Positions 1-64,000 of a DNA stretch of 64,000 nucleotides are shown one piece after another (the stretch's first letter is position 1; every line of letters begins with the position of its first letter). The DNA comes from Muribaculaceae bacterium (GTDB taxonomy: Bacteria > Bacteroidota > Bacteroidia > Bacteroidales > Muribaculaceae): positions 1-64,000 of the forward strand of contig JAFUKL010000036.1 in NCBI GenBank assembly GCA_017473615.1, given 5' to 3'. The notes under the pieces were generated by a model. The model made no database searches, was not told the origin of the DNA, and worked only from the letters and a program-made list of their open reading frames with translations. A program made the translations under genes and the position numbers.

Positions 1-2609
1 AACAGGTTTGTTTCAGCAACATTCCCAAACTCATCTATAACACTTCTCACATTTCCCCGATAGTCTTTCACGTAAGCATAGATTGTATCGTTTTTAATAA
101 AGCCTACCGGCGTTTCAGTGTAAACCAACGTATCGTTTTCGCAGATGTGATAACCCAAGTAATCCCTGCTCATCTCAACGACCAATTGAGACGACAGCGG
201 ACGAGGTGTCAGTTCTATACCAGGGTTGAGTGGAATCTCCGGAGTAATGGCATTAAGTTTAGCCAATATATACCGTGTTCCTAATTTACGTCCTCGTGCA
301 TCGTAGGTGTGATGTGCTTGATGCAGAAGATTATAACGCACTTTGCCGGGCAGATTAAGTACATTATATTCCACTGAGGAAATATCCCTGTTACGGTCGC
401 TTGTCATATTTCCATTTGCATCCCATGTATATTCAATATCATTATCCATTCCATCGGTCACATCTAAAGCTCCGTAATAGCTCAATTCCTCTGCGTTGTC
501 GTAAACCTTGGTTAATCGGTTTCCTATTCTTGTGAACGTAAGGTCGTCTATCAGTCCATGTTCGGTTATTTCCGGTGTGGCGTATACGCAGGTTGTCATA
601 CCTTCTCTCTGCAGTGCCGCAATATTGCAGTTCATGTCATAATGATAAAATTCCCCAAATTTTCGGGTTGTAGAGTGTGTGTCTTTGTAAGTTGCTGATT
701 TCAGCCTGTTCATGCTGTCGTAGCCGTAGCTGTAGGTACGCATTATACTTCCCAAAGACTTTTTCTCTATGCCAACAGACCAGGACATTTCGCTTATGTT
801 GCCGTTATAGCAAGGAATCGCATCCCCTTCGGGCTTATTATATCTTATCTGCTGCAAGAACGATAGGTTGTCGCTTATCCAAGTAGTCCATCCTCGTATG
901 TTGTAGTCGTATTCGATATTCACCGCATTGTTGAGCATTTCGGTTGAAACAAGTCTTCCGAGTTCATTATAAACGTATCTCGCCAAAGTCTTTTCCTCTC
1001 CGCCGTTATGGATTAGAGTAACAGAAACAGGTCGGTCGGCATTGTCGTAAGTATAGGAGTAAATTTCGTCGGATACGGTATTGTAAAAATAATCTGTAAT
1101 ATCTTCGCTTTCACCACCAATGAGACGTTCATATTTCACTCGACTTTTAATGAGATTTCCTCTAAAATCATAAGCATTATACGTTTTATGACAACCGTTG
1201 TATTGATCGGATGATTTTTGTTGAATAATTCGCCCTTGTTCGTCATAATAATTAACTGTAATCAAATATTGTGAAAATGATGTTTCTGTAGTTGATATAA
1301 CGGCAGAGAGTGAGCCTGTGAGGAATGTTTTGGCACTATTGGAGTATCGTTTCCCATAATCAGCCATCGATTCGTAACTGAAGTTATCGTCATTCGGGAT
1401 GTCGTTACTACCCATAAAAGCATAATCGTCATAATAGTTGACGGTGAGAATACTTGGAGAGTAAATAACCACCGATGTTGTATCCACTTGATATCCCTTA
1501 AACGTATCTGTAGAGTTATTGCGTGAAATTCTCAACAAGAAATCGGGAATGTTGTTTCCTGCTACGTCAAAAGAATTTTCGCACAGCCCTGTTATACATT
1601 CTCGGTCGAAATCATCATATAGAGTGAAATGCCACAAACCTTGTTCCCTCATATTACCGTCTTGCGAGAATATAAGTCGGTCGCCCATGTCGTGAACATA
1701 AAACGCCCAATCTCCTCCCGAAATTCGTTTTGCACGGCATCTTCCGAATCGGTCGTACATATAAAGTGTAGCAAATTCCCTGAGAATCAATGAAGAGCTG
1801 CTCCATGATATACCTTCTTTCATTCTTAATGACGCTTCGGGAGACAATGTTGCAGTGAGCCTTTCGTAATTGTCAAAGATATAGTACGTGTCAGCATAGG
1901 TGTGCGATGCACCATCTTTTAGCACTTTTCTTGTTAATAGTGTTTTGTCTTGCATGTCCTTGAACGAAAAAACGATATTACCATCTTCGTCTTCAATCCT
2001 TGTCACATAGAGTTTTCCGGTAGGGTATGAACCGGATTTGTTTATATAGAACAGAGTATCGGAAAGGTCTCGAGTGTCAGTCACATTGTAGAGGATACAA
2101 TCAAGAGAATCATTTCCTTCTATATTTGTCAAGTATTCAGTTCTCAGTGCTTTGCTGTTATTATGCCAATCTTCTCCCGGACCGATAATCTTTATTGGTC
2201 GGTTTAAGTCGGATTTTTCATATTCGGTTATAGTATAGGGAGCTGTGTCACTATATGAGGAGACAGCAAGAGAGTAAGATTCTTCTTGTGTAAGGAACTC
2301 CCCATTTTTATTGCTTACGAATGGCTGGTACACACAGCTCTCTCTACCTGCATTGTCATAAACGATATAAGTGGCAAGGTCTTTTTGTTCCGGTGTTATT
2401 TTACGTTGTATAAGTGACTTTTGTTTACCGAGACCATCGTAATATCGTATTATTTCGTTGCATGTGGTAGCTGAGCTATCTCGCATGACACGCTGTAATA
2501 TATAATTGTTGCTTAATGTTTGCGCTAAAGTTTCAGTACCGCAAATCATCTGTATAGCCGTTGCAGTTGTTATCGCCACTAATCTCAATATGTAGTCAAC
2601 ATATTTCAT
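1..2609 (-). CDS. RHS/YD-repeat protein, DUF6443-like N-terminus, partial (C-terminus outside window)
   Basis: The frame is open from an ATG at 2609 to the window edge in the portions I read codon by codon, giving at least 869 codons with no stop seen. The N-terminus has a signal-peptide-like segment ending near LAQT. It is followed by a region resembling DUF6443, with IIRYYDGLGKQKS, typical of Bacteroidetes RHS proteins. The last codons in the window read KDYRGNVRSVIDEFGNV, which matches the RHS core just before the usual YYPFG motif. The hypervariable C-terminus therefore lies beyond position 1. The gene starts 13 bp after the preceding YD-repeat gene in a different frame and has its own signal sequence, so the two look like an operon rather than a broken gene. 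RHS proteins form large beta-cocoon shells; the cargo here is unknown. Confidence 0.88.
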   Translation of the reverse strand, partial: MKYVDYILRLVAITTATAIQMICGTETLAQTLSNNYILQRVMRDSSATTCNEIIRYYDGLGKQKSLIQRKITPEQKDLATYIVYDNAGRESCVYQPFVSNKNGEFLTQEESYSLAVSSYSDTAPYTITEYEKSDLNRPIKIIGPGEDWHNNSKALRTEYLTNIEGNDSLDCILYNVTDTRDLSDTLFYINKSGSYPTGKLYVTRIEDEDGNIVFSFKDMQDKTLLTRKVLKDGASHTYADTYYIFDNYERLTATLSPEASLRMKEGISWSSSSLILREFATLYMYDRFGRCRAKRISGGDWAFYVHDMGDRLIFSQDGNMREQGLWHFTLYDDFDRECITGLCENSFDVAGNNIPDFLLRISRNNSTDTFKGYQVDTTSVVIYSPSILTVNYYDDYAFMGSNDIPNDDNFSYESMADYGKRYSNSAKTFLTGSLSAVISTTETSFSQYLITVNYYDEQGRIIQQKSSDQYNGCHKTYNAYDFRGNLIKSRVKYERLIGGESEDITDYFYNTVSDEIYSYTYDNADRPVSVTLIHNGGEEKTLARYVYNELGRLVSTEMLNNAVNIEYDYNIRGWTTWISDNLSFLQQIRYNKPEGDAIPCYNGNISEMSWSVGIEKKSLGSIMRTYSYGYDSMNRLKSATYKDTHSTTRKFGEFYHYDMNCNIAALQREGMTTCVYATPEITEHGLIDDLTFTRIGNRLTKVYDNAEELSYYGALDVTDGMDNDIEYTWDANGNMTSDRNRDISSVEYNVLNLPGKVRYNLLHQAHHTYDARGRKLGTRYILAKLNAITPEIPLNPGIELTPRPLSSQLVVEMSRDYLGYHICENDTLVYTETPVGFIKNDTIYAYVKDYRGNVRSVIDEFGNVAETNL

Positions 2610-2622
2610 AATATATAATTAG

Positions 2623-5600
2623 TTAGAAAGCTATTGTTAGGCAATCAGGTGAACTTATTTCATGATTTTCTGCCGAAATCAAACTAAGTATTACTTCGGT
2701 TTCGGCAAAAGAATCTTCTAATTTTATGGAAACTTCGGTATTACCTGAGTTTACTTGTGCTGTAATTTCCACTCCAACCTTTTTACCTGAATATGTATAA
2801 CTCTTATTTCCTATTGTTATTGTGCATATACCGCCTCCGCTAAGTGCGTCTAAAGAGAATGTTATAATATCGGAACCGTCTGCCGTTAAAGTCGCTGTTT
2901 TTATAGCTGTTCCGGTGTTTAGATCAATATTTTCGCTTATATCTTGATAATAAAGAGGTACAGCTTTTAATAGAAATGTCTTTGATATAGTACTTACTTC
3001 TTTTGATATTAAATCGGTGGTTTTACATTCGATGATATATTGTTTTCTGCTTGTAAGATTAATAGCTCTTAAATCGGCATTGAAAACTATGGTGTCGTTG
3101 CCATATTCATACACGGTATTGCCATCGGCATCTTTTATTACCCATTCATGTGAATAGTTTCCGCTGCCGCCCTCTGCATACAATATCAATTCCAGTTTTG
3201 AATTTTTGTAATAAATTGAGTTGCAAAAGAAATCAGAAGACAATCCCGGTAAAGTTACGGAATTATATTCATATTGTTCTGTAACATGTGAATTATTGTC
3301 TCTAATTTCAGAAAGTCTGCCGTAGCCGTCATAGGAATAGAATGTCTTCAATGAATTTGGCTGAATTATTTCTGTTATCCCGGCAAAAGGCTCGTAGCGA
3401 TAAAGATTTATCATAGCGTGTGGCAAGAAAGTAGACAAAGTTTGCAGTTTCTTGAAATCTGCATCAGGGACATCGGTATTATTCTTTAAATTCGTGAGTG
3501 AAATGTTTGCTTTTATCAGTGCTGCATTCACCTCGGCTGAAGTGGCATTTTCTATCATAGAAATCATGAGACAATTGTTATATCCCCATAAATACGTTTT
3601 ACTCACCCCTTTTATATCGGTTTCTTCTATTAAATTTCCAATGGTGTCGTATTGGAAATATGACTTGTTTTTCCAACCATATCCTTTGATAAATTCCATT
3701 GTTCTTATGGGACGTACTAACATTAAATTTGTTTTGTCGGGATTATAGAAGTCATATTTGGTGGATGAAAGCAATATGCTGTCATCTCCGTTAATGCGAT
3801 ATAGTTCCTGCTTGATAATATCTTTAAAAATCCTATTGTTTTTCATGTTCTGAAATATGTCATTGACTGCTGTTGTATCGTTTACATAATAATTTAGGAT
3901 TTTTAGTTTGTCTCCGTTACTTGCCGTTTCTGTTATTGCTTTAGGTAAACCGTATTTGTTGTATGTGTAATTTGTAGTTTTTGAAACGAAAGTATTGTTT
4001 GAATATTCGTTTACTGTTGTTGATTTTAGCAACATGTTATGGCGTGAGAAAAAAACTTTTTTTGCTGTTTCTCCTACCATGCAAAGAATAGTATCTGTAT
4101 ATACCAATGGGAATGAATATGTATTGATATTTTTTTTAACCAAGTGTCCGTTATTGTCATAGAAACTTTCGCTTAATAAATTTCCACGTTTAAGTTGTTG
4201 ATTTCCTAATGGGGTAAATATGTTTTCCAAATAAGAATTTGACTGGAAAAATTCTATCGTTCCATAAGGTAAAGTAATATTATCATTTTTACTATATAGT
4301 ATGTCGGGATAATCGTAGGAGGTTGTATATTCGTAATCAATACGTCCGCAACCACTTTTTTTAACAGAAACTCTTGAATACTCAATGTGTGTACTATTAT
4401 AATCATATATATAATTTGACATGTTATAGTATGTTACATGTTTTGGTGTATTGTTATTGGATAAAACATTGTATTCTATACCATATCTAGGACAATTTAT
4501 TAGGATGCCGCTACTTAGTGTCATATTCTCGCTTAGTGTGTATTCATAGTCGATAGTTTCTGCCAAAATGCTGTCTGATGAAAAAGTCGTGATACTTTTG
4601 ATTCTCACTCCGCCCGTTTCATTGTTGAAGTCTGATGCGGACAGTTCTGGCATAAATAAAGTTGAATAATCACGTGTTACATATTTTGAGTATGTGTGTG
4701 GCTCATAAGATAAACATGAATATCCACCGGTGGGGTATGTGATTTTATTTAATGTGCCGGATAGTGCCGCTTCATATAGAGGTCTTTTGATGTTCCCCGT
4801 AATAATTTCATTGTAAGCGTTATCATATTCAATGTAATCAATGAATCCGCTCAAAGGAAATCCCATTCCTTTCCCGTTGTAATATCCCCAATGGTCATAT
4901 TCGGTTGTACCTAAAAAAGGATATCCGTGCATGCTGTTATATTCAAACTGATAAGCCCCCTCTCCGGAAATTCTTATGCGTTTTAAAAATGTTATACAAT
5001 TGTCTGTGTTTGTTTCTGATGTATTATAAGAATAATCAAATTTACAGGATTTTTTGATTTTGTCATTTTTTACTATTTTGATGTTATCTAATCTATGATT
5101 CTTGCCAATAGCTTTATGTTTGCTTGAATTATATAAATAATATTCATCTTTACCGTCTTTGTATTCAAAATATAATTTTGTATTATCGGGAAAATTGATA
5201 TTTTGTAATATGCAGTAAAATGTTTTTTGAGATGTTATAGTTTGAGTAAAATTATCAATCGGAGCAGATTGGTAAGGATAGAAACTGAAATAGTAATTTA
5301 TTTGCGGATAATAATTATACTCAAATCTTGATTCTGACATTGGGGAATAATTGAATGTAATACGTCTGTTGTTGGGTGCTGTTATTGATTTTAAATGCCA
5401 ACGTAAGGTGATATTTTCACCAATGTCTAAATCTTGTGAATTTTCATCTTTGTTTTTTTTGTAATATTCATCTCGTTCAAATATATACCTATAGCCTTTA
5501 TTGTCGATAATGTAAATATTATATTTTTCATCCAATTCAATAATTTCAATTCCCATAGACTGGCTTGACATGTTGAATAACTTGAATTTTCCATTGTAAT

Positions 5601-6159
5601 CACGTTCAAAAGTTCCTCGATATCCGCAGAAATTAAAAGAATATAAATCGGGGGTGGTTTCACAACCATCTAATATCATATTATTCTTGTATTTACCTGG
5701 ATAAATACCTCCGTTTTTTCCGCTTGCAAAGCCTGATAAAATATAGGATTTGTTATAAAAATTATATCCTTCAAAAGTACCTATAGTGCTTGAAATACCT
5801 CCGAACGTTTCTTCTGTTGATTCATCTGGTATTCCTTTGATTTCTCGTGTTATTATCCCGGGACCTCCTAAAGTCCAACCATGTCCAAGTATTCCGCTTT
5901 TATGATTGACACGAAATCCGTTGGTTGCATAATTAATAGTTATAGGAATTTCAAAGTCCTTATCTTTATAAGTGAATATTGGTATGCTGTAATTGACAGT
6001 TCCTGTATATAGGGACACTCCGATGTTTCCATGTTTTATGAATTCGTAGGATTCCCATGAAGGTATTTGTGGTTGCTTATTTTGCATAGCAATATCCATT
6101 TGCCCTAACGCAAATATATAGCTGAATATCAATGTTAAAGTAACCACGACTTTTCTCAT
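2623..6159 (-). CDS. Large exported YD/RHS-type repeat protein (1178 aa)
   Basis: The protein starts with a signal peptide (FSYIFALGQ, residues about 12-20). Next comes the N-terminal block common to Bacteroidetes RHS proteins (LYTGTVNYSIPIFTYKD, then GFRVNHKSGILGHGWTLGG). Many Tyr/Asp-rich YD-like strands follow through residue ~950. The last ~200 residues (GGSGNYSHEWVIKDADGNTV onward) resemble a PKD/Ig-like domain followed by a beta-rich tail. It lacks the DKxGxV/YYPFG core end, which instead appears to lie in the downstream gene. The start at 6159 sits ~27 nt below a TAAATTTG box. An extracellular or surface role is inferred; no enzymatic motif was seen. Confidence 0.85.
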   Translation of the reverse strand: MRKVVVTLTLIFSYIFALGQMDIAMQNKQPQIPSWESYEFIKHGNIGVSLYTGTVNYSIPIFTYKDKDFEIPITINYATNGFRVNHKSGILGHGWTLGGPGIITREIKGIPDESTEETFGGISSTIGTFEGYNFYNKSYILSGFASGKNGGIYPGKYKNNMILDGCETTPDLYSFNFCGYRGTFERDYNGKFKLFNMSSQSMGIEIIELDEKYNIYIIDNKGYRYIFERDEYYKKNKDENSQDLDIGENITLRWHLKSITAPNNRRITFNYSPMSESRFEYNYYPQINYYFSFYPYQSAPIDNFTQTITSQKTFYCILQNINFPDNTKLYFEYKDGKDEYYLYNSSKHKAIGKNHRLDNIKIVKNDKIKKSCKFDYSYNTSETNTDNCITFLKRIRISGEGAYQFEYNSMHGYPFLGTTEYDHWGYYNGKGMGFPLSGFIDYIEYDNAYNEIITGNIKRPLYEAALSGTLNKITYPTGGYSCLSYEPHTYSKYVTRDYSTLFMPELSASDFNNETGGVRIKSITTFSSDSILAETIDYEYTLSENMTLSSGILINCPRYGIEYNVLSNNNTPKHVTYYNMSNYIYDYNSTHIEYSRVSVKKSGCGRIDYEYTTSYDYPDILYSKNDNITLPYGTIEFFQSNSYLENIFTPLGNQQLKRGNLLSESFYDNNGHLVKKNINTYSFPLVYTDTILCMVGETAKKVFFSRHNMLLKSTTVNEYSNNTFVSKTTNYTYNKYGLPKAITETASNGDKLKILNYYVNDTTAVNDIFQNMKNNRIFKDIIKQELYRINGDDSILLSSTKYDFYNPDKTNLMLVRPIRTMEFIKGYGWKNKSYFQYDTIGNLIEETDIKGVSKTYLWGYNNCLMISMIENATSAEVNAALIKANISLTNLKNNTDVPDADFKKLQTLSTFLPHAMINLYRYEPFAGITEIIQPNSLKTFYSYDGYGRLSEIRDNNSHVTEQYEYNSVTLPGLSSDFFCNSIYYKNSKLELILYAEGGSGNYSHEWVIKDADGNTVYEYGNDTIVFNADLRAINLTSRKQYIIECKTTDLISKEVSTISKTFLLKAVPLYYQDISENIDLNTGTAIKTATLTADGSDIITFSLDALSGGGICTITIGNKSYTYSGKKVGVEITAQVNSGNTEVSIKLEDSFAETEVILSLISAENHEISSPDCLTIAF

Positions 6160-6185
6160 GATGTTATAGTTTGGTTAAGTCACAG

Positions 6186-6193
6186 CAAATTTA
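6186..6193 (-). promoter_or_regulatory. -7 box of the RHS operon
   Basis: TAAATTTG on the minus strand fits the Bacteroidetes TAnnTTTG box. It would start transcription near 6180, about 20 nt before the ATG at 6159. No clear -33 TTTG was found. Confidence 0.5.
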
Positions 6194-6347
6194 ATAAATG
6201 GTATCAATATAGTATATAGCAGAGATATGTTTTTAAACATGTTTGACGGGGTGTTGATATTTTGCGGAAAATGTTTTTAAAAGTGGAGATGGTGCCGGCG
6301 TGGGGTGAATATTGTGCGGATTAGTGTGTAGTGTGCGTATTTTTCAT

Positions 6348-6355
6348 TACTTTTG
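6348..6355 (+). promoter_or_regulatory. -7 box of the YidE-type transporter gene
   Basis: TACTTTTG places transcription initiation near 6361. This lies upstream of the ATG at 6379 and downstream of an in-frame GTG at 6331, so it supports the ATG as the true start. Confidence 0.5.
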
Positions 6356-6378
6356 TGACCGTAAAACAGTTTAGGTTT

Positions 6379-8043
6379 ATGGAATGGCTTAACTCGGTAT
6401 TGGTGGAGCATAGCGCATTGCAGGCGGTTGTGGTATTGTCAATAATATGTGCAATAGGTCTGTCTTTGGGAAAAATCAAGGTGTGGGGAGTATCTTTAGG
6501 TGTTACTTTCGTATTCTTTATAGGTATTCTTGCCGGTCATTTTGGCTTGTCGCTGAATCATGACATGCTCAGTTATGCCGAGAATTTCGGATTGATATTG
6601 TTTGTGTATGCTTTGGGTCTTCAAGTGGGTCCCGGCTTTTTCAGTTCTTTCAGAAAAGGCGGCATAACATTGAATATGCTTGCTCTTGGTGTAATTTTGC
6701 TTGGTACATTGTCTACTGTAGTGGCAAGTATGGTTACAGGTATAAGTTTGCCCGAGATGGTGGGTGTGATGTGTGGTGCTGTGACCAACACTCCTGCTCT
6801 CGGTGCCGCTCAACAGACGTTGAAACAACTTGGCATTCCCGATAATGCTCTTGCATTGGGGTGTGCCGTAGCCTACCCTCTCGGAGTGGTGGGTGTGATA
6901 TTGGCACTTGCTTTGGTGCGTAATGTTTTATATCGAAAGAATGAAAATTTATTGCCTGCAGAAGAACAAGACGGTGCTTTTATTACGGAGTTTAAAATTG
7001 TCAATCCGGCACTGTTTGGCAAGAATATAAAGGATATAAATGTACTGCATGGGCATGATTTTATTATTTCCAGATTATGGACGGGTAATGGCGATGTGAG
7101 TATCCCTACGTCGGAAACGGTGTTGAATGAGAATGATCGTATTCTTGTGGTAACAAAGGAAAAGGATGTAGAGGCGTTGACTGTGCTTTTTGGAGAGCAT
7201 GAAACGACCGATTGGAATAAGCGTGATATTGATTGGAATAAGATTGATAGCAATCTTGTGTCGCAACGCATTATGGTGACTAAACCCGAAATCAATGGTC
7301 GCAAACTCGGTTCGTTGAATCTGCGTAAGAAATATGGAGTGAATACCACACGCGTGTATCGCAGTGGATTGCAGATTCTTGCACGTCCGCAGTTGAGATT
7401 GCAATATGGCGACCGCATTACTGTGGTGGGCGAGGCTGAATCGGTGGCTAAGGTTCGTGAGATGATGGGGAATGCTGTGAAGAGTCTTAGCGAACCAAAC
7501 TTGGTGTCTGTGTTCGTAGGGCTTACGATAGGGTTGTTGCTTGGCTCGATTCCTATTTTAGTACCCGGCGTGAGTACACCGGTGAAACTCGGTCTTGCCG
7601 GAGGTCCTATTATAGTGGGTATTCTTATGGGTACGTTTGGACCTCGCTTTCATATGGTTACCTACGTAACGCGTAGTGCCAATCTTATGATGAGAGCCTT
7701 AGGCTTGTCGCTTTATCTTGCGTGCTTGGGGATAGATGCCGGTGCTGAGTTTTTTGAAACGGTTGTTCGTCCCGAAGGTATGTTATGGGTGTTGATAGGA
7801 TTCTTGTTAACGGTGATACCGGTGCTAATAGTTGGGTTTGTTGCAAGTAAAATCATGAAGATGGATTTTGCAAGTATCTCCGGAATGCTATGTGGCAGTA
7901 TGGCAAATCCTATGGCATTGAATTATGCTAATGACAATCTGAAAAACGATGCCGCTTCTGTGGCATATACAACGGTATATCCCATGAGTATGTTTGCTCG
8001 CGTCATCATCGTGCAAATACTGCTTCTCGCCCTATGTGCATAA
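6379..8043 (+). CDS. AspT/YidE-YbjL family transporter with central RCK_C domains
   Basis: This is an inner-membrane protein of 554 aa with the duplicated architecture of the family. An N-terminal block of about five to six hydrophobic helices contains the GAVTNTPALGAAQQ motif. A cytosolic middle (~200-380) carries two TrkA_C/RCK_C-like segments (IVNPALFGKNIKDINV, VSQRIMVTKPEINGRKLGSL). A second membrane block repeats the motif as GSMANPMALNYAND. Characterised AspT members exchange aspartate and alanine, but most YidE/YbjL relatives have no known substrate, so the substrate here is unknown. The start was moved from a GTG at 6331 to the ATG at 6379 because the GTG lies before the predicted transcription start and its extension is not family-like. 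Confidence 0.88.
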   Translation: MEWLNSVLVEHSALQAVVVLSIICAIGLSLGKIKVWGVSLGVTFVFFIGILAGHFGLSLNHDMLSYAENFGLILFVYALGLQVGPGFFSSFRKGGITLNMLALGVILLGTLSTVVASMVTGISLPEMVGVMCGAVTNTPALGAAQQTLKQLGIPDNALALGCAVAYPLGVVGVILALALVRNVLYRKNENLLPAEEQDGAFITEFKIVNPALFGKNIKDINVLHGHDFIISRLWTGNGDVSIPTSETVLNENDRILVVTKEKDVEALTVLFGEHETTDWNKRDIDWNKIDSNLVSQRIMVTKPEINGRKLGSLNLRKKYGVNTTRVYRSGLQILARPQLRLQYGDRITVVGEAESVAKVREMMGNAVKSLSEPNLVSVFVGLTIGLLLGSIPILVPGVSTPVKLGLAGGPIIVGILMGTFGPRFHMVTYVTRSANLMMRALGLSLYLACLGIDAGAEFFETVVRPEGMLWVLIGFLLTVIPVLIVGFVASKIMKMDFASISGMLCGSMANPMALNYANDNLKNDAASVAYTTVYPMSMFARVIIVQILLLALCA

Positions 8044-8327
8044 TGTAGGTACGCCGCCACTTCGCACCGACAAATTATATCGTCGCTTAGATGCAGTCGT
8101 AACCACATTTAAGTTTAAAGGCTATCAGTTCTATAGATTAAAATGTCTGTTTTAATATCAAAGAAATAAGTATTCTGAGGTTAATTGTTAAAAATAAGAG
8201 TTAATGCAGGTTAATTGGTGTCACTTAGTATAATCATAAGGGATAATTCTAAATTTTCGTAAATTTACATTTGCATACCATTGTATATAGCCATAATTTT
8301 GCGAAAAAAAATTAAAACTAAATTTCT
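8044..8327. other. Intergenic region with a consensus promoter
   Basis: This stretch of 284 bp is AT-rich and holds no credible ORF. Its right end carries the promoter of the next gene. A short direct repeat of GGTTAATTG occurs around 8179 and 8210; I assign it no function. Confidence 0.5.
8270..8301 (+). promoter_or_regulatory. Consensus Bacteroidetes promoter
   Basis: TTTG at 8270-8273, a 20-nt spacer, and TAATTTTG at 8294-8301. Transcription would start near 8307, about 20 nt before the ATG at 8328. Confidence 0.65.
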
Positions 8328-8603
8328 ATGGTAAGAAAATATGTACATCACAATAAGAAAGAGCGACCAAATTCACTTTCTATTTCTTTAGGTAGTGTTA
8401 AAGATAGTTTTGAATATCTAAAACAGCTTTGTAACGACAAATCTGTTGAGTTACTTCAGACTATTGAAGTCAATGAAGACAATAAAATTGATGTTATTTT
8501 TTGGACTGAGGATTTTCCTGAACTTATAGGTATTTCTCACTTTATTAAAGACAAAAATGGCTATATCTCATTTAGATTAGATTTTTCTGAAACTACTTTA
8601 TAA
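8328..8603 (+). CDS. Small hypothetical protein (91 aa)
   Basis: I do not recognise a family. The protein is soluble, has a basic N-terminus (MVRKYVHHNKKERPN) and no signal peptide or membrane segment. The rest alternates likely helix (SVKDSFEYLKQLCNDKSVELL) and strand (IDVIFWTEDFPELIGI). A well-formed promoter 27 nt upstream supports a real gene. Base composition is more AT-rich than the flanking housekeeping genes, in line with the accessory character of 8.3-10.1 kb. Confidence 0.6.
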   Translation: MVRKYVHHNKKERPNSLSISLGSVKDSFEYLKQLCNDKSVELLQTIEVNEDNKIDVIFWTEDFPELIGISHFIKDKNGYISFRLDFSETTL

Positions 8604-8678
8604 TAATTTCTTCGTATTTTTACAAGTTATATTAATGCTTAACTTTTAAAATAAGTCGAATTTCAAATATTGTACCAT

Positions 8679-9068
8679 ATGAAAAAAATAATTGTAATTA
8701 TTATTGTTTCGTTACTTTTTAGTATTTCAATAGAAGCACAAGAGCAATATTTTCCTGCAAAAACTTCATTGGAAGGAAGGTATGAGATAGTTCAATCTAA
8801 TATAGCAAGAAGATATACTTTCAAAATTGATAAGTATCGGGGGATTGTATATCAATTAGTTCAAACCGAGGCTGATGGCTTTGCTTGGCAAGAAGTGCCT
8901 GTTTTAATGAGAGATTTTGATGAGATTAAACCAGATACTGTTAATTATCATATTTTCATGGGAGGAACGGCTGTTAAAGATTGCTTTTTAATAAATATCC
9001 ATACAGGGATCACATGGGTATTAGTAAAAAGTTCTGATAACTCTATTATGTTTGAACCTTTTTTTTAG
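8679..9068 (+). CDS. Small exported hypothetical protein (129 aa)
   Basis: The start MKKIIVIIIVSLLFSISIEAQ at 8679 gives a clean Sec signal peptide cleaved near EAQ; the upstream in-frame ATG at 8670 would only add MYH. The mature part is about 108 residues of mixed polar sequence with no Cys, so it is not a lipoprotein. It contains YTFKIDKYRGIVYQLVQ and ends in the hydrophobic SIMFEPFF. I recognise no family. It lies 75 bp after the previous small gene and may share its transcript. Confidence 0.6.
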   Translation: MKKIIVIIIVSLLFSISIEAQEQYFPAKTSLEGRYEIVQSNIARRYTFKIDKYRGIVYQLVQTEADGFAWQEVPVLMRDFDEIKPDTVNYHIFMGGTAVKDCFLINIHTGITWVLVKSSDNSIMFEPFF

Positions 9069-9163
9069 TCAAGAATGATTTGATCTTTTTACGCATAGAG
9101 AATGTTACCGTACCTTCGTGGTGTAGTAACATTCTTTTTATGGAATAAAATACAACCTATAAG

Positions 9164-9194
9164 TTGTATTTTTCAAATTCTTGTTTTATCTTTG
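9164..9194 (+). promoter_or_regulatory. Promoter of the toxin-antitoxin pair
   Basis: TTG at 9164-9166, a 20-nt spacer, and TATCTTTG at 9187-9194. Initiation near 9200 excludes the longer ORF start at 9102 and supports the ATG at 9213. Confidence 0.65.
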
Positions 9195-9212
9195 CTCCAA
9201 AATAATCAAGAT

Positions 9213-9761
9213 ATGACTTTTGATGATATAACCGGTGATGGACGCCTTTGGGCAGTGAGGTATGACGGAGCAAATGATAATGAATTATTTCGTTTGTTTG
9301 AACATTGGAATGATGTAATGTGGTTGCGTAATTTTTTCAAAGAAAACATTAACGACCTCAGTGCTTATTTCAAAATCACTGACATCAATCAAGCTATCAG
9401 TGACACTATTGATGACAGCGAAATACTTGAAGGTGTAATCCTTGACATTTCACCTGAAGCCGACCTTGATTTGATTTTTCGCCCATTAAGCAATAATCGC
9501 ACTATTGCTGAAATGTTAGAAAAAATGAAAGCTCGTGGTGAAAAAACAAATCGCCATGATTCTTGGTTAAGAATATATGCTATTCGTCTTGCTGATGGTA
9601 AGTATATCATCACAGGTGGTGCTATAAAACTTACTGCAACAATGCAAGAACGACCACACACTCAAGCCGAACTTGATAAAATAGAGAAAGTGCGTCGCTT
9701 CTTACTTGACGAGGGCATTGTTGACGACGACGGTTTTATCGATTATATTAGTGAACTCTAA
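9213..9761 (+). CDS. Putative RelE/HigB-like toxin (182 aa)
   Basis: The C-terminal third (WLRIYAIRLADGKYIITGG, then AIKLTATMQERPH and a final helix) resembles the core of RelE/HigB Gp49-like (DUF891) toxins, which are mRNA interferases acting at the ribosome. It is longer than typical HigB (~100 aa), with an acidic N-terminal extension of ~80 residues (FKENINDLSAYFKITDINQ). It sits 12 bp upstream of an XRE-family HTH gene, the toxin-first order of HigBA. The start is fixed by the promoter at 9164-9194. Family assignment rests on motif resemblance and context, so a non-toxin RelE-fold protein is possible. Confidence 0.65.
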   Translation: MTFDDITGDGRLWAVRYDGANDNELFRLFEHWNDVMWLRNFFKENINDLSAYFKITDINQAISDTIDDSEILEGVILDISPEADLDLIFRPLSNNRTIAEMLEKMKARGEKTNRHDSWLRIYAIRLADGKYIITGGAIKLTATMQERPHTQAELDKIEKVRRFLLDEGIVDDDGFIDYISEL

Positions 9762-9773
9762 AAACATACGGAT

Positions 9774-10079
9774 ATGGATAATACATTAAACAGACTTCGA
9801 CAACATCAATCAGCCACTCCTTCAAGATGGCGTGAGGAGGCTGAAAAGAGAAAAGCGAACAAGGAATGGCTTCGCTACTCTCAAAATATTGCTATGCGTA
9901 TGCTTGATAAAATGGAAGCCGATGGTATTACGCAAAAGCAATTAGCAGAGCGTATGGAATGTAGTCAGCAATACATTTCCAAGATTTTGAAAGGTAGAGA
10001 AAACCTTTCTCTTGAAACATTGGCTAAAATTGAATATGCCTTAGGTATTATTGTTATGCAATGTGAATTAGCAGACTAA
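9774..10079 (+). CDS. XRE-family HTH antitoxin, HigA-like (101 aa)
   Basis: Residues ~47-95 form a canonical HTH_3 domain: MEADGITQKQLAERMECSQQ, then ISKILKGRENLSLETLAKIE. The N-terminal ~40 residues are basic and helical (PSRWREEAEKRKANKEWLRY), a likely toxin-contacting segment. It follows the putative toxin by 12 bp, consistent with an operon in which the antitoxin also represses the promoter upstream of 9213. No other function is suggested by the sequence. Confidence 0.8.
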   Translation: MDNTLNRLRQHQSATPSRWREEAEKRKANKEWLRYSQNIAMRMLDKMEADGITQKQLAERMECSQQYISKILKGRENLSLETLAKIEYALGIIVMQCELAD

Positions 10080-10365
10080 TTATTTTTCCTGACTTCGTCA
10101 ATGTACCACTCAAAAATATTCACTGAATAGTTCTTCTTTTTGCTCTGCAACGATTTGAACGAATTGTTCTATTTTTATATTGTATCAGTGGTTTAATGGA
10201 TTAATGTTCTATTTTTTTCTATAAAAACTATTTCTAAATATAGCAACGCCCCAATTTCGACTCAGAGGAAATTCGCGAGAACTCACTGCAAGTTGTTTCC
10301 TTCAGCTATAAATTGTAAACCTTTTCTCATTTTTACACATCTCCTTCTTTTTTGTTCGTTATTGA
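10080..10365. other. Intergenic region, convergent gene ends
   Basis: 286 bp between the end of the HTH gene and the end of surE. It contains two copies of TGTTCTATTTTT (10165-10176 and 10205-10216) but no ORF and no hairpin with a clear U-run that I can find. Confidence 0.4.
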
Positions 10366-11130
10366 TTATAATAACTTTTGAAGTTTTTCTATTGTCGGGT
10401 AGTGGGTTTGGTCGGCGATGCAAGGTGCTATGGTTGCGTAGCCCTGATTGAGCAAATACACGTCGTTCATTTTATTGTCAGGCTCAAAGGGTACATACAC
10501 TCCTGTTGTCCAATAATACGGTTTGCCGTGTGGGTCGACGCGTTTTTCATATTCATGTGTCCACTTACCGCGGGCATTAATTGCAGGTTTCAATCCTAAA
10601 ATCTTTTCGCAATGGGGTATGTTTACGTTGAAACATACTCCCGGTTCAAAGCGATTGCCTATGAGAAAATCGATACCTTGCCTGATAATAGGCTCACATG
10701 GCGACAAGTCGATGCTTTGGTCGTGTGAACCGAAAGAGAAACCCATGCTTGGAATACCGGCAAAGGCTCCTTCAAATACGGCTCCCATTGTACCGGAATA
10801 TATGACGCTGTTTCCCGAATTATAGCCATGATTGGTGCCGGATAGAACGTAGTCGGGTGTGCGTGTAGCAAGGTCGTGTAATGCCAATTTTACGCAATCG
10901 GCAGGCGTGCCGTTTACGGCATATATAGTAAGTCCGTCTTCCTCTTTAATAAGTCTTGCTCGCAGAGGTTGTTCCATTGTGATAGCCGACGATTTTCCCG
11001 ATTGTGGAGTTTCGGGTGCGACCACCATCACATCGCCGTAGGTGCGAGCAATGGCAGCAAGAAATTTTATACCGGGTGCGTTGAAACTGTCATCGTTGCT
11101 TATAAGAAAAAGAGGTCTGTTTGAGTTCAT
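10366..11130 (-). CDS. surE: 5'/3'-nucleotidase SurE
   Basis: 254 aa, the usual SurE length. Metal ligands are visible: the N-terminal LISNDDSFNAPG (tandem Asp), PQSGKSSAITM (Ser), and SGTNHGYNSG (Asn). SurE removes phosphate from 5'- and 3'-nucleoside monophosphates in the cytoplasm, with a role in stationary-phase survival. It is the last gene of the mtaB - acyltransferase - GT2 - surE operon and starts 11 bp after the GT2 stop. In many Bacteroidetes it neighbours lpxB; here lpxB is 5.7 kb away on the other strand. Confidence 0.95.
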   Translation of the reverse strand: MNSNRPLFLISNDDSFNAPGIKFLAAIARTYGDVMVVAPETPQSGKSSAITMEQPLRARLIKEEDGLTIYAVNGTPADCVKLALHDLATRTPDYVLSGTNHGYNSGNSVIYSGTMGAVFEGAFAGIPSMGFSFGSHDQSIDLSPCEPIIRQGIDFLIGNRFEPGVCFNVNIPHCEKILGLKPAINARGKWTHEYEKRVDPHGKPYYWTTGVYVPFEPDNKMNDVYLLNQGYATIAPCIADQTHYPTIEKLQKLL

Positions 11131-11141
11131 AATAAAAGAAA

Positions 11142-12143
11142 TTAAAATGTTTTCCTACCTTTCAGGTAGTAGTCGATGATAATGTTACAATTACTTCCCG
11201 GAATTATTCCCATCAAGTTTTTTTCGGGGAATACGGTGTAATTCTTTTTCATTTTCTTGAAATCGAAATGTGCTTTTAGCACTGCTTTTGCGTTCTTGAA
11301 ATCAAGTTTTGCCACAAACATGAAGAATGCCAGTGTATCGTATAATCGACGTATGAAAAGCAATCGTTTACCGTCTTTTTGCGGGAGATTCTTGTGAAGT
11401 AACAATAAATTGTTGCGGAAATTGAGGTAAGTCTTGCGAGGGTTTGAGGCAGGAAGGCTGCCACCGCCTAAATGATATACTGTTCCGTGCATAACCGCTT
11501 TAATTCGGTATCCTGCAAGATGTATGCGCCAGCAGAGGTCTATTTCTTCCATGTGGGCGAAAAAATCAGCATCTAATCCGCCTACTGCAAGGTAAATGTC
11601 GGTTCTTACGAATAATGCGGCTCCGGTAGCCCATGCTATGTCTATGGGGGAGGTATCATATTGTCCGTTATCGGTCTCCACTGTTCCGAAAATGCGTCCG
11701 CGGCAATATGGGTAGCCAAGTTTATCGATGAATCCTCCTGCAGCACCTGCATATTCAAATTTATCAGGCTCTGAGTAAGAACGTATCTTAGGTTGGCATG
11801 CTGCAACATCCGGATTTTGTTCACAATATTCAAAAAGAGGCTCAAGCCAATTTTCCCCCGTTTTCACATCGCTGTTAAGCAAGACGGTGTATTTGTAGGA
11901 TTCACAAGCCTTGATGGCACGGTTATAGCCTTCGGCAAAGCCGTAGTTCTTGTCAAATTCAATTATGTTTACTTCGGGGAATTCTGCTTTAAGAATTTCC
12001 AAAGAGTTGTCGGTACTGCCATTGTCGGCAATAATGACATCGGCTATGTCGGAGTTAGTGTTTCTGCAAACACTCGGGAGAAATTCTCGCAACAATGCGG
12101 CTCCATTCCAGTTAAGAATAATAACGGCTATAGGCTTACTCAT
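11142..12143 (-). CDS. Family 2 glycosyltransferase (rhamnosyltransferase-like)
   Basis: The GT-A fold is clear: IAVIILNWNGAALLREFLPS at the N-terminus, IIADNGSTDNS, then LLNSDVKTG as the metal-binding region, and FAHMEEIDLCWRIHLAGYRI with the ED-x-DLCWR type acceptor motif. It resembles dTDP-rhamnosyl transferases of the WcaA/RfbF type. The donor is not determinable. The ATG at 12143 is preferred over 12245 because the family begins at MSKPIAVIILNWNG. That start overlaps the upstream acyltransferase stop by 8 bp, a sign of translational coupling. It probably decorates envelope glycolipid or LPS. Confidence 0.88.
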   Translation of the reverse strand: MSKPIAVIILNWNGAALLREFLPSVCRNTNSDIADVIIADNGSTDNSLEILKAEFPEVNIIEFDKNYGFAEGYNRAIKACESYKYTVLLNSDVKTGENWLEPLFEYCEQNPDVAACQPKIRSYSEPDKFEYAGAAGGFIDKLGYPYCRGRIFGTVETDNGQYDTSPIDIAWATGAALFVRTDIYLAVGGLDADFFAHMEEIDLCWRIHLAGYRIKAVMHGTVYHLGGGSLPASNPRKTYLNFRNNLLLLHKNLPQKDGKRLLFIRRLYDTLAFFMFVAKLDFKNAKAVLKAHFDFKKMKKNYTVFPEKNLMGIIPGSNCNIIIDYYLKGRKTF

Positions 12144-13065
12144 GTTGATCGGTCTGTTTGGGTGATACATTACGGCTCCATCGGTTGTGTGTCCATAACC
12201 ACATGGCAGGTTGTTCCTGAATTCTCTTTTCCAAAAGGCGTGCATAGCAGTTAGTCAGCTCATATTGAGCTGTGTCTTTTGCGTTACGTGAAATTACGTG
12301 TACGTTGCATTCATAGTATCCGCGTTTTATGAGGCGAACGTCGAAGAAAAGTACATCCATGTCCATTTTCTTTGCTATTACTTCGCTGCCGGTGATGAAT
12401 GCGGTATAATGGTTGAGGAACATAATAACATTATCATTATCGTTGCGACCCGGACGCTGGTCGGAAATAAATCCTGTTACAGTTATCTTATTGTCGCGTC
12501 GGGCGGAAATCAAGTCACGCAGAACCGTTTTCATGGGGTAGCTGTGTGAGTTGAAACGTTTACGCAGTTCAAGAAAAAAACGGTCGAACCATTTGTTCCT
12601 TAAAGGACGGTATACTTGCCCGAACCGGATGGTATCGGTGCTGAATCTTGACCATAGCGTAATTGATGACAGCCACTCCCAATTACAGAAATGGCCTGCA
12701 TACATAACCACCGAGCGACCTTGCTCGATACTCTTGTCCAGTTCCTCCATATTACGGAAAACAATGCGTCGGCGCATCTCTTCGTCGGATACGTGCAGCA
12801 ATTTTATCGTCTCCACAAATATATCGGTGAAATGACGGTAGAAATCCTTTGTTATCTTTCTTCGTTCTTTTTCGCTTTTTTCAGGGAATGCCTCATCGAT
12901 GTTTTTTTCTGCGATTTTTCTTCTGTACCTGATTATATGGTATATAAACAGGTATAATACATCGGAGATGCAATATAGCAATGGTAAGGGCAGAATAGCC
13001 ATGCAATGCAGAAACATCGAAACGGGCAGATATTTTAAATTGCTGTAATTATTGCTTTTTGCCAT
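12136..13065 (-). CDS. LpxL/HtrB-like lysophospholipid acyltransferase
   Basis: About 309 aa with an N-terminal membrane anchor (VSMFLHCMAILPLPLLYCIS). The acyltransferase HX4E motif is GHFCNWEW, with the His at about residue 125. A second conserved segment is FISDQRPGRND and a third is PAMWLWTHNRW. The family transfers acyl chains to lipid A precursors at the inner membrane. The ATG at 13065 gives a 19-bp gap after mtaB; the longer start at 13116 would overlap it by 32 bp and adds an unconvincing leader. Its placement with surE and GT2 suggests envelope lipid work. Confidence 0.88.
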   Translation of the reverse strand: MAKSNNYSNLKYLPVSMFLHCMAILPLPLLYCISDVLYLFIYHIIRYRRKIAEKNIDEAFPEKSEKERRKITKDFYRHFTDIFVETIKLLHVSDEEMRRRIVFRNMEELDKSIEQGRSVVMYAGHFCNWEWLSSITLWSRFSTDTIRFGQVYRPLRNKWFDRFFLELRKRFNSHSYPMKTVLRDLISARRDNKITVTGFISDQRPGRNDNDNVIMFLNHYTAFITGSEVIAKKMDMDVLFFDVRLIKRGYYECNVHVISRNAKDTAQYELTNCYARLLEKRIQEQPAMWLWTHNRWSRNVSPKQTDQHE

Positions 13066-13084
13066 AGTCTTGTAAAATAGTGTG

Positions 13085-14416
13085 TTATATTTCGTCGGGG
13101 GCGGTAAGAACTTCACCGTTTACCGAGCAGTCCTCATTCATTTCATTTAAGCTAACCAATGCAAGCTTGTTGATGTATTCAGGTCTGTATGGAGCCATGA
13201 CTTTAATATAATTGTCGGTGAATCCGTGCATAGGTTGCCCCTTTTGCGGTTGCTCGAATAAGACAGGTCTTGTAGTACCGATGAATTGACGAGTGAAGGC
13301 TTTCAGTTTCGCTTCTGATATGTCAATCATTTCTCCGGCTCGGATACTTTTGGTGTGTCTGTCTACAACTCCATCGATGGTGAGTGCCAGTGTACCGGGA
13401 CGCTCGGAGTAGGGAAATACGTGCAATCTTGTAATAGGAAGAGCTTTTACAAAGTTGCGGGAAGTGATGAATCGTTCCTCGTTTTCACCTCTTGCCCCTA
13501 CGATTAAATCTACACCTATGAAAGCATCGGGTATCAAGTCTTTGATTTTAAGTACCTTCTCAGCAAATAAGGCTGAATCGTAGTGGCGTCTCATCAGTTT
13601 CAGCACGGGGTCGCTTCCTGATTGCAACGGGATGTGAAAATGCGGCATGAACGACCGCGATTGCGCTACAAACTCTATAATTTCATCAGTTAGCAGATCC
13701 GGTTCAAGCGATGAAATGCGGTATCGGCTTATGCCTTCTATTTTATCAAGTTCTTGGAATAAATCTATGATTTTTTCTCCGGTATTCTTGCCAAAGTCGC
13801 CTATGTTCACTCCGGTTATGACTATTTCGCGACCGCCTTCGTTAGCTGCTTCATTAGCTTGAGCAACAAGGCTTTCTATTGTTCCGCTGCGGCTGCGTCC
13901 GCGTGCTTTGGGTATAGTGCAATAGCTGCAATAATAGTCACATCCGTCTTGTACTTTCAGAAAATATCGGGTGCGGTCGCCGCGTGAGCATGACGGGCTG
14001 AAACGTCGAATGTCTTTTGTGGGTGTAATCTCTACCGTAGGTTTATGTTCTTCCATCCATTTGGTGAGGTATTGCACAATGTCAAGTTTCTGTTCGCTTC
14101 CAAGCACTATATCAACGCCATCCATTTGTGCGATTTCTTTACCTTTCAATTGTGCATAACATCCGGTTACAATCATCAGCGCATCGGGATACTTTTTGAC
14201 GAGACGGCGTATCAATTGTCGGCATTTTTTGTCGGCTTCCTCGGTCACGCTGCATGTGTTTACTACGCAGATGTGTGGTGTCTCTCCGATGTGAGAACGC
14301 CTTACACCATGCTCCGACAAAATTTTCCCGATGGTGGAAGTCTCAGCGAAATTAAGTTTGCATCCGAGAGTGTGAAATTGGGCTGTATAATTGTTAAATA
14401 TAGATTTATCTGTCAT
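13085..14416 (-). CDS. mtaB: tRNA (N6-threonylcarbamoyladenosine(37)-C2)-methylthiotransferase MtaB
   Basis: Radical-SAM methylthiotransferase of 443 aa. The N-terminal UPF0004 domain has three cluster Cys in FHTLGCKLNFAET, VVNTCSV and VTGCYAQ. The radical SAM motif is CDYYCSYC (about residues 156-163). A C-terminal TRAM domain is suggested by FIGTTRPVLFEQPQKG. It converts t6A to ms2t6A at position 37 of ANN-decoding tRNAs. The start MTDKS at 14416 is chosen because the -7 box at 14453-14460 puts initiation near 14447, downstream of the longer candidate at 14455. It is the first gene of the operon. Confidence 0.93.
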   Translation of the reverse strand: MTDKSIFNNYTAQFHTLGCKLNFAETSTIGKILSEHGVRRSHIGETPHICVVNTCSVTEEADKKCRQLIRRLVKKYPDALMIVTGCYAQLKGKEIAQMDGVDIVLGSEQKLDIVQYLTKWMEEHKPTVEITPTKDIRRFSPSCSRGDRTRYFLKVQDGCDYYCSYCTIPKARGRSRSGTIESLVAQANEAANEGGREIVITGVNIGDFGKNTGEKIIDLFQELDKIEGISRYRISSLEPDLLTDEIIEFVAQSRSFMPHFHIPLQSGSDPVLKLMRRHYDSALFAEKVLKIKDLIPDAFIGVDLIVGARGENEERFITSRNFVKALPITRLHVFPYSERPGTLALTIDGVVDRHTKSIRAGEMIDISEAKLKAFTRQFIGTTRPVLFEQPQKGQPMHGFTDNYIKVMAPYRPEYINKLALVSLNEMNEDCSVNGEVLTAPDEI

Positions 14417-14452
14417 AATTTTGCAAAGTGCGGTGTTTTGTACCACTTCTTG

Positions 14453-14460
14453 CAAAGTTA
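14453..14460 (-). promoter_or_regulatory. -7 box of the mtaB operon
   Basis: TAACTTTG on the minus strand, initiation expected near 14447, giving a 5' leader of about 30 nt. No good -33 match. Confidence 0.5.
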
Positions 14461-14543
14461 CCTATTATTTTTAATATCTTGGGAAGTAATTGCACACAAA
14501 CTGCACGTTTTGCGCAAAAAACGTAAAAATGTGCGTGTTTTTC

Positions 14544-14574
14544 TTTGCCGTAGAATGTATTGTTAGTATCTTTG
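14544..14574 (+). promoter_or_regulatory. Consensus promoter of the acyl-CoA ligase gene
   Basis: TTTG at 14544-14547, a 19-nt spacer, and TATCTTTG at 14567-14574. Initiation near 14581 leaves a 40-nt leader. It is divergent from the mtaB promoter. Confidence 0.7.
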
Positions 14575-14620
14575 CCGTAACAAAAGAACGGACAGGCTGT
14601 TCTGAAAAAGAGCTGATGTT

Positions 14621-16282
14621 ATGATTAAAGAGAATATTATTAAGATTTACGAAAATAGTTTTAAAGAGAATTGGAACCTTCCGGCATTAACCGATTATAC
14701 CGAAAGAAAAACTATGACTTACGGCGATTTTGCTGAAAAAATCGCAATGTTGCATGAATTTTATCGCCGGTGTAATATTAAGCGGGGCGACAAGATAGCT
14801 TTGATAGGCAAGAATACAAGTGAGTGGATAACCATCTTTATGGGTACAATCACTTATGGGGCTGTTATTGTACCTATTCTTCAGGAATTTAATCCGAATG
14901 ACGTTCAGCATATAGTTAATCATTCCGGAGCGGTGCTTATGTTCAGTTCTCATTCTATTTGGGAAAATCTTGATGCTGCAACGTTACGTAATGTGAGGGC
15001 GGTCGTGGCTATCGAGGACAATGCTTTGCTCGCTCAGCGCACAGGTGAAACTATAGGAAACGAACTCGTTAATATACAGAAGAATTTCTTTGCCAAATAT
15101 AAGTCGGGATTCAGTCGCAGTTGTTTAAAATTTGCGGATGTGAGCAATCGTGAATTATTGGTACTGAATTATACTTCGGGAACCACAGGATTCAGTAAAG
15201 GTGTGATGATTACCGGAAATAATATAGCCGGTAATGTGGTCTTCGGAATGAAACAGAATCTTCATTATAAAGGGTCGCGTTGTTTGTCGTTTCTGCCGTT
15301 GGCTCATGCCTACGGTTGTGCGTTTGATCTTCTTACGCCCTTGGCTGTGGGTACGCATATCACATTGTTGGGCAAATTGCCTTCTCCTAAAATAATAATG
15401 AAAGCATTGTCGGATGTTAAGCCGAGTTTGATTATATGTGTTCCGCTTGTGCTTGAGAAAATCTACCGCAAACAGATAGTACCTTTGTTAAGTAAGGGTA
15501 TGATGCGTTGGGCTTTGGCAATACCGTTGCTCGACAGGACTATTTACGGTAAAATACGCCAGAAGTTGGTAGATGCGTTCGGTGGATGCTTTGAACAGGT
15601 TATCGTGGGCGGTGCGCCTTTGAATAAGGAGGTTGAGGAATTTCTGTATAAAATAAAGTTTCCATTTACCGTAGGATACGGAATGACGGAATGTGCGCCG
15701 TTGGTAAGTTATACGCATTGGAAATCGTTCAAACTGCATTCTGCGGGAAAAGTGTTACCCGGGATAATGGAGGCTAAAGTGCTGTCGTCTGATCCGCAAA
15801 ATATACCCGGTGAAATATATGTGCGTGGAGAGAATGTGATGAAAGGGTATTATAATAATACCGAGGCGACCGATAGGGTGCTTTATGAGGATGGATGGCT
15901 GAATACCGGAGATATGGGTACGATGGACAAGGACGGAACGATATATATCAAGGGACGTTCTAAGACTATGATTCTTACGGCAAGCGGGCAGAATGTCTAC
16001 CCGGAGGAAATAGAGTCGAAACTGAATAATATGCCTTATGTAATGGAAAGCCTTATCGTTGAGCGTGACGGCAAGATTGTAGGGCTTGTGTATCCTGATT
16101 ATGATAAGATGGATGCAGATGGCATGACGCGTGACAAATTGCCTGAGGCTATGGAAGTGGTACGTAAGGAATTGAATAAACTTTTGGCACCGTATGAACA
16201 GGTTACAAAAATTCAATTGTTTGCTAATGAGTTTGAAAAAACACCTAAACGCAGTATAAAGAGATTCTTGTATACCAATTAA
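14621..16282 (+). CDS. AMP-binding long-chain fatty acid-CoA ligase (AMP-forming)
   Basis: 553 aa of the ANL superfamily. The P-loop YTSGTTGFSKG lies at about residues 182-192. The A5 motif appears as VGYGMTECAPL, the Asp motif as DGWLNTGDMG, and the C-terminal catalytic region as KGRSKTMILTASGQNVYPEE. Lys in TPKRSIKRF is the expected adenylation lysine. It would activate fatty acids by ATP-dependent adenylation and transfer to CoA in the cytoplasm. Bacteroidetes carry several paralogues of this short FadD form; chain length preference cannot be read. It stands alone with its own promoter. Confidence 0.9.
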   Translation: MIKENIIKIYENSFKENWNLPALTDYTERKTMTYGDFAEKIAMLHEFYRRCNIKRGDKIALIGKNTSEWITIFMGTITYGAVIVPILQEFNPNDVQHIVNHSGAVLMFSSHSIWENLDAATLRNVRAVVAIEDNALLAQRTGETIGNELVNIQKNFFAKYKSGFSRSCLKFADVSNRELLVLNYTSGTTGFSKGVMITGNNIAGNVVFGMKQNLHYKGSRCLSFLPLAHAYGCAFDLLTPLAVGTHITLLGKLPSPKIIMKALSDVKPSLIICVPLVLEKIYRKQIVPLLSKGMMRWALAIPLLDRTIYGKIRQKLVDAFGGCFEQVIVGGAPLNKEVEEFLYKIKFPFTVGYGMTECAPLVSYTHWKSFKLHSAGKVLPGIMEAKVLSSDPQNIPGEIYVRGENVMKGYYNNTEATDRVLYEDGWLNTGDMGTMDKDGTIYIKGRSKTMILTASGQNVYPEEIESKLNNMPYVMESLIVERDGKIVGLVYPDYDKMDADGMTRDKLPEAMEVVRKELNKLLAPYEQVTKIQLFANEFEKTPKRSIKRFLYTN

Positions 16283-16421
16283 AACAATTTCTAATTTTAT
16301 GCTTAGCGGGAATATCAGTGTCAAATATCGGGATATAACGCTGATACTATAATAAATGTGAAAGTTTTTAGTTTAAATGCAGAAAAAAGGGTGGTTTTCA
16401 GAAAAAAAAGATAAAAAAGCA

Positions 16422-16451
16422 TTTGTATCTAAAATATTTATTATAAATTTG
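16422..16451 (+). promoter_or_regulatory. Promoter of the small Ala/Cys-rich lipoprotein
   Basis: TTTG at 16422-16425, an 18-nt spacer, and TAAATTTG at 16444-16451. The predicted leader to the ATG at 16503 is about 45 nt. Confidence 0.6.
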
Positions 16452-16502
16452 CACCGAATTTGAAGCTAAAGAATATTGTTTTATTATTAAAATTTAAAGG
16501 AA

Positions 16503-16694
16503 ATGAAAAAGTTAGTTTTATTACTTGCTGTTGTATTTAGCGTATCATTGTTCTCTTGCGGTGGTGCTAAGACTGAAGCTGCTGCTGCTGACTCTGCTGC
16601 TGTTGCTGCTGATACTGTAGAAGTAGTTGATTCTTGCTGCACAGATTCTTGTGCTGCAGATTCTTGCGCTGCTGATACTACTGTTAAGGCTTAA
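16503..16694 (+). CDS. Small Ala/Cys-rich lipoprotein (63 aa)
   Basis: A lipoprotein signal (MKKLVLLLAVVFSVSLFSC) places the lipidated Cys at residue 19. The mature 45 residues are almost entirely Ala, Asp, Ser, Thr, Val and Cys, with five further Cys in a DSCCTDSCAADSCAAD tract that contains a tandem DSCAA unit. There is no globular domain. It has its own promoter and an intrinsic terminator directly after the stop, so it is a monocistronic and probably strongly expressed gene, like the abundant small lipoproteins of this phylum. Function unknown; clustered thiols suggest disulfide or metal chemistry, which is inference. Confidence 0.85.
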   Translation: MKKLVLLLAVVFSVSLFSCGGAKTEAAAADSAAVAADTVEVVDSCCTDSCAADSCAADTTVKA

Positions 16695-16722
16695 TTATAT
16701 AGCAAGAATTAAAGAGTTTGAG

Positions 16723-16757
16723 GCTGTTACTCTCTATGAGAGCGACAGCTTTTTTTA
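16723..16757 (+). terminator. Rho-independent terminator after the small lipoprotein
   Basis: A 12-position stem (16723-16734 with 16738-16749, one mismatch and one wobble), loop TAT, is followed by a run of eight T. Confidence 0.85.
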
Positions 16758-16775
16758 TGTTTTTTGAAATTGTTT

Positions 16776-16783
16776 TACCTTTG
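16776..16783 (+). promoter_or_regulatory. -7 box immediately before lpxB
   Basis: TACCTTTG ends 5 nt before the lpxB ATG at 16789, so the predicted transcript would be leaderless or nearly so. No -33 box at the right distance was found. Confidence 0.4.
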
Positions 16784-16788
16784 CGGAT

Positions 16789-17952
16789 ATGAAATATTTT
16801 GTAATAGCAGGAGAGGCGTCGGGTGATATACATGCAGCCCGATTGATTAAGGCTTTGCGTACAGCAGATGATAAGGCTGAATTCAAATTCTTTGGCGGGG
16901 ACTTTATGGAGCGTGCCTGTGGGATGAAACCTGTAGTTCACTATAAGGATATGGCGTATATGGGCTTTGTAGAGGTGATAAAGCACTTAGGTACTATAAT
17001 GGGTTTCTTGAAGACTGCAAACGGGATAATCGATAATTGGAGACCCGATGCTGTGATTCTTGTGGACTATCCGTCGTTCAATCTTAAAGTAGCCAAACAT
17101 GCACATTCGGCAGGTGTGCCGGTTTTTTATTATATTTCTCCTAAAGTTTGGGCATGGAAAGAATACAGAGTAAAGCAAATCAAGAAATATGTAACAGAAT
17201 TATATTCTATTTTGCCTTTTGAAACTGATTTTTTTGCACGTCACGATTATCGTGTGGAATATGTGGGAAATCCTACTGTAAATGAAATTCAGGAGGTGAG
17301 AAACGGATTTCGTTCGAGAGAACAATTTTATGTGGATAACGCATTACATGCTGATAAGCGTTTGATTGCCGTATTACCCGGTTCTCGCAAGCGAGAAATT
17401 CAAGAAAATCTAAGAGAGATGCTGTCGGCAGTGTCTCGTTTCCCCGATTGCCAAGCAGTGGTGGGAGGTGCACCGGGGCTTGATGCGGAGTTCTATGATA
17501 CGGTTTTCGAACAATTGGGGTATGCGGCAAATAAACCGACTGTTCTGTTTGGCAAATCATTTGAGTTGGTGCATCATGCTGATGCCGCACTCGTTACAAG
17601 CGGAACGGCAACATTGGAAACAGCCATACTGAATACCCCGCAGGTGGTATGCTACCGAATGGGGGGCAGCAAATTGGTATATAGGTTTTATTCTCGTTTG
17701 CTTAAAGTGAAGTATGTGTCATTGCCCAATCTCATTGCCGATGCACCGGTGGTGAAAGAGTTGCTTCTGCATTTCTGTAATGCCGACAATATTGCTGCAG
17801 AATTATCTTTGTTGCTTGATAGAAATAGCGAGTGTTTCCGCTCGGTGAAAACCGGTTATGAGGAAATAGCTCGTCGTCTCACCAATGCTCAGAGTGCTGA
17901 AACTGCAGCCGAAAGAATACTGAAAAGATTAGCGGATAGTGGAGATAAATAA
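16789..17952 (+). CDS. lpxB: Lipid-A-disaccharide synthase LpxB
   Basis: 387 aa, typical length. The conserved N-terminus AGEASGDIHAARLI, the central YISPKVWAWKEYRVKQIKKY, the PGSRKREI motif and TSGTATLETAI are all present. LpxB joins UDP-2,3-diacylglucosamine and lipid X to make the lipid A disaccharide at the inner-membrane face. The gene begins just after a terminator and a -7 box. The next gene, a phosphatase, starts 19 bp downstream and is probably co-transcribed. Confidence 0.95.
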   Translation: MKYFVIAGEASGDIHAARLIKALRTADDKAEFKFFGGDFMERACGMKPVVHYKDMAYMGFVEVIKHLGTIMGFLKTANGIIDNWRPDAVILVDYPSFNLKVAKHAHSAGVPVFYYISPKVWAWKEYRVKQIKKYVTELYSILPFETDFFARHDYRVEYVGNPTVNEIQEVRNGFRSREQFYVDNALHADKRLIAVLPGSRKREIQENLREMLSAVSRFPDCQAVVGGAPGLDAEFYDTVFEQLGYAANKPTVLFGKSFELVHHADAALVTSGTATLETAILNTPQVVCYRMGGSKLVYRFYSRLLKVKYVSLPNLIADAPVVKELLLHFCNADNIAAELSLLLDRNSECFRSVKTGYEEIARRLTNAQSAETAAERILKRLADSGDK

Positions 17953-17970
17953 TTGTGAAAATAAGTGATT

Positions 17971-18450
17971 ATGGAAATGAAAGGAAAATATAAAATACTT
18001 TTTGTTTGCCTCGGAAATATATGTCGTTCCCCGGCTGCACAGGGTGTGATGCAGCGTTTGATTGATGAACGAGGATTGAACGAAAGATTCTATCTTGATT
18101 CTGCCGGAACCTATGGCGGACATGCCGGGGAATTACCGGATAGGAGAATGAGGGTACATGCACAACGGCGTGGGTATGAGTTAACGCATCGCAGTAGGCG
18201 GGTTACCGGCAGAGATTTAGAAGATTTCGACCTGATAGTAGCTATGGATGCTTCAAATAGGTATAATTTGCAGGAAATGGCTGCAACCGTTGATGAAAGT
18301 CGCAAGATTATTATGATGGGTGATTATATACGACATTATCCGCATTATGATTATATACCTGACCCATATTATGAGGGCGCTGAGGGATTTGAATTAGTGC
18401 TGAACTTGTTGGAGGATGCTTGTGCAGCACTGTTGGATGAACTGGTATGA
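17971..18450 (+). CDS. Low-molecular-weight protein tyrosine phosphatase
   Basis: About 159 aa. The CX5R P-loop is CLGNICRS near the N-terminus, and the general-acid Asp lies in IPDPYYEGAEGFE. LMW-PTPs dephosphorylate phosphotyrosine, or in some cases small phosphoesters, in the cytoplasm. The ATG at 17971 (MEMKGKYK) is used; the GTG two codons earlier is an alternative. It follows lpxB closely. In other bacteria such enzymes pair with tyrosine kinases of capsule export, but none is adjacent here. Confidence 0.9.
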   Translation: MEMKGKYKILFVCLGNICRSPAAQGVMQRLIDERGLNERFYLDSAGTYGGHAGELPDRRMRVHAQRRGYELTHRSRRVTGRDLEDFDLIVAMDASNRYNLQEMAATVDESRKIIMMGDYIRHYPHYDYIPDPYYEGAEGFELVLNLLEDACAALLDELV

Positions 18451-18464
18451 GCGATTGTGCTTTG

Positions 18465-18507
18465 TGTTAAGAAAATGAAAAGGAGCGACTCCCACGAGCA
18501 GCTCCTT
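18465..18507 (-). terminator. Intrinsic terminator-like hairpin on the minus strand
   Basis: AAGGAGC (18480-18486) pairs with GCTCCTT (18501-18507), with an inner CTC/GAG pairing around a 4-nt loop. On the minus strand it is followed by TTTCATTTTC, on the plus strand by the poorer CTCTTG. No minus-strand gene precedes it, so it implies an unannotated RNA. Confidence 0.5.
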
Positions 18508-18666
18508 CTCTTGAATCAACTTAATTTATAGCCCTACAAATAGTATGAAAAGATTTATTATTTTGCGTCACATTTTTGTTTAGCGTCGTAAAATTACAAT
18601 TTTTTGTTGAAAAAACAATAGAGTTAAACTGTGTTTTAACTTATTTTAGCGTTTACTCTTGCCGTT
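18480..18666 (-). ncRNA. Candidate small RNA (~190 nt), minus strand
   Basis: The candidate is bounded by a perfect -7 box TATATTTG (18672-18679, initiation near 18666) and the hairpin ending at 18480. No reading frame is apparent in between. A shorter transcript starting near 18535 is also possible, because a near-consensus TACTATTTG lies there. It could belong to a described Bacteroidales structured-RNA family, which only a covariance search can tell. Confidence 0.35.
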
Positions 18667-18780
18667 ATTTACAAATATAATTAACAATGTGAGGGTTTTG
18701 ACTGAGATTACTGTTTGGAGCCGGTTTTGCAAAATGATATGTTTGTGCATTTAAATATTAGTAATATGATTGGATTTTGT

Positions 18781-18788
18781 TAAATTTG
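18781..18788 (+). promoter_or_regulatory. -7 box of metH
   Basis: TAAATTTG, initiation near 18794, leader about 22 nt. It excludes the TTG start at 18777. Confidence 0.5.
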
Positions 18789-18815
18789 CAGAAATTTTAC
18801 GGTAAAAGATTGTTT

Positions 18816-21800
18816 ATGGAAAGCAAAGGCATTGGAGTAAAGGAGAAAGAATTATGTGAATCGTTGTTGAAACGAATATTGGTTCTTGACGGTGGCATGG
18901 GCACAATGATACAGGCTGCCGGTTTGAGAGAACAAGATTATCGCGGTACTCGTTGGAGTGGCATTTCCGGAGAATTGAAAGGTTGTAATGATATTCTTGT
19001 CCTGACAAGTCCTTCTGTAATAGCTGAAATTCATAAACAATATTTGGATGCCGGAGCTGATATTATTGAGACTGATTCGTTCAATGCAAATGCGGTGTCG
19101 TTGAGTGACTATGGTTTGCAGAACGATGCTTATGAGATAAATCTGGAGGCTGCGAGACTGGCTCGGCATGCACTTGAAGAGTGGCTCGTAGAAAATCCCG
19201 ATTCTTCTTCGAAATGGATAGCCGGCAGCGTGGGACCAACGAATAAAAGTTTGTCGATGTCGCCCACGGTAGACGATCCTGCCGCAAGGAGTATTACTTG
19301 GGATGAACTTGTAGATGCTTATACGGTACAGATGCGCGGACTTATCGATGGCGGTGTCGATGTGCTGTTGATTGAAACCGTGTTTGATACCTTGAATGCA
19401 AAGGCTGCTTTATGGGCTGCAGGAGAGGCAATGTCTTCATGTGGACGCGACTTGCCGATAATGTTGTCGGTTACGCTCACTGAGAGTGGACGCACGTTGA
19501 GCGGTCAGACTATAGATGCCTTTCTTGCAAGTGTGTCACATGTCCGATTGCTTAGTGTTGGTCTGAATTGCGGATTCGGTGCGGAAGGTATGATAAACAG
19601 ATTGGAGGAACTTTCTACTATCGCCGCTTGCCCGGTAAGTGTGTATCCCAATGCCGGGCTGCCTAATGAAATGGGTGAGTATGACGAAACTCCCGAAACG
19701 ATGGCGGCTCATGTGATACCGATGTTTGAAAAAGACTTGGTGAATATCATAGGCGGTTGCTGTGGAACAACTCCTGAACATATTCGGGCTATTGCTGAAT
19801 TGTCGAAGCAGTATCCTCCTCGCGTTGTACCTGAACGTAAAGACGCATTGCGTTTGTCGGGACTTGAAATGATTGAGATTACGCCCGAACGAATGTTTGT
19901 GAATGTAGGTGAACGCTGTAATGTGGCGGGAAGTCGCAAATTCTTGCGTCTGATTGGCGAGAAGAATTATGAGGAAGCTTTGTCGATAGCGTGCAAGCAG
20001 GTAGAAAGCGGTGCACAAATAATCGATGTGAATATGGATGACGGAATGCTTGATGCCGAGGCGGAAATGTCTCATTTTTTACGTCTGATTTCTACCGAGC
20101 CTGATGTAGCACGCATTCCTGTGATGATAGATTCTTCAAAGTGGGAAGTGATACAGACCGGATTAAAAAATGTACAGGGTAAGTGTATCGTTAATTCCAT
20201 AAGTTTGAAAGATGGGGAAAGTACGTTTAAGTCTAAGGCAGAATATATAAAACGAATGGGAGCCGCTGCTGTGGTTATGGCGTTTGATGAAAACGGGCAG
20301 GCAGATACGTATGAACGTCGTATTGATGTATGCGCTCGTGCATATCGTATTATGACAGAGGAAGTAGGTTTTGACCCCAATGATATAATTTTTGACCCCA
20401 ATGTGCTGGCTGTTGCTACAGGAATAGAGGAGCATAATAGTTATGCTTTTGATTTTATCCGTGCAGTAGAATGGATAAAAACGAATATCCCCGGAGCTAA
20501 AGTGAGTGGCGGTGTGAGTAACCTGTCTTTTTCATTCCGAGGAAATAACATAGTGCGTGAAGCCATGCATTCGGTATTTCTTTATCATGCTATAGCTAAA
20601 GGTATGGATATGGCTATCGTGAATGCAGGTGCCATGATTCCATACGATGAAATAGACGTTAGGTTGCGTAATGCCATAGAAGATGTAATATTTAACCGCG
20701 ATAGTGATGCTACCGATCGTTTGATTGCAATAGCGCAGGAAATAAAGGATGTCGGGACAAAGAGCGAAAGTATTGCGGAATCATTGGTTTTGTCTGATAT
20801 GACAGCCGGTGCATATTTGCGCCAATTGATAGTGCGGGGTAGGAACGATATGCTTGAAGATGTTTTGTCTATTGTACATAAGGAGCTGGGTTCTGCGTTG
20901 GCAGTAATCGATGGACCGCTAATGGACGGAATGAATGAAGTGGGACGGCTTTTCGGTGAAGGAAAATTGTTCCTTCCGCAGGTGGTGAAGAGCGCACGTA
21001 TCATGAAACAAGCCGTTGCATGGCTTAATCCGCATATTGAGATGGAAAAGCACTTGTCGGGTGGCATGAAGAACACCGGAAAGATTGTTATTGCCACAGT
21101 AAAAGGCGATGTGCATGATATAGGTAAAAATATCGTTTCCGTGATAATGCGCTGTAACGGATATGAAGTAATTGATTTGGGGGTAATGGTGCCTGCGGAG
21201 GATATTATAGAGCGGGCTGTTGCAGAAAAAGCTGATATTGTGGCTTTGAGTGGGCTTATCACGCCATCGCTTGAGGAGATGTGCCATGTGGCAAGGCTCA
21301 TGCAAGAGCGCGGATTGCATATACCTTTAATGGTGGGTGGTGCTACCACAAGCGAACTTCACACAGCTGTTAAGATTGCTCCTGAATATTCGGCGCCTGT
21401 CGTACATACGCGTGATGCCGCAATGATGCCTTTAGTTGCGCAGCGTCTGCTTACCGATAGAGATGGTTTTGTCGCAGAATGGACTTCAAGGCAAGATGAA
21501 ATAAGAAACAGGCATAAAAGTTCTAATATGTTATACTCTTTGACTGAGGCAAGGGCAAACGCTCCGGTATATGATTATGATCCGGTTGAGCCGAGGGTAA
21601 AGGGTGTGGAAATGTATAGTGTAACAGTATCGGAGGTTCGTAACTTTATAAATTGGCGACCGTTCTTTACTGCATGGAAACTTAATGCGTCGTTTGCGAG
21701 TATTGCCGATGTGAAAGGTTGTGACTGCATGCGTGCAGTATGGCTGGCAGGGCATGATACCAAGGACATGAATGCAGCGGCTCAAGCCATGCAGTTGTTT

Positions 21801-22499
21801 AAGGAGGCAAACAAGGCACTTGATGAAATGGAACATTTTGCCGGAGATAGCATAAAGGCGAGAATCGGTCTGTTTCCTGCATATCGTGACGGAGAAGCTG
21901 TAGTCGTTTCGGGAGAACGTATTGAGATGTTGCGTCAACAGACTAAAAAAGACGACGAAGTGTCGCTGTCTCTATGTGATTATGTTGCTCCTGCCGATGA
22001 TTATTTGGGTGCATTTGCTGTAACGGTAGGTAGGGGTATAAATGATATGATAGCCGGGTATCGTGATGCCGGTGATGAATATAAGGCTATGCTTATGCAG
22101 ACACTTGCCGATCGCTTAGTGGAAGCTGCGACGGAATTTATTCATAAGAGAGTGCGAAAGGAATTTTGGGGATATGCTCATAATGAGGATAACAATGTGA
22201 GCAATCTGTTAAGACAATACTACCGTGGTATACGTCCGGCTGTCGGCTACCCTTCATTGCCAGACCAAAGTGTAATTTTTACACTTGATAAGTTGCTTGC
22301 AGTGTCGGGAATAGGCATAACTCTTACCGAAAACGGGGCGATGTCACCGGCGGCAAGTACTTGCGGGTTGATGTTTGCACATCCAGAAAGTCGTTATTTT
22401 GTGATAGGGGAAATAGGGGAAGACCAACTCATCGACTATGCTCATCGCACCGGCAAATCTCTTGAAGAAACAAAAAAATGGATTAAGAAGCTGTTTTGA
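18816..22499 (+). CDS. metH: Cobalamin-dependent methionine synthase MetH
   Basis: 1227 aa with all four modules. The homocysteine domain has Zn ligands in LNCGFGAE (~250) and GGCCGTTPEHI (~313-314). The folate domain follows (FVNVGERCNVAGS). The B12-binding module has the DVHDIGKNIV axial-His motif at ~765. The C-terminal reactivation domain has the AdoMet motif RPAVGYPSLPD at ~1139. It transfers a methyl group from 5-methyltetrahydrofolate via B12 to homocysteine. The ATG at 18816 fits the -7 box. The upstream region shows no cobalamin riboswitch. The gene is monocistronic. Confidence 0.96.
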   Translation: MESKGIGVKEKELCESLLKRILVLDGGMGTMIQAAGLREQDYRGTRWSGISGELKGCNDILVLTSPSVIAEIHKQYLDAGADIIETDSFNANAVSLSDYGLQNDAYEINLEAARLARHALEEWLVENPDSSSKWIAGSVGPTNKSLSMSPTVDDPAARSITWDELVDAYTVQMRGLIDGGVDVLLIETVFDTLNAKAALWAAGEAMSSCGRDLPIMLSVTLTESGRTLSGQTIDAFLASVSHVRLLSVGLNCGFGAEGMINRLEELSTIAACPVSVYPNAGLPNEMGEYDETPETMAAHVIPMFEKDLVNIIGGCCGTTPEHIRAIAELSKQYPPRVVPERKDALRLSGLEMIEITPERMFVNVGERCNVAGSRKFLRLIGEKNYEEALSIACKQVESGAQIIDVNMDDGMLDAEAEMSHFLRLISTEPDVARIPVMIDSSKWEVIQTGLKNVQGKCIVNSISLKDGESTFKSKAEYIKRMGAAAVVMAFDENGQADTYERRIDVCARAYRIMTEEVGFDPNDIIFDPNVLAVATGIEEHNSYAFDFIRAVEWIKTNIPGAKVSGGVSNLSFSFRGNNIVREAMHSVFLYHAIAKGMDMAIVNAGAMIPYDEIDVRLRNAIEDVIFNRDSDATDRLIAIAQEIKDVGTKSESIAESLVLSDMTAGAYLRQLIVRGRNDMLEDVLSIVHKELGSALAVIDGPLMDGMNEVGRLFGEGKLFLPQVVKSARIMKQAVAWLNPHIEMEKHLSGGMKNTGKIVIATVKGDVHDIGKNIVSVIMRCNGYEVIDLGVMVPAEDIIERAVAEKADIVALSGLITPSLEEMCHVARLMQERGLHIPLMVGGATTSELHTAVKIAPEYSAPVVHTRDAAMMPLVAQRLLTDRDGFVAEWTSRQDEIRNRHKSSNMLYSLTEARANAPVYDYDPVEPRVKGVEMYSVTVSEVRNFINWRPFFTAWKLNASFASIADVKGCDCMRAVWLAGHDTKDMNAAAQAMQLFKEANKALDEMEHFAGDSIKARIGLFPAYRDGEAVVVSGERIEMLRQQTKKDDEVSLSLCDYVAPADDYLGAFAVTVGRGINDMIAGYRDAGDEYKAMLMQTLADRLVEAATEFIHKRVRKEFWGYAHNEDNNVSNLLRQYYRGIRPAVGYPSLPDQSVIFTLDKLLAVSGIGITLTENGAMSPAASTCGLMFAHPESRYFVIGEIGEDQLIDYAHRTGKSLEETKKWIKKLF

Positions 22500-22504
22500 A
22501 TTTT

Positions 22505-22526
22505 CTTAAAATAATCTCGAAATAAA
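22505..22526. repeat. 22-nt intergenic repeat, copy 1
   Basis: Identical over 22 nt (core AAAATAATCTCGAAATAA) to 37902-37923 and 62516-62537. It lies between the convergent metH and YeiH genes. Confidence 0.75.
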
Positions 22527-22555
22527 TTAAAACAACTTCTGTATAATGCTGCTGA

Positions 22556-23536
22556 TTAATAGCAATATATATAGGCAAGGGTGGAAAGACTTATGATTAT
22601 CCATAGGAGTATTCCTTGGATAAGCGGCTTTATGCCCACAGCCTTTAGTGTGTCTTTCGAGAGTGATGCACCTATGAAAAATAGCGTGAGTGTAAGTGTC
22701 TTACGTGCAAGTCCGTTAACGGCGTTACCTATTTCAATTCCAGTTTCGGTCATGCTCAATATATAGGTGTTTGCTATCATTGCCACTACAAACCAAAGAA
22801 TGAACCACGGAATAGAAATCTTTTGCCCTTTTGTTTTAAATATGAACGAAGTAGTAATTGCAAGCGGGATAATCCATAAAGCACGGGTTAGTTTAACCGT
22901 GGTTGCCACTTCGAGAGCTTTTTCCCCGTATGCAGCTCCAGCCCCGACTACCGAGCTGGTGTCATGAATGGCTATTGCTGCCCATAACCCGAATTGTTCT
23001 TGGTTCATGCCGAGCAGATGTCCTATGATAGGAAAAATAAATAGGGCAATGGCATTGAGTATGAATATTGTACCTAAGGCAACCGACATATCGGTGTCTT
23101 TAGCTTTTATTACCGGTCCTACTGCAGCTATTGCACTTCCTCCGCAAATGGCTGTTCCGGAACTGATGAGATATGAGGTGTCTCGATTCACTTTTAATAG
23201 TTTTCGTCCGATGAACCAGCCTATGAGCATCGTACCGGCAACTGATATTATCGTGAAAGCCATACCTTCCTTGCCCGATGCAAGTGATGCTTGCAGGTTC
23301 ATGCCGAATCCGAGACCAATGACGGAGTATTGCAAGAGTTTCTTTGACATCTTCTTGTTGAATGCAGGAAATGCCTTGCCACATATCAGAGCAAACGCCA
23401 GACCGAGGAACAATGCAATCGGTGGTGTGATGAATGTATTCACGTTAGGTATATAGTCTGCCAATAAAAATACAACAAGTAGTGAAACGAGTAGTATGTA
23501 AATTGCATTACAATGCGAGTGCAAAAAAATTCTCAT
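22556..23536 (-). CDS. YeiH family putative sulfate exporter
   Basis: About 326 aa with roughly ten hydrophobic segments. Family motifs include SGTAICGGSAIAA and AIHDTSSVVGAGAAYG. YeiH/UPF0324 proteins are inner-membrane transporters annotated as sulfate exporters, with little direct proof. The start MRIFLHSHCN at 23536 is preferred; an ATG ten codons earlier (23566) is the alternative. It converges on metH with 56 bp between stops. Upstream lies the tRNA-Thr/SRP RNA terminator. Confidence 0.85.
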   Translation of the reverse strand: MRIFLHSHCNAIYILLVSLLVVFLLADYIPNVNTFITPPIALFLGLAFALICGKAFPAFNKKMSKKLLQYSVIGLGFGMNLQASLASGKEGMAFTIISVAGTMLIGWFIGRKLLKVNRDTSYLISSGTAICGGSAIAAVGPVIKAKDTDMSVALGTIFILNAIALFIFPIIGHLLGMNQEQFGLWAAIAIHDTSSVVGAGAAYGEKALEVATTVKLTRALWIIPLAITTSFIFKTKGQKISIPWFILWFVVAMIANTYILSMTETGIEIGNAVNGLARKTLTLTLFFIGASLSKDTLKAVGIKPLIQGILLWIIISLSTLAYIYCY

Positions 23537-23624
23537 ATCAGATGATTTTAAACTTCTGCTTGGCATATTAGACGGTTTCGGTGACTTTTTCAGCCTACTT
23601 TTTGCATATTAAGCCGACTTTAAT

Positions 23625-23660
23625 ATAAAAAAGGAATCAACTGAAAGTTGATTCCTTTTG
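23625..23660 (-). terminator. Rho-independent terminator of the SRP RNA/tRNA-Thr transcript
   Basis: A perfect 13-bp inverted repeat (23629-23641 with 23647-23659), 5-nt loop, is followed on the minus strand by a T run. It starts 1 nt after the tRNA 3' end. Confidence 0.88.
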
Positions 23661-23734
23661 AGCCTCTTGTCGGATTCGAACCAACGACCCCGAGATTACA
23701 AATCACGTGCTCTGGCCAACTGAGCTAAAGAGGC
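23661..23734 (-). tRNA. tRNA-Thr (UGU anticodon)
   Basis: 74 nt. The acceptor stem GCCTCTT pairs with AAGAGGC. The D arm GCTC/GAGC, a T arm with GTTCGAATCC, and anticodon loop TTTGTAA with TGT at positions 34-36 read ACA. The anticodon stem has one T-T mismatch (29-41). CCA is not encoded and the discriminator is T. It lies directly downstream of the SRP RNA and just before the terminator, so it is probably processed from the same transcript. Confidence 0.93.
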
Positions 23735-23738
23735 AAAG

Positions 23739-23836
23739 AGGGCAAGCTTACTACATCGCGCCGCTACAACCTGCTGCCCTTGCTTCGGTCAAGACCTGGG
23801 GGAGTTGACAAGGAGCTGGCCGTATAGGACTTACCC
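23739..23836 (-). ncRNA. ffs: Signal recognition particle RNA (bacterial small SRP/4.5S)
   Basis: The apical SRP domain is visible as CCCCAGG, a small GGTCTTGACC hairpin and CCGAAGCAAGGG, the counterpart of the conserved CAGG...GAAGCA internal loops that bind Ffh. The 5' GGGTAAG and 3' CTTGCCC ends pair over 7 bp. Length is about 98 nt. A full consensus promoter sits right upstream. Confidence 0.9.
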
Positions 23837-23841
23837 GAGTG

Positions 23842-23872
23842 CAAAGGTACGCATTTTTTCAAAATCTACAAA
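23842..23872 (-). promoter_or_regulatory. Consensus promoter of the SRP RNA
   Basis: On the minus strand TTTG (23872-23869), 19 nt, TACCTTTG (23849-23842). Initiation near 23836 matches the base of the SRP terminal stem. Confidence 0.8.
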
Positions 23873-23884
23873 TATTTATAGAAT

Positions 23885-23913
23885 AAAAAATGCCCGATTT
23901 TTTTCGGGCATTC
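23885..23913 (-). terminator. Rho-independent terminator of the nfnAB operon
   Basis: AATGCCCGA/TCGGGCATT, a perfect 9-bp stem with a short A-rich loop, is followed by TTTTTTA on the minus strand, 48 bp after the nfnB stop. Confidence 0.9.
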
Positions 23914-23960
23914 GCAATGTCTTGTACTATAATGAGATAGTATAATGTTTTTTTTGAATT

Positions 23961-25427
23961 TTATTTGCTTAGTGCATCGTGCATGTGAGCTGCCGCACGG
24001 CGACCGTCTCCCATAGCAAGTATTACGGTAGCACCACCGCGTACTATGTCTCCACCGGCATATATGTCGTCGAGTGATGATTTCATTGATTCTTCATCTA
24101 CGACAATAGTGTTGCGTTTACTCACTTCAAGTCCTTCGATAGAACGAGGTACAAGGGGGTTGGGGGAAACGCCCACACTCACGATTACCAAATCTACCGG
24201 TATTTCCTCTATTGCACCTTCCACCGGAATGGGTGAACGGCGACCGGATGCATCGGGTTCACCTAATTCCATGCGTTGTACTCGCATGGCGCGCACGCGT
24301 CCTTTTTCGTCTCCGAGGTATTCTACCGGATTGTGAAGTGTCATAAATTCAACTCCTTCTTCTTTGGCATGCTTGATTTCTTCGGCGCGTGCCGGCATTT
24401 CATCTTCACTTCGTCGGTATATCAACATAGCTCTTTTTGCCCCTGAACGTATAGCGGTGCGTACAGAGTCCATAGCGGTGTTTCCTCCGCCAATGATAGC
24501 TACGTTGTCACCTTTGAGTACCGGAGTATCCCAGCCGTCAGAGCCGGCACCCATGAGGTTGATACGAGTAAGGTATTCGTTGCTTGACATAATACCGTTG
24601 AGGTTTTCGCCCGGAATCCCCATGAAACGAGGCAGCCCGGCTCCGGAAGCTACGAATATACCTTTAAATCCTTCAACATGAAGGTCTTCGTATGTTATGG
24701 TCTTCCCCACTATGCAATCCTTGATGAACTTAACCCCAAGTGCGCGCAAACCGTCAATTTCTGTATCGACTATAGCATTAGGTAAGCGGAACTCCGGAAT
24801 GCCGTATTTTAATACACCGCCTATCTCATGAAGTGCTTCAAATACTGTTACGTCATAGCCGCGCTTTGCCATATCTCCGGCAAAAGAAAGTCCTGCGGGT
24901 CCACTGCCAACAACGGCAATCTTGATACCGTTTGAAGATATTTCAGCCGGTTTTGTCTCACTCTCATGAGTGCGTCCGTAGTCGGCAACGAATCGTTCAA
25001 GATAACCGATGGCTACAGGCTGCTTACCCATTTTGTGATACATGCACTTGCTTTCGCATTGTTTTTCTTGTGGGCAAACACGTCCGCACACGGCAGGAAG
25101 TGCGCTGGTCTCTTTAATTGCGCTCAACGCATCGGTAAAATGCCCGCGCTCTACATTCTTGATGAACTTAGGAATGTTGATATTTACCGGACAGCCTGTT
25201 ACGCACTGCGGATTGGGGCAGTCGAGGCAGCGTGATGCTTCAAGTAATGCCATCTCCTCGGTAATACCTTGGTTTACTTCTTCCTTGCAAGTGATGCGGT
25301 ATGTCGGTGAAAGTTCCGGCATCTTCACACGCTCAATAGAAGTACGCTCTTTAGCGTTCTTTGATTTTCTCAATATTTCACGCCATTCCTCATTGCGTGA
25401 TTGCGCCAATATATCGTTGTTTTCCAT
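23961..25427 (-). CDS. NfnB/GltD-like FAD- and Fe-S-containing NADPH oxidoreductase subunit
   Basis: 488 aa. The N-terminal Fer4-type domain has CLDCPNPQCVTGCPVN and CGRVCPQEKQCESKC, binding two [4Fe-4S] clusters. FAD and NADPH dinucleotide folds follow (VVGSGPAGLSFAGD; IIGGGNTAMDSVRTA). This fold is shared with glutamate synthase small subunit. The upstream partner is NfnA rather than GltB, so the pair is best read as NADH-dependent reduced ferredoxin:NADP oxidoreductase, an electron-bifurcating cytosolic enzyme. It starts 15 bp after nfnA. A sulfide dehydrogenase-like (SudAB) activity is the main alternative. Confidence 0.88.
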   Translation of the reverse strand: MENNDILAQSRNEEWREILRKSKNAKERTSIERVKMPELSPTYRITCKEEVNQGITEEMALLEASRCLDCPNPQCVTGCPVNINIPKFIKNVERGHFTDALSAIKETSALPAVCGRVCPQEKQCESKCMYHKMGKQPVAIGYLERFVADYGRTHESETKPAEISSNGIKIAVVGSGPAGLSFAGDMAKRGYDVTVFEALHEIGGVLKYGIPEFRLPNAIVDTEIDGLRALGVKFIKDCIVGKTITYEDLHVEGFKGIFVASGAGLPRFMGIPGENLNGIMSSNEYLTRINLMGAGSDGWDTPVLKGDNVAIIGGGNTAMDSVRTAIRSGAKRAMLIYRRSEDEMPARAEEIKHAKEEGVEFMTLHNPVEYLGDEKGRVRAMRVQRMELGEPDASGRRSPIPVEGAIEEIPVDLVIVSVGVSPNPLVPRSIEGLEVSKRNTIVVDEESMKSSLDDIYAGGDIVRGGATVILAMGDGRRAAAHMHDALSK

Positions 25428-25442
25428 TGTTGCTGCATTTTG

Positions 25443-26225
25443 TTAGTTGTAAGACTTCAAGCGCATAAGCATTTCGTCGAAATCCACTTTGTGCGCATCA
25501 AATTCAGGACCGTCAACGCATACGAATTTGGTCTTTCCGTCTACTGAGATACGACATGCGCCACACATGCCCGTTCCGTCCACCATAATCGTATTGAGCG
25601 AGCATTCGGTTGGTACTTCATATTTCTTTGTGAGCAGTGCTACGAATTTCATCATGATAGCCGGTCCTATGGTTATCACCTTATCTACTTTTTCGCGTTG
25701 GATTACTTCTTCTACTCCTGCGGTAACCAAACCTTTCTTTCCGTAAGAACCATCATCGGTCATTATGATAACTTCATCGCTATGGCGACGGATTTCATCC
25801 TCAAGGATTATCAACTCTTTTGTTCTTCCAGCGAGAACGCTTATCACTCTGTTGCCTGCAGCTTTCAAAGCCACTACTATGGGAAGAAGCGGGGCAACGC
25901 CTACACCACCGCCGCAACACACTACCGTACCGTAGTTCTCGATGTGTGTAGCCTGTCCCAAAGGTCCTACCACATCGGTAATGTAATCGCCTTCGTTCAA
26001 GGAGCATATTTTGCGGGTAGATGCACCCACTGCTTGTATTACCAAAGTTATAGTGCCGTGTTCTATATCGGAATCAGATATGGTAAGCGGAATACGTTCA
26101 CCGTGTTCTCCACAACGGACAATAACAAAATGCCCTGCCTTACGCGACTTGGCGATAAGAGGAGCTTCTACTACGAGCTTTACTACATTTTCGGAGAAAT
26201 GTGATTTGCTCACAATTTTGTTCAT
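25443..26225 (-). CDS. NfnA/SudB-like ferredoxin-NADP reductase subunit
   Basis: 260 aa of the dihydroorotate dehydrogenase electron-transfer subunit family. The FAD motif is ERIPLTISD, the NAD-binding motif CGGGVGVAPLLPI, and the C-terminal [2Fe-2S] site uses Cys in CSLNTIMVDGTGMCGAC and FVCVDGPEF. It passes electrons between NADH and the NfnB subunit. It is the first gene of a two-gene operon with its own -7 box and the terminator at 23885-23913. It would link ferredoxin, NADH and NADPH pools in anaerobic metabolism. Confidence 0.88.
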   Translation of the reverse strand: MNKIVSKSHFSENVVKLVVEAPLIAKSRKAGHFVIVRCGEHGERIPLTISDSDIEHGTITLVIQAVGASTRKICSLNEGDYITDVVGPLGQATHIENYGTVVCCGGGVGVAPLLPIVVALKAAGNRVISVLAGRTKELIILEDEIRRHSDEVIIMTDDGSYGKKGLVTAGVEEVIQREKVDKVITIGPAIMMKFVALLTKKYEVPTECSLNTIMVDGTGMCGACRISVDGKTKFVCVDGPEFDAHKVDFDEMLMRLKSYN

Positions 26226-26267
26226 AGTATAATATTGTTGTTTTATTGCTTATAATAAATATTTTTG

Positions 26268-26275
26268 CAAAAGTA
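26268..26275 (-). promoter_or_regulatory. -7 box of nfnAB
   Basis: TACTTTTG on the minus strand; initiation near 26262 gives a leader of about 37 nt. Confidence 0.5.
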
Positions 26276-26426
26276 TAAAATTTAAATGTATTAAGCTAAC
26301 AATTTGTGATTGAAATCCTTGTTTGTGATGATATTTTGAAAAGAAAAAGACTGATTTTGTGAAAATCGAAAGATGTTTTGAGCATAGCTGTAATAAAATT
26401 TTTCTAATAAAATTTTAAGCAGATTC

Positions 26427-27299
26427 TCAGTCTTTAAGCGGTTCTCCTGTGTAGGCGTCTTTTTCTAAGGCTTTAGTACCTTTCTTTTTAATAGGTAATG
26501 TGTAGTAAACGGAAAAAGCTCCCGTTACTTTGGCATCCCTGTTTCCGAATCCGGGTATATACCATGCTGTAGACTGCGGATTTTTCTTTTCCGATAGTTT
26601 GAAATGATATATGAATGACCATCCCATAGATATGCTGCTAATCAATTTCACTCTTAGCGAAAACGATAGTTCAGCCCATGTTGCATGTGACTTTTGGTCA
26701 AGGAGAGACGTCGTGATGTGTTCTCCCCAATAATCGGAATCTATGGTTACATTCTCAATGCTGTATTTAAAGTTGGAATACCCAAAGTCCAGTCCGAGTA
26801 AAGCCTGATAATCGGAAGTATTGTTATGAGTGAAATTGTATCTTGCCCCTATCTTTCCATAGAGTGAGGTTTTCCCTTTATAAGTGAAATTCATGTCTTC
26901 CGGAGTGTTGTTGGCAGAGCCTACGCCCAATTCTATGTGCGGGAACAATTTGTTCCACATGCTGAGTTCGGCAGAGAACCCTATACCTCCATAGGATTGT
27001 CCCATCAGTCTCATCAAAGGATCCCAAATGTTAGCTCCTATAATGATACTGTTCAGTTTCGGGTACTTTATATGCTTTTTAGTTGTATCTACTGCAATAA
27101 ACAATGTGTCTCTGATGATTGTATCAGCCTTCAGCCCGGGGACTTTCTTTGTAAACGGAGGTTTCTTTTGGTTCTTGATGTCGGCAGGAAGAATAGTGTT
27201 GTAATTTTCTTTTACCGGGTTGGCACGGCGTTTTTGTGCTACAGCCCAATTGGCGGAGCATATCAAAGAAACCAATATTATGATAACAGCCTTTTTCAT
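26427..27299 (-). CDS. DUF6048-like outer-membrane beta-barrel protein
   Basis: 290 aa. A signal peptide (ICSANWAVAQ) is followed by a proline/lysine-rich linker (~25-75). The rest is a series of amphipathic strands with aromatic girdles (YGGIGFSAELSMWNKLFPHI, YGKIGARYNFTHN, ending GAFSVYYTLP) that predict an eight-stranded-type barrel. The C-terminal extension ending GEPLKD is unusual for a barrel. It overlaps the DUF6452 stop by 4 bp (ATGA), and this pair is conserved in Bacteroidetes. Function unknown. Confidence 0.75.
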   Translation of the reverse strand: MKKAVIIILVSLICSANWAVAQKRRANPVKENYNTILPADIKNQKKPPFTKKVPGLKADTIIRDTLFIAVDTTKKHIKYPKLNSIIIGANIWDPLMRLMGQSYGGIGFSAELSMWNKLFPHIELGVGSANNTPEDMNFTYKGKTSLYGKIGARYNFTHNNTSDYQALLGLDFGYSNFKYSIENVTIDSDYWGEHITTSLLDQKSHATWAELSFSLRVKLISSISMGWSFIYHFKLSEKKNPQSTAWYIPGFGNRDAKVTGAFSVYYTLPIKKKGTKALEKDAYTGEPLKD

Positions 27300-27793
27300 T
27301 CTGTAGCAGTTCGGTAGAAAATTTTTATTACTTCCATGTCGATATTATTGAACTCCATCGTAGGTATTGCTACGGAGTCAATCAGGTGGTCGGTGTAGCT
27401 GAAATCCGTTACATCATATTTGTATATTGTTCCGCATTCGTTTGACACGAATTGCGGGTAACAGTTGTAGCCTATGGTAAGAGTGTCGTTCAATTCTATG
27501 TAGTCCAGTTTCTTTTGATTATAGTGGAATACATAACGCACCGAATTTCCCGAAAGTGGCATCGGCATATAGAGTGTAGTGGCTTTGCCGTTGTCGAGCA
27601 GGATAGAGTCGCCGGGTGCGCCTATTCCGTACACGGTGAGCGAGTCCACTGTGACAGCCTTTTGGGTTTGCATTGAATAGAAACCTGCGAGCGGCAGAGT
27701 GCTTTGGTTGTTAAAGCATTCGCTGCTGTTGCAAGAAATCAGCAATGCCAATGATGCAAAAACGAGTGATATTATAACGGAAATTTTTCTCAT
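27296..27793 (-). CDS. DUF6452-like lipoprotein
   Basis: About 165 aa. The start MRKISVIISLVFASLALLIS at 27793 gives a lipobox LISC with Cys at ~21; the upstream ATGs lie inside the preceding gene. The mature part is beta-rich (MQTQKAVTVDSLTVYGIGAP). It is translationally coupled to the DUF6048 barrel gene. A likely role is an outer-membrane lipoprotein partner for the barrel; this is inference from the pairing. Confidence 0.75.
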   Translation of the reverse strand: MRKISVIISLVFASLALLISCNSSECFNNQSTLPLAGFYSMQTQKAVTVDSLTVYGIGAPGDSILLDNGKATTLYMPMPLSGNSVRYVFHYNQKKLDYIELNDTLTIGYNCYPQFVSNECGTIYKYDVTDFSYTDHLIDSVAIPTMEFNNIDMEVIKIFYRTATE

Positions 27794-27809
27794 TTTGTAG
27801 TTAATTGAA

Positions 27810-28757
27810 CTATAGTTCTTCTTCAATTTCGTAATGGTTGCGTTCGGGTGCATTGCGAGCAATAAGTTCGCCTATGAAACCGGTCAGAAACAGTTGTGTC
27901 CCTATAATCATGGCAGTGAGCGAGAGGTGGAAATATGGCGAATCGGTAACTAAAATGTAGTGGTTACCCATGTGCATATTGTATAATTTGGTAGCTCCTA
28001 CTGCGATGACCGAAAGCAGTCCGAGCAGGAACATCACGCTGCCAAGCAATCCGAAAAAGTGCATAGGCTTTATGCCGAATTTGGTTTGAAACCATAGTGT
28101 GGCAAGGTCGAGGTATCCGTTTACAAAGCGGTTAAGCCCGAATTTTGTTACGCCATATTTGCGCGCTTGATGATGTACAACTTTCTCACCTATCTTTTTG
28201 AATCCTGCAGCCTTGGCGAGGAACGGAATGTATCGGTGCATGTCGCCATATACTTCAATGTGCTTTACCACCTTTTTACGGTATGCTTTAAGTCCGCAAT
28301 TGAAGTCGTGCAGGTATATGCCGCTTACTGCGCGAGCCGTTGCGTTGAACAACTTGGTGGGGATGGTTTTTGACAGCGGGTCATAGCGTTTCTTTTTCCA
28401 GCCGCTCACAAGATCGTAGCCTTCTTGAGTAATCATGCGGTATAGTTCCGGTATTTCGTCGGGGCTGTCTTGCAAGTCGGCATCCATCGTGATTACAACA
28501 TCGCCTTGTGCACGTTGAAATCCTGTGTTAAGAGCCGGGGACTTGCCGTAATTGCGTCTGAAACATACGCCTTTTACGCAAGGATTCTGTTCTTGTAATT
28601 TCTTGATTACTTCCCATGATTCGTCGGTACTGCCGTCGTTGATGAACAGTATTTCATAGGAGAAACTGTTCTCGCGCATTACTCGTGCAATCCATGTTTC
28701 TAATTCAGGCAGTGATTCTGCCTCGTTATATAAAGGAACTACTATCGAAATATCCAT
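27810..28757 (-). CDS. Polyprenyl-phosphate glycosyltransferase (DPM1/ArnC-like GT2)
   Basis: 315 aa. The GT-A domain has VPLYNEAESLPEL, NDGSTDESW, and the DXD-type MDADLQDSPDEIP. Two C-terminal transmembrane helices (FGLLGSVMFLLGLLSVIAVG and SLTAMIIGTQLFLTGFIG) place it in the family that loads mannose, glucose or aminoarabinose onto undecaprenyl phosphate. The sugar is not predictable. It lies between DUF4199 and DUF6452 genes with gaps of 27 and 16 bp, so it is part of a four-gene operon. Confidence 0.9.
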   Translation of the reverse strand: MDISIVVPLYNEAESLPELETWIARVMRENSFSYEILFINDGSTDESWEVIKKLQEQNPCVKGVCFRRNYGKSPALNTGFQRAQGDVVITMDADLQDSPDEIPELYRMITQEGYDLVSGWKKKRYDPLSKTIPTKLFNATARAVSGIYLHDFNCGLKAYRKKVVKHIEVYGDMHRYIPFLAKAAGFKKIGEKVVHHQARKYGVTKFGLNRFVNGYLDLATLWFQTKFGIKPMHFFGLLGSVMFLLGLLSVIAVGATKLYNMHMGNHYILVTDSPYFHLSLTAMIIGTQLFLTGFIGELIARNAPERNHYEIEEEL

Positions 28758-28784
28758 TTTGTGTTATGCTTTATTTAATTGCTG

Positions 28785-29318
28785 CTATTGTTTTCTGAAT
28801 CTCTTTACCGGTCGTGCAAGCGGTGCTATAATCAATGAGAGAATTACACCTATCGAGAATGTAGACCCAAGCATTTGGACTGCAAATTCTATTGCTGTGG
28901 GTAAAGACTTATTCTCTATGGCTTGGCGAAGAACCTTTGTGAGTTCATGATTCTTTAATTCCGGAATTTGTTCGTATGCCGCCAATGTGCTTTCTGCCTG
29001 ATTGAAAATGAAGTCGGGCATTATGATGTCAAGCCAAATATAAGTGACCGCTGCACAAATGAGCGAACCGAAGAGGACTGTCATTGTCCCAAGCATCCAC
29101 AGAAAACTGAAATTGGAGGTCTCGATGTGTGTATTGCCGTATCGGCGCATGTATCTGAATAATACAATCGGGATAGCCAATATGAGAACTAACCCGGCTG
29201 TGCTGATAAATAATGAGGCATTGCCATAAACAAATGAGAAAAATATTGCCGACAGGTATAAGCCGAATGAAATGCCGTTTTCAGCTCCGCACCGGAATAC
29301 CGATTTGTCTTTATTCAT
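28785..29318 (-). CDS. DUF4199 membrane protein
   Basis: 177 aa with four hydrophobic segments and the family-like pattern GISFGLYLSAIFFSFVYG near the N-terminus. DUF4199 genes often precede a DPM1-like glycosyltransferase in Bacteroidetes, as here. Function unknown; a role next to polyprenyl-linked sugar handling is inferred. It is the first gene of the operon and has a consensus promoter 33 bp upstream. Confidence 0.8.
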   Translation of the reverse strand: MNKDKSVFRCGAENGISFGLYLSAIFFSFVYGNASLFISTAGLVLILAIPIVLFRYMRRYGNTHIETSNFSFLWMLGTMTVLFGSLICAAVTYIWLDIIMPDFIFNQAESTLAAYEQIPELKNHELTKVLRQAIENKSLPTAIEFAVQMLGSTFSIGVILSLIIAPLARPVKRFRKQ

Positions 29319-29350
29319 TGGAGGTTCGTTTTTTTTATTTATTCAATATG

Positions 29351-29381
29351 CAAAGATAGTGCAAGACCCGCTAAGAACAAA
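29351..29381 (-). promoter_or_regulatory. Consensus promoter of the DUF4199-GT2-DUF6452-DUF6048 operon
   Basis: On the minus strand TTTG (29381-29378), 19 nt, TATCTTTG (29358-29351). Initiation near 29345, leader about 27 nt. Confidence 0.75.
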
Positions 29382-29426
29382 GTAAAACAATAGTTTTTAA
29401 CTCGTTGCTATGTCTTATAATGCGGG

Positions 29427-32400
29427 TTATTCTGCTGTAACCGCTATTTTCTTTGCCTTGGTGGTCTCTTTTACCCCATCGGTGGAGATTCCTGCCTTAT
29501 AGACGTATATACCCCTTGGAATGCGTCGTCCTGACATATCGGTAAGGTTCCATGTGATAGGGAATGAAGTGAACATATCGCTCTTACCGCTTTCTTGAGT
29601 ACTCCACACAAGCCGTCCCATCAGGTCGTAAACATAAATGGATACTGTGATGAGTGCGTCGGGGCGATTATGTCTGATGTAGAATTTTGTTTCGGTCGTA
29701 GCCGGATTGCCTATTGCATACACGTCGTACATCTCAGGACGCATACCTTTTATGACGTTGAAAGAAATGGTTTGTTCTGAAGAATTATTGAATGTGTCCC
29801 ACACTTTAAGCCTTAATGTGTGGCTGCCTTCAGACAGGTCGCTCAGACTATAGTTTATGTATCCGGCATTTCCTGTATTGGAAAAGTCGGGATTGTAGTA
29901 GGATGATACATCGGAGTAGGTGGTTACGCTGTCGAGCATGAGCGTCATTTGATGTCCTATTCCGCTACTTGAGAGATTTATTCCGCTTTCATCGCTGATA
30001 TTTGCGATGACAAGAGGGGATTCGTTCACGTTGTCCCCGTCTTTAAAGGATTCGGTATTGAGGACTAACATTTTGATTTCAGGACCGATTGTGTCGGTCT
30101 CGGTATCGCTTTCATAACCGTAGATGTAGAATTGCTCGTTGTTACCGTTAGCCTCTATGCCTTCATTGCTGCTTGCATAGAAGTTTATCATTCCCGGAGT
30201 GTAGTTGTCAAATGCAGATGGAGCATTTATTTCAGACGGAATAGCAACTTGTACTGTGAATTCTCCGTTTATGACAGAATCTTTGGCTATCGACAGCTTA
30301 TTGGAGCGGTCGAGGAAAACATGCACTTTGCCATCGTTTGAGCTTTGGCTGCTGTATCCGTGTGTGGTGACTTCGGTTTCTGTGTCATAGAGTGTGGGAA
30401 TAACCGAACCGTTGAAATCTGTTGCCTTGTTGCCTTTTTCATCCACTATGTACCCTTTTAGTGTCATTGATTGCCTTGCTTTGAATACAGGCATATTGCT
30501 ATCACTGATATTCTCGCCGTTAATGGATTCAAGTTTGACCCCGTAAGTAGGGTAAGACAATCTTAATGCAGGATCTCCTATAAGGAAGAATTTCAACTTA
30601 TTGGTATTATTCCCCATAGCATTCTTGCCTAACCGCAGTATATCGCCTATACGATAGTGCTTACCGTCTCGGTCGTAATTGAACATGTAGTTGGCAATGT
30701 GTTTGTTAAGCGAACCGTTATCGGAAATCATGACTTGTCGGGCTGTGCTTATGAGAGCTATAGCACCTCCTCTCGGGTTAAGGAATAGCGTTTCTCCTCC
30801 GGTTTCGTCTATTTTGTCGAGCCGGGTAAATTCGCATGATGCAGTAAGCATTAACGGTAGATGTTTCAGGTATAATCCGGTAATGTCGTTGTATGTTAGT
30901 AATCCTTCATGTGACCATGCGAGATTTCCGGAGTGTCCTATGTAGTTGAGATATAGTACACCTTCATTCAATTTCTGGAACATTTTTTTTCGTGCTTCGG
31001 GATATGAACGTCCCGAACCAGTGCTTTCAACTTCAAAGGCGTCAAGATAAATTCGATTGTAGACATAGTTACTTCCGCCGTTTCGCTTGTGATTGTTGAT
31101 GACGGCATCGGCTTGCTCCATGTGTACGGCGTTGTTCATGTCATCGGCTATAATCAGTATATTGTTTTTCCATGTGCCGAAGTCTTGCTTTGTGGTGTAT
31201 GAATATAATTTGTCTACAGTGTTCTTGGCTTCGGTAACACTTTTTACCGGCATTCGGCCTACAGCAATGTTCATTGCGTTGGAACTGATATTTGCTCCTG
31301 AGCCGTCATCCAACATGCCCAGCATGTCATCACTTGTATAGGAATCTATTTCATCGGTTCCGTTGTCGGTTTGCCAAGTGAGCAGTTTGGGGTATTTCAA
31401 TGCTTTGACCGAAGAAGTGAGTTGCCTGTTGTCGTAAGTTCCTCTGCCGAACAGCAATATGTAGCCTAATTTATGTCCGTTTTCATCGCTTCCTCGGTCA
31501 TAGAACATTTTAGCGAGTTTGCGATATGCCATAAAATCGGGTATGCCTGAAGAAAATTCGTTGAAAATTTTTTGTTGTTCCACCACTAAAACACGCATCG
31601 AGTCAAGCTGTAAATGCAGGTCGGCAATGCGTTGTGCTTGTTCTTTATATTCGCTTGGAGTGATGATTATCATGTCCGGGGTGTCTTCACCGTGTAGGTT
31701 CTGATTACTTACTTTCTCAACGAGTGAGGGACGTGGATATGTGACGGCATCGTCATAAGGGAAATATTCCCGATGTCCTGAAACAATAGGTGAAAAACGG
31801 TAGTTGCTTCCACTCAGCTCACCGCTTAAAGCTACAGGCATGTGCGGTGTGGTTACGTCCCACACCCGGGTGCTTTCACCGGAAGAGGTTACGCTGATGA
31901 TGTCGTTTACCGATGTGTTTATTGTGGTGCGGAAACCTCTTGCGGTCGATATGCTTGCCGTATAATTGATAGTGATATAATCAAGATTGGCATTCATTAC
32001 AGTTCCCGTGGGTGTGAATTTTATAGAGAATGTAAATTCGTTGTTTGCAGGCTCTATGGTTTTGATAGACCTAGTGGTATTTATCAAAGAATATCCATTG
32101 TTGCTCATAGCCGGTATTCTGTCGTTGCTTGACGATTCAAGGGCTTTGCCGTCGACGGAGAATGTAAGCATGCTGCCGTTGCCGCCTGTGGTTTTTGCTG
32201 CAAATGCGGTAAGAATTTTTACCGGAGTACCTATGATATATTTGTTGAGCGTGAATTTAAATTCTTTAGATGTGGTGAATCTGAAATCTTCGCCGAGCAG
32301 GTAGTTTCCGGATTCGCAAGGCGATGTGCTTTCTTGTTCATGGAATATGCGTTCGGTGTAAGTGGTGATTTCATCAGAACCTGTTGACGGCTTGGCATCC

Positions 32401-32861
32401 TGTTCGCTTATTTGCAGTTGTTCGATGTCATCGCGGTCGGTAACGAAATAGAATGTTTCCGTAGCGTATGGATGTTGATATTGAATGAATCCGAATTCCG
32501 GGTCGGTCTTCCATGTGGTTACATCTTGTGCGTAGAATACAATGCGGTTACCGGTGTTCAGTACCGGAACTTGAACGAGATCATCGGTCTGTTTTGAATC
32601 TAATACGGCAGATAAGGGCGCACCACCGCATCCGAATACTTTTATTGAATTAAGATTCTTGAAACCCCAGTTGCTCAGGTCGCTTGCAGTGATTTCGTGT
32701 AAGGAACTGCCGGAGGTTTTTATCTTGACCCATTTCCCTTTTGCGAGCATTGATTCTGTTGCATAAAAATCGGCAGACAACGCAAATGATTTTTCAACAG
32801 AAACGAGGCATGTCAATATCATGAAAATGACAACGTATATATGTCGTTTAATGAAAATCAT
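29427..32861 (-). CDS. porU: Type IX secretion sortase PorU-like C25 peptidase
   Basis: 1144 aa with a signal peptide. The C25 (gingipain-like) peptidase domain spans ~380-770. Its catalytic His is in NYIGHSGNLAW (~645) and its Cys in LTASCEFTRLD (~676). The last ~90 residues form a CTD-like beta-sandwich (YAIGNPATTETKFYI ... GRRIPRGIYVYKAG). PorU removes the C-terminal sorting domain of type IX cargo and attaches A-LPS at the cell surface. No porV or other T9SS gene is in this window. A -7 box TATTTTTG at 32896-32903 lies ~35 bp upstream of the start. Confidence 0.88.
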   Translation of the reverse strand: MIFIKRHIYVVIFMILTCLVSVEKSFALSADFYATESMLAKGKWVKIKTSGSSLHEITASDLSNWGFKNLNSIKVFGCGGAPLSAVLDSKQTDDLVQVPVLNTGNRIVFYAQDVTTWKTDPEFGFIQYQHPYATETFYFVTDRDDIEQLQISEQDAKPSTGSDEITTYTERIFHEQESTSPCESGNYLLGEDFRFTTSKEFKFTLNKYIIGTPVKILTAFAAKTTGGNGSMLTFSVDGKALESSSNDRIPAMSNNGYSLINTTRSIKTIEPANNEFTFSIKFTPTGTVMNANLDYITINYTASISTARGFRTTINTSVNDIISVTSSGESTRVWDVTTPHMPVALSGELSGSNYRFSPIVSGHREYFPYDDAVTYPRPSLVEKVSNQNLHGEDTPDMIIITPSEYKEQAQRIADLHLQLDSMRVLVVEQQKIFNEFSSGIPDFMAYRKLAKMFYDRGSDENGHKLGYILLFGRGTYDNRQLTSSVKALKYPKLLTWQTDNGTDEIDSYTSDDMLGMLDDGSGANISSNAMNIAVGRMPVKSVTEAKNTVDKLYSYTTKQDFGTWKNNILIIADDMNNAVHMEQADAVINNHKRNGGSNYVYNRIYLDAFEVESTGSGRSYPEARKKMFQKLNEGVLYLNYIGHSGNLAWSHEGLLTYNDITGLYLKHLPLMLTASCEFTRLDKIDETGGETLFLNPRGGAIALISTARQVMISDNGSLNKHIANYMFNYDRDGKHYRIGDILRLGKNAMGNNTNKLKFFLIGDPALRLSYPTYGVKLESINGENISDSNMPVFKARQSMTLKGYIVDEKGNKATDFNGSVIPTLYDTETEVTTHGYSSQSSNDGKVHVFLDRSNKLSIAKDSVINGEFTVQVAIPSEINAPSAFDNYTPGMINFYASSNEGIEANGNNEQFYIYGYESDTETDTIGPEIKMLVLNTESFKDGDNVNESPLVIANISDESGINLSSSGIGHQMTLMLDSVTTYSDVSSYYNPDFSNTGNAGYINYSLSDLSEGSHTLRLKVWDTFNNSSEQTISFNVIKGMRPEMYDVYAIGNPATTETKFYIRHNRPDALITVSIYVYDLMGRLVWSTQESGKSDMFTSFPITWNLTDMSGRRIPRGIYVYKAGISTDGVKETTKAKKIAVTAE

Positions 32862-32895
32862 AAATTTCTTGTTATTCTTATAAATAATTAAACGT

Positions 32896-32903
32896 CAAAA
32901 ATA
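32896..32903 (-). promoter_or_regulatory. -7 box of porU
   Basis: TATTTTTG on the minus strand, initiation near 32890. No -33 match. Confidence 0.4.
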
Positions 32904-32966
32904 AAGTTTTATTTTAAGAAGTTGATAAGAAGTTGTTTTGAATTTTCCGAAATGAATATTTTTCTC

Positions 32967-33265
32967 TAAAAAATCATTATGTACAGCAATTGCAAGTATG
33001 TCACTTGTGAGCTGTGTGAATGATGAGGTTGCAAATCCTGCTGAGCAAGAAATGCAAAAAAAACCTTATGGCGTTATATTGCCCGAGTGAATGGTGGAAT
33101 GGTGGTTATACAATGGTGGGAACTTGGTATTCCAATGGAGATGTGATTACCGGAGGTAATGGACATGATGCCGGATATTACAGTTGGCAATTCAGTTATA
33201 ATTTTGCTTCGATAGGGCATACAGGTGTTAATACAATTCGTTCTGTTAGAGACTGGTATCCATAA
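32967..33265 (+). pseudogene. Decayed small lipoprotein gene
   Basis: A frame from about 32970 encodes KKSLCTAIASMSLVSCVND, a lipoprotein signal with lipobox LVSC, but the codon before KK is TCT, not a start. After QEMQKK this frame stops within ten codons. Removing one A from the A8 run near 33056-33063 joins it to the frame ending at 33265, which encodes a Trp/Gly/Tyr-rich ~60-residue domain (NGGYTMVGTWYSNGDVITGG). Lost start plus frameshift point to a pseudogene. An assembly error in the A run could explain only the frameshift. I do not recognise the domain. Confidence 0.5.
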
Positions 33266-33313
33266 TAATTCTAAAAAAGCCGATTAAATCTTTTAGTAGT
33301 GGCGGATAATTGC

Positions 33314-33321
33314 TAAATTTG
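33314..33321 (+). promoter_or_regulatory. -7 box of pyrG
   Basis: TAAATTTG, initiation near 33327, leader about 24 nt to the GTG start. Confidence 0.5.
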
Positions 33322-33329
33322 CAATTTGA

Positions 33330-34958
<1,629 letters not shown>

Positions 34959-34996
34959 TAATATTAACCATAAAAAAGAGAGGATAATAACACGGA

Positions 34997-37108
34997 ATGG
35001 ATAAAAACACGATAGTAGGAATGCTGCTGATGGCAGCTGTAATCTTCGGGTTTATGTGGCTGCAACAGCCATCAGAGGAAGAGTTGGCGGCTCGTCGCCG
35101 ACAAGCAGAGTCTCAAAGGATAGAGGCTGAGAAGAAAGCTCAGGAAGAGCAGGAAATGCGAATGCTGGGTAATGTGGATACAATATCATCGTCGGAAGTC
35201 AATTTGCTTCGTGCGGCAATCATGCAGTATGGTGTTGCCGATTCAAATGGTGCTATGACATTGAACGGCGACGGTGTGAACGTGTCGGTAAACGGCGATA
35301 ATCTTACGGGTATAATATCTCTTGGTGACGCTGAAGTGCGTGTAGAGGATGCCTTGAGCAATACCGCATCCAATCCGGTGGTGCATAACAGGGCTTTGGC
35401 GAAGTTGCGTACCGCAGTGAATCGCTATGTAAAGAATGGTGTGTTTGCAAAATGCCTTACAGGAAAAGATTCAACCGTAGTGTTGCAGAATGATTCGCTG
35501 AAAGTGGCTATTTCGTCCAAAGGCGGTATGATTACAAGTGCTACGTTGAAAAAGTATAAGGCATACAATGCTCCCGAAGTGGAACTTTTCGATGCTGAAA
35601 CAAATTCTTATAGTTTCGGATTGAATACCAACTCACAGCATTTTGATACCAAGGATTTCTATTTTACTCCGGTTGCGCTTAGCGATACATCTGTGCTGAT
35701 GCAATTGGATCTTGGAAACGGCAGTAAGTGGGGTATCAAATATACCTTGGCTTCAGACAGCTATATCGTGGATATGGCTGTAGTACAAGAGAACATGCAG
35801 GGTGTGATACCGTCCAATATCCCTACAATGGATTTCTCTTGGACGCAACGCATAAACCGTCATGAAGAAGGCAAGATGTTTGAGGAGCAAAACAGCGGTG
35901 TTTACTATAAGTTTCTTGGCGGTGATGTTGATTACTTGAGTGAGACAAGCAAGGATAAAGAGGATTTCAGAGATAAATTCAAATGGGTAAGTTTTAAGAA
36001 CCAATTCTTTTCAAGCGTTCTTATCGCCGATAAGAATTTTACCGGTGCCAAGATGAGCAGCATTCCGTTTGAAAAAGGTACTTCTTTATATAAGGACTAT
36101 CTGAAAGATGTTTCGTTTATAAGTGAAATAGACTATAGTGCTGCCGATGCACAACCTGCATCATTCAAGTTTTTCTTCGGTCCTAACCTTTATGAATTGC
36201 TGGAACATTATGATGACACTCTTTATCCCGATGAAGACCTTGAGTTGACACGTTTATTGCCTCTCGGATGGTCGTTGTTCCGCTGGATAAACGAGTACTT
36301 CGTAATACCCGTATTTGACTTCTTGAGTAAGTATATAAGCAATGCCGGAGTGGTGATACTGCTGCTTACGTTGATTATCAAGCTTGTGCTTGCTCCATTC
36401 CAGTTCAAGAGCTATATTTCTCAGGCTAAAATGAGAATACTTGCTCCGGATATCAAGGCTATCAACGAAAAATATCCCGGACAGGAAAATGCAATGGTGC
36501 GCAGCCAGAAGACGATGGAGCTTTATAGTCGTGCCGGTGCAAGCCCTATGAGCGGATGTCTGCCGATGTTGCTCATGATGCCGTTGCTGTTTGCCATGTT
36601 CAAGTTCTTCCCGTCATGTATTCAATTGCGCGGAGAATCATTCTTGTGGGCTCATGACTTGTCGGCACCCGATGCTATTGTGACATGGACAACGCATATC
36701 CCGTTTATAACCGATTATTTCGGTAACCATATCAGTTTGTTCTGCTTGTTAATGACTATAACCAATATCGCCTATACGAAAGTGACTATGGCATCTTCAA
36801 GCAGCCAAATGCCGGGAATGAAGTGGATGATGTACTTGATGCCGCTCATGTTCCTTATATTCTTCAATAATTATGCGGCAGGATTGAGCTATTATTATTT
36901 CTTGTCATTGTTAATCACAATCATTGAGGCATACGTATGCCGCTTGTTTGTGAAAGAAGACAAGGTGCGTGCCATGATGGCAGAAAAAGCCAAGCAACCG
37001 AAGAAAAAAGGTTGGTGGGCACAAAAACTTGAAGAGGCTCAGCGCCAGCAGAAGGCTATGATGGAGGAACAGGCTCGTCGCAACCGTAACGGAAAAGGTC
37101 GTCGTTAA
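34997..37108 (+). CDS. yidC: Membrane protein insertase YidC
   Basis: 703 aa, the long Bacteroidetes/Gram-negative form. It has an N-terminal membrane helix (IVGMLLMAAVIFGFMWLQ), a large periplasmic beta domain (~60-390), then the conserved five-helix core (LLTLIIKLVLAPFQFKSYIS; MSGCLPMLLMMPLLFAMF). A basic C-terminal tail (RRNRNGKGRR) is a ribosome-contacting feature. It inserts and folds inner-membrane proteins, alone or with SecYEG. It follows pyrG and ends at a strong terminator. Confidence 0.95.
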   Translation: MDKNTIVGMLLMAAVIFGFMWLQQPSEEELAARRRQAESQRIEAEKKAQEEQEMRMLGNVDTISSSEVNLLRAAIMQYGVADSNGAMTLNGDGVNVSVNGDNLTGIISLGDAEVRVEDALSNTASNPVVHNRALAKLRTAVNRYVKNGVFAKCLTGKDSTVVLQNDSLKVAISSKGGMITSATLKKYKAYNAPEVELFDAETNSYSFGLNTNSQHFDTKDFYFTPVALSDTSVLMQLDLGNGSKWGIKYTLASDSYIVDMAVVQENMQGVIPSNIPTMDFSWTQRINRHEEGKMFEEQNSGVYYKFLGGDVDYLSETSKDKEDFRDKFKWVSFKNQFFSSVLIADKNFTGAKMSSIPFEKGTSLYKDYLKDVSFISEIDYSAADAQPASFKFFFGPNLYELLEHYDDTLYPDEDLELTRLLPLGWSLFRWINEYFVIPVFDFLSKYISNAGVVILLLTLIIKLVLAPFQFKSYISQAKMRILAPDIKAINEKYPGQENAMVRSQKTMELYSRAGASPMSGCLPMLLMMPLLFAMFKFFPSCIQLRGESFLWAHDLSAPDAIVTWTTHIPFITDYFGNHISLFCLLMTITNIAYTKVTMASSSSQMPGMKWMMYLMPLMFLIFFNNYAAGLSYYYFLSLLITIIEAYVCRLFVKEDKVRAMMAEKAKQPKKKGWWAQKLEEAQRQQKAMMEEQARRNRNGKGRR

Positions 37109-37132
37109 TGTTGTACGTAGGATTTTAATGGT

Positions 37133-37177
37133 AAAGGCGTTCAGGGTAGAAAACCTGTGCGTCTTTATCTTTTTTTG
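37133..37177 (+). terminator. Rho-independent terminator after yidC
   Basis: A 13-position stem (37133-37145 with 37154-37166), mostly paired with two wobbles and one mismatch, is followed by ATCTTTTTTT. Confidence 0.82.
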
Positions 37178-37260
37178 CAAAGTTGCAACCAAAGTGTGGC
37201 GCTGATACGTCAAATACGTAGAAAGATTGGTATATGGAGTGTGGAATTAAATAATAATGC

Positions 37261-37268
37261 TAAATTTG
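37261..37268 (+). promoter_or_regulatory. -7 box of the TM2 gene
   Basis: TAAATTTG, initiation near 37274, leader about 28 nt. Confidence 0.5.
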
Positions 37269-37301
37269 TTGTACTGAAAAAACTAATAAATATATAAAGC
37301 T

Positions 37302-37712
37302 ATGATTGATTATAAATGTCCGGTGTGCGGTAATATTACCTATTCATCGTCTACATTATTGAAAGTGAAATGTCAAAGTTGCGGTTGTGAATATGAAACA
37401 GCTCCTTCTTCAACCCCTCACCAACCCGCTAACAATGTAGGCGGAAATGTGTTCGAGTCAGGACCATCAGGCAGAAGCCGAGGTGTGGCTGCATTATTGG
37501 CGATATTTTTAGGCTATCTTGGAATCCATTATTTTTATTTGGGCAAAAATACAGCGGGAATAATATGTTTGGTATTATCTATATTTTCGTGCGGAATAGC
37601 TGCAACGTTATTGTCCGTTATGGGAATTATCCAAGGAATCTTGATGTTCACCATGACAGAAGAGGCTTTTGAGGACCGCTATGTTTATACCGAATCCACA
37701 TTCCCTTTCTGA
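37302..37712 (+). CDS. Zinc-ribbon TM2-domain membrane protein (136 aa)
   Basis: The N-terminal zinc ribbon has CPVC (residues ~6-9) and CQSCGC (~27-32). A Pro/Ser/Asn linker follows. The C-terminal TM2 domain (~57-125) has two helices with the family motif FLGYLGIHYFYLGKNTAGI. TM2 proteins are small inner-membrane proteins of unknown molecular function. The ribbon-TM2 fusion is common in Bacteroidetes. It is monocistronic with a -7 box 33 bp upstream. Confidence 0.85.
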   Translation: MIDYKCPVCGNITYSSSTLLKVKCQSCGCEYETAPSSTPHQPANNVGGNVFESGPSGRSRGVAALLAIFLGYLGIHYFYLGKNTAGIICLVLSIFSCGIAATLLSVMGIIQGILMFTMTEEAFEDRYVYTESTFPF

Positions 37713-37901
37713 TAAACCGTTTCGGCTTTTTCGATAAATATTAAGAATCTGTTTAAAATTTTCTTGAAATTTTTATTACAGTTCTACTTGGGACAAGTTT
37801 CAGATTCTTTAAGGTTCTTTGGTTGTCTTTTTTATCAAATCGCTTGGAAATAGCTTGCTATTATCTGCGCAATTTGATGAAAAATCCATTCCAAAATACT
37901 G

Positions 37902-37923
37902 CTTAAAATAATCTCGAAATAAA
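37902..37923. repeat. 22-nt intergenic repeat, copy 2
   Basis: Identical to the copies at 22505 and 62516; flanked on the right by a direct repeat of AAATAAAATTTAA. Confidence 0.75.
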
Positions 37924-37944
37924 ATTTAAATAAAATTTAAGTTG

Positions 37945-37982
37945 GAGTGCGCCAAAATCCGGATTATGGAATAGGCGCACTC
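37945..37982. terminator. Possible terminator stem-loop between convergent genes
   Basis: Perfect 9-bp arms with a 20-nt loop, 24 bp past the stop of the minus-strand operon. There is no uninterrupted U-run on either side, so termination is only a possibility. Confidence 0.4.
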
Positions 37983-38006
37983 TTACTATGTGTGTTTAGG
38001 GATTAT

Positions 38007-38639
38007 TTATTTGAAACCTTCGCGCACGAACTTTGCCACCTTATCGGCATAAACTTGAGCTGCTGCGCTCTCTTTTGCTGCATTTTCCAATGCTCTTATA
38101 CGGGCTTTGGATGCCGCTTTCTCGCTTACGATAAAGAAAGTCTGCATTTCAAACGTGCCGTCATTGTTTTCTCTGATTATGCTGAAAGATTCTTCCATCT
38201 CGCCCTTGATTTCTTTTTCAACCAATCTTTCGTATGCTGCGTAAAAATGGTCAAACTCTTTATCGGCTTCCACACCGTCTCCCGACATATCGCTTAATGC
38301 ACGTCCCTTCACGTGGCTTCCGGCTTGTTGGGCGTATGTGATACAAGCGTTATTGATAGCCATTTGATGACCCACATTCTTTGACTTGAACCGGCTTGCT
38401 ACGCCTACTATTTCATGAGCGTCATCACCTAAAGTGTTTAATTTGTCATAGTGTGAAAGCAGTGCAACATCCAAACTGCGTGAGCTGCCGAATAATTTCC
38501 ATTTTTCTTTTTTTAGTTCTTTTTTCTTATTCTTGAATTCTTTTTTCAATGCTTTTTCGAGTTCTTTGTTTTTGGCATCTATTGTTGCAATAGGAGCCAT
38601 GAGGCATAATGCCAATAAAATAAAGATAATTTTTTTCAT
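38007..38639 (-). CDS. Small exported LPP20-like protein (210 aa), last gene of the caspase operon
   Basis: A signal peptide (IFILLALCLMAPIATIDA) is followed by a highly basic Lys-rich helix (~25-48). Then comes an alpha/beta domain whose helix (KSKNVGHQMAINNACITYAQ) and strand pattern resembles the LPP20/FlgT_N type fold. A C-terminal Ala-rich helix (RALENAAKESAAAQVYADKV) follows. There is no lipobox, so a soluble periplasmic location is likely. It starts 46 bp after the DUF4384 gene and closes the operon. The fold assignment is an inference from pattern only. Confidence 0.7.
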   Translation of the reverse strand: MKKIIFILLALCLMAPIATIDAKNKELEKALKKEFKNKKKELKKEKWKLFGSSRSLDVALLSHYDKLNTLGDDAHEIVGVASRFKSKNVGHQMAINNACITYAQQAGSHVKGRALSDMSGDGVEADKEFDHFYAAYERLVEKEIKGEMEESFSIIRENNDGTFEMQTFFIVSEKAASKARIRALENAAKESAAAQVYADKVAKFVREGFK

Positions 38640-38685
38640 AACAAGTAGTCGGTTTTGAGTTAGTAAAAAGGTTATTTATCTCAAA

Positions 38686-39549
38686 TCAATTTTTAGATAT
38701 TTCAATATTCTTCTTTATGACTTGAAATGCGTCATCCTCCGACAGGCATTTGGTAAGCCATTTGTGGAAACGGTCGTATGATAGGGAAGGAAGAGACTTT
38801 CTGCCTGTACCGGCAGTTAATGCCGGTTTTGAAAATTCATTCTTTGAGAAAAGTACATAAACGGTGTTAACCGATATGTCATCTGTACATCTCATTTTAT
38901 ACTCCAATGCTTTTACCAAGAAAGGGTTCTTTTCTTTGGAGAAAAACAGATATTCCTTATCTTTCTCTATCTTGTTAACACTATGTGTGTCGCTTATATA
39001 TGGCAGCAGACAAGATACCTTGTCGCTTTCTTTATCGTACAGATAGATTGAGATATATCCGTTGTCGGCAGATTTAAAGCTAAGGTATAGCTTGTCGCCG
39101 TCCTTAAAAGACGTATGCTCATATCCGGTGTCGGGACGGTTGCATAGTATTTTTACATCTATATCGGTTCTCGATGTTTCTATTTCTCTCGCTTTGCCCT
39201 TGATTTTGCATGACACATAGAATCCATCCTCATAAATGCCTTTTTTAATCTCGGGTGTACCTATTGTTTCTATCCACTCGCCTTTCACATGCGTGTTCCC
39301 CTCCTGATAGAAATGCTCATCGTCTTCAGTGGATACCGATGTGGTGTTTTCCACTACCACAAGTCCGAATTGGCGTTGCAGTGCATCAAATTGCGCTCGG
39401 CGTATGGCTTCCTGTTCGGCTTCTGCCATCGACATGGTAGATGGCGCATAAAAGGTGTATGCGCCTTCTACCGTTACCGTCGATTTTGCCGATGAGGGCA
39501 AAACATACGACAATAAGCAGAAGAAAATAATTATGATTCTCCTTATCAT
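38686..39549 (-). CDS. Exported DUF4384-type protein with FlgT_N-like N-terminus
   Basis: 287 aa with a signal peptide (FCLLSYVLPSSA). Residues ~25-115 contain AEQEAIRRAQFDALQRQFGL and a VKGEWIETIGTPEI strand, a pattern like the FlgT N-terminal/LPP20 fold. Residues ~130-240 (GDKLYLSFKSADNGYISIYL, then CLLPYISDT) match the DUF4384 pattern, a beta domain repeatedly linked to caspase-like proteins in bacteria. It lies between a regulatory-domain barrel gene and the LPP20-like gene. Function unknown. Confidence 0.75.
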   Translation of the reverse strand: MIRRIIIIFFCLLSYVLPSSAKSTVTVEGAYTFYAPSTMSMAEAEQEAIRRAQFDALQRQFGLVVVENTTSVSTEDDEHFYQEGNTHVKGEWIETIGTPEIKKGIYEDGFYVSCKIKGKAREIETSRTDIDVKILCNRPDTGYEHTSFKDGDKLYLSFKSADNGYISIYLYDKESDKVSCLLPYISDTHSVNKIEKDKEYLFFSKEKNPFLVKALEYKMRCTDDISVNTVYVLFSKNEFSKPALTAGTGRKSLPSLSYDRFHKWLTKCLSEDDAFQVIKKNIEISKN

Positions 39550-39565
39550 CAGTTTTGCTTATTTA

Positions 39566-40282
39566 TCAGAAACAAAAACCTATACCGAAGTGGATTTCTT
39601 GAGTATTGAAATCTTCAAAAGAACCATCCGTACAGTAGTGAGCATATCCTGCTGTGATATTGAATTTCTTTGCGATATTGACGATAAAGCCTGCTTCAAG
39701 TAATAGAGCGTCTGCAGCATTAAAATGTTTTTCTTCGTGAGAATCGCAATATTCTAAGTTGTAATAAGCTTTAGCATAACCTGCGCCAAGATAGAAATAT
39801 ACCGGTTGCGCAATGCTTTTGATAACACCTATGGAAACAGCAGGTCTACGTATTTCATCATCAAATACCGGAGCAGTAACTTTGAGATAACCACCCCAAT
39901 TATCAAGCCAACCGCCCATCAGTCCGTAACGAGAGTAAGGTTCTTCGCTTAAATCGCGCGTTCCGATAATATTGACAAACCATTTGCCGGTCTTTGGGCT
40001 CATGTTGAATACCAAATCTCCTCTTGAGATTTTCTTTTTGTTGTTTTTCATGCCGGCATATTTTGCTGTAAGCGATTTCAGCCAAACCGGTACTTCAATG
40101 GAAAATGTTCCATCGGCATCCACTACGGCACTCTCAGCTCCTCCTGTAGCTTCTACTACGGCTCCCGGAAGAGGATTTCCATTCTTGTCAATGACAGCAC
40201 CTTTCACAATCTTTGTGTTTTGAGCAAATGCAGCTATGCCGCCCATGCAGCAAAGTGCGATGATTAAGAAAAATTTTTTCAT
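39566..40282 (-). CDS. CarboxypepD_reg-like domain plus outer-membrane-type beta protein (238 aa)
   Basis: A signal peptide (CCMGGIAAFAQ) precedes a carboxypeptidase regulatory-like beta sandwich (KGAVIDKNGNPLPGAVVEA, residues ~27-95), the domain seen at the N-terminus of SusC-type receptors. The rest has amphipathic strands (YFYLGAGYAKAYYNLEY) and ends in IHFGIGFCF. An aromatic terminal residue and alternating pattern are typical of outer-membrane barrels recognised by BamA. It is too short for a TonB receptor, so a small barrel is likely. Middle gene of the caspase operon. Confidence 0.78.
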   Translation of the reverse strand: MKKFFLIIALCCMGGIAAFAQNTKIVKGAVIDKNGNPLPGAVVEATGGAESAVVDADGTFSIEVPVWLKSLTAKYAGMKNNKKKISRGDLVFNMSPKTGKWFVNIIGTRDLSEEPYSRYGLMGGWLDNWGGYLKVTAPVFDDEIRRPAVSIGVIKSIAQPVYFYLGAGYAKAYYNLEYCDSHEEKHFNAADALLLEAGFIVNIAKKFNITAGYAHYCTDGSFEDFNTQEIHFGIGFCF

Positions 40283-40306
40283 CTTTTTTTAAATTTAATT
40301 TGTTAG

Positions 40307-42382
40307 TTATTTAAGTTTAAGATTTTTCCATTTGTCGCCCATTGTAAATCCTGACACAACGGTAGGCGTTTGAGATTTGTGATTTTTCTGAAGAGATTTT
40401 ACTGATACTTCTGCTGTTACATAATTACTTAATTCCTGCAAACTCACATCTCCCCGGGTTTCTTTGAGTTTTTTAAGTATATAGTATGTGAACATACCAT
40501 GCTTTTTTTCATCGTAAGCCAATGCCGACTGGCTACTCGATGCTGCGCTGAACACTACCACATTTCCTTCAATATCTTCTTCATCGACATCGATTTCTAT
40601 GCTGCGAGCAGCGAAAAGCATCTCAGTCTTACCGTCTTCATCGACATTTCTTGAGCCTCCGCTAAAGCAAGCATCGAGGAATACTGTTACACAATTAGCA
40701 TTCATTTCGCTGAATTCAGTATATAGAGAAGAAAGAGAATAGCACACTCTCATTTGCTTTCCATCGGCATCGACAGGTAACAGATGTGCTGACTTTGACT
40801 TTTCATCGGGAACACCGTGTCCTGCATAATAGAAAATGAAATTACAATTGCCGCGTTTAGCAGCAGCAAGTGCTTTCATATATTCAATGGCGTCAACTAA
40901 TTCTCCGAAAGTAGTGTTTCTGTAATTGGTTATATTATCATTAGGGATACCGAGGACTTTATGGCAATACTCGGCAAACACGTTGCCATCGTTCTCGGCA
41001 TTCTTCACATTGATCACCTTATCATATTTCTCATTTGCTATTATGATGGCGAATGTGTTATCGTTGTTGGTCTTATTTACAGGAATATCAATGTCTACAT
41101 CCGATTTTGTCTGTGCAGGAGTTGAGATAGCTTGATTTGCATTGTTTTGTGGCTGAGTGACGGGCTGAGCCGGTTGCGTATTGTCGGCGTACGTGACCGG
41201 TTGTGACACAGGAGCCATCAGGTTAGGTGTCTTGGGCTTGCTTGTATAAGCCATAAATTGCATGTTGCGCTCCGTGGTTACAGCAGGAGAATATCCTATA
41301 GCTTGAATTTTATTATTTATGGCATTCAAGTTGTAGGTATCGCCAATGTAGGCATAGGCTTTAGCAAGAGCATAGGCATAATCGATAGCCAAAGGATCGT
41401 TATAAAATACGGCTTCGAGTTCTTTTACCGCCGAAGAGAAGTATAATAGTGCTTTTTGTTTATACTTGTCTGTCTCTTTCTTGCTTGCATCAGAAGAGAA
41501 TGCTTTATTGGCGTATATTGCACCGGCGTTGTAATAGTTAACCGAAAGGTGACGTGCAAATTCTAGATTTTGTGGTTTCATTTCCCTCAGCTGCTTACAC
41601 ATCTCTATTGCCTGCTCAAAGTTTTGGGTACGTTCATAAAGTTGTGCCTGAATGTAAATTAATGCTTCCTTGTTTTTCCGGTTCATTTGCGGATTATTGG
41701 ATTTCAATTTAGAAATATACCGTTGAAGAGCCGTATCATTACTCTTGTTTTCGCCCAAAATATTTATGATTGACTGAAGCATTTCTACATGGTCGGGATA
41801 TAGAACAAGCCCTTGTTCCAAAATGTGTTGTGACTGGGGAATGTTGTTCAGCAGTTCATAGGATTTAGCCATTCTATAATAGGCTTCGGCTCTATGTTCG
41901 GCTTTCCCCGAGTTGATATATGCTTGAGAGTATTTTATGACTTTGTCATATTGTCTTGTGTTCCAACTTTCCACCAATCCCATATATGCGAATTGAGCAT
42001 ATTCTTGTGCTAAGGTCAATGCCTCGTTTTGCATAGTTTCATGCATGGAAATGTCAATATATGCTTGGATGAACTGATGAACTTTATCATATTCTTTTAA
42101 ACTGTAATAGAAAAAAACACCATCGCTCAGGAGAGGATATAACTTTTTTAAGCCGGCTTTGGCTTGCTGAAAGTCGGCGTTATTCATGTTCAGTACACCC
42201 CAATATTGCTCAAAGCTACGATATAGCTCATTATATGTGCTGCGGCTTTCTCCGGAGGCAGATTTACTTCTAATGAATTCGTTGTAATGTGCTACAGCAT
42301 TCTTTATGGATTGTGCCATTGATGTTGTATAACAGCAAAGCAACAATGCTGTCAGGTAAAATATCTTTGATTTTCTACGCAT
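40307..42382 (-). CDS. Exported TPR-caspase (peptidase C14 family)
   Basis: About 691 aa with a signal peptide (TALLLCCYTTSMAQ). Residues ~30-370 are helical repeats of TPR character (YYRMAKSYELLNNIPQSQHI). A Gln/Pro/Asn linker (~385-430) leads to a C14 caspase domain (~440-690). The catalytic His is in FYYAGHG (~521) and the Cys in FLDACFSGGS (~571), so both catalytic residues are intact. Caspase-like proteases cleave after basic or acidic residues. The ATG at 42382 is chosen; an ATG at 42394 would overlap the upstream gene by 11 bp. A secreted, TPR-bearing caspase beside a propeller protein is notable. Confidence 0.88.
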   Translation of the reverse strand: MRRKSKIFYLTALLLCCYTTSMAQSIKNAVAHYNEFIRSKSASGESRSTYNELYRSFEQYWGVLNMNNADFQQAKAGLKKLYPLLSDGVFFYYSLKEYDKVHQFIQAYIDISMHETMQNEALTLAQEYAQFAYMGLVESWNTRQYDKVIKYSQAYINSGKAEHRAEAYYRMAKSYELLNNIPQSQHILEQGLVLYPDHVEMLQSIINILGENKSNDTALQRYISKLKSNNPQMNRKNKEALIYIQAQLYERTQNFEQAIEMCKQLREMKPQNLEFARHLSVNYYNAGAIYANKAFSSDASKKETDKYKQKALLYFSSAVKELEAVFYNDPLAIDYAYALAKAYAYIGDTYNLNAINNKIQAIGYSPAVTTERNMQFMAYTSKPKTPNLMAPVSQPVTYADNTQPAQPVTQPQNNANQAISTPAQTKSDVDIDIPVNKTNNDNTFAIIIANEKYDKVINVKNAENDGNVFAEYCHKVLGIPNDNITNYRNTTFGELVDAIEYMKALAAAKRGNCNFIFYYAGHGVPDEKSKSAHLLPVDADGKQMRVCYSLSSLYTEFSEMNANCVTVFLDACFSGGSRNVDEDGKTEMLFAARSIEIDVDEEDIEGNVVVFSAASSSQSALAYDEKKHGMFTYYILKKLKETRGDVSLQELSNYVTAEVSVKSLQKNHKSQTPTVVSGFTMGDKWKNLKLK

Positions 42383-42383
42383 G

Positions 42384-44507
42384 TCAGAAAGCATTTATAA
42401 AGGTGAACTCTACATTAATACGGCGGTATTTTCCGCCTCTTTTATCAGATAACTCTATGTTGTACTGATAGTCGGTGTTCATATCGTTCAATGTTTTTAC
42501 GTTACGCTGAATGTAGTCTTTGACTGCTGATGCACGAATGAAAGCAAGCTGTTCGTTCTTCTTGATTCCTGATTTTTGTGTTACGCTGATTGAACTCATC
42601 ATGCCGTCGATGTGGCACGGTTCATTCTCAAATTCTCCATAACTGCCATCGTATGCGATGTTGCCGTTTATTGGTAGAGCGTCGGCTGAACCTGTGATTT
42701 TTACCTTAACTTTCTTGCCTGCTTGTATATATTGTGCAAAGTCGGTCTCAAATGCTTGAGCTACGATTTTCAACATAGATTCAGCTGCATTGGATTCTTT
42801 AATTTTGTATTTTCCTGCAGGGAAATCCTCATGAGTGGAATATCCCGATTCTACTGTGTAGTTGAAACCTATTTTATAATTGGTGATTTTGTTTCCTGCT
42901 GCGTCAAAATCGGAGACAACGGCTGTATTGACTTGAATATTGGTGTGGTCGGAAATCAATTTTTGCTTCTTAGCCATTTCTACCACGTTCTTTTTGATGG
43001 TGTTGAGTTTAACCTCTTCCATGCTCGACAACTGTACGATTTCGATAGGTACAAATTCCGATTCGGCTGAGAGGAAATCAAGTGATTGACGGTTCAAGTT
43101 GTTGAAAGTATATTGTTTTCCTGTTGCCTTGTTGTACACGTCGGCATAAATAAGCTCAAACTTGTCGTCCTTTGTTATGCCATACACTGCATTTCTGAAT
43201 TCAAGATTTTCCGTTACCATGAAATCCTGTACTTCCTTTTCCGGAACTGTGAGGTATACAGTGGGAAGATTGTCGAAATTAAGTGTCAACATGCTGTTCT
43301 CCGGATTGTATCCGCCAAGCGTTACTGTAGACATCGTAACCATATCATCGGCAAGTCTTGTGGCTATTTCCTGTTCGAATAGTCTTGCTTGAATAATGCG
43401 TGATTCCTCATTGACACGAAGTTTATATTCATCAAGGCTCTCATCGTCTCGAATCTTAGCCCATTCTTCCATTTTTGCCAGAAGTTCGTCTCTCAACATC
43501 TTTGTATAATTAGGAGAGAATCCTGTCAACTGCTTGTATTTTATGGATTTATTGGAGTTATAACTTAGATAGATGTTTTGCTTGCCATCCCGAACAAATT
43601 TAACGTAGGAAACCATTCCGTCCGGTTCTATAATGAATGGACGGTCGCCGATGTCATTTATATTCACAAATGATATAGTGTTGTATGATGATGCAACCGA
43701 TATGTATTTACCTTCGGGGTGGAAAGAAAACGAAGTGGGATTCCCGGTGAGCTGTATGGTTGTTTTTTGAGAGAAAGTTCTTGTGTCATAGATTGTTATG
43801 CTACTCGACATTAAAATACCAAGCATTGAAGAATCATCGGAGAATGATATATGGCGAATATCGGAATCGGGAGAAATACTTGTTCTCACCTTGCCGTTTT
43901 CAATATCGATTACAGCTGTTGTGTGCGGTTCGGATACTGCCAAGAAATAACCGTTTTTACTTGCTTCCATTTTACCGGGTACGCAAGGTGAATGTATGGC
44001 TCTTACGAAACGGAACGTCTTGGTGTCATACACATATATCATACGGTCGGATGCGGCTATATATAATTTTTTACTATCATAACTATATGCTATAGCCGTA
44101 GGGTTTTTTATGTCCTTAAACTCATGTATTTTGTCGTTGGCGGTGACTGCATCATAAATCTCAACTACACTACGCTTGCCGTTACTTGAGAGAATTGCAT
44201 AGGATGTACCTGTGGGATTTACCTTGATAGATTGTATCTTCATGGGAGATTGGCTGATAGTGAATCCTTTAAGATTGTAAGTCTTTTTGCCTGTCCCATA
44301 ATAGGTACTGTAAAGATAGTTATCGAGGACTTCCGGATTGACCTGTTGCCGATAGGTGAGATTTTTCTTTACGTTTAAACGACTTTGTTGTGCTGTAGTG
44401 TGGGTACTGCAAGTTGCGCATATCAAACCGCAAATGAGCGTCATTTTCCATCCTCGCATGGTTATCTTGTGGAAGACGGAATGAAATTTTGTTCTTAGAT
44501 TTATCAT
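42384..44507 (-). CDS. Exported beta-propeller protein with OmpA-like C-terminal domain
   Basis: 707 aa with a signal peptide cleaved near TTAQ. Residues ~80-340 form a WD40/YVTN-like propeller (YDSKKLYIAASDRMIYVYDT repeats several times in varied form). A coiled segment (RDELLAKMEEWAKIRDDESL) follows, then beta-rich domains. The last ~130 residues look like a diverged OmpA C-terminal domain: VKVKITGSADALP in place of GHTD, NEQLAFIRASAVKDYIQRN in place of NxxLSxxRAxxV, and RRINVEF. That would bind peptidoglycan. First gene of a five-gene operon, with -7 box TAACTTTG 32 bp upstream. Confidence 0.8.
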   Translation of the reverse strand: MINLRTKFHSVFHKITMRGWKMTLICGLICATCSTHTTAQQSRLNVKKNLTYRQQVNPEVLDNYLYSTYYGTGKKTYNLKGFTISQSPMKIQSIKVNPTGTSYAILSSNGKRSVVEIYDAVTANDKIHEFKDIKNPTAIAYSYDSKKLYIAASDRMIYVYDTKTFRFVRAIHSPCVPGKMEASKNGYFLAVSEPHTTAVIDIENGKVRTSISPDSDIRHISFSDDSSMLGILMSSSITIYDTRTFSQKTTIQLTGNPTSFSFHPEGKYISVASSYNTISFVNINDIGDRPFIIEPDGMVSYVKFVRDGKQNIYLSYNSNKSIKYKQLTGFSPNYTKMLRDELLAKMEEWAKIRDDESLDEYKLRVNEESRIIQARLFEQEIATRLADDMVTMSTVTLGGYNPENSMLTLNFDNLPTVYLTVPEKEVQDFMVTENLEFRNAVYGITKDDKFELIYADVYNKATGKQYTFNNLNRQSLDFLSAESEFVPIEIVQLSSMEEVKLNTIKKNVVEMAKKQKLISDHTNIQVNTAVVSDFDAAGNKITNYKIGFNYTVESGYSTHEDFPAGKYKIKESNAAESMLKIVAQAFETDFAQYIQAGKKVKVKITGSADALPINGNIAYDGSYGEFENEPCHIDGMMSSISVTQKSGIKKNEQLAFIRASAVKDYIQRNVKTLNDMNTDYQYNIELSDKRGGKYRRINVEFTFINAF

Positions 44508-44538
44508 TTCTTATTTTACAATTGTGCTGTTTCGGCTG

Positions 44539-44546
44539 CAAAGTTA
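44539..44546 (-). promoter_or_regulatory. -7 box of the caspase operon
   Basis: TAACTTTG, initiation near 44533, leader about 26 nt. A G7 tract (44566-44572) preceded by TTG occupies the -33 region. Confidence 0.6.
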
Positions 44547-44556
44547 CTAAAGAGTG

Positions 44557-44700
44557 TTATTTTTACCCCCCCAATTGTTAAAATAAGCTAAATTATTAAA
44601 ATAACCGACTATTTGCCCGAAATAGGCATTTATTTGTAGTGAATATTTGACTATGTTGTTGCTTTGTTATTTAGAATCATTCCAAATAATCCCTAATTCA
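44557..44700 (-). promoter_or_regulatory. Upstream control region of the caspase operon, homologous to 50060-50205
   Basis: About 145 bp aligns along its length with the region upstream of the lipoprotein/TonB receptor operon. Shared blocks include CCCCCCCAATTGTTAAAA, TTTATTTGT, GTGAATAT and the palindrome. Outside the poly-G tract the regions are diverged, so conserved blocks are probable protein sites. Confidence 0.65.
44667..44689. promoter_or_regulatory. 23-bp palindrome, operator-like, copy A
   Basis: TTATTTAGAAT-C-ATTCCAAATAA, two 11-bp arms with one mismatch. It lies 120 bp from the -7 box of the caspase operon. Confidence 0.6.
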
Positions 44701-44726
44701 TCCCGAATACGGGCTGTCTCGGAGCA

Positions 44727-44755
44727 ATTATTTTGTTGTTTTGATGCGTGATTTG
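44727..44755. repeat. 29-bp direct repeat, left end of the DUF3791/DUF3990 cassette
   Basis: Identical to 45770-45798. In minus-strand reading it encodes KSRIKTTK-stop, the C-terminus of the DUF4249 protein, so it is a copy of that gene's 3' end. Confidence 0.85.
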
Positions 44756-44758
44756 TTG

Positions 44759-44965
44759 TTATTGTGTATTGCGAAGTTCATGGATAATATCTTCTACAAT
44801 ATAGGCATCGCTCATAAGGTATAAACCTGATTGTTGCATCCGGAACATTTGGCTTGTTTTGCTATTGTAAAATATATTCAGAGCCCTTTGCGGTGATATG
44901 TCCAGAGTTTTAGCCAAGAGCAGTATTATACGAGCTGTTTTATTCCACATCAAAAAATCTTTCAT
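44759..44965 (-). CDS. DUF3791-like small protein, second copy (68 aa)
   Basis: The start MKDFLMWNK at 44965 overlaps the DUF3990 stop as ATGA. It has the DUF3791 pattern: an N-terminal helix (KTARIILLLAKTLDISPQRA), an F-Y pair, then YLMSDAYIVEDIIHEL in place of the usual YD.LHT...VEDI. It is 68 aa, close to the usual family size. It is the third cistron of the cassette and stops 3 bp before the left direct repeat. It probably binds the DUF3990 protein; direct evidence is lacking. Confidence 0.72.
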   Translation of the reverse strand: MKDFLMWNKTARIILLLAKTLDISPQRALNIFYNSKTSQMFRMQQSGLYLMSDAYIVEDIIHELRNTQ

Positions 44966-45459
44966 AAACCGAATTTGTTGTATTTGATGAATTTTAAGTG
45001 AGTGTCGATTATTTCTTGATTTCGAATACAAATTTGGTGATTTGGTTTGGCGTATGCCAATTGCCCCAAAGTAGTTTCTACCGATGCATATCCTGCAATG
45101 TAGGCTTCTACAGCTTCTATGACTTTATCATCAGCAATGCCTCCTTCAATAATATCATAGAGTTCCCACGGTGATTCTCCTTTTCTGCTTGCAACGATAA
45201 ATTCCAGCCATTGTTTATCATAAGAAGTAAAACGACATATCCGATAGGCGTTATCTTTAAAAATCCGTTCGTCAAATTCATAATGGCTCACATAAGCTGT
45301 GCTTGAACCTCGTTGGATACTGATTCTTCTTGCCCATTGCTCGGCTTGTTTGTATATGGAAGTCAGATAGAATCCCGGACCGAAATCCAAATTCTTTCTG
45401 CCAATATTCACCAAAGGCTCACTGATGATGGTACTTGAACCATGATATAATAAAATCAT
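44962..45459 (-). CDS. DUF3990 ADP-ribosyltransferase-like protein (165 aa)
   Basis: The N-terminal LYHGSS (His6) and LDFGPGFYLTSIYKQAEQWA (Tyr31) match the H and Y positions of the ADP-ribosyltransferase fold seen in DUF3990. YDIIEGGIADDKV follows, and NHQICIRNQEII near the C-terminus supplies a Gln at the expected third position. It has no signal peptide, so it is cytosolic. The start at 45459 (MILLYHGSS) overlaps the upstream stop as ATGA; the longer start at 45486 is inside that gene. Flanked by two DUF3791 genes. A toxin role is inferred from ART family behaviour. Confidence 0.78.
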   Translation of the reverse strand: MILLYHGSSTIISEPLVNIGRKNLDFGPGFYLTSIYKQAEQWARRISIQRGSSTAYVSHYEFDERIFKDNAYRICRFTSYDKQWLEFIVASRKGESPWELYDIIEGGIADDKVIEAVEAYIAGYASVETTLGQLAYAKPNHQICIRNQEIIDTHLKFIKYNKFGL

Positions 45460-45713
45460 GAAAGTACTCCTCCTTTCTTTTCCCATAGCAGGAGTGCTTC
45501 TTCTACATTTTCGGCTACAGCGTCAATGCTTTCGCTGTGTAATGTATCGTAACAGCCAAAAATGAATTTGTTCAAGAGATTGACATTGTTAAGTCTGTTA
45601 AGCAGAACTTCAGGGCTGAGATTCATTCTTTTTGCTGTGGCTTCAATGGCAATTACTGCGAAATGGATTTTATTGTTATCCGTATCAGGCTCTATGTGAT
45701 TATATCTTTCCAT
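45456..45713 (-). CDS. DUF3791-like small protein, first copy (85 aa)
   Basis: The start MERYNHIEP at 45713 lies 13 nt after the predicted transcription start; the longer ORF start at 45761 precedes it. The family pattern is clear: IHFAVIAIEATAKRMNLSPE, LLNRLNN, then GCYDTLHSESIDAVAENVEE. It is cytosolic and acidic. First cistron of the cassette, coupled to DUF3990 by ATGA. DUF3791 commonly accompanies DUF3990 genes, which suggests an immunity or antitoxin function, unproven. Confidence 0.78.
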   Translation of the reverse strand: MERYNHIEPDTDNNKIHFAVIAIEATAKRMNLSPEVLLNRLNNVNLLNKFIFGCYDTLHSESIDAVAENVEEALLLWEKKGGVLS

Positions 45714-45731
45714 ATAGAAAATTGTTATGTG

Positions 45732-45762
45732 CAAATATACGATATTTGATGCCAATAACAAA
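45732..45762 (-). promoter_or_regulatory. Consensus promoter inside the cassette
   Basis: On the minus strand TTTG (45762-45759), 19 nt, TATATTTG (45739-45732). It lies between the right direct repeat and the first cistron, so the cassette carries its own promoter. Confidence 0.75.
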
Positions 45763-45769
45763 GAAATGG

Positions 45770-45798
45770 ATTATTTTGTTGTTTTGATGCGTGATTTG
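45770..45798. repeat. 29-bp direct repeat, right end of the cassette
   Basis: Identical to 44727-44755. It contains the last codons and stop of the DUF4249 gene. Confidence 0.85.
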
Positions 45799-46604
45799 CT
45801 GATACCGTAGCCTATCCAATAACCGTAGCCTCCTTGAATGTTGGTATAAAGATTGGTTTGCTGCTTGAAGAATATATTTGAGCCGAAATTAACGATGTTG
45901 TCGTAATCACACCATATATCATAGCTTTCTTTATTGATGCGTGATAATCTCACTTCTACAACAGAGCCAATCGGAAAATAAGGTATATAATCTTTTGTGG
46001 TTTTGAGTTTGGCACGGTATAGCGGTATGGATATTTTGCCATCGGAAGGACGGGTACTGATTGTGCCGAGGAATGAGGGGTAAAACCTGCTTTCGGTGTT
46101 GTATTCCCGGTATCTTATCCTGAAATAGTCGGTTTCGTCTCTATCAGGCGTAAAATGAACGTTTATGGAACGTAGTGTATCATTGTCTTCCACATTCCCT
46201 ACGGATATAGAGTCTATTTCAATAGGAGTGGGAACGGTGGTCTTTGCCGTGGCTTTCATGCCTTTGTATTCAACCTCTAATGTGTAGGTCTTTCCTGCCT
46301 CTCCTCTGAAGTCATAACTTATGTAGGAGTAGGGCGGAAAATAACGTTTGTCCGGGCTGCCGGTCAAGATATATGTTTTGTCGTCGAAATGTATGCTGAC
46401 CTTTGCCCAGCGTACCATAAAATCGGCGACTTCGTCTCCGTCATTGTCGATATTTCCGCTCAAACTTACCAAGACAACGGGAAACTCTCCGTTTTCAATC
46501 CATCCTTCGATAACGAGTTTTTGTTCCTCGGCAGGATATTCCTTGCTGCATGAAGCAAGAATATTAAGTAGCAGTAATAGGATTATTGCGATTTGACTTT
46601 TCAT
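45771..46604 (-). CDS. DUF4249 lipoprotein
   Basis: 277 aa. The lipobox is ILASC with Cys at ~19. The mature part is beta-rich: KLVIEGWIENGEFPVVLVSL, then EAGKTYTLEVEYKGMKATAK, then TDYFRIRYREYNT, the typical DUF4249 order. These lipoproteins pair with a TonB receptor and probably act at the outer membrane in substrate capture. It starts 4 bp after the receptor stop. Its last nine codons lie inside the right 29-bp repeat and are therefore intact. Confidence 0.85.
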   Translation of the reverse strand: MKSQIAIILLLLLNILASCSKEYPAEEQKLVIEGWIENGEFPVVLVSLSGNIDNDGDEVADFMVRWAKVSIHFDDKTYILTGSPDKRYFPPYSYISYDFRGEAGKTYTLEVEYKGMKATAKTTVPTPIEIDSISVGNVEDNDTLRSINVHFTPDRDETDYFRIRYREYNTESRFYPSFLGTISTRPSDGKISIPLYRAKLKTTKDYIPYFPIGSVVEVRLSRINKESYDIWCDYDNIVNFGSNIFFKQQTNLYTNIQGGYGYWIGYGISKSRIKTTK

Positions 46605-46608
46605 GTGC

Positions 46609-48654
46609 TTAAAACTCTATGCGGTAACTGATAGACGGTAAAATTTTGAACATGGTGGAAACCTCCTTGAATTTGAATGTGGCATCATCTTCGGAATAGG
46701 AGAAGTATTGCAGCATGACATTCTTATTTGCATAGGCGTTTACTATGGATAAATTCAGGGAATGTGCGTATTTGCCGAAAGCTTTGCGTGGCAGTGTACA
46801 TGTAGCTGACAGATCTAATCTGTGATAATCGGGCAGATGCCAAGAATTATACTCTCCGTAGTTACACATGATGTTTTCCCCCAGCATAAATACCGAAAGT
46901 ATGGGTGTGGTGGGTGTTCCTGATGCAAAAACGAAGTTGGATGCAAAAGACCAAATATTATTGAGCTTGTAATTTACCGTGACTGAAAGATTGTGCAATT
47001 GTTCACCGGAAGACGGTACGTAACCATCGGCAAGTTCCGGTATCTTTCTTCTTGCTATTCCGAGAGAGTAGCTTAGCCATCCTGAAAGTTTTCCAAATTG
47101 TTTTTGCAGCATTATATCTATTCCGGTATTGAATCCGGTGGTATTCAGAAGATTGTCGTAAGCGTCAAATTCATTGTATATCATACTCATGACCGAACCG
47201 TTGAATTCGGGTTGGTCGAGTATGCGTTTGTAATAGGTCTCTATGACGAAGTTAAGGTTGAAAGGTTTTATCTTATGTTTCCACGATGCTGATATGCCAA
47301 AAGCTTTCTGCTTTTTCATCTTTGAGTTTGCCAAGAACCAGAAATCGGTGGGTAGTCCATTGGAAGAAAAACCGGTTTGGTGCAGATATTGACTGTATAT
47401 GCCGGTGTGGACGGCTATTGCACCTGTTCCGGGTGTCGTGAATCGTAATGTTAAAAGCGGGTCAGCCGACACATTGTCATAATCTGAAGTATGATAATAT
47501 GTAGCTTTTATACCCGCTCTCAGTTCCCAGTTTTCATGAAATAGATAATCTAATTCGCCATGTAGGCGGCTTTCTGTTGCACTATAGTGCGAATCGCTTG
47601 TGTGGTTTTCGTCAGGCATACCGCTAATATTGCTGTTGTTTTCCAGCAGACGGTAGTATTCTAATGCACAGCCTGTATTAAATGATAATTTTTTTCCTAA
47701 GGCAACGGTGATTTTTTCTTTTGCTGAAAAGTGTGAGATTTCGGCAGGAATACCGATGTTAAATTCCGGCATTTGGAGCTGTAGTTCATTTTTTAAGTCG
47801 GAAAAGGAAATGCTGCTTTTATGATAGGTCTTTCCGGTATGTTCCCAAGATGCAGAAATGGCAGTGTTGTCCCAACCCATTTTTAGATTGAGAAAACTTT
47901 CCTTATTGTAGCATTTTAGCCTGTCCTGTCCGAGCAATGCGTTTATTGATAGCGTGTTTGCCTTATTCTTCTTATAGATGAACGTGAGATTGGTGTCGAA
48001 AAAATCATAATTGATTTTATTGTCTTTGTTTTCCATAAGACCGGAATACAAGGTGTTCAGGTAGGATAATCTGCCGGAGAGGATAAGAGCGCATTGGGAT
48101 GATAAGGGAATGGACAGAGATGTTCCCGAGGAAATGAGACCTATATTGGCACTGCCTGTGAATTTCTTTATTGGCACGTTATGTGGCATGACTGATATTT
48201 TTCCGCCGAGCCTATTGGCAAAATCAGCTGAATGTATGCTCTTTTCAAGAGAAACGGAAGAAAAATGGTCGTTATTGCAAGCAGAAAAAATACCCAATAA
48301 ATGATATGGATAGAATAATGTGGCTTCATCCATTTCTATGGCAGTGTGTGAGAAGTCACATCCCTGAACGGATGTCCCGGTAGTGTAATCGCTGTTGGTC
48401 TTGACACCGGGTAATAGCTGTATGTATTTGAAAGCGTCGGCACTGCCCAAAATATTTACTTGCCTGCTGAGGTTGTGGGTCGATAGGCTTATCTTATCGC
48501 CGTGGCGTGAAATGGATGTGGCATTATGTGCTTTAGCCGTGACAGTGATTTCCTGTATGGTGTCGTTTATCAGCGTAGGTTTGGTATCTTGTGCTTTAAT
48601 ACCCGCCGATAAAAGAATAGCGAACAATAGTAATATGCAGTTACGTGGGTTCAT
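46609..48654 (-). CDS. TonB-dependent outer-membrane receptor
   Basis: 681 aa with a signal peptide (LLSAGIKAQ). The plug domain spans ~35-160 (DTIQEITVTAKAHN; GSADAFKYIQLLPGV; GCDFSHTAIEMDEATLFYPY). A barrel of about twenty strands follows, ending in the C-terminal SYRIEF with the aromatic last residue. There is no N-terminal CarboxypepD_reg domain of the SusC type. With the DUF4249 partner it forms an uptake pair for an unknown ligand. It is preceded by a lipoprotein gene 49 bp upstream. Confidence 0.88.
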   Translation of the reverse strand: MNPRNCILLLFAILLSAGIKAQDTKPTLINDTIQEITVTAKAHNATSISRHGDKISLSTHNLSRQVNILGSADAFKYIQLLPGVKTNSDYTTGTSVQGCDFSHTAIEMDEATLFYPYHLLGIFSACNNDHFSSVSLEKSIHSADFANRLGGKISVMPHNVPIKKFTGSANIGLISSGTSLSIPLSSQCALILSGRLSYLNTLYSGLMENKDNKINYDFFDTNLTFIYKKNKANTLSINALLGQDRLKCYNKESFLNLKMGWDNTAISASWEHTGKTYHKSSISFSDLKNELQLQMPEFNIGIPAEISHFSAKEKITVALGKKLSFNTGCALEYYRLLENNSNISGMPDENHTSDSHYSATESRLHGELDYLFHENWELRAGIKATYYHTSDYDNVSADPLLTLRFTTPGTGAIAVHTGIYSQYLHQTGFSSNGLPTDFWFLANSKMKKQKAFGISASWKHKIKPFNLNFVIETYYKRILDQPEFNGSVMSMIYNEFDAYDNLLNTTGFNTGIDIMLQKQFGKLSGWLSYSLGIARRKIPELADGYVPSSGEQLHNLSVTVNYKLNNIWSFASNFVFASGTPTTPILSVFMLGENIMCNYGEYNSWHLPDYHRLDLSATCTLPRKAFGKYAHSLNLSIVNAYANKNVMLQYFSYSEDDATFKFKEVSTMFKILPSISYRIEF

Positions 48655-48703
48655 GCTATGACTATTGTTCGCTGAATTAATAAAAAGAGTGAGTGTGTGT
48701 TAC

Positions 48704-49999
48704 TTAATCGATTCCAAGAATGTTTTTGTAGGAGTCAATCAAGTTGGTAAATAGTGATTCTGTGCTGTAGAAGTTACCGTTTCCGAAATATTCTTCAAAT
48801 GTATAGTTACTTCCATCGTTGAATTGAAGAACCATATAGGTTTCCCAATAGGTGTCAGTATAGCCACCCCAAGTATCTTCTTCGCAGATTGCTTTAAATA
48901 GAACGTCACCTTGCTTCTGATTTTTACGTGCAAAATAGAAAGAGCCTTTTATTGCCTCATTCATTGCTTTAGCATACTTCTTCTCAATTTGTTCTTCATC
49001 GTCATGATTAGAATAATATTCATAAGCGTCATCTCTGTCATTAATTGCTTTGACGATTGCATAAAGAGAGTTGACTTCAGCTTTGACTTGTACACGTCCG
49101 AGAACATCGCTTTCCCCGCTTGCATCGGAGAAGAAATTATCCAAAGCTCTTTCATCGTCATCCTCGATGGCATTCTCGATAGCCGAACGGTTACATAGAT
49201 TATGTCCGTTGATGGTTGCCGAAGCTGTACTTAAAGTCTTATCTCCAACGGTGAACGATTGAGATACGCTTAGCTTGCTGTCGTTACCCTCGATATTGCT
49301 TACGAAAACGAGGTTGGCGATGGCGAGATTAAGATTTGCGCTCATAGTGTGACCTGTAGAGCTGTAGTTTGATTTGAATACTGATTTCAAATGAGTGGTA
49401 TTACCTTCGGTAAGTGTAGTTGTGATTGTTTTCGGCACTTCCACTGATTCGTAACTGTCGATGTCTATAGTGTATTTGTCGCTTGAAGCCGAAATCTTAA
49501 ATTCACAAGATGCTCCGCGGTGACTGAACTTGAAAATCAATGCATCGGAATTTCCTGTGCGTTCCCAGCACCAAGTTCTGTCGTTAGGCTCATAAATACC
49601 TGTGAAATCGGCGAATTTCCACACATCGGAGCTTGATGCGCGAGAATAATTACCGGTATTGATGGCTTTGTGTGTTTTTTTAACGTATGCGTATAGAGGT
49701 TTTGCCGATGAGCGGTTTTCTTCAATTTCAATGTCATAGTCTCCGTATTCCTGAATGAAATCATCAAGAAGAGTCAATACAGCTTTCTGGTCGTTGGCGT
49801 TGAAATATTCAAGGAATAATTCTGCTGTTGTTTCAAAATATTCTCCCGGATTGCTTGTGTCGTCATCCGGTGTTTCAACGATGTCATTGTTGCCCGGAGG
49901 AGTGGTTTCGTTCTCACCTTTTTCGTCATCCTCACAAGCAGCAAACCCTGCACACATAAAAAGCATCAGTAAAATGCTTAACAAATTTAATTTCTTCAT
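48704..49999 (-). CDS. Large acidic lipoprotein (431 aa), first gene of the TonB receptor operon
   Basis: The lipobox is GFAAC (Cys ~21), followed by an Asp/Glu/Pro-rich tether (EDDEKGENETTPPGNNDIVE), which may serve surface export in Bacteroidetes. The remainder has two resembling halves of helical and beta regions: YFETTAELFLEYFNANDQKA near the N-terminus and AIENAIEDDDERALDNFFSD later. I recognise no family. Its position at the head of the operon suggests a surface-exposed ligand-binding or effector protein. Its promoter region is homologous to that of the caspase operon. Confidence 0.78.
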   Translation of the reverse strand: MKKLNLLSILLMLFMCAGFAACEDDEKGENETTPPGNNDIVETPDDDTSNPGEYFETTAELFLEYFNANDQKAVLTLLDDFIQEYGDYDIEIEENRSSAKPLYAYVKKTHKAINTGNYSRASSSDVWKFADFTGIYEPNDRTWCWERTGNSDALIFKFSHRGASCEFKISASSDKYTIDIDSYESVEVPKTITTTLTEGNTTHLKSVFKSNYSSTGHTMSANLNLAIANLVFVSNIEGNDSKLSVSQSFTVGDKTLSTASATINGHNLCNRSAIENAIEDDDERALDNFFSDASGESDVLGRVQVKAEVNSLYAIVKAINDRDDAYEYYSNHDDEEQIEKKYAKAMNEAIKGSFYFARKNQKQGDVLFKAICEEDTWGGYTDTYWETYMVLQFNDGSNYTFEEYFGNGNFYSTESLFTNLIDSYKNILGID

Positions 50000-50038
50000 A
50001 ATTTTTTCCTTATTAATAGGTGTTGTTAATTATCGGTG

Positions 50039-50046
50039 CAAAGGTA
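50039..50046 (-). promoter_or_regulatory. -7 box of the lipoprotein/TonB receptor operon
   Basis: TACCTTTG, initiation near 50033, leader about 34 nt. A G8 tract (50067-50074) preceded by TTG occupies the -33 region. Confidence 0.6.
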
Positions 50047-50059
50047 GGTTAAGATGAGT

Positions 50060-50205
50060 GTATTTACCCCCCCCAATTGTTAAAAATATATAACGAATTG
50101 AAATCGTAGATTATTTAGCTGAAATGAGTGTTTATTTGTCGTGAATATGTGACTGTGTTATAATCTTCTTATTTGGAATTATTCCAAATAATTCTTAGCC
50201 AACGT
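50060..50205 (-). promoter_or_regulatory. Upstream control region homologous to 44557-44700
   Basis: This is the counterpart of the caspase operon region, with the same order of conserved blocks and near-identical spacing to the -7 box. Confidence 0.65.
50169..50191. promoter_or_regulatory. 23-bp palindrome, operator-like, copy B
   Basis: TTATTTGGAAT-T-ATTCCAAATAA, perfect 11-bp arms. It lies 122 bp from the -7 box. Confidence 0.65.
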
Positions 50206-50266
50206 AAACTGCCGTTTTTTTATAAACACAAAAAGGAGGTTTTTATACCTCAAAAAGGTATTGTTT

Positions 50267-50298
50267 TTTGTGTGGTCTTTAAATATTCGCTATCTTTG
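50267..50298 (+). promoter_or_regulatory. Consensus promoter of the glycan gene cluster
   Basis: TTTG at 50267-50270, 20 nt, TATCTTTG at 50291-50298; initiation near 50305. Confidence 0.72.
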
Positions 50299-50325
50299 TG
50301 AAGAATAAGGATATTAGTGAAACGT

Positions 50326-51123
50326 ATGAATCCGAGTAAATTCAAGCAACAGGTTATCGTATCTCTAACCTCATTTCCTGCGGCAATACCGTATGCAGGT
50401 CGGGCTATTCAATCCATACTTGAAGGTTCTGTTCTTCCCGATAAGGTGGTGCTTTATCTTACTTTTTCTCAATTTGAAGAGGAAAGTATAGATGTACCGC
50501 AAGACCTATTGAAGTTGGCAGAGGAAAATCCTCGGTTTGAAATACGTGACTATCCGCAGGATATACGTTCATATAGGAAATTGATACCGGCATTGATTGA
50601 TTTCCCCGATGCTGTGATAGTGACCATTGATGACGATGTGAAATATCATAGGCATATGTTGCGGGATTTACTTCGATTGCATGAAGAGGTGCCGTGTGCG
50701 ATATTAGCACATAGAGCCAAACTGATAATACCTGATAAGCCTTACCGCAAATGGCGTAAGTATAGGTGGTATCATTTTTTACTGAAACGAATTTATTCGG
50801 GATATAGAAACATGCAGACCGGTGTAGGCGGTGTGCTATATCCGCCGCATTCATTGAAGAAGGAGATGCTTGCTGTGGAACTGTTTACCGAATTGGCTCC
50901 TACGACTGATGATATATGGTTTTGGGCAGCCGGAGTTGCCAATGATTATCCTGTTGTACCTGTTCCATTCGGTTATAATAAGCCAAAAGGTTTAGGAAAA
51001 CCGCATAAATTATCGTTGAAAACCACCAATTTCAAATCGGGAACTGATCGAAATGTCTCGGCATTAAAGGCTGTTCTTGAAAGATTCCCGCTTGTTAAAC
51101 AAAAGATGGAAAATGATGAATAA
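50326..51123 (+). CDS. GT-A glycosyltransferase-like protein, tandem copy 1 (265 aa)
   Basis: The protein opens with VIVSLTSFPAAIPYAGRAIQ, then LPDKVVLYLTFSQFEE, and has the metal-binding triad VTIDDDVKYH. A basic middle (DKPYRKWRKYRWYHFLLKRI) may touch the membrane. PTTDDIWFWAAGV is a conserved acceptor-site motif. It is a cytosolic glycosyltransferase of the family found in LPS and capsule loci. The ATG at 50326 (MNPSKFKQQ) is used; a GTG three codons earlier is possible. It overlaps the second copy by 11 bp. Confidence 0.82.
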   Translation: MNPSKFKQQVIVSLTSFPAAIPYAGRAIQSILEGSVLPDKVVLYLTFSQFEEESIDVPQDLLKLAEENPRFEIRDYPQDIRSYRKLIPALIDFPDAVIVTIDDDVKYHRHMLRDLLRLHEEVPCAILAHRAKLIIPDKPYRKWRKYRWYHFLLKRIYSGYRNMQTGVGGVLYPPHSLKKEMLAVELFTELAPTTDDIWFWAAGVANDYPVVPVPFGYNKPKGLGKPHKLSLKTTNFKSGTDRNVSALKAVLERFPLVKQKMENDE

Positions 51124-51913
51124 GAATAACGGTAGAGAAAAGATTGTAGTAACTCTGACTTCATTTCCTGCGGCAATACCGTATGCAGGTCGGGCTATTC
51201 AATCCATTCTTGAAGGTTCTGTTTTGCCCGATAAAATAGTGCTTTATCTCACTTTCTCTCAATTCGAAGAGGACGGTATGGATATACCGCAAGAACTATT
51301 GAAGTTGGCAGAGGAGAATCCTCGATTTGAAATACGAGACTATCCTCGAGATATACGTTCATATAGAAAATTGGTACCGGCGTTGTTGGATTTTCCTGAT
51401 GATGTAATAGTGACTATTGATGATGATGTGATTTACCATACTGATATGCTGAAAGAGTTGTTGCGTGTGCATAAACAGATTCCCAATGCGATAGTTGCTC
51501 ATCGGGTGAGACGTATCAGACCGGATAAACCTTATCGTAAATGGCATAAATATAAATGGTTTTATTTTTTGTTAAAAAGGATTCATGCCGGTTATAGAAA
51601 TTTGCAGACCGGTGTAGGAGGAGTGTTGTATCCTCCACATTGCATGAAACAGGAAATGATAGATGAGGAGTTATTTACAAAGATGGCTCCGACAACTGAT
51701 GATATCTGGTTCTGGGCTGCCGCTGTTGCTAACGGCACGCGTATAGTACCTGTGCCTTTTGGTTGTTACAGACCTGTAGATATAGAAAAACCGAGCGAAT
51801 TGTCTTTAAAAACGGTAAATTTCAGGTCGGGAGTAGATAGGAATGCTACTGTATTGAGAACTATTCTTGAGGAGTATCCTGAAATAAGAGAAAGAATCGG
51901 ATATAAAAAATAA
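51113..51913 (+). CDS. GT-A glycosyltransferase-like protein, tandem copy 2 (266 aa)
   Basis: A paralogue of the preceding gene with the same motifs (VVTLTSFPAAIPYAGRAIQS, VTIDDDVIYH, PTTDDIWFWAAAV) and near-identical N-terminal DNA. A 47-nt stretch (51161-51207) is identical to 50371-50417. The C-terminal halves differ more (YRPVDIEKPSELSLKTVNFR), so acceptor preference may differ. The ATG at 51113 overlaps the first copy's end, suggesting translational coupling. It is 10 bp upstream of a Stealth gene. Confidence 0.82.
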   Translation: MMNKNNGREKIVVTLTSFPAAIPYAGRAIQSILEGSVLPDKIVLYLTFSQFEEDGMDIPQELLKLAEENPRFEIRDYPRDIRSYRKLVPALLDFPDDVIVTIDDDVIYHTDMLKELLRVHKQIPNAIVAHRVRRIRPDKPYRKWHKYKWFYFLLKRIHAGYRNLQTGVGGVLYPPHCMKQEMIDEELFTKMAPTTDDIWFWAAAVANGTRIVPVPFGCYRPVDIEKPSELSLKTVNFRSGVDRNATVLRTILEEYPEIRERIGYKK

Positions 51914-51923
51914 TAGAAGACTG

Positions 51924-52856
51924 ATGGATATTGATTTTGTTTATTTATGGGTTGACGGCAGCGATCCCGTTTGGCAAGCAAAGCGTAATGCATGGATTGG
52001 AAAAGCTGAGAAGAAATCGGCCGTAAATTGTGAGGGCAGATATGCCAATAATGATGAATTGAAATACAGTCTGCGCTCATTGGAAATGTATGCACCTTGG
52101 ATTCGAAAGATTTTTATAGTTACAGATAATCAGATTCCGAGTTGGTTGGATACGTCCCATCCCAGAATTAAAATTATAGATCATAAAGAAATAATGCCGG
52201 CTCAAAGTCTTCCTTGTTTTAATTCACGTCTGATAGAACATTTTTTATGTCATATACCGGATCTTGCCGAGCATTTCTTGTATGGTAATGATGATATGTA
52301 TATAAATAAGCCTGTTTCTCCCGATACATTCTTTGCTTCTGATGGTCTCCCTATTATACGCTTTAATCGCCGTCCTTTCAGAAAATTTTCCTTGTGGTTC
52401 AAAGAAAAGGTCTTATGTAAAAAGCTAAGTAACTATGTTATGGCTATTAAGAATACGGCTGAATTGGTGGAAAGAAAATACGGTATCTATTTTGGAGGAA
52501 AAACGCATCATAATATCGATAGCTATTTGAAAAGCAATTGTTTGCGTGTGAGAGAGGTGTTTAAGGAAGAAATAGGGGCAACATTGCAAAACCGTGTTCG
52601 TAAAGCCGATGATGTGCAGCGTAATATATATTCTTATGTTCCGTTGGCAGAAAAACGAGGACATTTGCATTATGTTACACAAAAGACATCGTTTAGGCTT
52701 CATATTCAAAACAAAAGACACTATGGTAAGTTGGAAAGGTTTAATCCTATTTTCTTTTGTATGAATGATTCGGAATATGCTGAAGATACTGACAGGAGAA
52801 TGGCATCTGAATTTTTGGATAGGCGTTTCCCTGAAAAATCGCAGTTTGAAAAGTAG
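51924..52856 (+). CDS. Stealth-family sugar-phosphate transferase (310 aa), copy 1
   Basis: The Stealth CR1 motif DIDFVYLWVDGSDPVW opens the protein. CR2 follows (RYANNDELKYSLRSLEMYAP, then FIVTDNQIPSWL, and LYGNDDMYI). CR3/CR4 elements include THHNIDSYLK and NPIFFCMND. Stealth proteins are hexose-1-phosphate transferases that make phosphodiester-linked capsular or surface polysaccharides. It ends the plus-strand cluster and its stop is 5 bp from the convergent GT92 stop. Confidence 0.88.
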   Translation: MDIDFVYLWVDGSDPVWQAKRNAWIGKAEKKSAVNCEGRYANNDELKYSLRSLEMYAPWIRKIFIVTDNQIPSWLDTSHPRIKIIDHKEIMPAQSLPCFNSRLIEHFLCHIPDLAEHFLYGNDDMYINKPVSPDTFFASDGLPIIRFNRRPFRKFSLWFKEKVLCKKLSNYVMAIKNTAELVERKYGIYFGGKTHHNIDSYLKSNCLRVREVFKEEIGATLQNRVRKADDVQRNIYSYVPLAEKRGHLHYVTQKTSFRLHIQNKRHYGKLERFNPIFFCMNDSEYAEDTDRRMASEFLDRRFPEKSQFEK

Positions 52857-52861
52857 CTTAT

Positions 52862-53737
52862 TTATTCTGCGATATCGTTAAGGTCATATTTATAAAAGTA
52901 TTCGGTTTCTACAGTCCTGTTTGTTCCGCTGGCTCTTCCGCGAGATTGTTTTTCTATAAATTCTTCGAAAGACCTTACAGCATAATGATTGATACGGATA
53001 ATGTCTTGTAGTGGTTCGCGTGAGCGAAAATTTTTCTTAATGGGATTGCCATGAGTGTCGGAGGCATAACCGGAAATACGTGAAGCTTCGTGGCAGCCGA
53101 TAAGATTATATATTTTTCGTGTATCTACAATACTTTTTACATGTCGATTCAAATAATGGGTTGGTTGTGAGTGACGTTTGAATCGTTCCATCATCGTGCC
53201 GGGAGTTCTTTCTTTAGCTCCGCCGCTGCCGTACACAAGCCAATTAATTTCTACGGCAGGAACGCCCTCAAAACGTTTTAGGAAATCAGGGATAGAATTG
53301 TCTTTTATAGGTACAATGAATTCGTCCAAATCAATGAATGCAATCCATCGGTTCTCCATGCGATGTTTTGCCAAGCAGTCATCGTATGCAGCCAATTGCT
53401 TTCTGTATCCGGGGAAATAGCTGTATTCCACCAATCCGGATTTTATATATGGCTCAAGCACTTCCTTGGTACAGTCGGTACTTTCGTTGTCGTAGATGTA
53501 GAACTTCTCTACGCCATGTTTGTGATGCCATTCTATCCATTCCTTGAAATAAGATCCCTCGTTTTTTGCAATGGCACACACAGCTAAATAATATTTCGGT
53601 TGTGTGTGATCATGTTTAAGTTGATATCTTAGCTTTATGGCATTCCAAAGACCGAAACGTAAAATGCCTCGCCATCTGTTTCGTTCCATTTTACATGGGA
53701 TGACTCCTGCTATGATTTCTGCAAGTACCTTATTCAT
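52862..53737 (-). CDS. Family 92-like glycosyltransferase (291 aa)
   Basis: The motifs YYLAVCAIAKNEGSYFKEWI, WHHKHGVEKFYIYDNESTD and WIAFIDLDEFIVP with a DxD-like site match the DUF23/GT92 pattern. The C-terminal HYAVRSFEEFIEKQSRGRA is also characteristic. GT92 enzymes include galactosyltransferases; the sugar here is unknown. The protein is cytosolic with a short N-terminal amphipathic helix. It starts 11 bp after the upstream Stealth gene. Confidence 0.85.
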   Translation of the reverse strand: MNKVLAEIIAGVIPCKMERNRWRGILRFGLWNAIKLRYQLKHDHTQPKYYLAVCAIAKNEGSYFKEWIEWHHKHGVEKFYIYDNESTDCTKEVLEPYIKSGLVEYSYFPGYRKQLAAYDDCLAKHRMENRWIAFIDLDEFIVPIKDNSIPDFLKRFEGVPAVEINWLVYGSGGAKERTPGTMMERFKRHSQPTHYLNRHVKSIVDTRKIYNLIGCHEASRISGYASDTHGNPIKKNFRSREPLQDIIRINHYAVRSFEEFIEKQSRGRASGTNRTVETEYFYKYDLNDIAE

Positions 53738-53748
53738 GTTGTTGATTG

Positions 53749-54741
53749 TTATAATTCAAAACTTGATTTTTCAGGGAGAATACTCTCAAATGCGTTCTTG
53801 ATTTCTTCCATGACTTGTGCATAATTGCGTATATGTACGTTGTCATTCAAGCATATAAGAGAATAGGATTGTTCGTAGATTGCCTTAATAGCTTGCTTGG
53901 GTCTGAGCATGAGAGGGAACATCTTTGTATCTTTATAGGTGTTGTATGGCTCAAAATTGCCTCGGCAAATCTGCCAAGTGCGAAAAAGTTCCGGTGTATA
54001 ATCGTTTAAAGCTCGGAATCGATTAACCGATGTCTCGGTTAATTCTTTTTCTGCCACAGCCCACACTTCTTCAAAAGTGCTTTTTAGGTAGGGCTGGGCG
54101 TTATGAGGTGTGCGTAATGTGATAAACTTGCCGTAGGGTTTCAGTATATAATTCCATTTTGCTCGTGAGCCGTAGCTTTTATGAAACCATTTATCATGGT
54201 CTCGAGCCATTACTTCTTTTTTGTCAAAGTGCTTATTTATGATTTTCAGATTATTCTTTATCCTTTTATACCATTGAGACCATGAAGGGTTATATAGGAA
54301 TGTGGCGATGTCACAGGGCAGACCGTTCTTGAAAAAACGTTCTTGACTTAAGAAATTTATTATATAAAAATCGTCATTGAAATAAACGAAATGTTCTGCC
54401 AGGTCGGGTATTTTGTGTATGTATCGCTCAATTACGACCGAATTATAAGTAGGCAGGAACTTTTCCGGAATGTAATCCTTATGGTTTACTAAATTGATTT
54501 TAGGATTGTTTTCATTGAGCCATTCCGGTTTTTGTCCACTGGTGACAAAATGAATCTTACGCACCCACGGTGCAAACTTTTCAACTCCCCTAAACCAGTA
54601 TTTTAAAAAGCCATAATCACGGAAACGGGCTTTGGATATGCCGTTTTTTGTGTTTTCCTTTTTCCCTGAGTATTTTGAGAAGTCAGCTTGCCATTTGGGG
54701 TCATCCATGTTCACCCACGTGATTACAAAATCAATATCCAT
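53749..54741 (-). CDS. Stealth-family sugar-phosphate transferase (330 aa), copy 2
   Basis: CR1 is DIDFVITWVNMDDPKWQ. CR2 includes ARFRDYGFLKYWFRGVEKFA, HFVTSGQKPEWL and YFNDDFYI. Further conserved segments are SHKSYGSR-like (WFHKSYGSRAKW) and YSLICLNDN. It is more distant from copy 1 than duplicate genes would be, with a similar C-terminus (ILPEKSSFEL against FPEKSQFEK). First gene of a two-gene minus operon with a -7 box 30 bp upstream. Confidence 0.87.
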   Translation of the reverse strand: MDIDFVITWVNMDDPKWQADFSKYSGKKENTKNGISKARFRDYGFLKYWFRGVEKFAPWVRKIHFVTSGQKPEWLNENNPKINLVNHKDYIPEKFLPTYNSVVIERYIHKIPDLAEHFVYFNDDFYIINFLSQERFFKNGLPCDIATFLYNPSWSQWYKRIKNNLKIINKHFDKKEVMARDHDKWFHKSYGSRAKWNYILKPYGKFITLRTPHNAQPYLKSTFEEVWAVAEKELTETSVNRFRALNDYTPELFRTWQICRGNFEPYNTYKDTKMFPLMLRPKQAIKAIYEQSYSLICLNDNVHIRNYAQVMEEIKNAFESILPEKSSFEL

Positions 54742-54770
54742 CTGTCAGTGTCGTAATTGTTCTACGTTTG

Positions 54771-54778
54771 CAAAGTTA
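54771..54778 (-). promoter_or_regulatory. -7 box of the Stealth-GT92 operon
   Basis: TAACTTTG on the minus strand, initiation near 54765, leader about 24 nt. Confidence 0.5.
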
Positions 54779-54870
54779 AGATAAATTCCGGATATAAACA
54801 GAGAATCCATTCTGAATTTATGGAAACAGTTCAGAACGGATTCATTTTTTGATGGAAATTTCGAAAGTAC

Positions 54871-56721
54871 CTACTCTAAGATATATAGAGCACGCGGAGC
54901 GAACGTCATTTGTGGAACGATAGTGATGTCTTCACCGGTAACCACATCATGTAGTTTCGTTCCCGCCGGAAGTATTTCACTGTATATACTCATGTCGATA
55001 GTGAGACTTGTATCGGTTCCGTTCATGATTATGACAGCCCGGCGGTCATTTAGTCGACGTTCATATACGTACATTCCATTTTCCGGCATGAAATGTTTAA
55101 GTGAACCTTCAGAAATCACTTTGTTTCCCTTACGCCAGTTGGCTACTTTGCTCAGGAAGTCTATTGCTTCGTTCTGTAATGCAGTGCGCCCTTCTTTAGC
55201 AAATGCGTTTACGGTGTCACCCGGGAATCCTCCGGGCACATCTTTCCTCACGTCGCCGTCTGTTTTCTTCTTATTGCCGTGCATAAGGAGTTCAGTGCCA
55301 TAGTATATTTGAGGAATACCGCGTGTGGTGAGCAAAAATGCTATTCCTTGTTTCCATGCACCGAGATTTTCAGGCTCAGTAAGCAAGAATCGATCGGTGT
55401 CGTGGTTGTCAAGGAAAGTGAGTACATTTTTAGGTTCTTCGTATAGATAATCTAAAGACAGACGATTGTAAATCTTATTCAATCCTTTGCCGTACTCAAG
55501 CGTGTTTTCATGGAACGCTTGAGTGGCTATAATCATAGTTGGGAAGTCCATTACCGTAGGCAGGTTAGGGTCTCCTTGCTTGTTGAGGCGGCTGCCCCGT
55601 TGCCAGTATGCAGTACCTGACACATCTCCATACCATGCTTCTCCCACGATATTATAACCGGGGTATTCTTTCTGAACATCTGCAATCCATTGAGCCATTG
55701 GTTTCATGTCGGCGTATGGATATGTATCCATGCGTATTCCGTCTATCTTACTATATTCAATCCACCATATTGAATTTTGAATAAGATAACGCATAAGATG
55801 CGGATTCTCTTGGTTAAGGTCGGGCATAGACGGAACGAACCATCCTTTCACCGAACGAGTGCGGTCATAGTCGCTGGCATAAGGGTCATTAATAGTAGAA
55901 AGCCGGAAGTTAGTCAGTTTACTTCCATCCGGATAGTTGAGCCAATCTTTGCTTGGCAGATCGTCAATCCAAGGATGAGAGCTGCCGGAGTGATTGAAAA
56001 TCATATCCATTACCACTTTAATACCGCGCTTGTGTGACTCGGCAATGAGGTTACGGTATTCTTCATTTGTTCCGAAACGTGGGTCTACACGATAGTAATC
56101 GGTCGTGGCATAGCCGTGATAGGCTCCGCCCGGCATATCGTTTTCCAATACCGGGTTAAGCCAAATGGCAGTCACTCCAAGCGATTCGATATAGTCGAGA
56201 TTTTTTTCGATTCCTTTAAGGTCACCGCCATGTCGTGCGTTAGGGTCATTGCGGTTGACTTTTACAGGGAAATGAAGTTCTTTTAGCGTATTATTACCGG
56301 TGTCGCCGTCGGCAAAGCGGTCGGGCATTATCAGGTATAGTACATCTTCCGAAGAGAATGTGTCAGGCAGAACTCCATCACGATTTTTCAGTTCGTAAGG
56401 TATCTTGATATTTTTCTTTCCATTTCGGAACGTAATGGTCATAGTACCCGGTTGAGTTTCGGGGGATATGTTTACGTATAGAATCTGGTAGTTTTTGCTA
56501 TCAAGCCGTGCCACGCTGTCTATAGTCACTCCGGTATAGTCGATGTCGGGTACAGCGTCACGTATTCCCTCTCCATGCACCATTATTTGTAACCGGGTGT
56601 CATTCATTCCTGTCCACCAAAAAGGAGGCTCTATATCCGATATTGCGGATTTAGCTGAAACCGTTGAAGCAAAAGCGCATAAAACGGTAATAATAAATAA
56701 GAATCTTAGGTTGGTTTTCAT
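54871..56721 (-). CDS. Exported GH13 alpha-amylase/neopullulanase
   Basis: 616 aa with a signal peptide (LCAFASTVSA). An N-terminal Ig-like domain (~30-115) is of the cyclomaltodextrinase/SusA type. The GH13 barrel has all four regions: MDMIFNHSG, GIRMDTYPYA (nucleophile Asp ~330), VGEAWYG (acid/base Glu ~360) and LDNHDTDRF (Asp ~440). A C-terminal beta domain follows. It would cleave alpha-1,4-glucans such as maltodextrin or pullulan in the periplasm. It is 12 bp downstream of a glycosidase lipoprotein gene, so the two form an operon. No SusC/SusD pair is next to it. Confidence 0.93.
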   Translation of the reverse strand: MKTNLRFLFIITVLCAFASTVSAKSAISDIEPPFWWTGMNDTRLQIMVHGEGIRDAVPDIDYTGVTIDSVARLDSKNYQILYVNISPETQPGTMTITFRNGKKNIKIPYELKNRDGVLPDTFSSEDVLYLIMPDRFADGDTGNNTLKELHFPVKVNRNDPNARHGGDLKGIEKNLDYIESLGVTAIWLNPVLENDMPGGAYHGYATTDYYRVDPRFGTNEEYRNLIAESHKRGIKVVMDMIFNHSGSSHPWIDDLPSKDWLNYPDGSKLTNFRLSTINDPYASDYDRTRSVKGWFVPSMPDLNQENPHLMRYLIQNSIWWIEYSKIDGIRMDTYPYADMKPMAQWIADVQKEYPGYNIVGEAWYGDVSGTAYWQRGSRLNKQGDPNLPTVMDFPTMIIATQAFHENTLEYGKGLNKIYNRLSLDYLYEEPKNVLTFLDNHDTDRFLLTEPENLGAWKQGIAFLLTTRGIPQIYYGTELLMHGNKKKTDGDVRKDVPGGFPGDTVNAFAKEGRTALQNEAIDFLSKVANWRKGNKVISEGSLKHFMPENGMYVYERRLNDRRAVIIMNGTDTSLTIDMSIYSEILPAGTKLHDVVTGEDITIVPQMTFAPRALYILE

Positions 56722-56733
56722 TGTTTGTTTATT

Positions 56734-59409
56734 TTATTTTTTGATAACTCGCATATAGTCAAGCAGAGCTGTGTTCACATCTCCATTCATGTTTATGTTT
56801 TGAGGTGTTACGTACTTGATTTGAATCATGTTTTTACCGCGTAACAGTTCCACTTGCAGCATATTACTGAATCCCGTGCTTAGCCATTCGCCTATACCGC
56901 GTTGAGGCATCACGATAGCCCCTGCTTCATGATTGTTGACGATTAAAGTGCGTATGGCGCACTTGTTATCGGTGTTAATCGGTCCGTTACCGTTGGCGTA
57001 TCTTACATCGATAAGGTATGTTCCGGCTTTTTCGGCATTTACTGCAAATGTTATATCGGTATTTTTTTCAATTGATGTTTCCACGAAGTTGCGGCTGCGA
57101 TTACCGGGAACAAGCTCTGTTCCTGCCGGAGCTACGTTTTCAAATTGATAAACCGACATAATACCTTCCGGAATGATTTCTTGAGTGCGCGACATAAATC
57201 CGGTAAATTCTTTGCCGGCAGGTACAATGTTTACTGTAGTGTATTTATTTACGTTTTTGATATCAAATTTGCCGTCTTTGGCTGTGCCTGATTTTACCCC
57301 GTTTATATAGATATCATAATTCACATTCTTTTCAGGAGTAGCTATGCGAGCTTCATTACCATCCCACACAGTCCATGGTGTAGCAGGCATAAATTGCGGC
57401 TCTTTCACGGTAGCTTTAGCTTGCTTAATTGTATTGTTTGCCATTGTGATGGTGATATTATGCTCACCTTCGATATCGGCGGGGATAAAATGGTCGTTAC
57501 GTTTTTCTCCGTCAACAGTAAATTCTGCTATTTTGTCGCCGGTTCCATTTATTGTGATATTTAAAATTCCTTTTCTGTAGCGGAAACCTTTCAGGTTCTT
57601 TGTTCCTGATATGGCAGCGGGTATAAACGGTTCAAATTTGATACCGTGCGATAAGAAAGTCATTCCGGCAAAAACGCGGTAAATCATGGCGAGATTTCCG
57701 GCGGCACTCCATAGTTGCTTGTCACTATTGGTTGCTGCTCCGCGGTAATCGCCTGTGGTGGATACGAATAGTTCTTTATGTGTTCCGAACAAAGCCGCTG
57801 CACGATAAATTGCCCCCAAGCCGTGACATAGTGCAGTTTCGTTGCCTGCTTTTGCAGCAGCCCAGTTCCAGTAACCTTGTACAAACGGCCATACGGCATC
57901 GTTATGGTACGGTTTTATATTGCGTATTTTAGGGTATATTGAGGAAATACCGTATGGTGTAGCCGGAGTGTTGGCGATAAGTTTCTCATCTCGTCCGTCA
58001 TCGGCGATGTCGAATATTACACAAAGTGATTGCCCCAAAGCATCGGTCATCGGTGACTTCAGAGGGTACACACCGCCATAGATATATCCGCTGTAATATC
58101 CTTTATCCTCCATCCATAGGTTGTGGTTGATGGCGTTCTTTAGTTCATCGGCTATTTTTTCGTATTTTTCGCCGTCAGTACCAAGTTCTTCACTCATTTC
58201 GGCAAGAATTGAATAGGTCTCTGCGAATACTGCGTTAGTACCGAGACACATTGATTCATAGATGTCTTTAGGTGTCATCCATTTCGGATAGGATTGTTCA
58301 CGCCAGTCGAGGTAGGACTGTTCGCCGTGCATCAGCCGGAATTTATTGTCCCAAATGGTGGGTATGTCATCGGCTACAGAGTTCTTGATAACTTCGTAGG
58401 CATATTTCAGCCACTCTTTGTCGCCTGTGATTTTGTATATTTCCCATGCGGCTATACTCCACACTTCACGGTCGCTTGATACAGGCCATGAACCGCCAGT
58501 TCCTGTGTCTTGTATAATACGGTTGTTTTTTACCTTTAGTTTAAGGCTGTTCATTGAACGCTCAGGGTCGATAAGTCCTATACCGAGGTGTATGGCATAA
58601 CTTGCATCACGTGTCCATACGCCTTCCCAATTTTCTCCGGCACGAAAAGCATTATCTTTGTTTACAACGGCAAGCATATTTTCAATTGCCATGTTATATA
58701 GAGCATTTATTAAAGTTTGGTCAGAAGTATATATAGGATAATCAGGGTTGGGTGCATCGATTTTCCAGTTCTTGGGAAGATCGGTCTTTTGAATATTAGG
58801 ATTAAGCGCAATCTTCACGCCATAAACAGTATCTCCTTCTATAGGGGATAATTTCTGCAGGTCTTTACCATAGAGGTTGTCGAAATCCCACGTTAGCGGG
58901 TCGATGTTTCCTGCAACCCATATACCTTTGAAATCATCGGCATAGATAGTGTCGTTGGTGTTGGTTACATAAAGTCCTTTTTCTTTGAAACTGTTTATAA
59001 GAGGAGAAACGTTGACTTTCAGTGTCCATTCAGCGTTCTTACCCAATGGCTCAGTATCGGCGGGCAATTCAGGCTTGACTGTTGACGGCACGCCTAATGG
59101 AATTATAGTGTCACATCCTACAATTGAATAGTGCGTTTCGCCGGGAATCAACTCGTTGTCGCGAGAATTGAGTGACAGACGGAACTCTATAAGAGGTGAC
59201 GGAGCTTCGTCGGCAGGAGAGGTGTAGTTTGTTATAACTTCAGTATCGCTTATGGCTTTAGCCACGAAGTCACCTTGCACAACGCTGTCGCCTGTTACGA
59301 AATAAAATTGATTACTTTCGATAATACCTTCAGTAATGTTTTTTTTGTTTTCACATCCGGTTAAGAGTGCCGCCAAAAGGCATGTTCCTATTATTGTTTT
59401 AGTTTTCAT
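56734..59409 (-). CDS. Lipoprotein glycoside hydrolase with (alpha/alpha)6-type catalytic domain (891 aa)
   Basis: The lipobox is LLTGC (Cys ~19). A beta-rich N-terminal domain (~25-215) precedes a toroid-like catalytic region (~220-640). That region has ENWEGVWTRDASYAIHLGIG, WPVSSDREVWSIAAWEIYKI and HNDAVWPFVQGYWNWAAA, the style of glycogen-debranching, GH63 and trehalase-like enzymes. Beta domains follow, the last (~750-890) resembling a carbohydrate-binding module (GTYLIDVRYANGNGPI). Together with the GH13 partner it probably trims alpha-glucans. The exact family is unsettled. Confidence 0.82.
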   Translation of the reverse strand: MKTKTIIGTCLLAALLTGCENKKNITEGIIESNQFYFVTGDSVVQGDFVAKAISDTEVITNYTSPADEAPSPLIEFRLSLNSRDNELIPGETHYSIVGCDTIIPLGVPSTVKPELPADTEPLGKNAEWTLKVNVSPLINSFKEKGLYVTNTNDTIYADDFKGIWVAGNIDPLTWDFDNLYGKDLQKLSPIEGDTVYGVKIALNPNIQKTDLPKNWKIDAPNPDYPIYTSDQTLINALYNMAIENMLAVVNKDNAFRAGENWEGVWTRDASYAIHLGIGLIDPERSMNSLKLKVKNNRIIQDTGTGGSWPVSSDREVWSIAAWEIYKITGDKEWLKYAYEVIKNSVADDIPTIWDNKFRLMHGEQSYLDWREQSYPKWMTPKDIYESMCLGTNAVFAETYSILAEMSEELGTDGEKYEKIADELKNAINHNLWMEDKGYYSGYIYGGVYPLKSPMTDALGQSLCVIFDIADDGRDEKLIANTPATPYGISSIYPKIRNIKPYHNDAVWPFVQGYWNWAAAKAGNETALCHGLGAIYRAAALFGTHKELFVSTTGDYRGAATNSDKQLWSAAGNLAMIYRVFAGMTFLSHGIKFEPFIPAAISGTKNLKGFRYRKGILNITINGTGDKIAEFTVDGEKRNDHFIPADIEGEHNITITMANNTIKQAKATVKEPQFMPATPWTVWDGNEARIATPEKNVNYDIYINGVKSGTAKDGKFDIKNVNKYTTVNIVPAGKEFTGFMSRTQEIIPEGIMSVYQFENVAPAGTELVPGNRSRNFVETSIEKNTDITFAVNAEKAGTYLIDVRYANGNGPINTDNKCAIRTLIVNNHEAGAIVMPQRGIGEWLSTGFSNMLQVELLRGKNMIQIKYVTPQNINMNGDVNTALLDYMRVIKK

Positions 59410-59562
59410 GTTGTTACAGATAGTTGTTTAATTACGCAAAATAAGCACTTTTTTTTGACATTAAGGAATAAAATTTGGTAATTGTGTCGTAAAAGAAATA
59501 TTATAGAGCTAAAAATGGGTAAAAAAGATAGCGCGGTTGTTTTCTGTTTCGATTTTTTTGAT

Positions 59563-59570
59563 TACTTTTG
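59563..59570 (+). promoter_or_regulatory. -7 box of the 59.6-kb small RNA
   Basis: TACTTTTG, initiation near 59576. The -33 region has TTT-rich sequence about 19 nt upstream but no exact TTTG. Confidence 0.5.
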
Positions 59571-59575
59571 TGAAG

Positions 59576-59866
59576 TGAAAATACCGACAGCTTACGCAAA
59601 TCGGTATTTGAGACTGACATTTTGCTATAATTGCAGCATAAAACAGATGTCGTCTGCATAGAATGAATAGGATTAAGTGCAAATATTCAAGAGACTTTCC
59701 CCGAGAATTCATTAATATGGCTAAGGCGATGTGTGTTAAAAGAAACAAGAGAGTAATATGTAATGCATAATTTTCATAATGGCAAAAAGTTAACCCTAAT
59801 ACCACATTTTATTCATACTATTTTTTTCCTAGGGCACCTCGAAGTGATTTCGCGGTGCTTTTTTTC
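59576..59866 (+). ncRNA. Candidate structured small RNA (~290 nt)
   Basis: The candidate starts just before a perfect 8-bp hairpin (AATACCGA at 59580-59587 with TCGGTATT at 59601-59608). A second hairpin follows (GACAT...ATGTC, about 59616-59651), and it ends in a strong terminator. A 17-codon ORF (MAKAMCVKRNKRVICNA, starting near 59716) lies within and could be a small protein or leader peptide. It does not look like tmRNA or SRP RNA. Confidence 0.5.
59833..59866 (+). terminator. Rho-independent terminator of the small RNA
   Basis: GCACCTCGAAG/TTTCGCGGTGC stem of about 11 positions with one mismatch, a 3-nt loop, then seven or more T. Confidence 0.85.
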
Positions 59867-59884
59867 TATAAACATATACGACTG

Positions 59885-59892
59885 TAAATTTG
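59885..59892 (+). promoter_or_regulatory. -7 box of the methyltransferase gene
   Basis: TAAATTTG downstream of the terminator, initiation near 59898, leader about 13 nt. It makes the methyltransferase independent of the small RNA. Confidence 0.5.
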
Positions 59893-59910
59893 TTGTAAAA
59901 TAAAAAAACT

Positions 59911-60543
59911 ATGAATACAGCAGGTTTTGACGTCTCACGGTATTTTGACAATCTTGCTTCGGTGTGGGATAATGGAACGAAACCCGATCAGGACAGGATT
60001 AAAACAATATTATCCATAGCTTGTATAAAGGAAGGTGATAGAGTGCTTGATGTGGGTAGCGGAACGGGTATTTTGCTTCCGTACCTGTCATGGAACGTAG
60101 GTGTTGCCGGTTCTGTTCTGGCGGTGGATTGTTCATCGGGTATGCTCAATGTTTCCCAAGAAAAGAATTCCGTTCTGCCTAATGTCTCATTCAGGCAAGT
60201 AAATGTGGAAACCGAGTCTTTACCCGGACACTTTGATCATATAGTAATGTTTAATATGTTTCCGCATTTACGTCATCCGTTCACTGCATTGAGAAAATTA
60301 GTTGAGCGTAATCTAACAGCAGATGGTAATTTATTGCTTTTTCACTCAATGAACCGACAGGAACTGAATGAAATGCATTCCAAGCGGTTCGGTGATGGCG
60401 AATATTTCGAATTGCCTGCAATAGACCGTCTTGCCGAAAGAATAAGGCAAGACGGAATGAGAACGTCCAATCTTGTTGATGATGAATTGGGCTATGGTCT
60501 GTTAGTGTCTCGGGGAGCAAGATGCTATACTATTGGCGCTTGA
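59911..60543 (+). CDS. Class I SAM-dependent methyltransferase (UbiE-like)
   Basis: 210 aa. Motif I is RVLDVGSGTGILLPYL (~43-58) and motif II VLAVDCSSGML. FDHIVMFNMFPHLRHPFTAL is the post-II region and LTADGNLLLFHS is motif III. The order is that of Methyltransf_11/25 enzymes. The substrate is unknown; the usual candidates are a small molecule or quinone precursor. Its stop overlaps the 3' end of the convergent terminase gene by 14 bp. Confidence 0.85.
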   Translation: MNTAGFDVSRYFDNLASVWDNGTKPDQDRIKTILSIACIKEGDRVLDVGSGTGILLPYLSWNVGVAGSVLAVDCSSGMLNVSQEKNSVLPNVSFRQVNVETESLPGHFDHIVMFNMFPHLRHPFTALRKLVERNLTADGNLLLFHSMNRQELNEMHSKRFGDGEYFELPAIDRLAERIRQDGMRTSNLVDDELGYGLLVSRGARCYTIGA

Positions 60544-62422
60544 GGGCTGTAACAGATTTGCGGCGTAAATCTTTTTTTGTCTCTTCAAATGCGATGTACA
60601 AACCTATGCACCGTGTCATAAGTATATCGTCATGCCTTCCTTTCATAGCTCCGTAACCGCCGTTAGGCTGTTTTTCATAACAACTGTATTCATCAAGAGC
60701 TTGTATGTCGTGTTCGATATACAGCCGGTCGCGCAGGATGCGCATTTGCGAGTATATCACTTGCTCTTTGGTGCGTCTGTTGGTATGGAATCCTATATGC
60801 CGTGTTTTTTGGGGAGATGATGGCGAAGGTTCTCTCCAATAGAAATTGGAATAGACCTCATTTACAAGATCAAGTATATATCCGCTACCATCGCCTTCGG
60901 TAAGTTCTGTTTCTAAAGTATTGCTTTCGATTACTAATAATCCGTTATGATACCAGCGGGCAATTTGTGCTGCTTTCCATGCGAGTAAATCGTGATAGGT
61001 GTGTCCCCGCCATTGTGCCACTATTTCGGGCTTACCGAGGGGGCTTAGCCTGTCTATGACTGTGATTACGGAAAAATCGGCATTGTCGCTTATGCCTCCC
61101 ACGTCTACAGTGATTATGTAACGATTGTTTTTGCCGGGAGGAACAGTAGCCGGTTTACGCCAGATGTGCAGTTTCCCGCTTGGCATTTCACAAAAGCCAA
61201 TATCCTGCATGGCAGCACGTCCTTCACGCCCTTTACCTTCCAATTCTCCCGTCCACAGAGGAGGAAAACAGTCTTCACGCAGTCGTTCAATATCGGCTAT
61301 ATTGAACACACACCGTCCTGTATTGGCAAAAGCCTCGATGTCATCGGTGGGATATTCTGCCATCATTTGCGTGTGAGAGTTGTATTCTTTGCGTTTGACG
61401 TGATACCATGCTATCATCTCTAAAGTCAATCCTTTTTCCCATAGTGTCAGTTCATATTCATCAAGTTCCTGCCATAGTGCTATTATGTCAGTTACAGGCG
61501 AACGGTATATTTCTATCTCATACCAAGGAACAAATACCGGACGCTTGTCGCTTTGTCCGGCTTTGGCGCGCAGCCATTCGGTATGAAAGAAATTACCCAC
61601 TCCATTGGCGGTACTCTCCATTACGATAACGGTAAGCGGTAAAAGGGCTATAGACCCGCATACAGCACGTACCACACTTTCCGGACTTTTATGTGCCGTA
61701 CTTTTCCAAAATGCAACTTCAGTGAGGTGAGCCATTGCAATGTCAAAACCTCTTATAGATTCTTGGCTTTCAGCCGAACCGGTGACGACAAGGCATTCCC
61801 TGCCCGTAATTTCGCTTACGTTTCGGCTTTTCTCGAAAGGACGGAATGCCATAGCGGTGTCGCAGTAATTCAGCTTTGCCGGATATTCTTTCAACAACCT
61901 GCTATATATACCCTTGATTGCCGATGATGTGTCTTTCAAATGCCCGCATATAAGACTGTTCCAGTGAGAGCATTGTACAATTTGTATCCACGACATGTAA
62001 ATCTGTACCAAAGTTGAGCCACCCCATTGTCTCGCCTTGAGCATAATAAGGCGGATTGGCATAAGAGCCGTGCGCATGTCTTCAAGCATAGCCAGCACTC
62101 GCCGTTGCGGGGCATTGAGTGTGAAGTTAATGTTGCGCGCCGATACTTTATCTTTGATGATGACGCATCGAGCGCACCAGAACTCAAAGTCGTAACGAAT
62201 CCTAATCAGTTCAAGTTCTTCCGGTGATGTGAGTGAACTTATGGTATGCTTTTTAAGCATCTCAGCCGGTAGGTAATAGGTTTTGCCGTTGAACTCAGTT
62301 GCTTTGCGTTTGCCGTAGCAGCCTTTGCCTGTTATAGGATCATAGTCGGTTTTCAACTTTTCGTTGCGTATGGCATTTTCGGCGGCTATAGCATTGAAGT
62401 CGATTTGTTGTGTGTTTTTCAT
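60530..62422 (-). CDS. Phage terminase large subunit-like protein (630 aa)
   Basis: The ATPase domain has an atypical Walker A (LKARQWGGST, residues ~128-137) and Walker B-like AHLTEVAFW. The C-terminal nuclease has acidic residues in TVDVGGISDNADFSVI and GRHDDILMTR. That is the order of Terminase_6-type DNA-packaging motors. Motor and nuclease residues appear intact. No small terminase, portal or capsid gene is visible beside it in this window, so it may be part of a remnant or of a prophage continuing beyond 64000. Confidence 0.85.
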   Translation of the reverse strand: MKNTQQIDFNAIAAENAIRNEKLKTDYDPITGKGCYGKRKATEFNGKTYYLPAEMLKKHTISSLTSPEELELIRIRYDFEFWCARCVIIKDKVSARNINFTLNAPQRRVLAMLEDMRTALMPIRLIMLKARQWGGSTLVQIYMSWIQIVQCSHWNSLICGHLKDTSSAIKGIYSRLLKEYPAKLNYCDTAMAFRPFEKSRNVSEITGRECLVVTGSAESQESIRGFDIAMAHLTEVAFWKSTAHKSPESVVRAVCGSIALLPLTVIVMESTANGVGNFFHTEWLRAKAGQSDKRPVFVPWYEIEIYRSPVTDIIALWQELDEYELTLWEKGLTLEMIAWYHVKRKEYNSHTQMMAEYPTDDIEAFANTGRCVFNIADIERLREDCFPPLWTGELEGKGREGRAAMQDIGFCEMPSGKLHIWRKPATVPPGKNNRYIITVDVGGISDNADFSVITVIDRLSPLGKPEIVAQWRGHTYHDLLAWKAAQIARWYHNGLLVIESNTLETELTEGDGSGYILDLVNEVYSNFYWREPSPSSPQKTRHIGFHTNRRTKEQVIYSQMRILRDRLYIEHDIQALDEYSCYEKQPNGGYGAMKGRHDDILMTRCIGLYIAFEETKKDLRRKSVTALKRQ

Positions 62423-62515
62423 AGAATAATTGTTTAAGTGGACAAAAATACGTTGTCGTGAATGTGTTGTATTCCCTTAAAAATAGAGGAAAAGGTTTTT
62501 GTTTTCAGAATATTC

Positions 62516-62537
62516 CTTAAAATAATCTCGAAATAAA
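62516..62537. repeat. 22-nt intergenic repeat, copy 3
   Basis: Identical to the copies at 22505 and 37902. It lies between divergent terminase and muramidase genes. Confidence 0.75.
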
Positions 62538-62593
62538 ATTCAAACAGTTTCTTATTATGTGTTTTAAGGAATGTATTGAGGTGTGAGAGAGGG

Positions 62594-62601
62594 TAATTTT
62601 G
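62594..62601 (+). promoter_or_regulatory. -7 box of the muramidase gene
   Basis: TAATTTTG, initiation near 62607, leader about 13 nt to the ATG at 62620. Confidence 0.5.
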
Positions 62602-62619
62602 CGAGAAAAAAGGATATTT

Positions 62620-63216
62620 ATGAAAAACACATTGAAAGACGAGAATTACATTGAGGCGGCAACGGTTTTGGATTTGGAACCGGCTGTGGTAAAGGCTGTA
62701 ATAGATGTTGAAACAGGGGGAAGGGGTAGCTTTGTAGCTCCGGGAAAACCGATAATTCTTTTTGAGGGGCATGTATTCTGGCAACGGTTAAAACTTTATG
62801 GCATGACCCCTATGGATTATATGCGCGGTAATGAGGAAATCCTCCATCAGGAATGGACTCGGCGTTATTATAGGGGAGGATTGAAAGAGTATGACCGGCT
62901 GGAACGTGCCGTTAAGATACATAGAACGGCGGCATTGGAGTCAACAAGTTGGGGCTTGTTCCAGATTATGGGATTCAATTATGGTAAATGCGGCTGTGGT
63001 GATGTATTGGAATTTGTGGATAGAATGAGTGAATCAGCAAAAGAGCAATTGTTGCTATGGGTGAGATTTATGCAACATGAGGGGCTTGATGAATGTCTGC
63101 GTAGGCACAAATGGGCGTTGTTCGCATTGCGTTATAATGGCAGAGGATATAAGGCTAATCGTTATGACAAATTGATAGAGAAAGCATATATAAGGTATAA
63201 ATCAAGTAATATGTAA
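62620..63216 (+). CDS. N-acetylmuramidase (phage endolysin-like)
   Basis: About 198 aa from the ATG at 62620. The catalytic Glu is in AVIDVETGGRGSF (~31), followed by PIILFEGHVFW, STSWGLFQIMGFNYG and ALRYNGRGY, matching the N-acetylmuramidase (DUF3380-type) family. It would cut peptidoglycan MurNAc-GlcNAc bonds. No signal peptide is seen, so release would need a holin or lysis. The next gene starts 4 bp after its stop. Confidence 0.88.
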   Translation: MKNTLKDENYIEAATVLDLEPAVVKAVIDVETGGRGSFVAPGKPIILFEGHVFWQRLKLYGMTPMDYMRGNEEILHQEWTRRYYRGGLKEYDRLERAVKIHRTAALESTSWGLFQIMGFNYGKCGCGDVLEFVDRMSESAKEQLLLWVRFMQHEGLDECLRRHKWALFALRYNGRGYKANRYDKLIEKAYIRYKSSNM

Positions 63217-63220
63217 GGTT

Positions 63221-64000
63221 ATGAAAAGATTAAAAATGGAATTTAAGGGAAAGACGGTGCGTTGTAATGAAGAAAACGGTGAACTGGGAGAATGTATGTC
63301 GTTGCAGAATATGAGAGAATGCTCCGGCGCATTGGAGGTGGTCGGTGAATGGAATACATTGGGGAAAATGCCGGAAGGCTGTAGGCTGATGCTTGTGGAT
63401 CGCAGAAAAGATGAGGATTGTTATTTGGCTTGTTCTAAAAGTTCTGTTTATATGTGTGGCAGGCGTAAGAATAACTTATTCTCGGAAGAAAACAGTCTTA
63501 TATGCACTTTTGACGGCGATGTGAAATGGCTGCAGAGTATAGGAAACTTTGTCGTTGCAGGTACAACGCAAGGGCATAGGTATTTGTGCTATAACAACGG
63601 GCAGTACACTGTTCTTGATGTGGCTCAAGCTGTACCTCAATTGTTTTTTAGTGCGGTGAATATGTCCGGTATGAATGAAACCGTAGGCGGTGTATCGTTT
63701 GAATCAGAATATTCGGAGTGGAGCGTACTGAAGGCTAAAGACTGCAAAAATATACAGGATGCTGTAACCTCGGCATATAAGTCTTTGGAGGTTAGGGCTA
63801 AACAAACAGGAACTTTTATACAGCCGGTTTCAGTACGATATGCATTAAGGCTTTGGGATGATAAATATGCATGGATAAGTGCACCGGTAATAGTGGGTGA
63901 GGGAATTCAATTGTCTTCACCGCTTTCGGTTGAAGTGGATAGTTCTATTTCCGGATGTGCCGATACTGTGATGACGGTCAATACATATAATGTGGGTGTT
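63221..64000 (+). CDS. Unknown protein next to the endolysin, partial (at least 260 codons)
   Basis: The frame from the ATG at 63221 is open to the window end. The N-terminal part alternates short strands with conserved small turns (CYLACSKSSVYMCGRRKNN, FVVAGTTQGHRYLCYNNG), suggesting a beta-propeller-like start. From ~200 on (TFIQPVSVRYALRLWDDKYA) it resembles fibronectin-like or tail-fibre sequence. No signal peptide. Its spacing suggests an operon with the muramidase; a phage tail or baseplate-associated protein is likely but not shown. Confidence 0.75.
   Translation, partial: MKRLKMEFKGKTVRCNEENGELGECMSLQNMRECSGALEVVGEWNTLGKMPEGCRLMLVDRRKDEDCYLACSKSSVYMCGRRKNNLFSEENSLICTFDGDVKWLQSIGNFVVAGTTQGHRYLCYNNGQYTVLDVAQAVPQLFFSAVNMSGMNETVGGVSFESEYSEWSVLKAKDCKNIQDAVTSAYKSLEVRAKQTGTFIQPVSVRYALRLWDDKYAWISAPVIVGEGIQLSSPLSVEVDSSISGCADTVMTVNTYNVGV

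What the first reader, a model, noticed from the sequence alone, without database searches (positions are those of the whole stretch)
44727..45798. Self-contained DUF3791-DUF3990-DUF3791 cassette bounded by a perfect 29-bp direct repeat
Three genes coupled by two ATGA overlaps, with a consensus promoter inside, occupy about 1.0 kb. They are bounded by identical 29-bp repeats at 44727-44755 and 45770-45798. The right repeat is the real 3' end of the DUF4249 gene; the left is a copy of it. This resembles site-specific insertion at a gene's 3' end with restoration of the coding end, but no integrase or transposase is inside. The central protein has H and Y positions of an ADP-ribosyltransferase fold. 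Two DUF3791 proteins of different length flank it, suggesting a toxin with two partners or sensors. I know of no characterised mobilisation route for such a cassette.
Basis: partly seen in the sequence, partly recalled or inferred. Interest (0 to 1): 0.85.

Follow-up and report, generated by a model that had tools for sequence, protein, structure and literature searches.

The report
Toxin-like gene cassette with target duplication
A three-gene, toxin-antitoxin-like cassette seems to have entered the end of a host gene in a way that left a short copy of that gene's end on its other side, and about one in six sampled relatives of the cassette carries the same kind of scar at unrelated sites, which suggests that such cassettes can move without an integrase of their own.

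Summary
The block matches PADLOC's candidate defence system PDC-M13 gene for gene; DUF3990 is in Pfam's ADP-ribosyltransferase clan. Of 133 DUF3990 genes tested in the same bacterial family, 21 are bounded by direct repeats (19 to about 250 bp) just outside the unit, against 4 of 358 control positions. The repeats share no sequence; they copy whatever lies there: gene 3' ends, promoter-like stretches, a tRNA 3' half, terminators. The cassette ends show no inverted repeats. One relative has a gene pair joined that a cassette separates elsewhere. Unrelated AbiE operons behave alike (14 of 65; matched controls 0 of 124). This fits 'insertion with long target duplication', known for restriction-modification systems, better than site-specific integration at gene 3' ends. 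New variant of a known kind: I found no report of this route for PDC-M13 or AbiE.

The parts
45771..46604 (-). DUF4249 gene, the insertion target; its last 8 codons and stop lie in the right repeat
45770..45798 (-). right copy of the 29-bp direct repeat (intact 3' end of DUF4249)
45732..45762 (-). promoter-like TTTG-19-TATATTTG upstream of the cassette genes
   Evidence: consensus recalled
45456..45713 (-). DUF3791 gene (PDC-M13A-like), putative antitoxin or partner
44962..45459 (-). DUF3990 gene (PDC-M13B), putative ADP-ribosyltransferase-fold toxin or effector
   Evidence: clan from PMC7955679 (passage)
44759..44965 (-). second small gene, divergent DUF3791-like (PDC-M13C), putative second partner
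44727..44755 (-). left copy of the 29-bp direct repeat, 3 bp after the third stop codon
44756..45769 (-). inserted block between the repeats, 1,014 bp

Best explanation
The block is a self-sufficient PDC-M13-type, toxin-antitoxin-like cassette (promoter, DUF3791 partner, DUF3990 protein of the ADP-ribosyltransferase clan, second DUF3791-like partner) that entered the 3' end of a DUF4249 gene by insertion with long target duplication. A short stretch of the target (here 29 bp) ends up on both sides, so that the right copy still ends DUF4249 correctly and the left copy still joins the old downstream DNA. Neither neighbour is damaged and no att site is needed. Relatives show the same scar at many unrelated targets, and so do unrelated AbiE operons. 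The direct repeats would allow precise loss by recombination, which a toxin-antitoxin pair would select against. Shown: the repeat, the genes, the enrichment of such scars around the cassettes, the lack of inverted repeats at their ends, one sister empty site. Inferred: the molecular act of insertion (for instance joining of cassette DNA into a long staggered break), mobility today, toxin and antitoxin activity.
For: Perfect 29-bp repeat at gene end and cassette end. In the same family 21 of 133 tested DUF3990 genes have a flanking direct repeat scoring 19 or more, the next best scores 13, and position controls give 4 of 358; ORF-centred controls 2 of 137 at score 17 or more. Setting aside five loci whose repeat is a hairpin, GC-rich or multi-copy sequence (L040, L041, L058, L061, L174) leaves 16. 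Repeats copy different local features: gene 3' ends (glycosyltransferase in L137, ComM in L115, symporter in L152), starts or promoter-like upstream stretches (L159, L051, L084, L063, L096, L140, L172; by eye), a tRNA-Phe 3' half (L121). Of 19 loci re-read in stretches of 3.9 to 18 kb, 16 have exactly two near-full-length copies. No terminal inverted repeats in the 21 cassettes. AbiE comparator: 14 of 65 usable loci score 19 or more, 13 of them just outside the operon, for instance L295, where about 100 bp include a gene 3' end; matched position controls 0 of 124. Sister empty site: ComM directly followed by YraN in G323, with a cassette between them in G112. DUF3822 gene in one genus: 3 genomes with the cassette, 3 without. 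Toxin-like side: ART clan, C-terminal domain of an Rhs type VI effector, place beside a zeta toxin on a conjugative plasmid where two related plasmids have other genes, one a YoeB-type toxin, and G340, where the DUF3990 gene is reduced to a 35-codon in-frame remnant while both small genes stay open.
Against: 112 of 133 DUF3990 genes show no such repeat, nor do three plasmid copies (L262-L264; L264 with 151 bp upstream only) or 12 phage-contig copies scored (best 14). No empty site could be examined for the window itself. At the DUF3822 locus three species carry the cassette at the same promoter, and one contig holds four copies of one 37-bp repeat around several genes: some sites are used repeatedly, more than a purely random process predicts. 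Left flanks differ between species at several loci, so most relatives are imperfect empty sites. Several AbiE repeats are hairpins (L291, L293, L331, L350) that I did not check for further copies, and L291 and L293 look like one site in two genomes. No experiment shows movement or toxicity; no structure was obtained, and no solved structure matches by sequence.
Confidence: 0.72

Rival explanations
1. Site-specific integration by a tyrosine recombinase supplied in trans (from an integrative or mobilisable element or a phage): the repeats are attL and attR, and the cassette is a minimal non-autonomous passenger.
For: Targets include gene 3' ends and a tRNA 3' half, the classical choice of such enzymes (recalled). 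A run of genes bounded by the same repeat and repeated use of one promoter look like site preference.
Against: At least 19 distinct sites share no sequence, many are promoter-like, start or terminator stretches, and cassette ends share no inverted repeat. Repeat length varies from 19 to about 250 bp (355 bp for one AbiE locus). One enzyme per target would be needed. The inner 913 to 1,579 bp of the 21 cassettes leave little room beside the three genes; I did not scan each for an integrase.
Confidence: 0.15
2. The repeats arose after insertion, or without it, by local tandem duplication or gene conversion of terminators and promoters, or are dispersed terminator repeats.
For: For L040, L041 and L061 the repeat is a hairpin-type sequence with further copies nearby. 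At the DUF3822 locus copies within one genome are more alike than between species, which needs homogenisation or independent insertions.
Against: 16 of 19 re-read loci have exactly two near-full-length copies, several contain coding sequence, and the copies sit just outside the unit; controls are near 1%.
Confidence: 0.08
3. Capture by homologous recombination of a donor fragment that already carried cassette plus repeats, so that this copy spread by exchange of flanks and the founding insertion happened elsewhere.
For: G053 and G128 share cassette and right flank but differ on the left; the DUF3822 locus is used in three species of one genus.
Against: It does not explain the founding duplications at many unrelated targets. 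For the window no relative with the same site was found.
Confidence: 0.05

Closest known systems
Insertion with long target duplication of restriction-modification systems (Nobusato et al. 2000; Furuta et al. 2010: neither seen, known through passages of PMC3874152, PMC3031569 and PMC1643837)
   Same: Small gene unit not linked to a known mobile element, direct repeats of variable length copied from the target.
   Different: Here the cargo is a DUF3791-DUF3990 or an AbiE cassette and the host family lies within or near the Bacteroidales; many repeats are shorter (19-50 bp) than the order of 100 bp given for restriction-modification systems.
PADLOC candidate defence system PDC-M13
   Same: All three proteins match its A, B and C models in order.
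   Different: Candidate only; the one paper found gives an abundance count (PMC13356809, passages); nothing on activity or mobility in those passages.
ADP-ribosyltransferase clan families such as DarT, RES, TNT (clan list in PMC7955679, passage)
   Same: DUF3990 is listed in the same Pfam clan; H6, Y31 and Q142 are invariant.
   Different: No structure and no activity tested; a third catalytic residue was not identified.
AbiE toxin-antitoxin operons
   Same: In the same genomes they are bounded by the same kind of repeat.
   Different: Unrelated proteins, two genes.
Integrons and tyrosine-recombinase islands
   Same: Cassette bounded by repeats, often at gene ends.
   Different: No integrase in the window's block, no shared recombination site among relatives.

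Membership tests
PDC-M13 (PADLOC candidate) | adjacent A, B and C proteins | tested here: met
   A E 1.2e-10, B E 7.3e-49, C E 2.5e-12; of 49 third ORFs scanned (of 130), 47 match a PDC-M13C model
PDC-M13 (PADLOC candidate) | protects against phage | not testable with these tools
   no experiment possible
Insertion with long target duplication | direct repeat of target sequence directly bounding the unit | tested here: met
Insertion with long target duplication | variable repeat length and no target consensus across members | tested here: met
   19 to about 250 bp; no shared sequence seen, strongest of 66 boundary columns 0.49 bits against a null mean of 0.13, no formal test
Insertion with long target duplication | single copy at the empty site in a relative | tested here: inconclusive
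   met at ComM-YraN in one of three relatives; not examinable for the window
Toxin-antitoxin system | small overlapping genes, patchy distribution, presence on plasmids | tested here: met
   ATGA overlaps; plasmids; DUF3990 in 121 of 247 genomes of the family
Toxin-antitoxin system | toxicity and neutralisation | not testable with these tools
   needs expression tests
ADP-ribosyltransferase clan | conserved H and Y of the NAD site | tested here: met
   H6 and Y31 invariant in the 50-row alignment; Y31 invariant and H6 in at least 90% of the 11-row alignment; their role is recalled
ADP-ribosyltransferase clan | fold with NAD pocket | not testable with these tools
   structure prediction switched off; no solved relative by sequence
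Site-specific integrative element | integrase gene and common att core | tested here: not met
   no integrase in the window's block; no shared core among relatives
Transposon or IS | terminal inverted repeats and fixed-length duplication | tested here: not met
   own ends score 5.3 on average, swapped ends 5.2; repeat length varies

The most novel reading that the evidence does not exclude
Insertion with long, variable target duplication is a general, integrase-independent route by which unrelated toxin-antitoxin and abortive-infection cassettes (PDC-M13, AbiE and probably others) spread through this branch of the Bacteroidales, perhaps driven by a shared host process or by DNA damage from the toxins themselves.
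Probability: 0.35. Interest if true: 0.8.

Novelty: new variant of a known kind. Interest (0 to 1): 0.6.

Why it matters
How small toxin-antitoxin and abortive-infection modules without transposases come to sit at different sites in different genomes is, to my knowledge, open. The scars counted here give a testable answer for two unrelated modules: 12-16% of the sampled PDC-M13 loci (16 to 21 of 133) and about 20% of the AbiE loci (13 to 14 of 65) carry target duplications, against 4 of 358 and 0 of 124 control positions. They also explain how such cassettes can sit at gene ends without breaking the gene, and they give exact insertion endpoints with which a mechanism can be sought.

Tried and rejected
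Empty site of the window: the two same-genus genomes have no DUF4249 match. The neighbouring WD40 gene has no match in G001 and 35% identity in G002; none of 11 WD40-homologue loci (1.5 kb flanks) has DUF4249 or DUF3990 beside it, and none of the DUF4249 loci held has the WD40 or caspase gene beside it. YqeY locus (L063): right flank found in relatives, left flank not. The L115 DNA query was spoiled by a tRNA-Ser inside it; three useful places were fetched, of which G323 shows ComM-YraN joined and two show other upstream genes. L137: the glycosyltransferase gene has no cassette after it in G064 and G025, but the next genes differ.

Plasmids: beside the zeta toxin of pBF9343 stands a DUF3791-DUF3990 pair, in CP103229 and CP018939 other genes; no flanking repeat. 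PHROGs, NCBIfam and solved structures gave nothing useful. Of the phage contigs, 12 were scored for flanking repeats and none exceeded 14. Single-sequence search of viral contigs found none. A paper search on ART toxins in Bacteroidetes found none.

Rejected: transposon (no inverted repeats, variable duplication), integron (no shared site), site-specific 3'-end integration as the sole rule. Sampling limits: DUF3990 loci were the best-scoring matches (30 given, 100 fetched) plus L004 and L005; weaker listed and unlisted matches were not fetched; L001, L002, L003 and the window were dropped as duplicates; 2 of 135 genes with under 250 bp on a side were dropped. Of 70 AbiE loci 65 were usable; L347 has its second copy 1,128 bp away and is not among the 13. 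With 1,400-bp windows DUF3990 gives 22 of 132; the extra one was not inspected. Of the 4 positive controls, two are the similar loci L070 and L073, one is in the window (near 50,600) and one in L008.

Full report
What is there. On the minus strand the order is DUF4249, right repeat, promoter, DUF3791 gene, DUF3990 gene, small DUF3791-like gene, left repeat, then DNA leading to a WD40 and caspase gene pair. The repeat is perfect over 29 bp and occurs nowhere else in the window even with three mismatches. Between the copies lie 1,014 bp with a TTTG-19-TATATTTG promoter and three genes joined by two ATGA overlaps; the third stop codon is 3 bp from the left repeat.

What the genes are. The three proteins match PADLOC's candidate system PDC-M13 A, B and C in order. 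In the same bacterial family 121 of 247 genomes carry DUF3990. In my sample 130 of 135 DUF3990 genes have a DUF3791 gene upstream, and 130 of 133 loci have a small third ORF downstream (a mechanical count); of 49 such ORFs scanned 47 match a PDC-M13C model. DUF3990 is listed in Pfam's ADP-ribosyltransferase clan (PMC7955679, passage) and is named as a domain in the C-terminal part of Rhs5 of a Serratia type VI system (PMC4524185, passage). H6, Y31 and Q142 are invariant in an alignment of the window protein and 49 relatives. On the conjugative plasmid pBF9343 a DUF3791-DUF3990 pair and a small gene sit beside a zeta toxin; in two related plasmids other genes stand there, in one of them a YoeB-type toxin. 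In G340 the DUF3990 gene is a 35-codon in-frame remnant while both small genes stay open, as expected if DUF3990 is the harmful partner. Toxicity itself is not shown. PDC-M13 is reported 3,324 times in rumen genomes (PMC13356809, passage).

Is the repeat a scar of insertion. I read 132 loci with 135 DUF3990 genes and asked for the best gapped direct repeat between 900 bp upstream and 900 bp downstream of DUF3990. Of 133 genes tested, 21 score 19 or more and the next scores 13; of 358 control positions in the fetched loci and the window 4 reach 19. The ORF-centred control gave 2 of 137 at 17 or more. In the 21, the upstream copy starts 234 to 817 bp before DUF3990 and the downstream copy 206 to 465 bp after it, and the length runs from 19 to about 250 bp. 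They come from 12 genera (genus labels) and at least 19 sites, counting L040 with L041 and L051 with L159 once. Five (L040, L041, L058, L061, L174) are hairpin, GC-rich or multi-copy sequences and may be set aside, which leaves 16. Of 19 loci re-read in 3.9 to 18 kb, 16 have exactly two near-full-length copies; L040, L041 and L061 have more.

What the scars contain. They are copies of the local neighbourhood (names): gene 3' ends (DUF4249 in the window, a glycosyltransferase in L137, ComM in L115, a symporter in L152), gene starts or promoter-like upstream stretches (DUF3822 in L159 and L051, YqeY in L063, a peptidase gene in L096, and L084, L140, L172, by eye), the 3' half of a tRNA-Phe (L121), and other intergenic stretches. 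The inner ends of the 21 cassettes show no terminal inverted repeat (mean score 5.3, swapped pairs 5.2); of 66 boundary columns the strongest has 0.49 bits against a null mean of 0.13, without a formal test.

Is it special to this cassette. As a comparator I took AbiE operons (PF08843), an unrelated two-gene system, in the same genomes. Of 65 usable loci 14 score 19 or more, and 13 of these have the copies within about 250 bp of the operon, up to 355 bp long. Position controls with the same geometry give 0 of 124 (run on loci other than the AbiE ones). L295 mirrors the window: about 100 bp that include the last codons of a gene stand on both sides. Four of the 13 repeats are hairpins whose further copies I did not look for, and L291 and L293 look like one site in two genomes. 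The scar thus seems to be a property of how small cassettes arrive, not of DUF3990.

Empty sites. In G112 a cassette with a 35-bp imperfect repeat separates ComM and YraN; in G323 of the same genus ComM and YraN are direct neighbours without a cassette; two other relatives have different genes before YraN. In another genus six of 34 genomes gave a DNA match to the DUF3822 gene: three carry the cassette before it (one with the DUF3990 remnant) and three do not; in two of these, G240 and G073, a single promoter-like stretch precedes the gene, in G201 the start differs (by eye). In the carriers, the copies within a genome agree better with each other than with those of other species and the end points differ, which speaks for repeated insertion at that promoter or for homogenisation; I cannot decide. 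The left neighbours also differ between these species. For the window itself no empty site is at hand.

How it most likely works. [quoted passage not shown] This is described for restriction-modification systems as long and variable target duplications, in the order of 100 bp (PMC3874152, PMC3031569, PMC1643837; passages). In those passages no molecular step is given, and I have none. A long staggered break filled in on both sides would give the structure; this is inference. The repeats would make precise loss possible, against which a toxin-antitoxin pair would select.

What is new. The route is in print for restriction-modification systems. I found no paper on it for DUF3990/DUF3791, PDC-M13 or AbiE. 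Searches: DUF3990 (4 papers, passages of two read), DUF3791 (1, listing only), PDC-M13 (1, passages), long target duplication (19, passages of four read), target duplication with toxin-antitoxin (5, of which two had passages read), AbiE with direct repeats and target site duplication (4, listing only, eukaryotic topics by title). The library holds open-licence papers only, and the two primary papers on the route were not seen (one look-up failed).

Limits. The DUF3990 sample is the best-scoring part of the list, not a random draw. Most cassettes (112 of 133) have no visible repeat: older, arrived otherwise, or lying in larger elements; I did not separate these.

Noticed in passing
G053:C4 (L242) 3653, 5151, 6830, 7858; G128:C4 (L243) 6748, 7776, 15804: A 37-bp terminator-like repeat, in several places preceded by what looks (by eye) like the 3' end of the glutamine synthetase gene found in L243, recurs four times in one contig with two ATPase genes (one checked: AAA_14/DUF4143) and a DUF3990 cassette between the copies, like a stack of insertions at one site.
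   Followed up: partly
G340 locus L228, reverse strand 875-1487: DUF3990 reduced to a 35-codon in-frame remnant while both small neighbours are open and a perfect 29-bp direct repeat stands on either side.
   Followed up: partly
L159 2735-2800: The duplicated start of the DUF3822 gene forms a short leader reading frame that ends in an overlap with the DUF3791 start codon.
   Followed up: no
window 50358-51400: A 237-column stretch is repeated about 790 bp further on (211 identities) around a glycosyltransferase-like ORF; it was the strongest control hit and is probably a tandem paralogue.
   Followed up: no
window 40307-44507: WD40/OmpA-like gene followed by a TPR-caspase gene; the WD40 protein has matches at E 1e-20 or better in 41 of 247 genomes of the family, with a second copy in this genome (G000:C49, 33% identity).
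   Followed up: no
G000:C14:13019-13489 (L081): A second DUF3990 cassette in the same genome, without flanking repeat (best score 11).
   Followed up: partly
plasmids NC_006873, CP103229, CP018939 (L262, L265, L266): The slot beside the zeta toxin gene holds DUF3791-DUF3990 in pBF9343, a hypothetical and an HTH gene in CP103229, and a YoeB-type toxin with others in CP018939.
   Followed up: partly
DUF3990 loci: The nearest upstream gene runs with the cassette in 17 of 20 repeat-bounded loci and in 61 of 96 others; not tested further.
   Followed up: no
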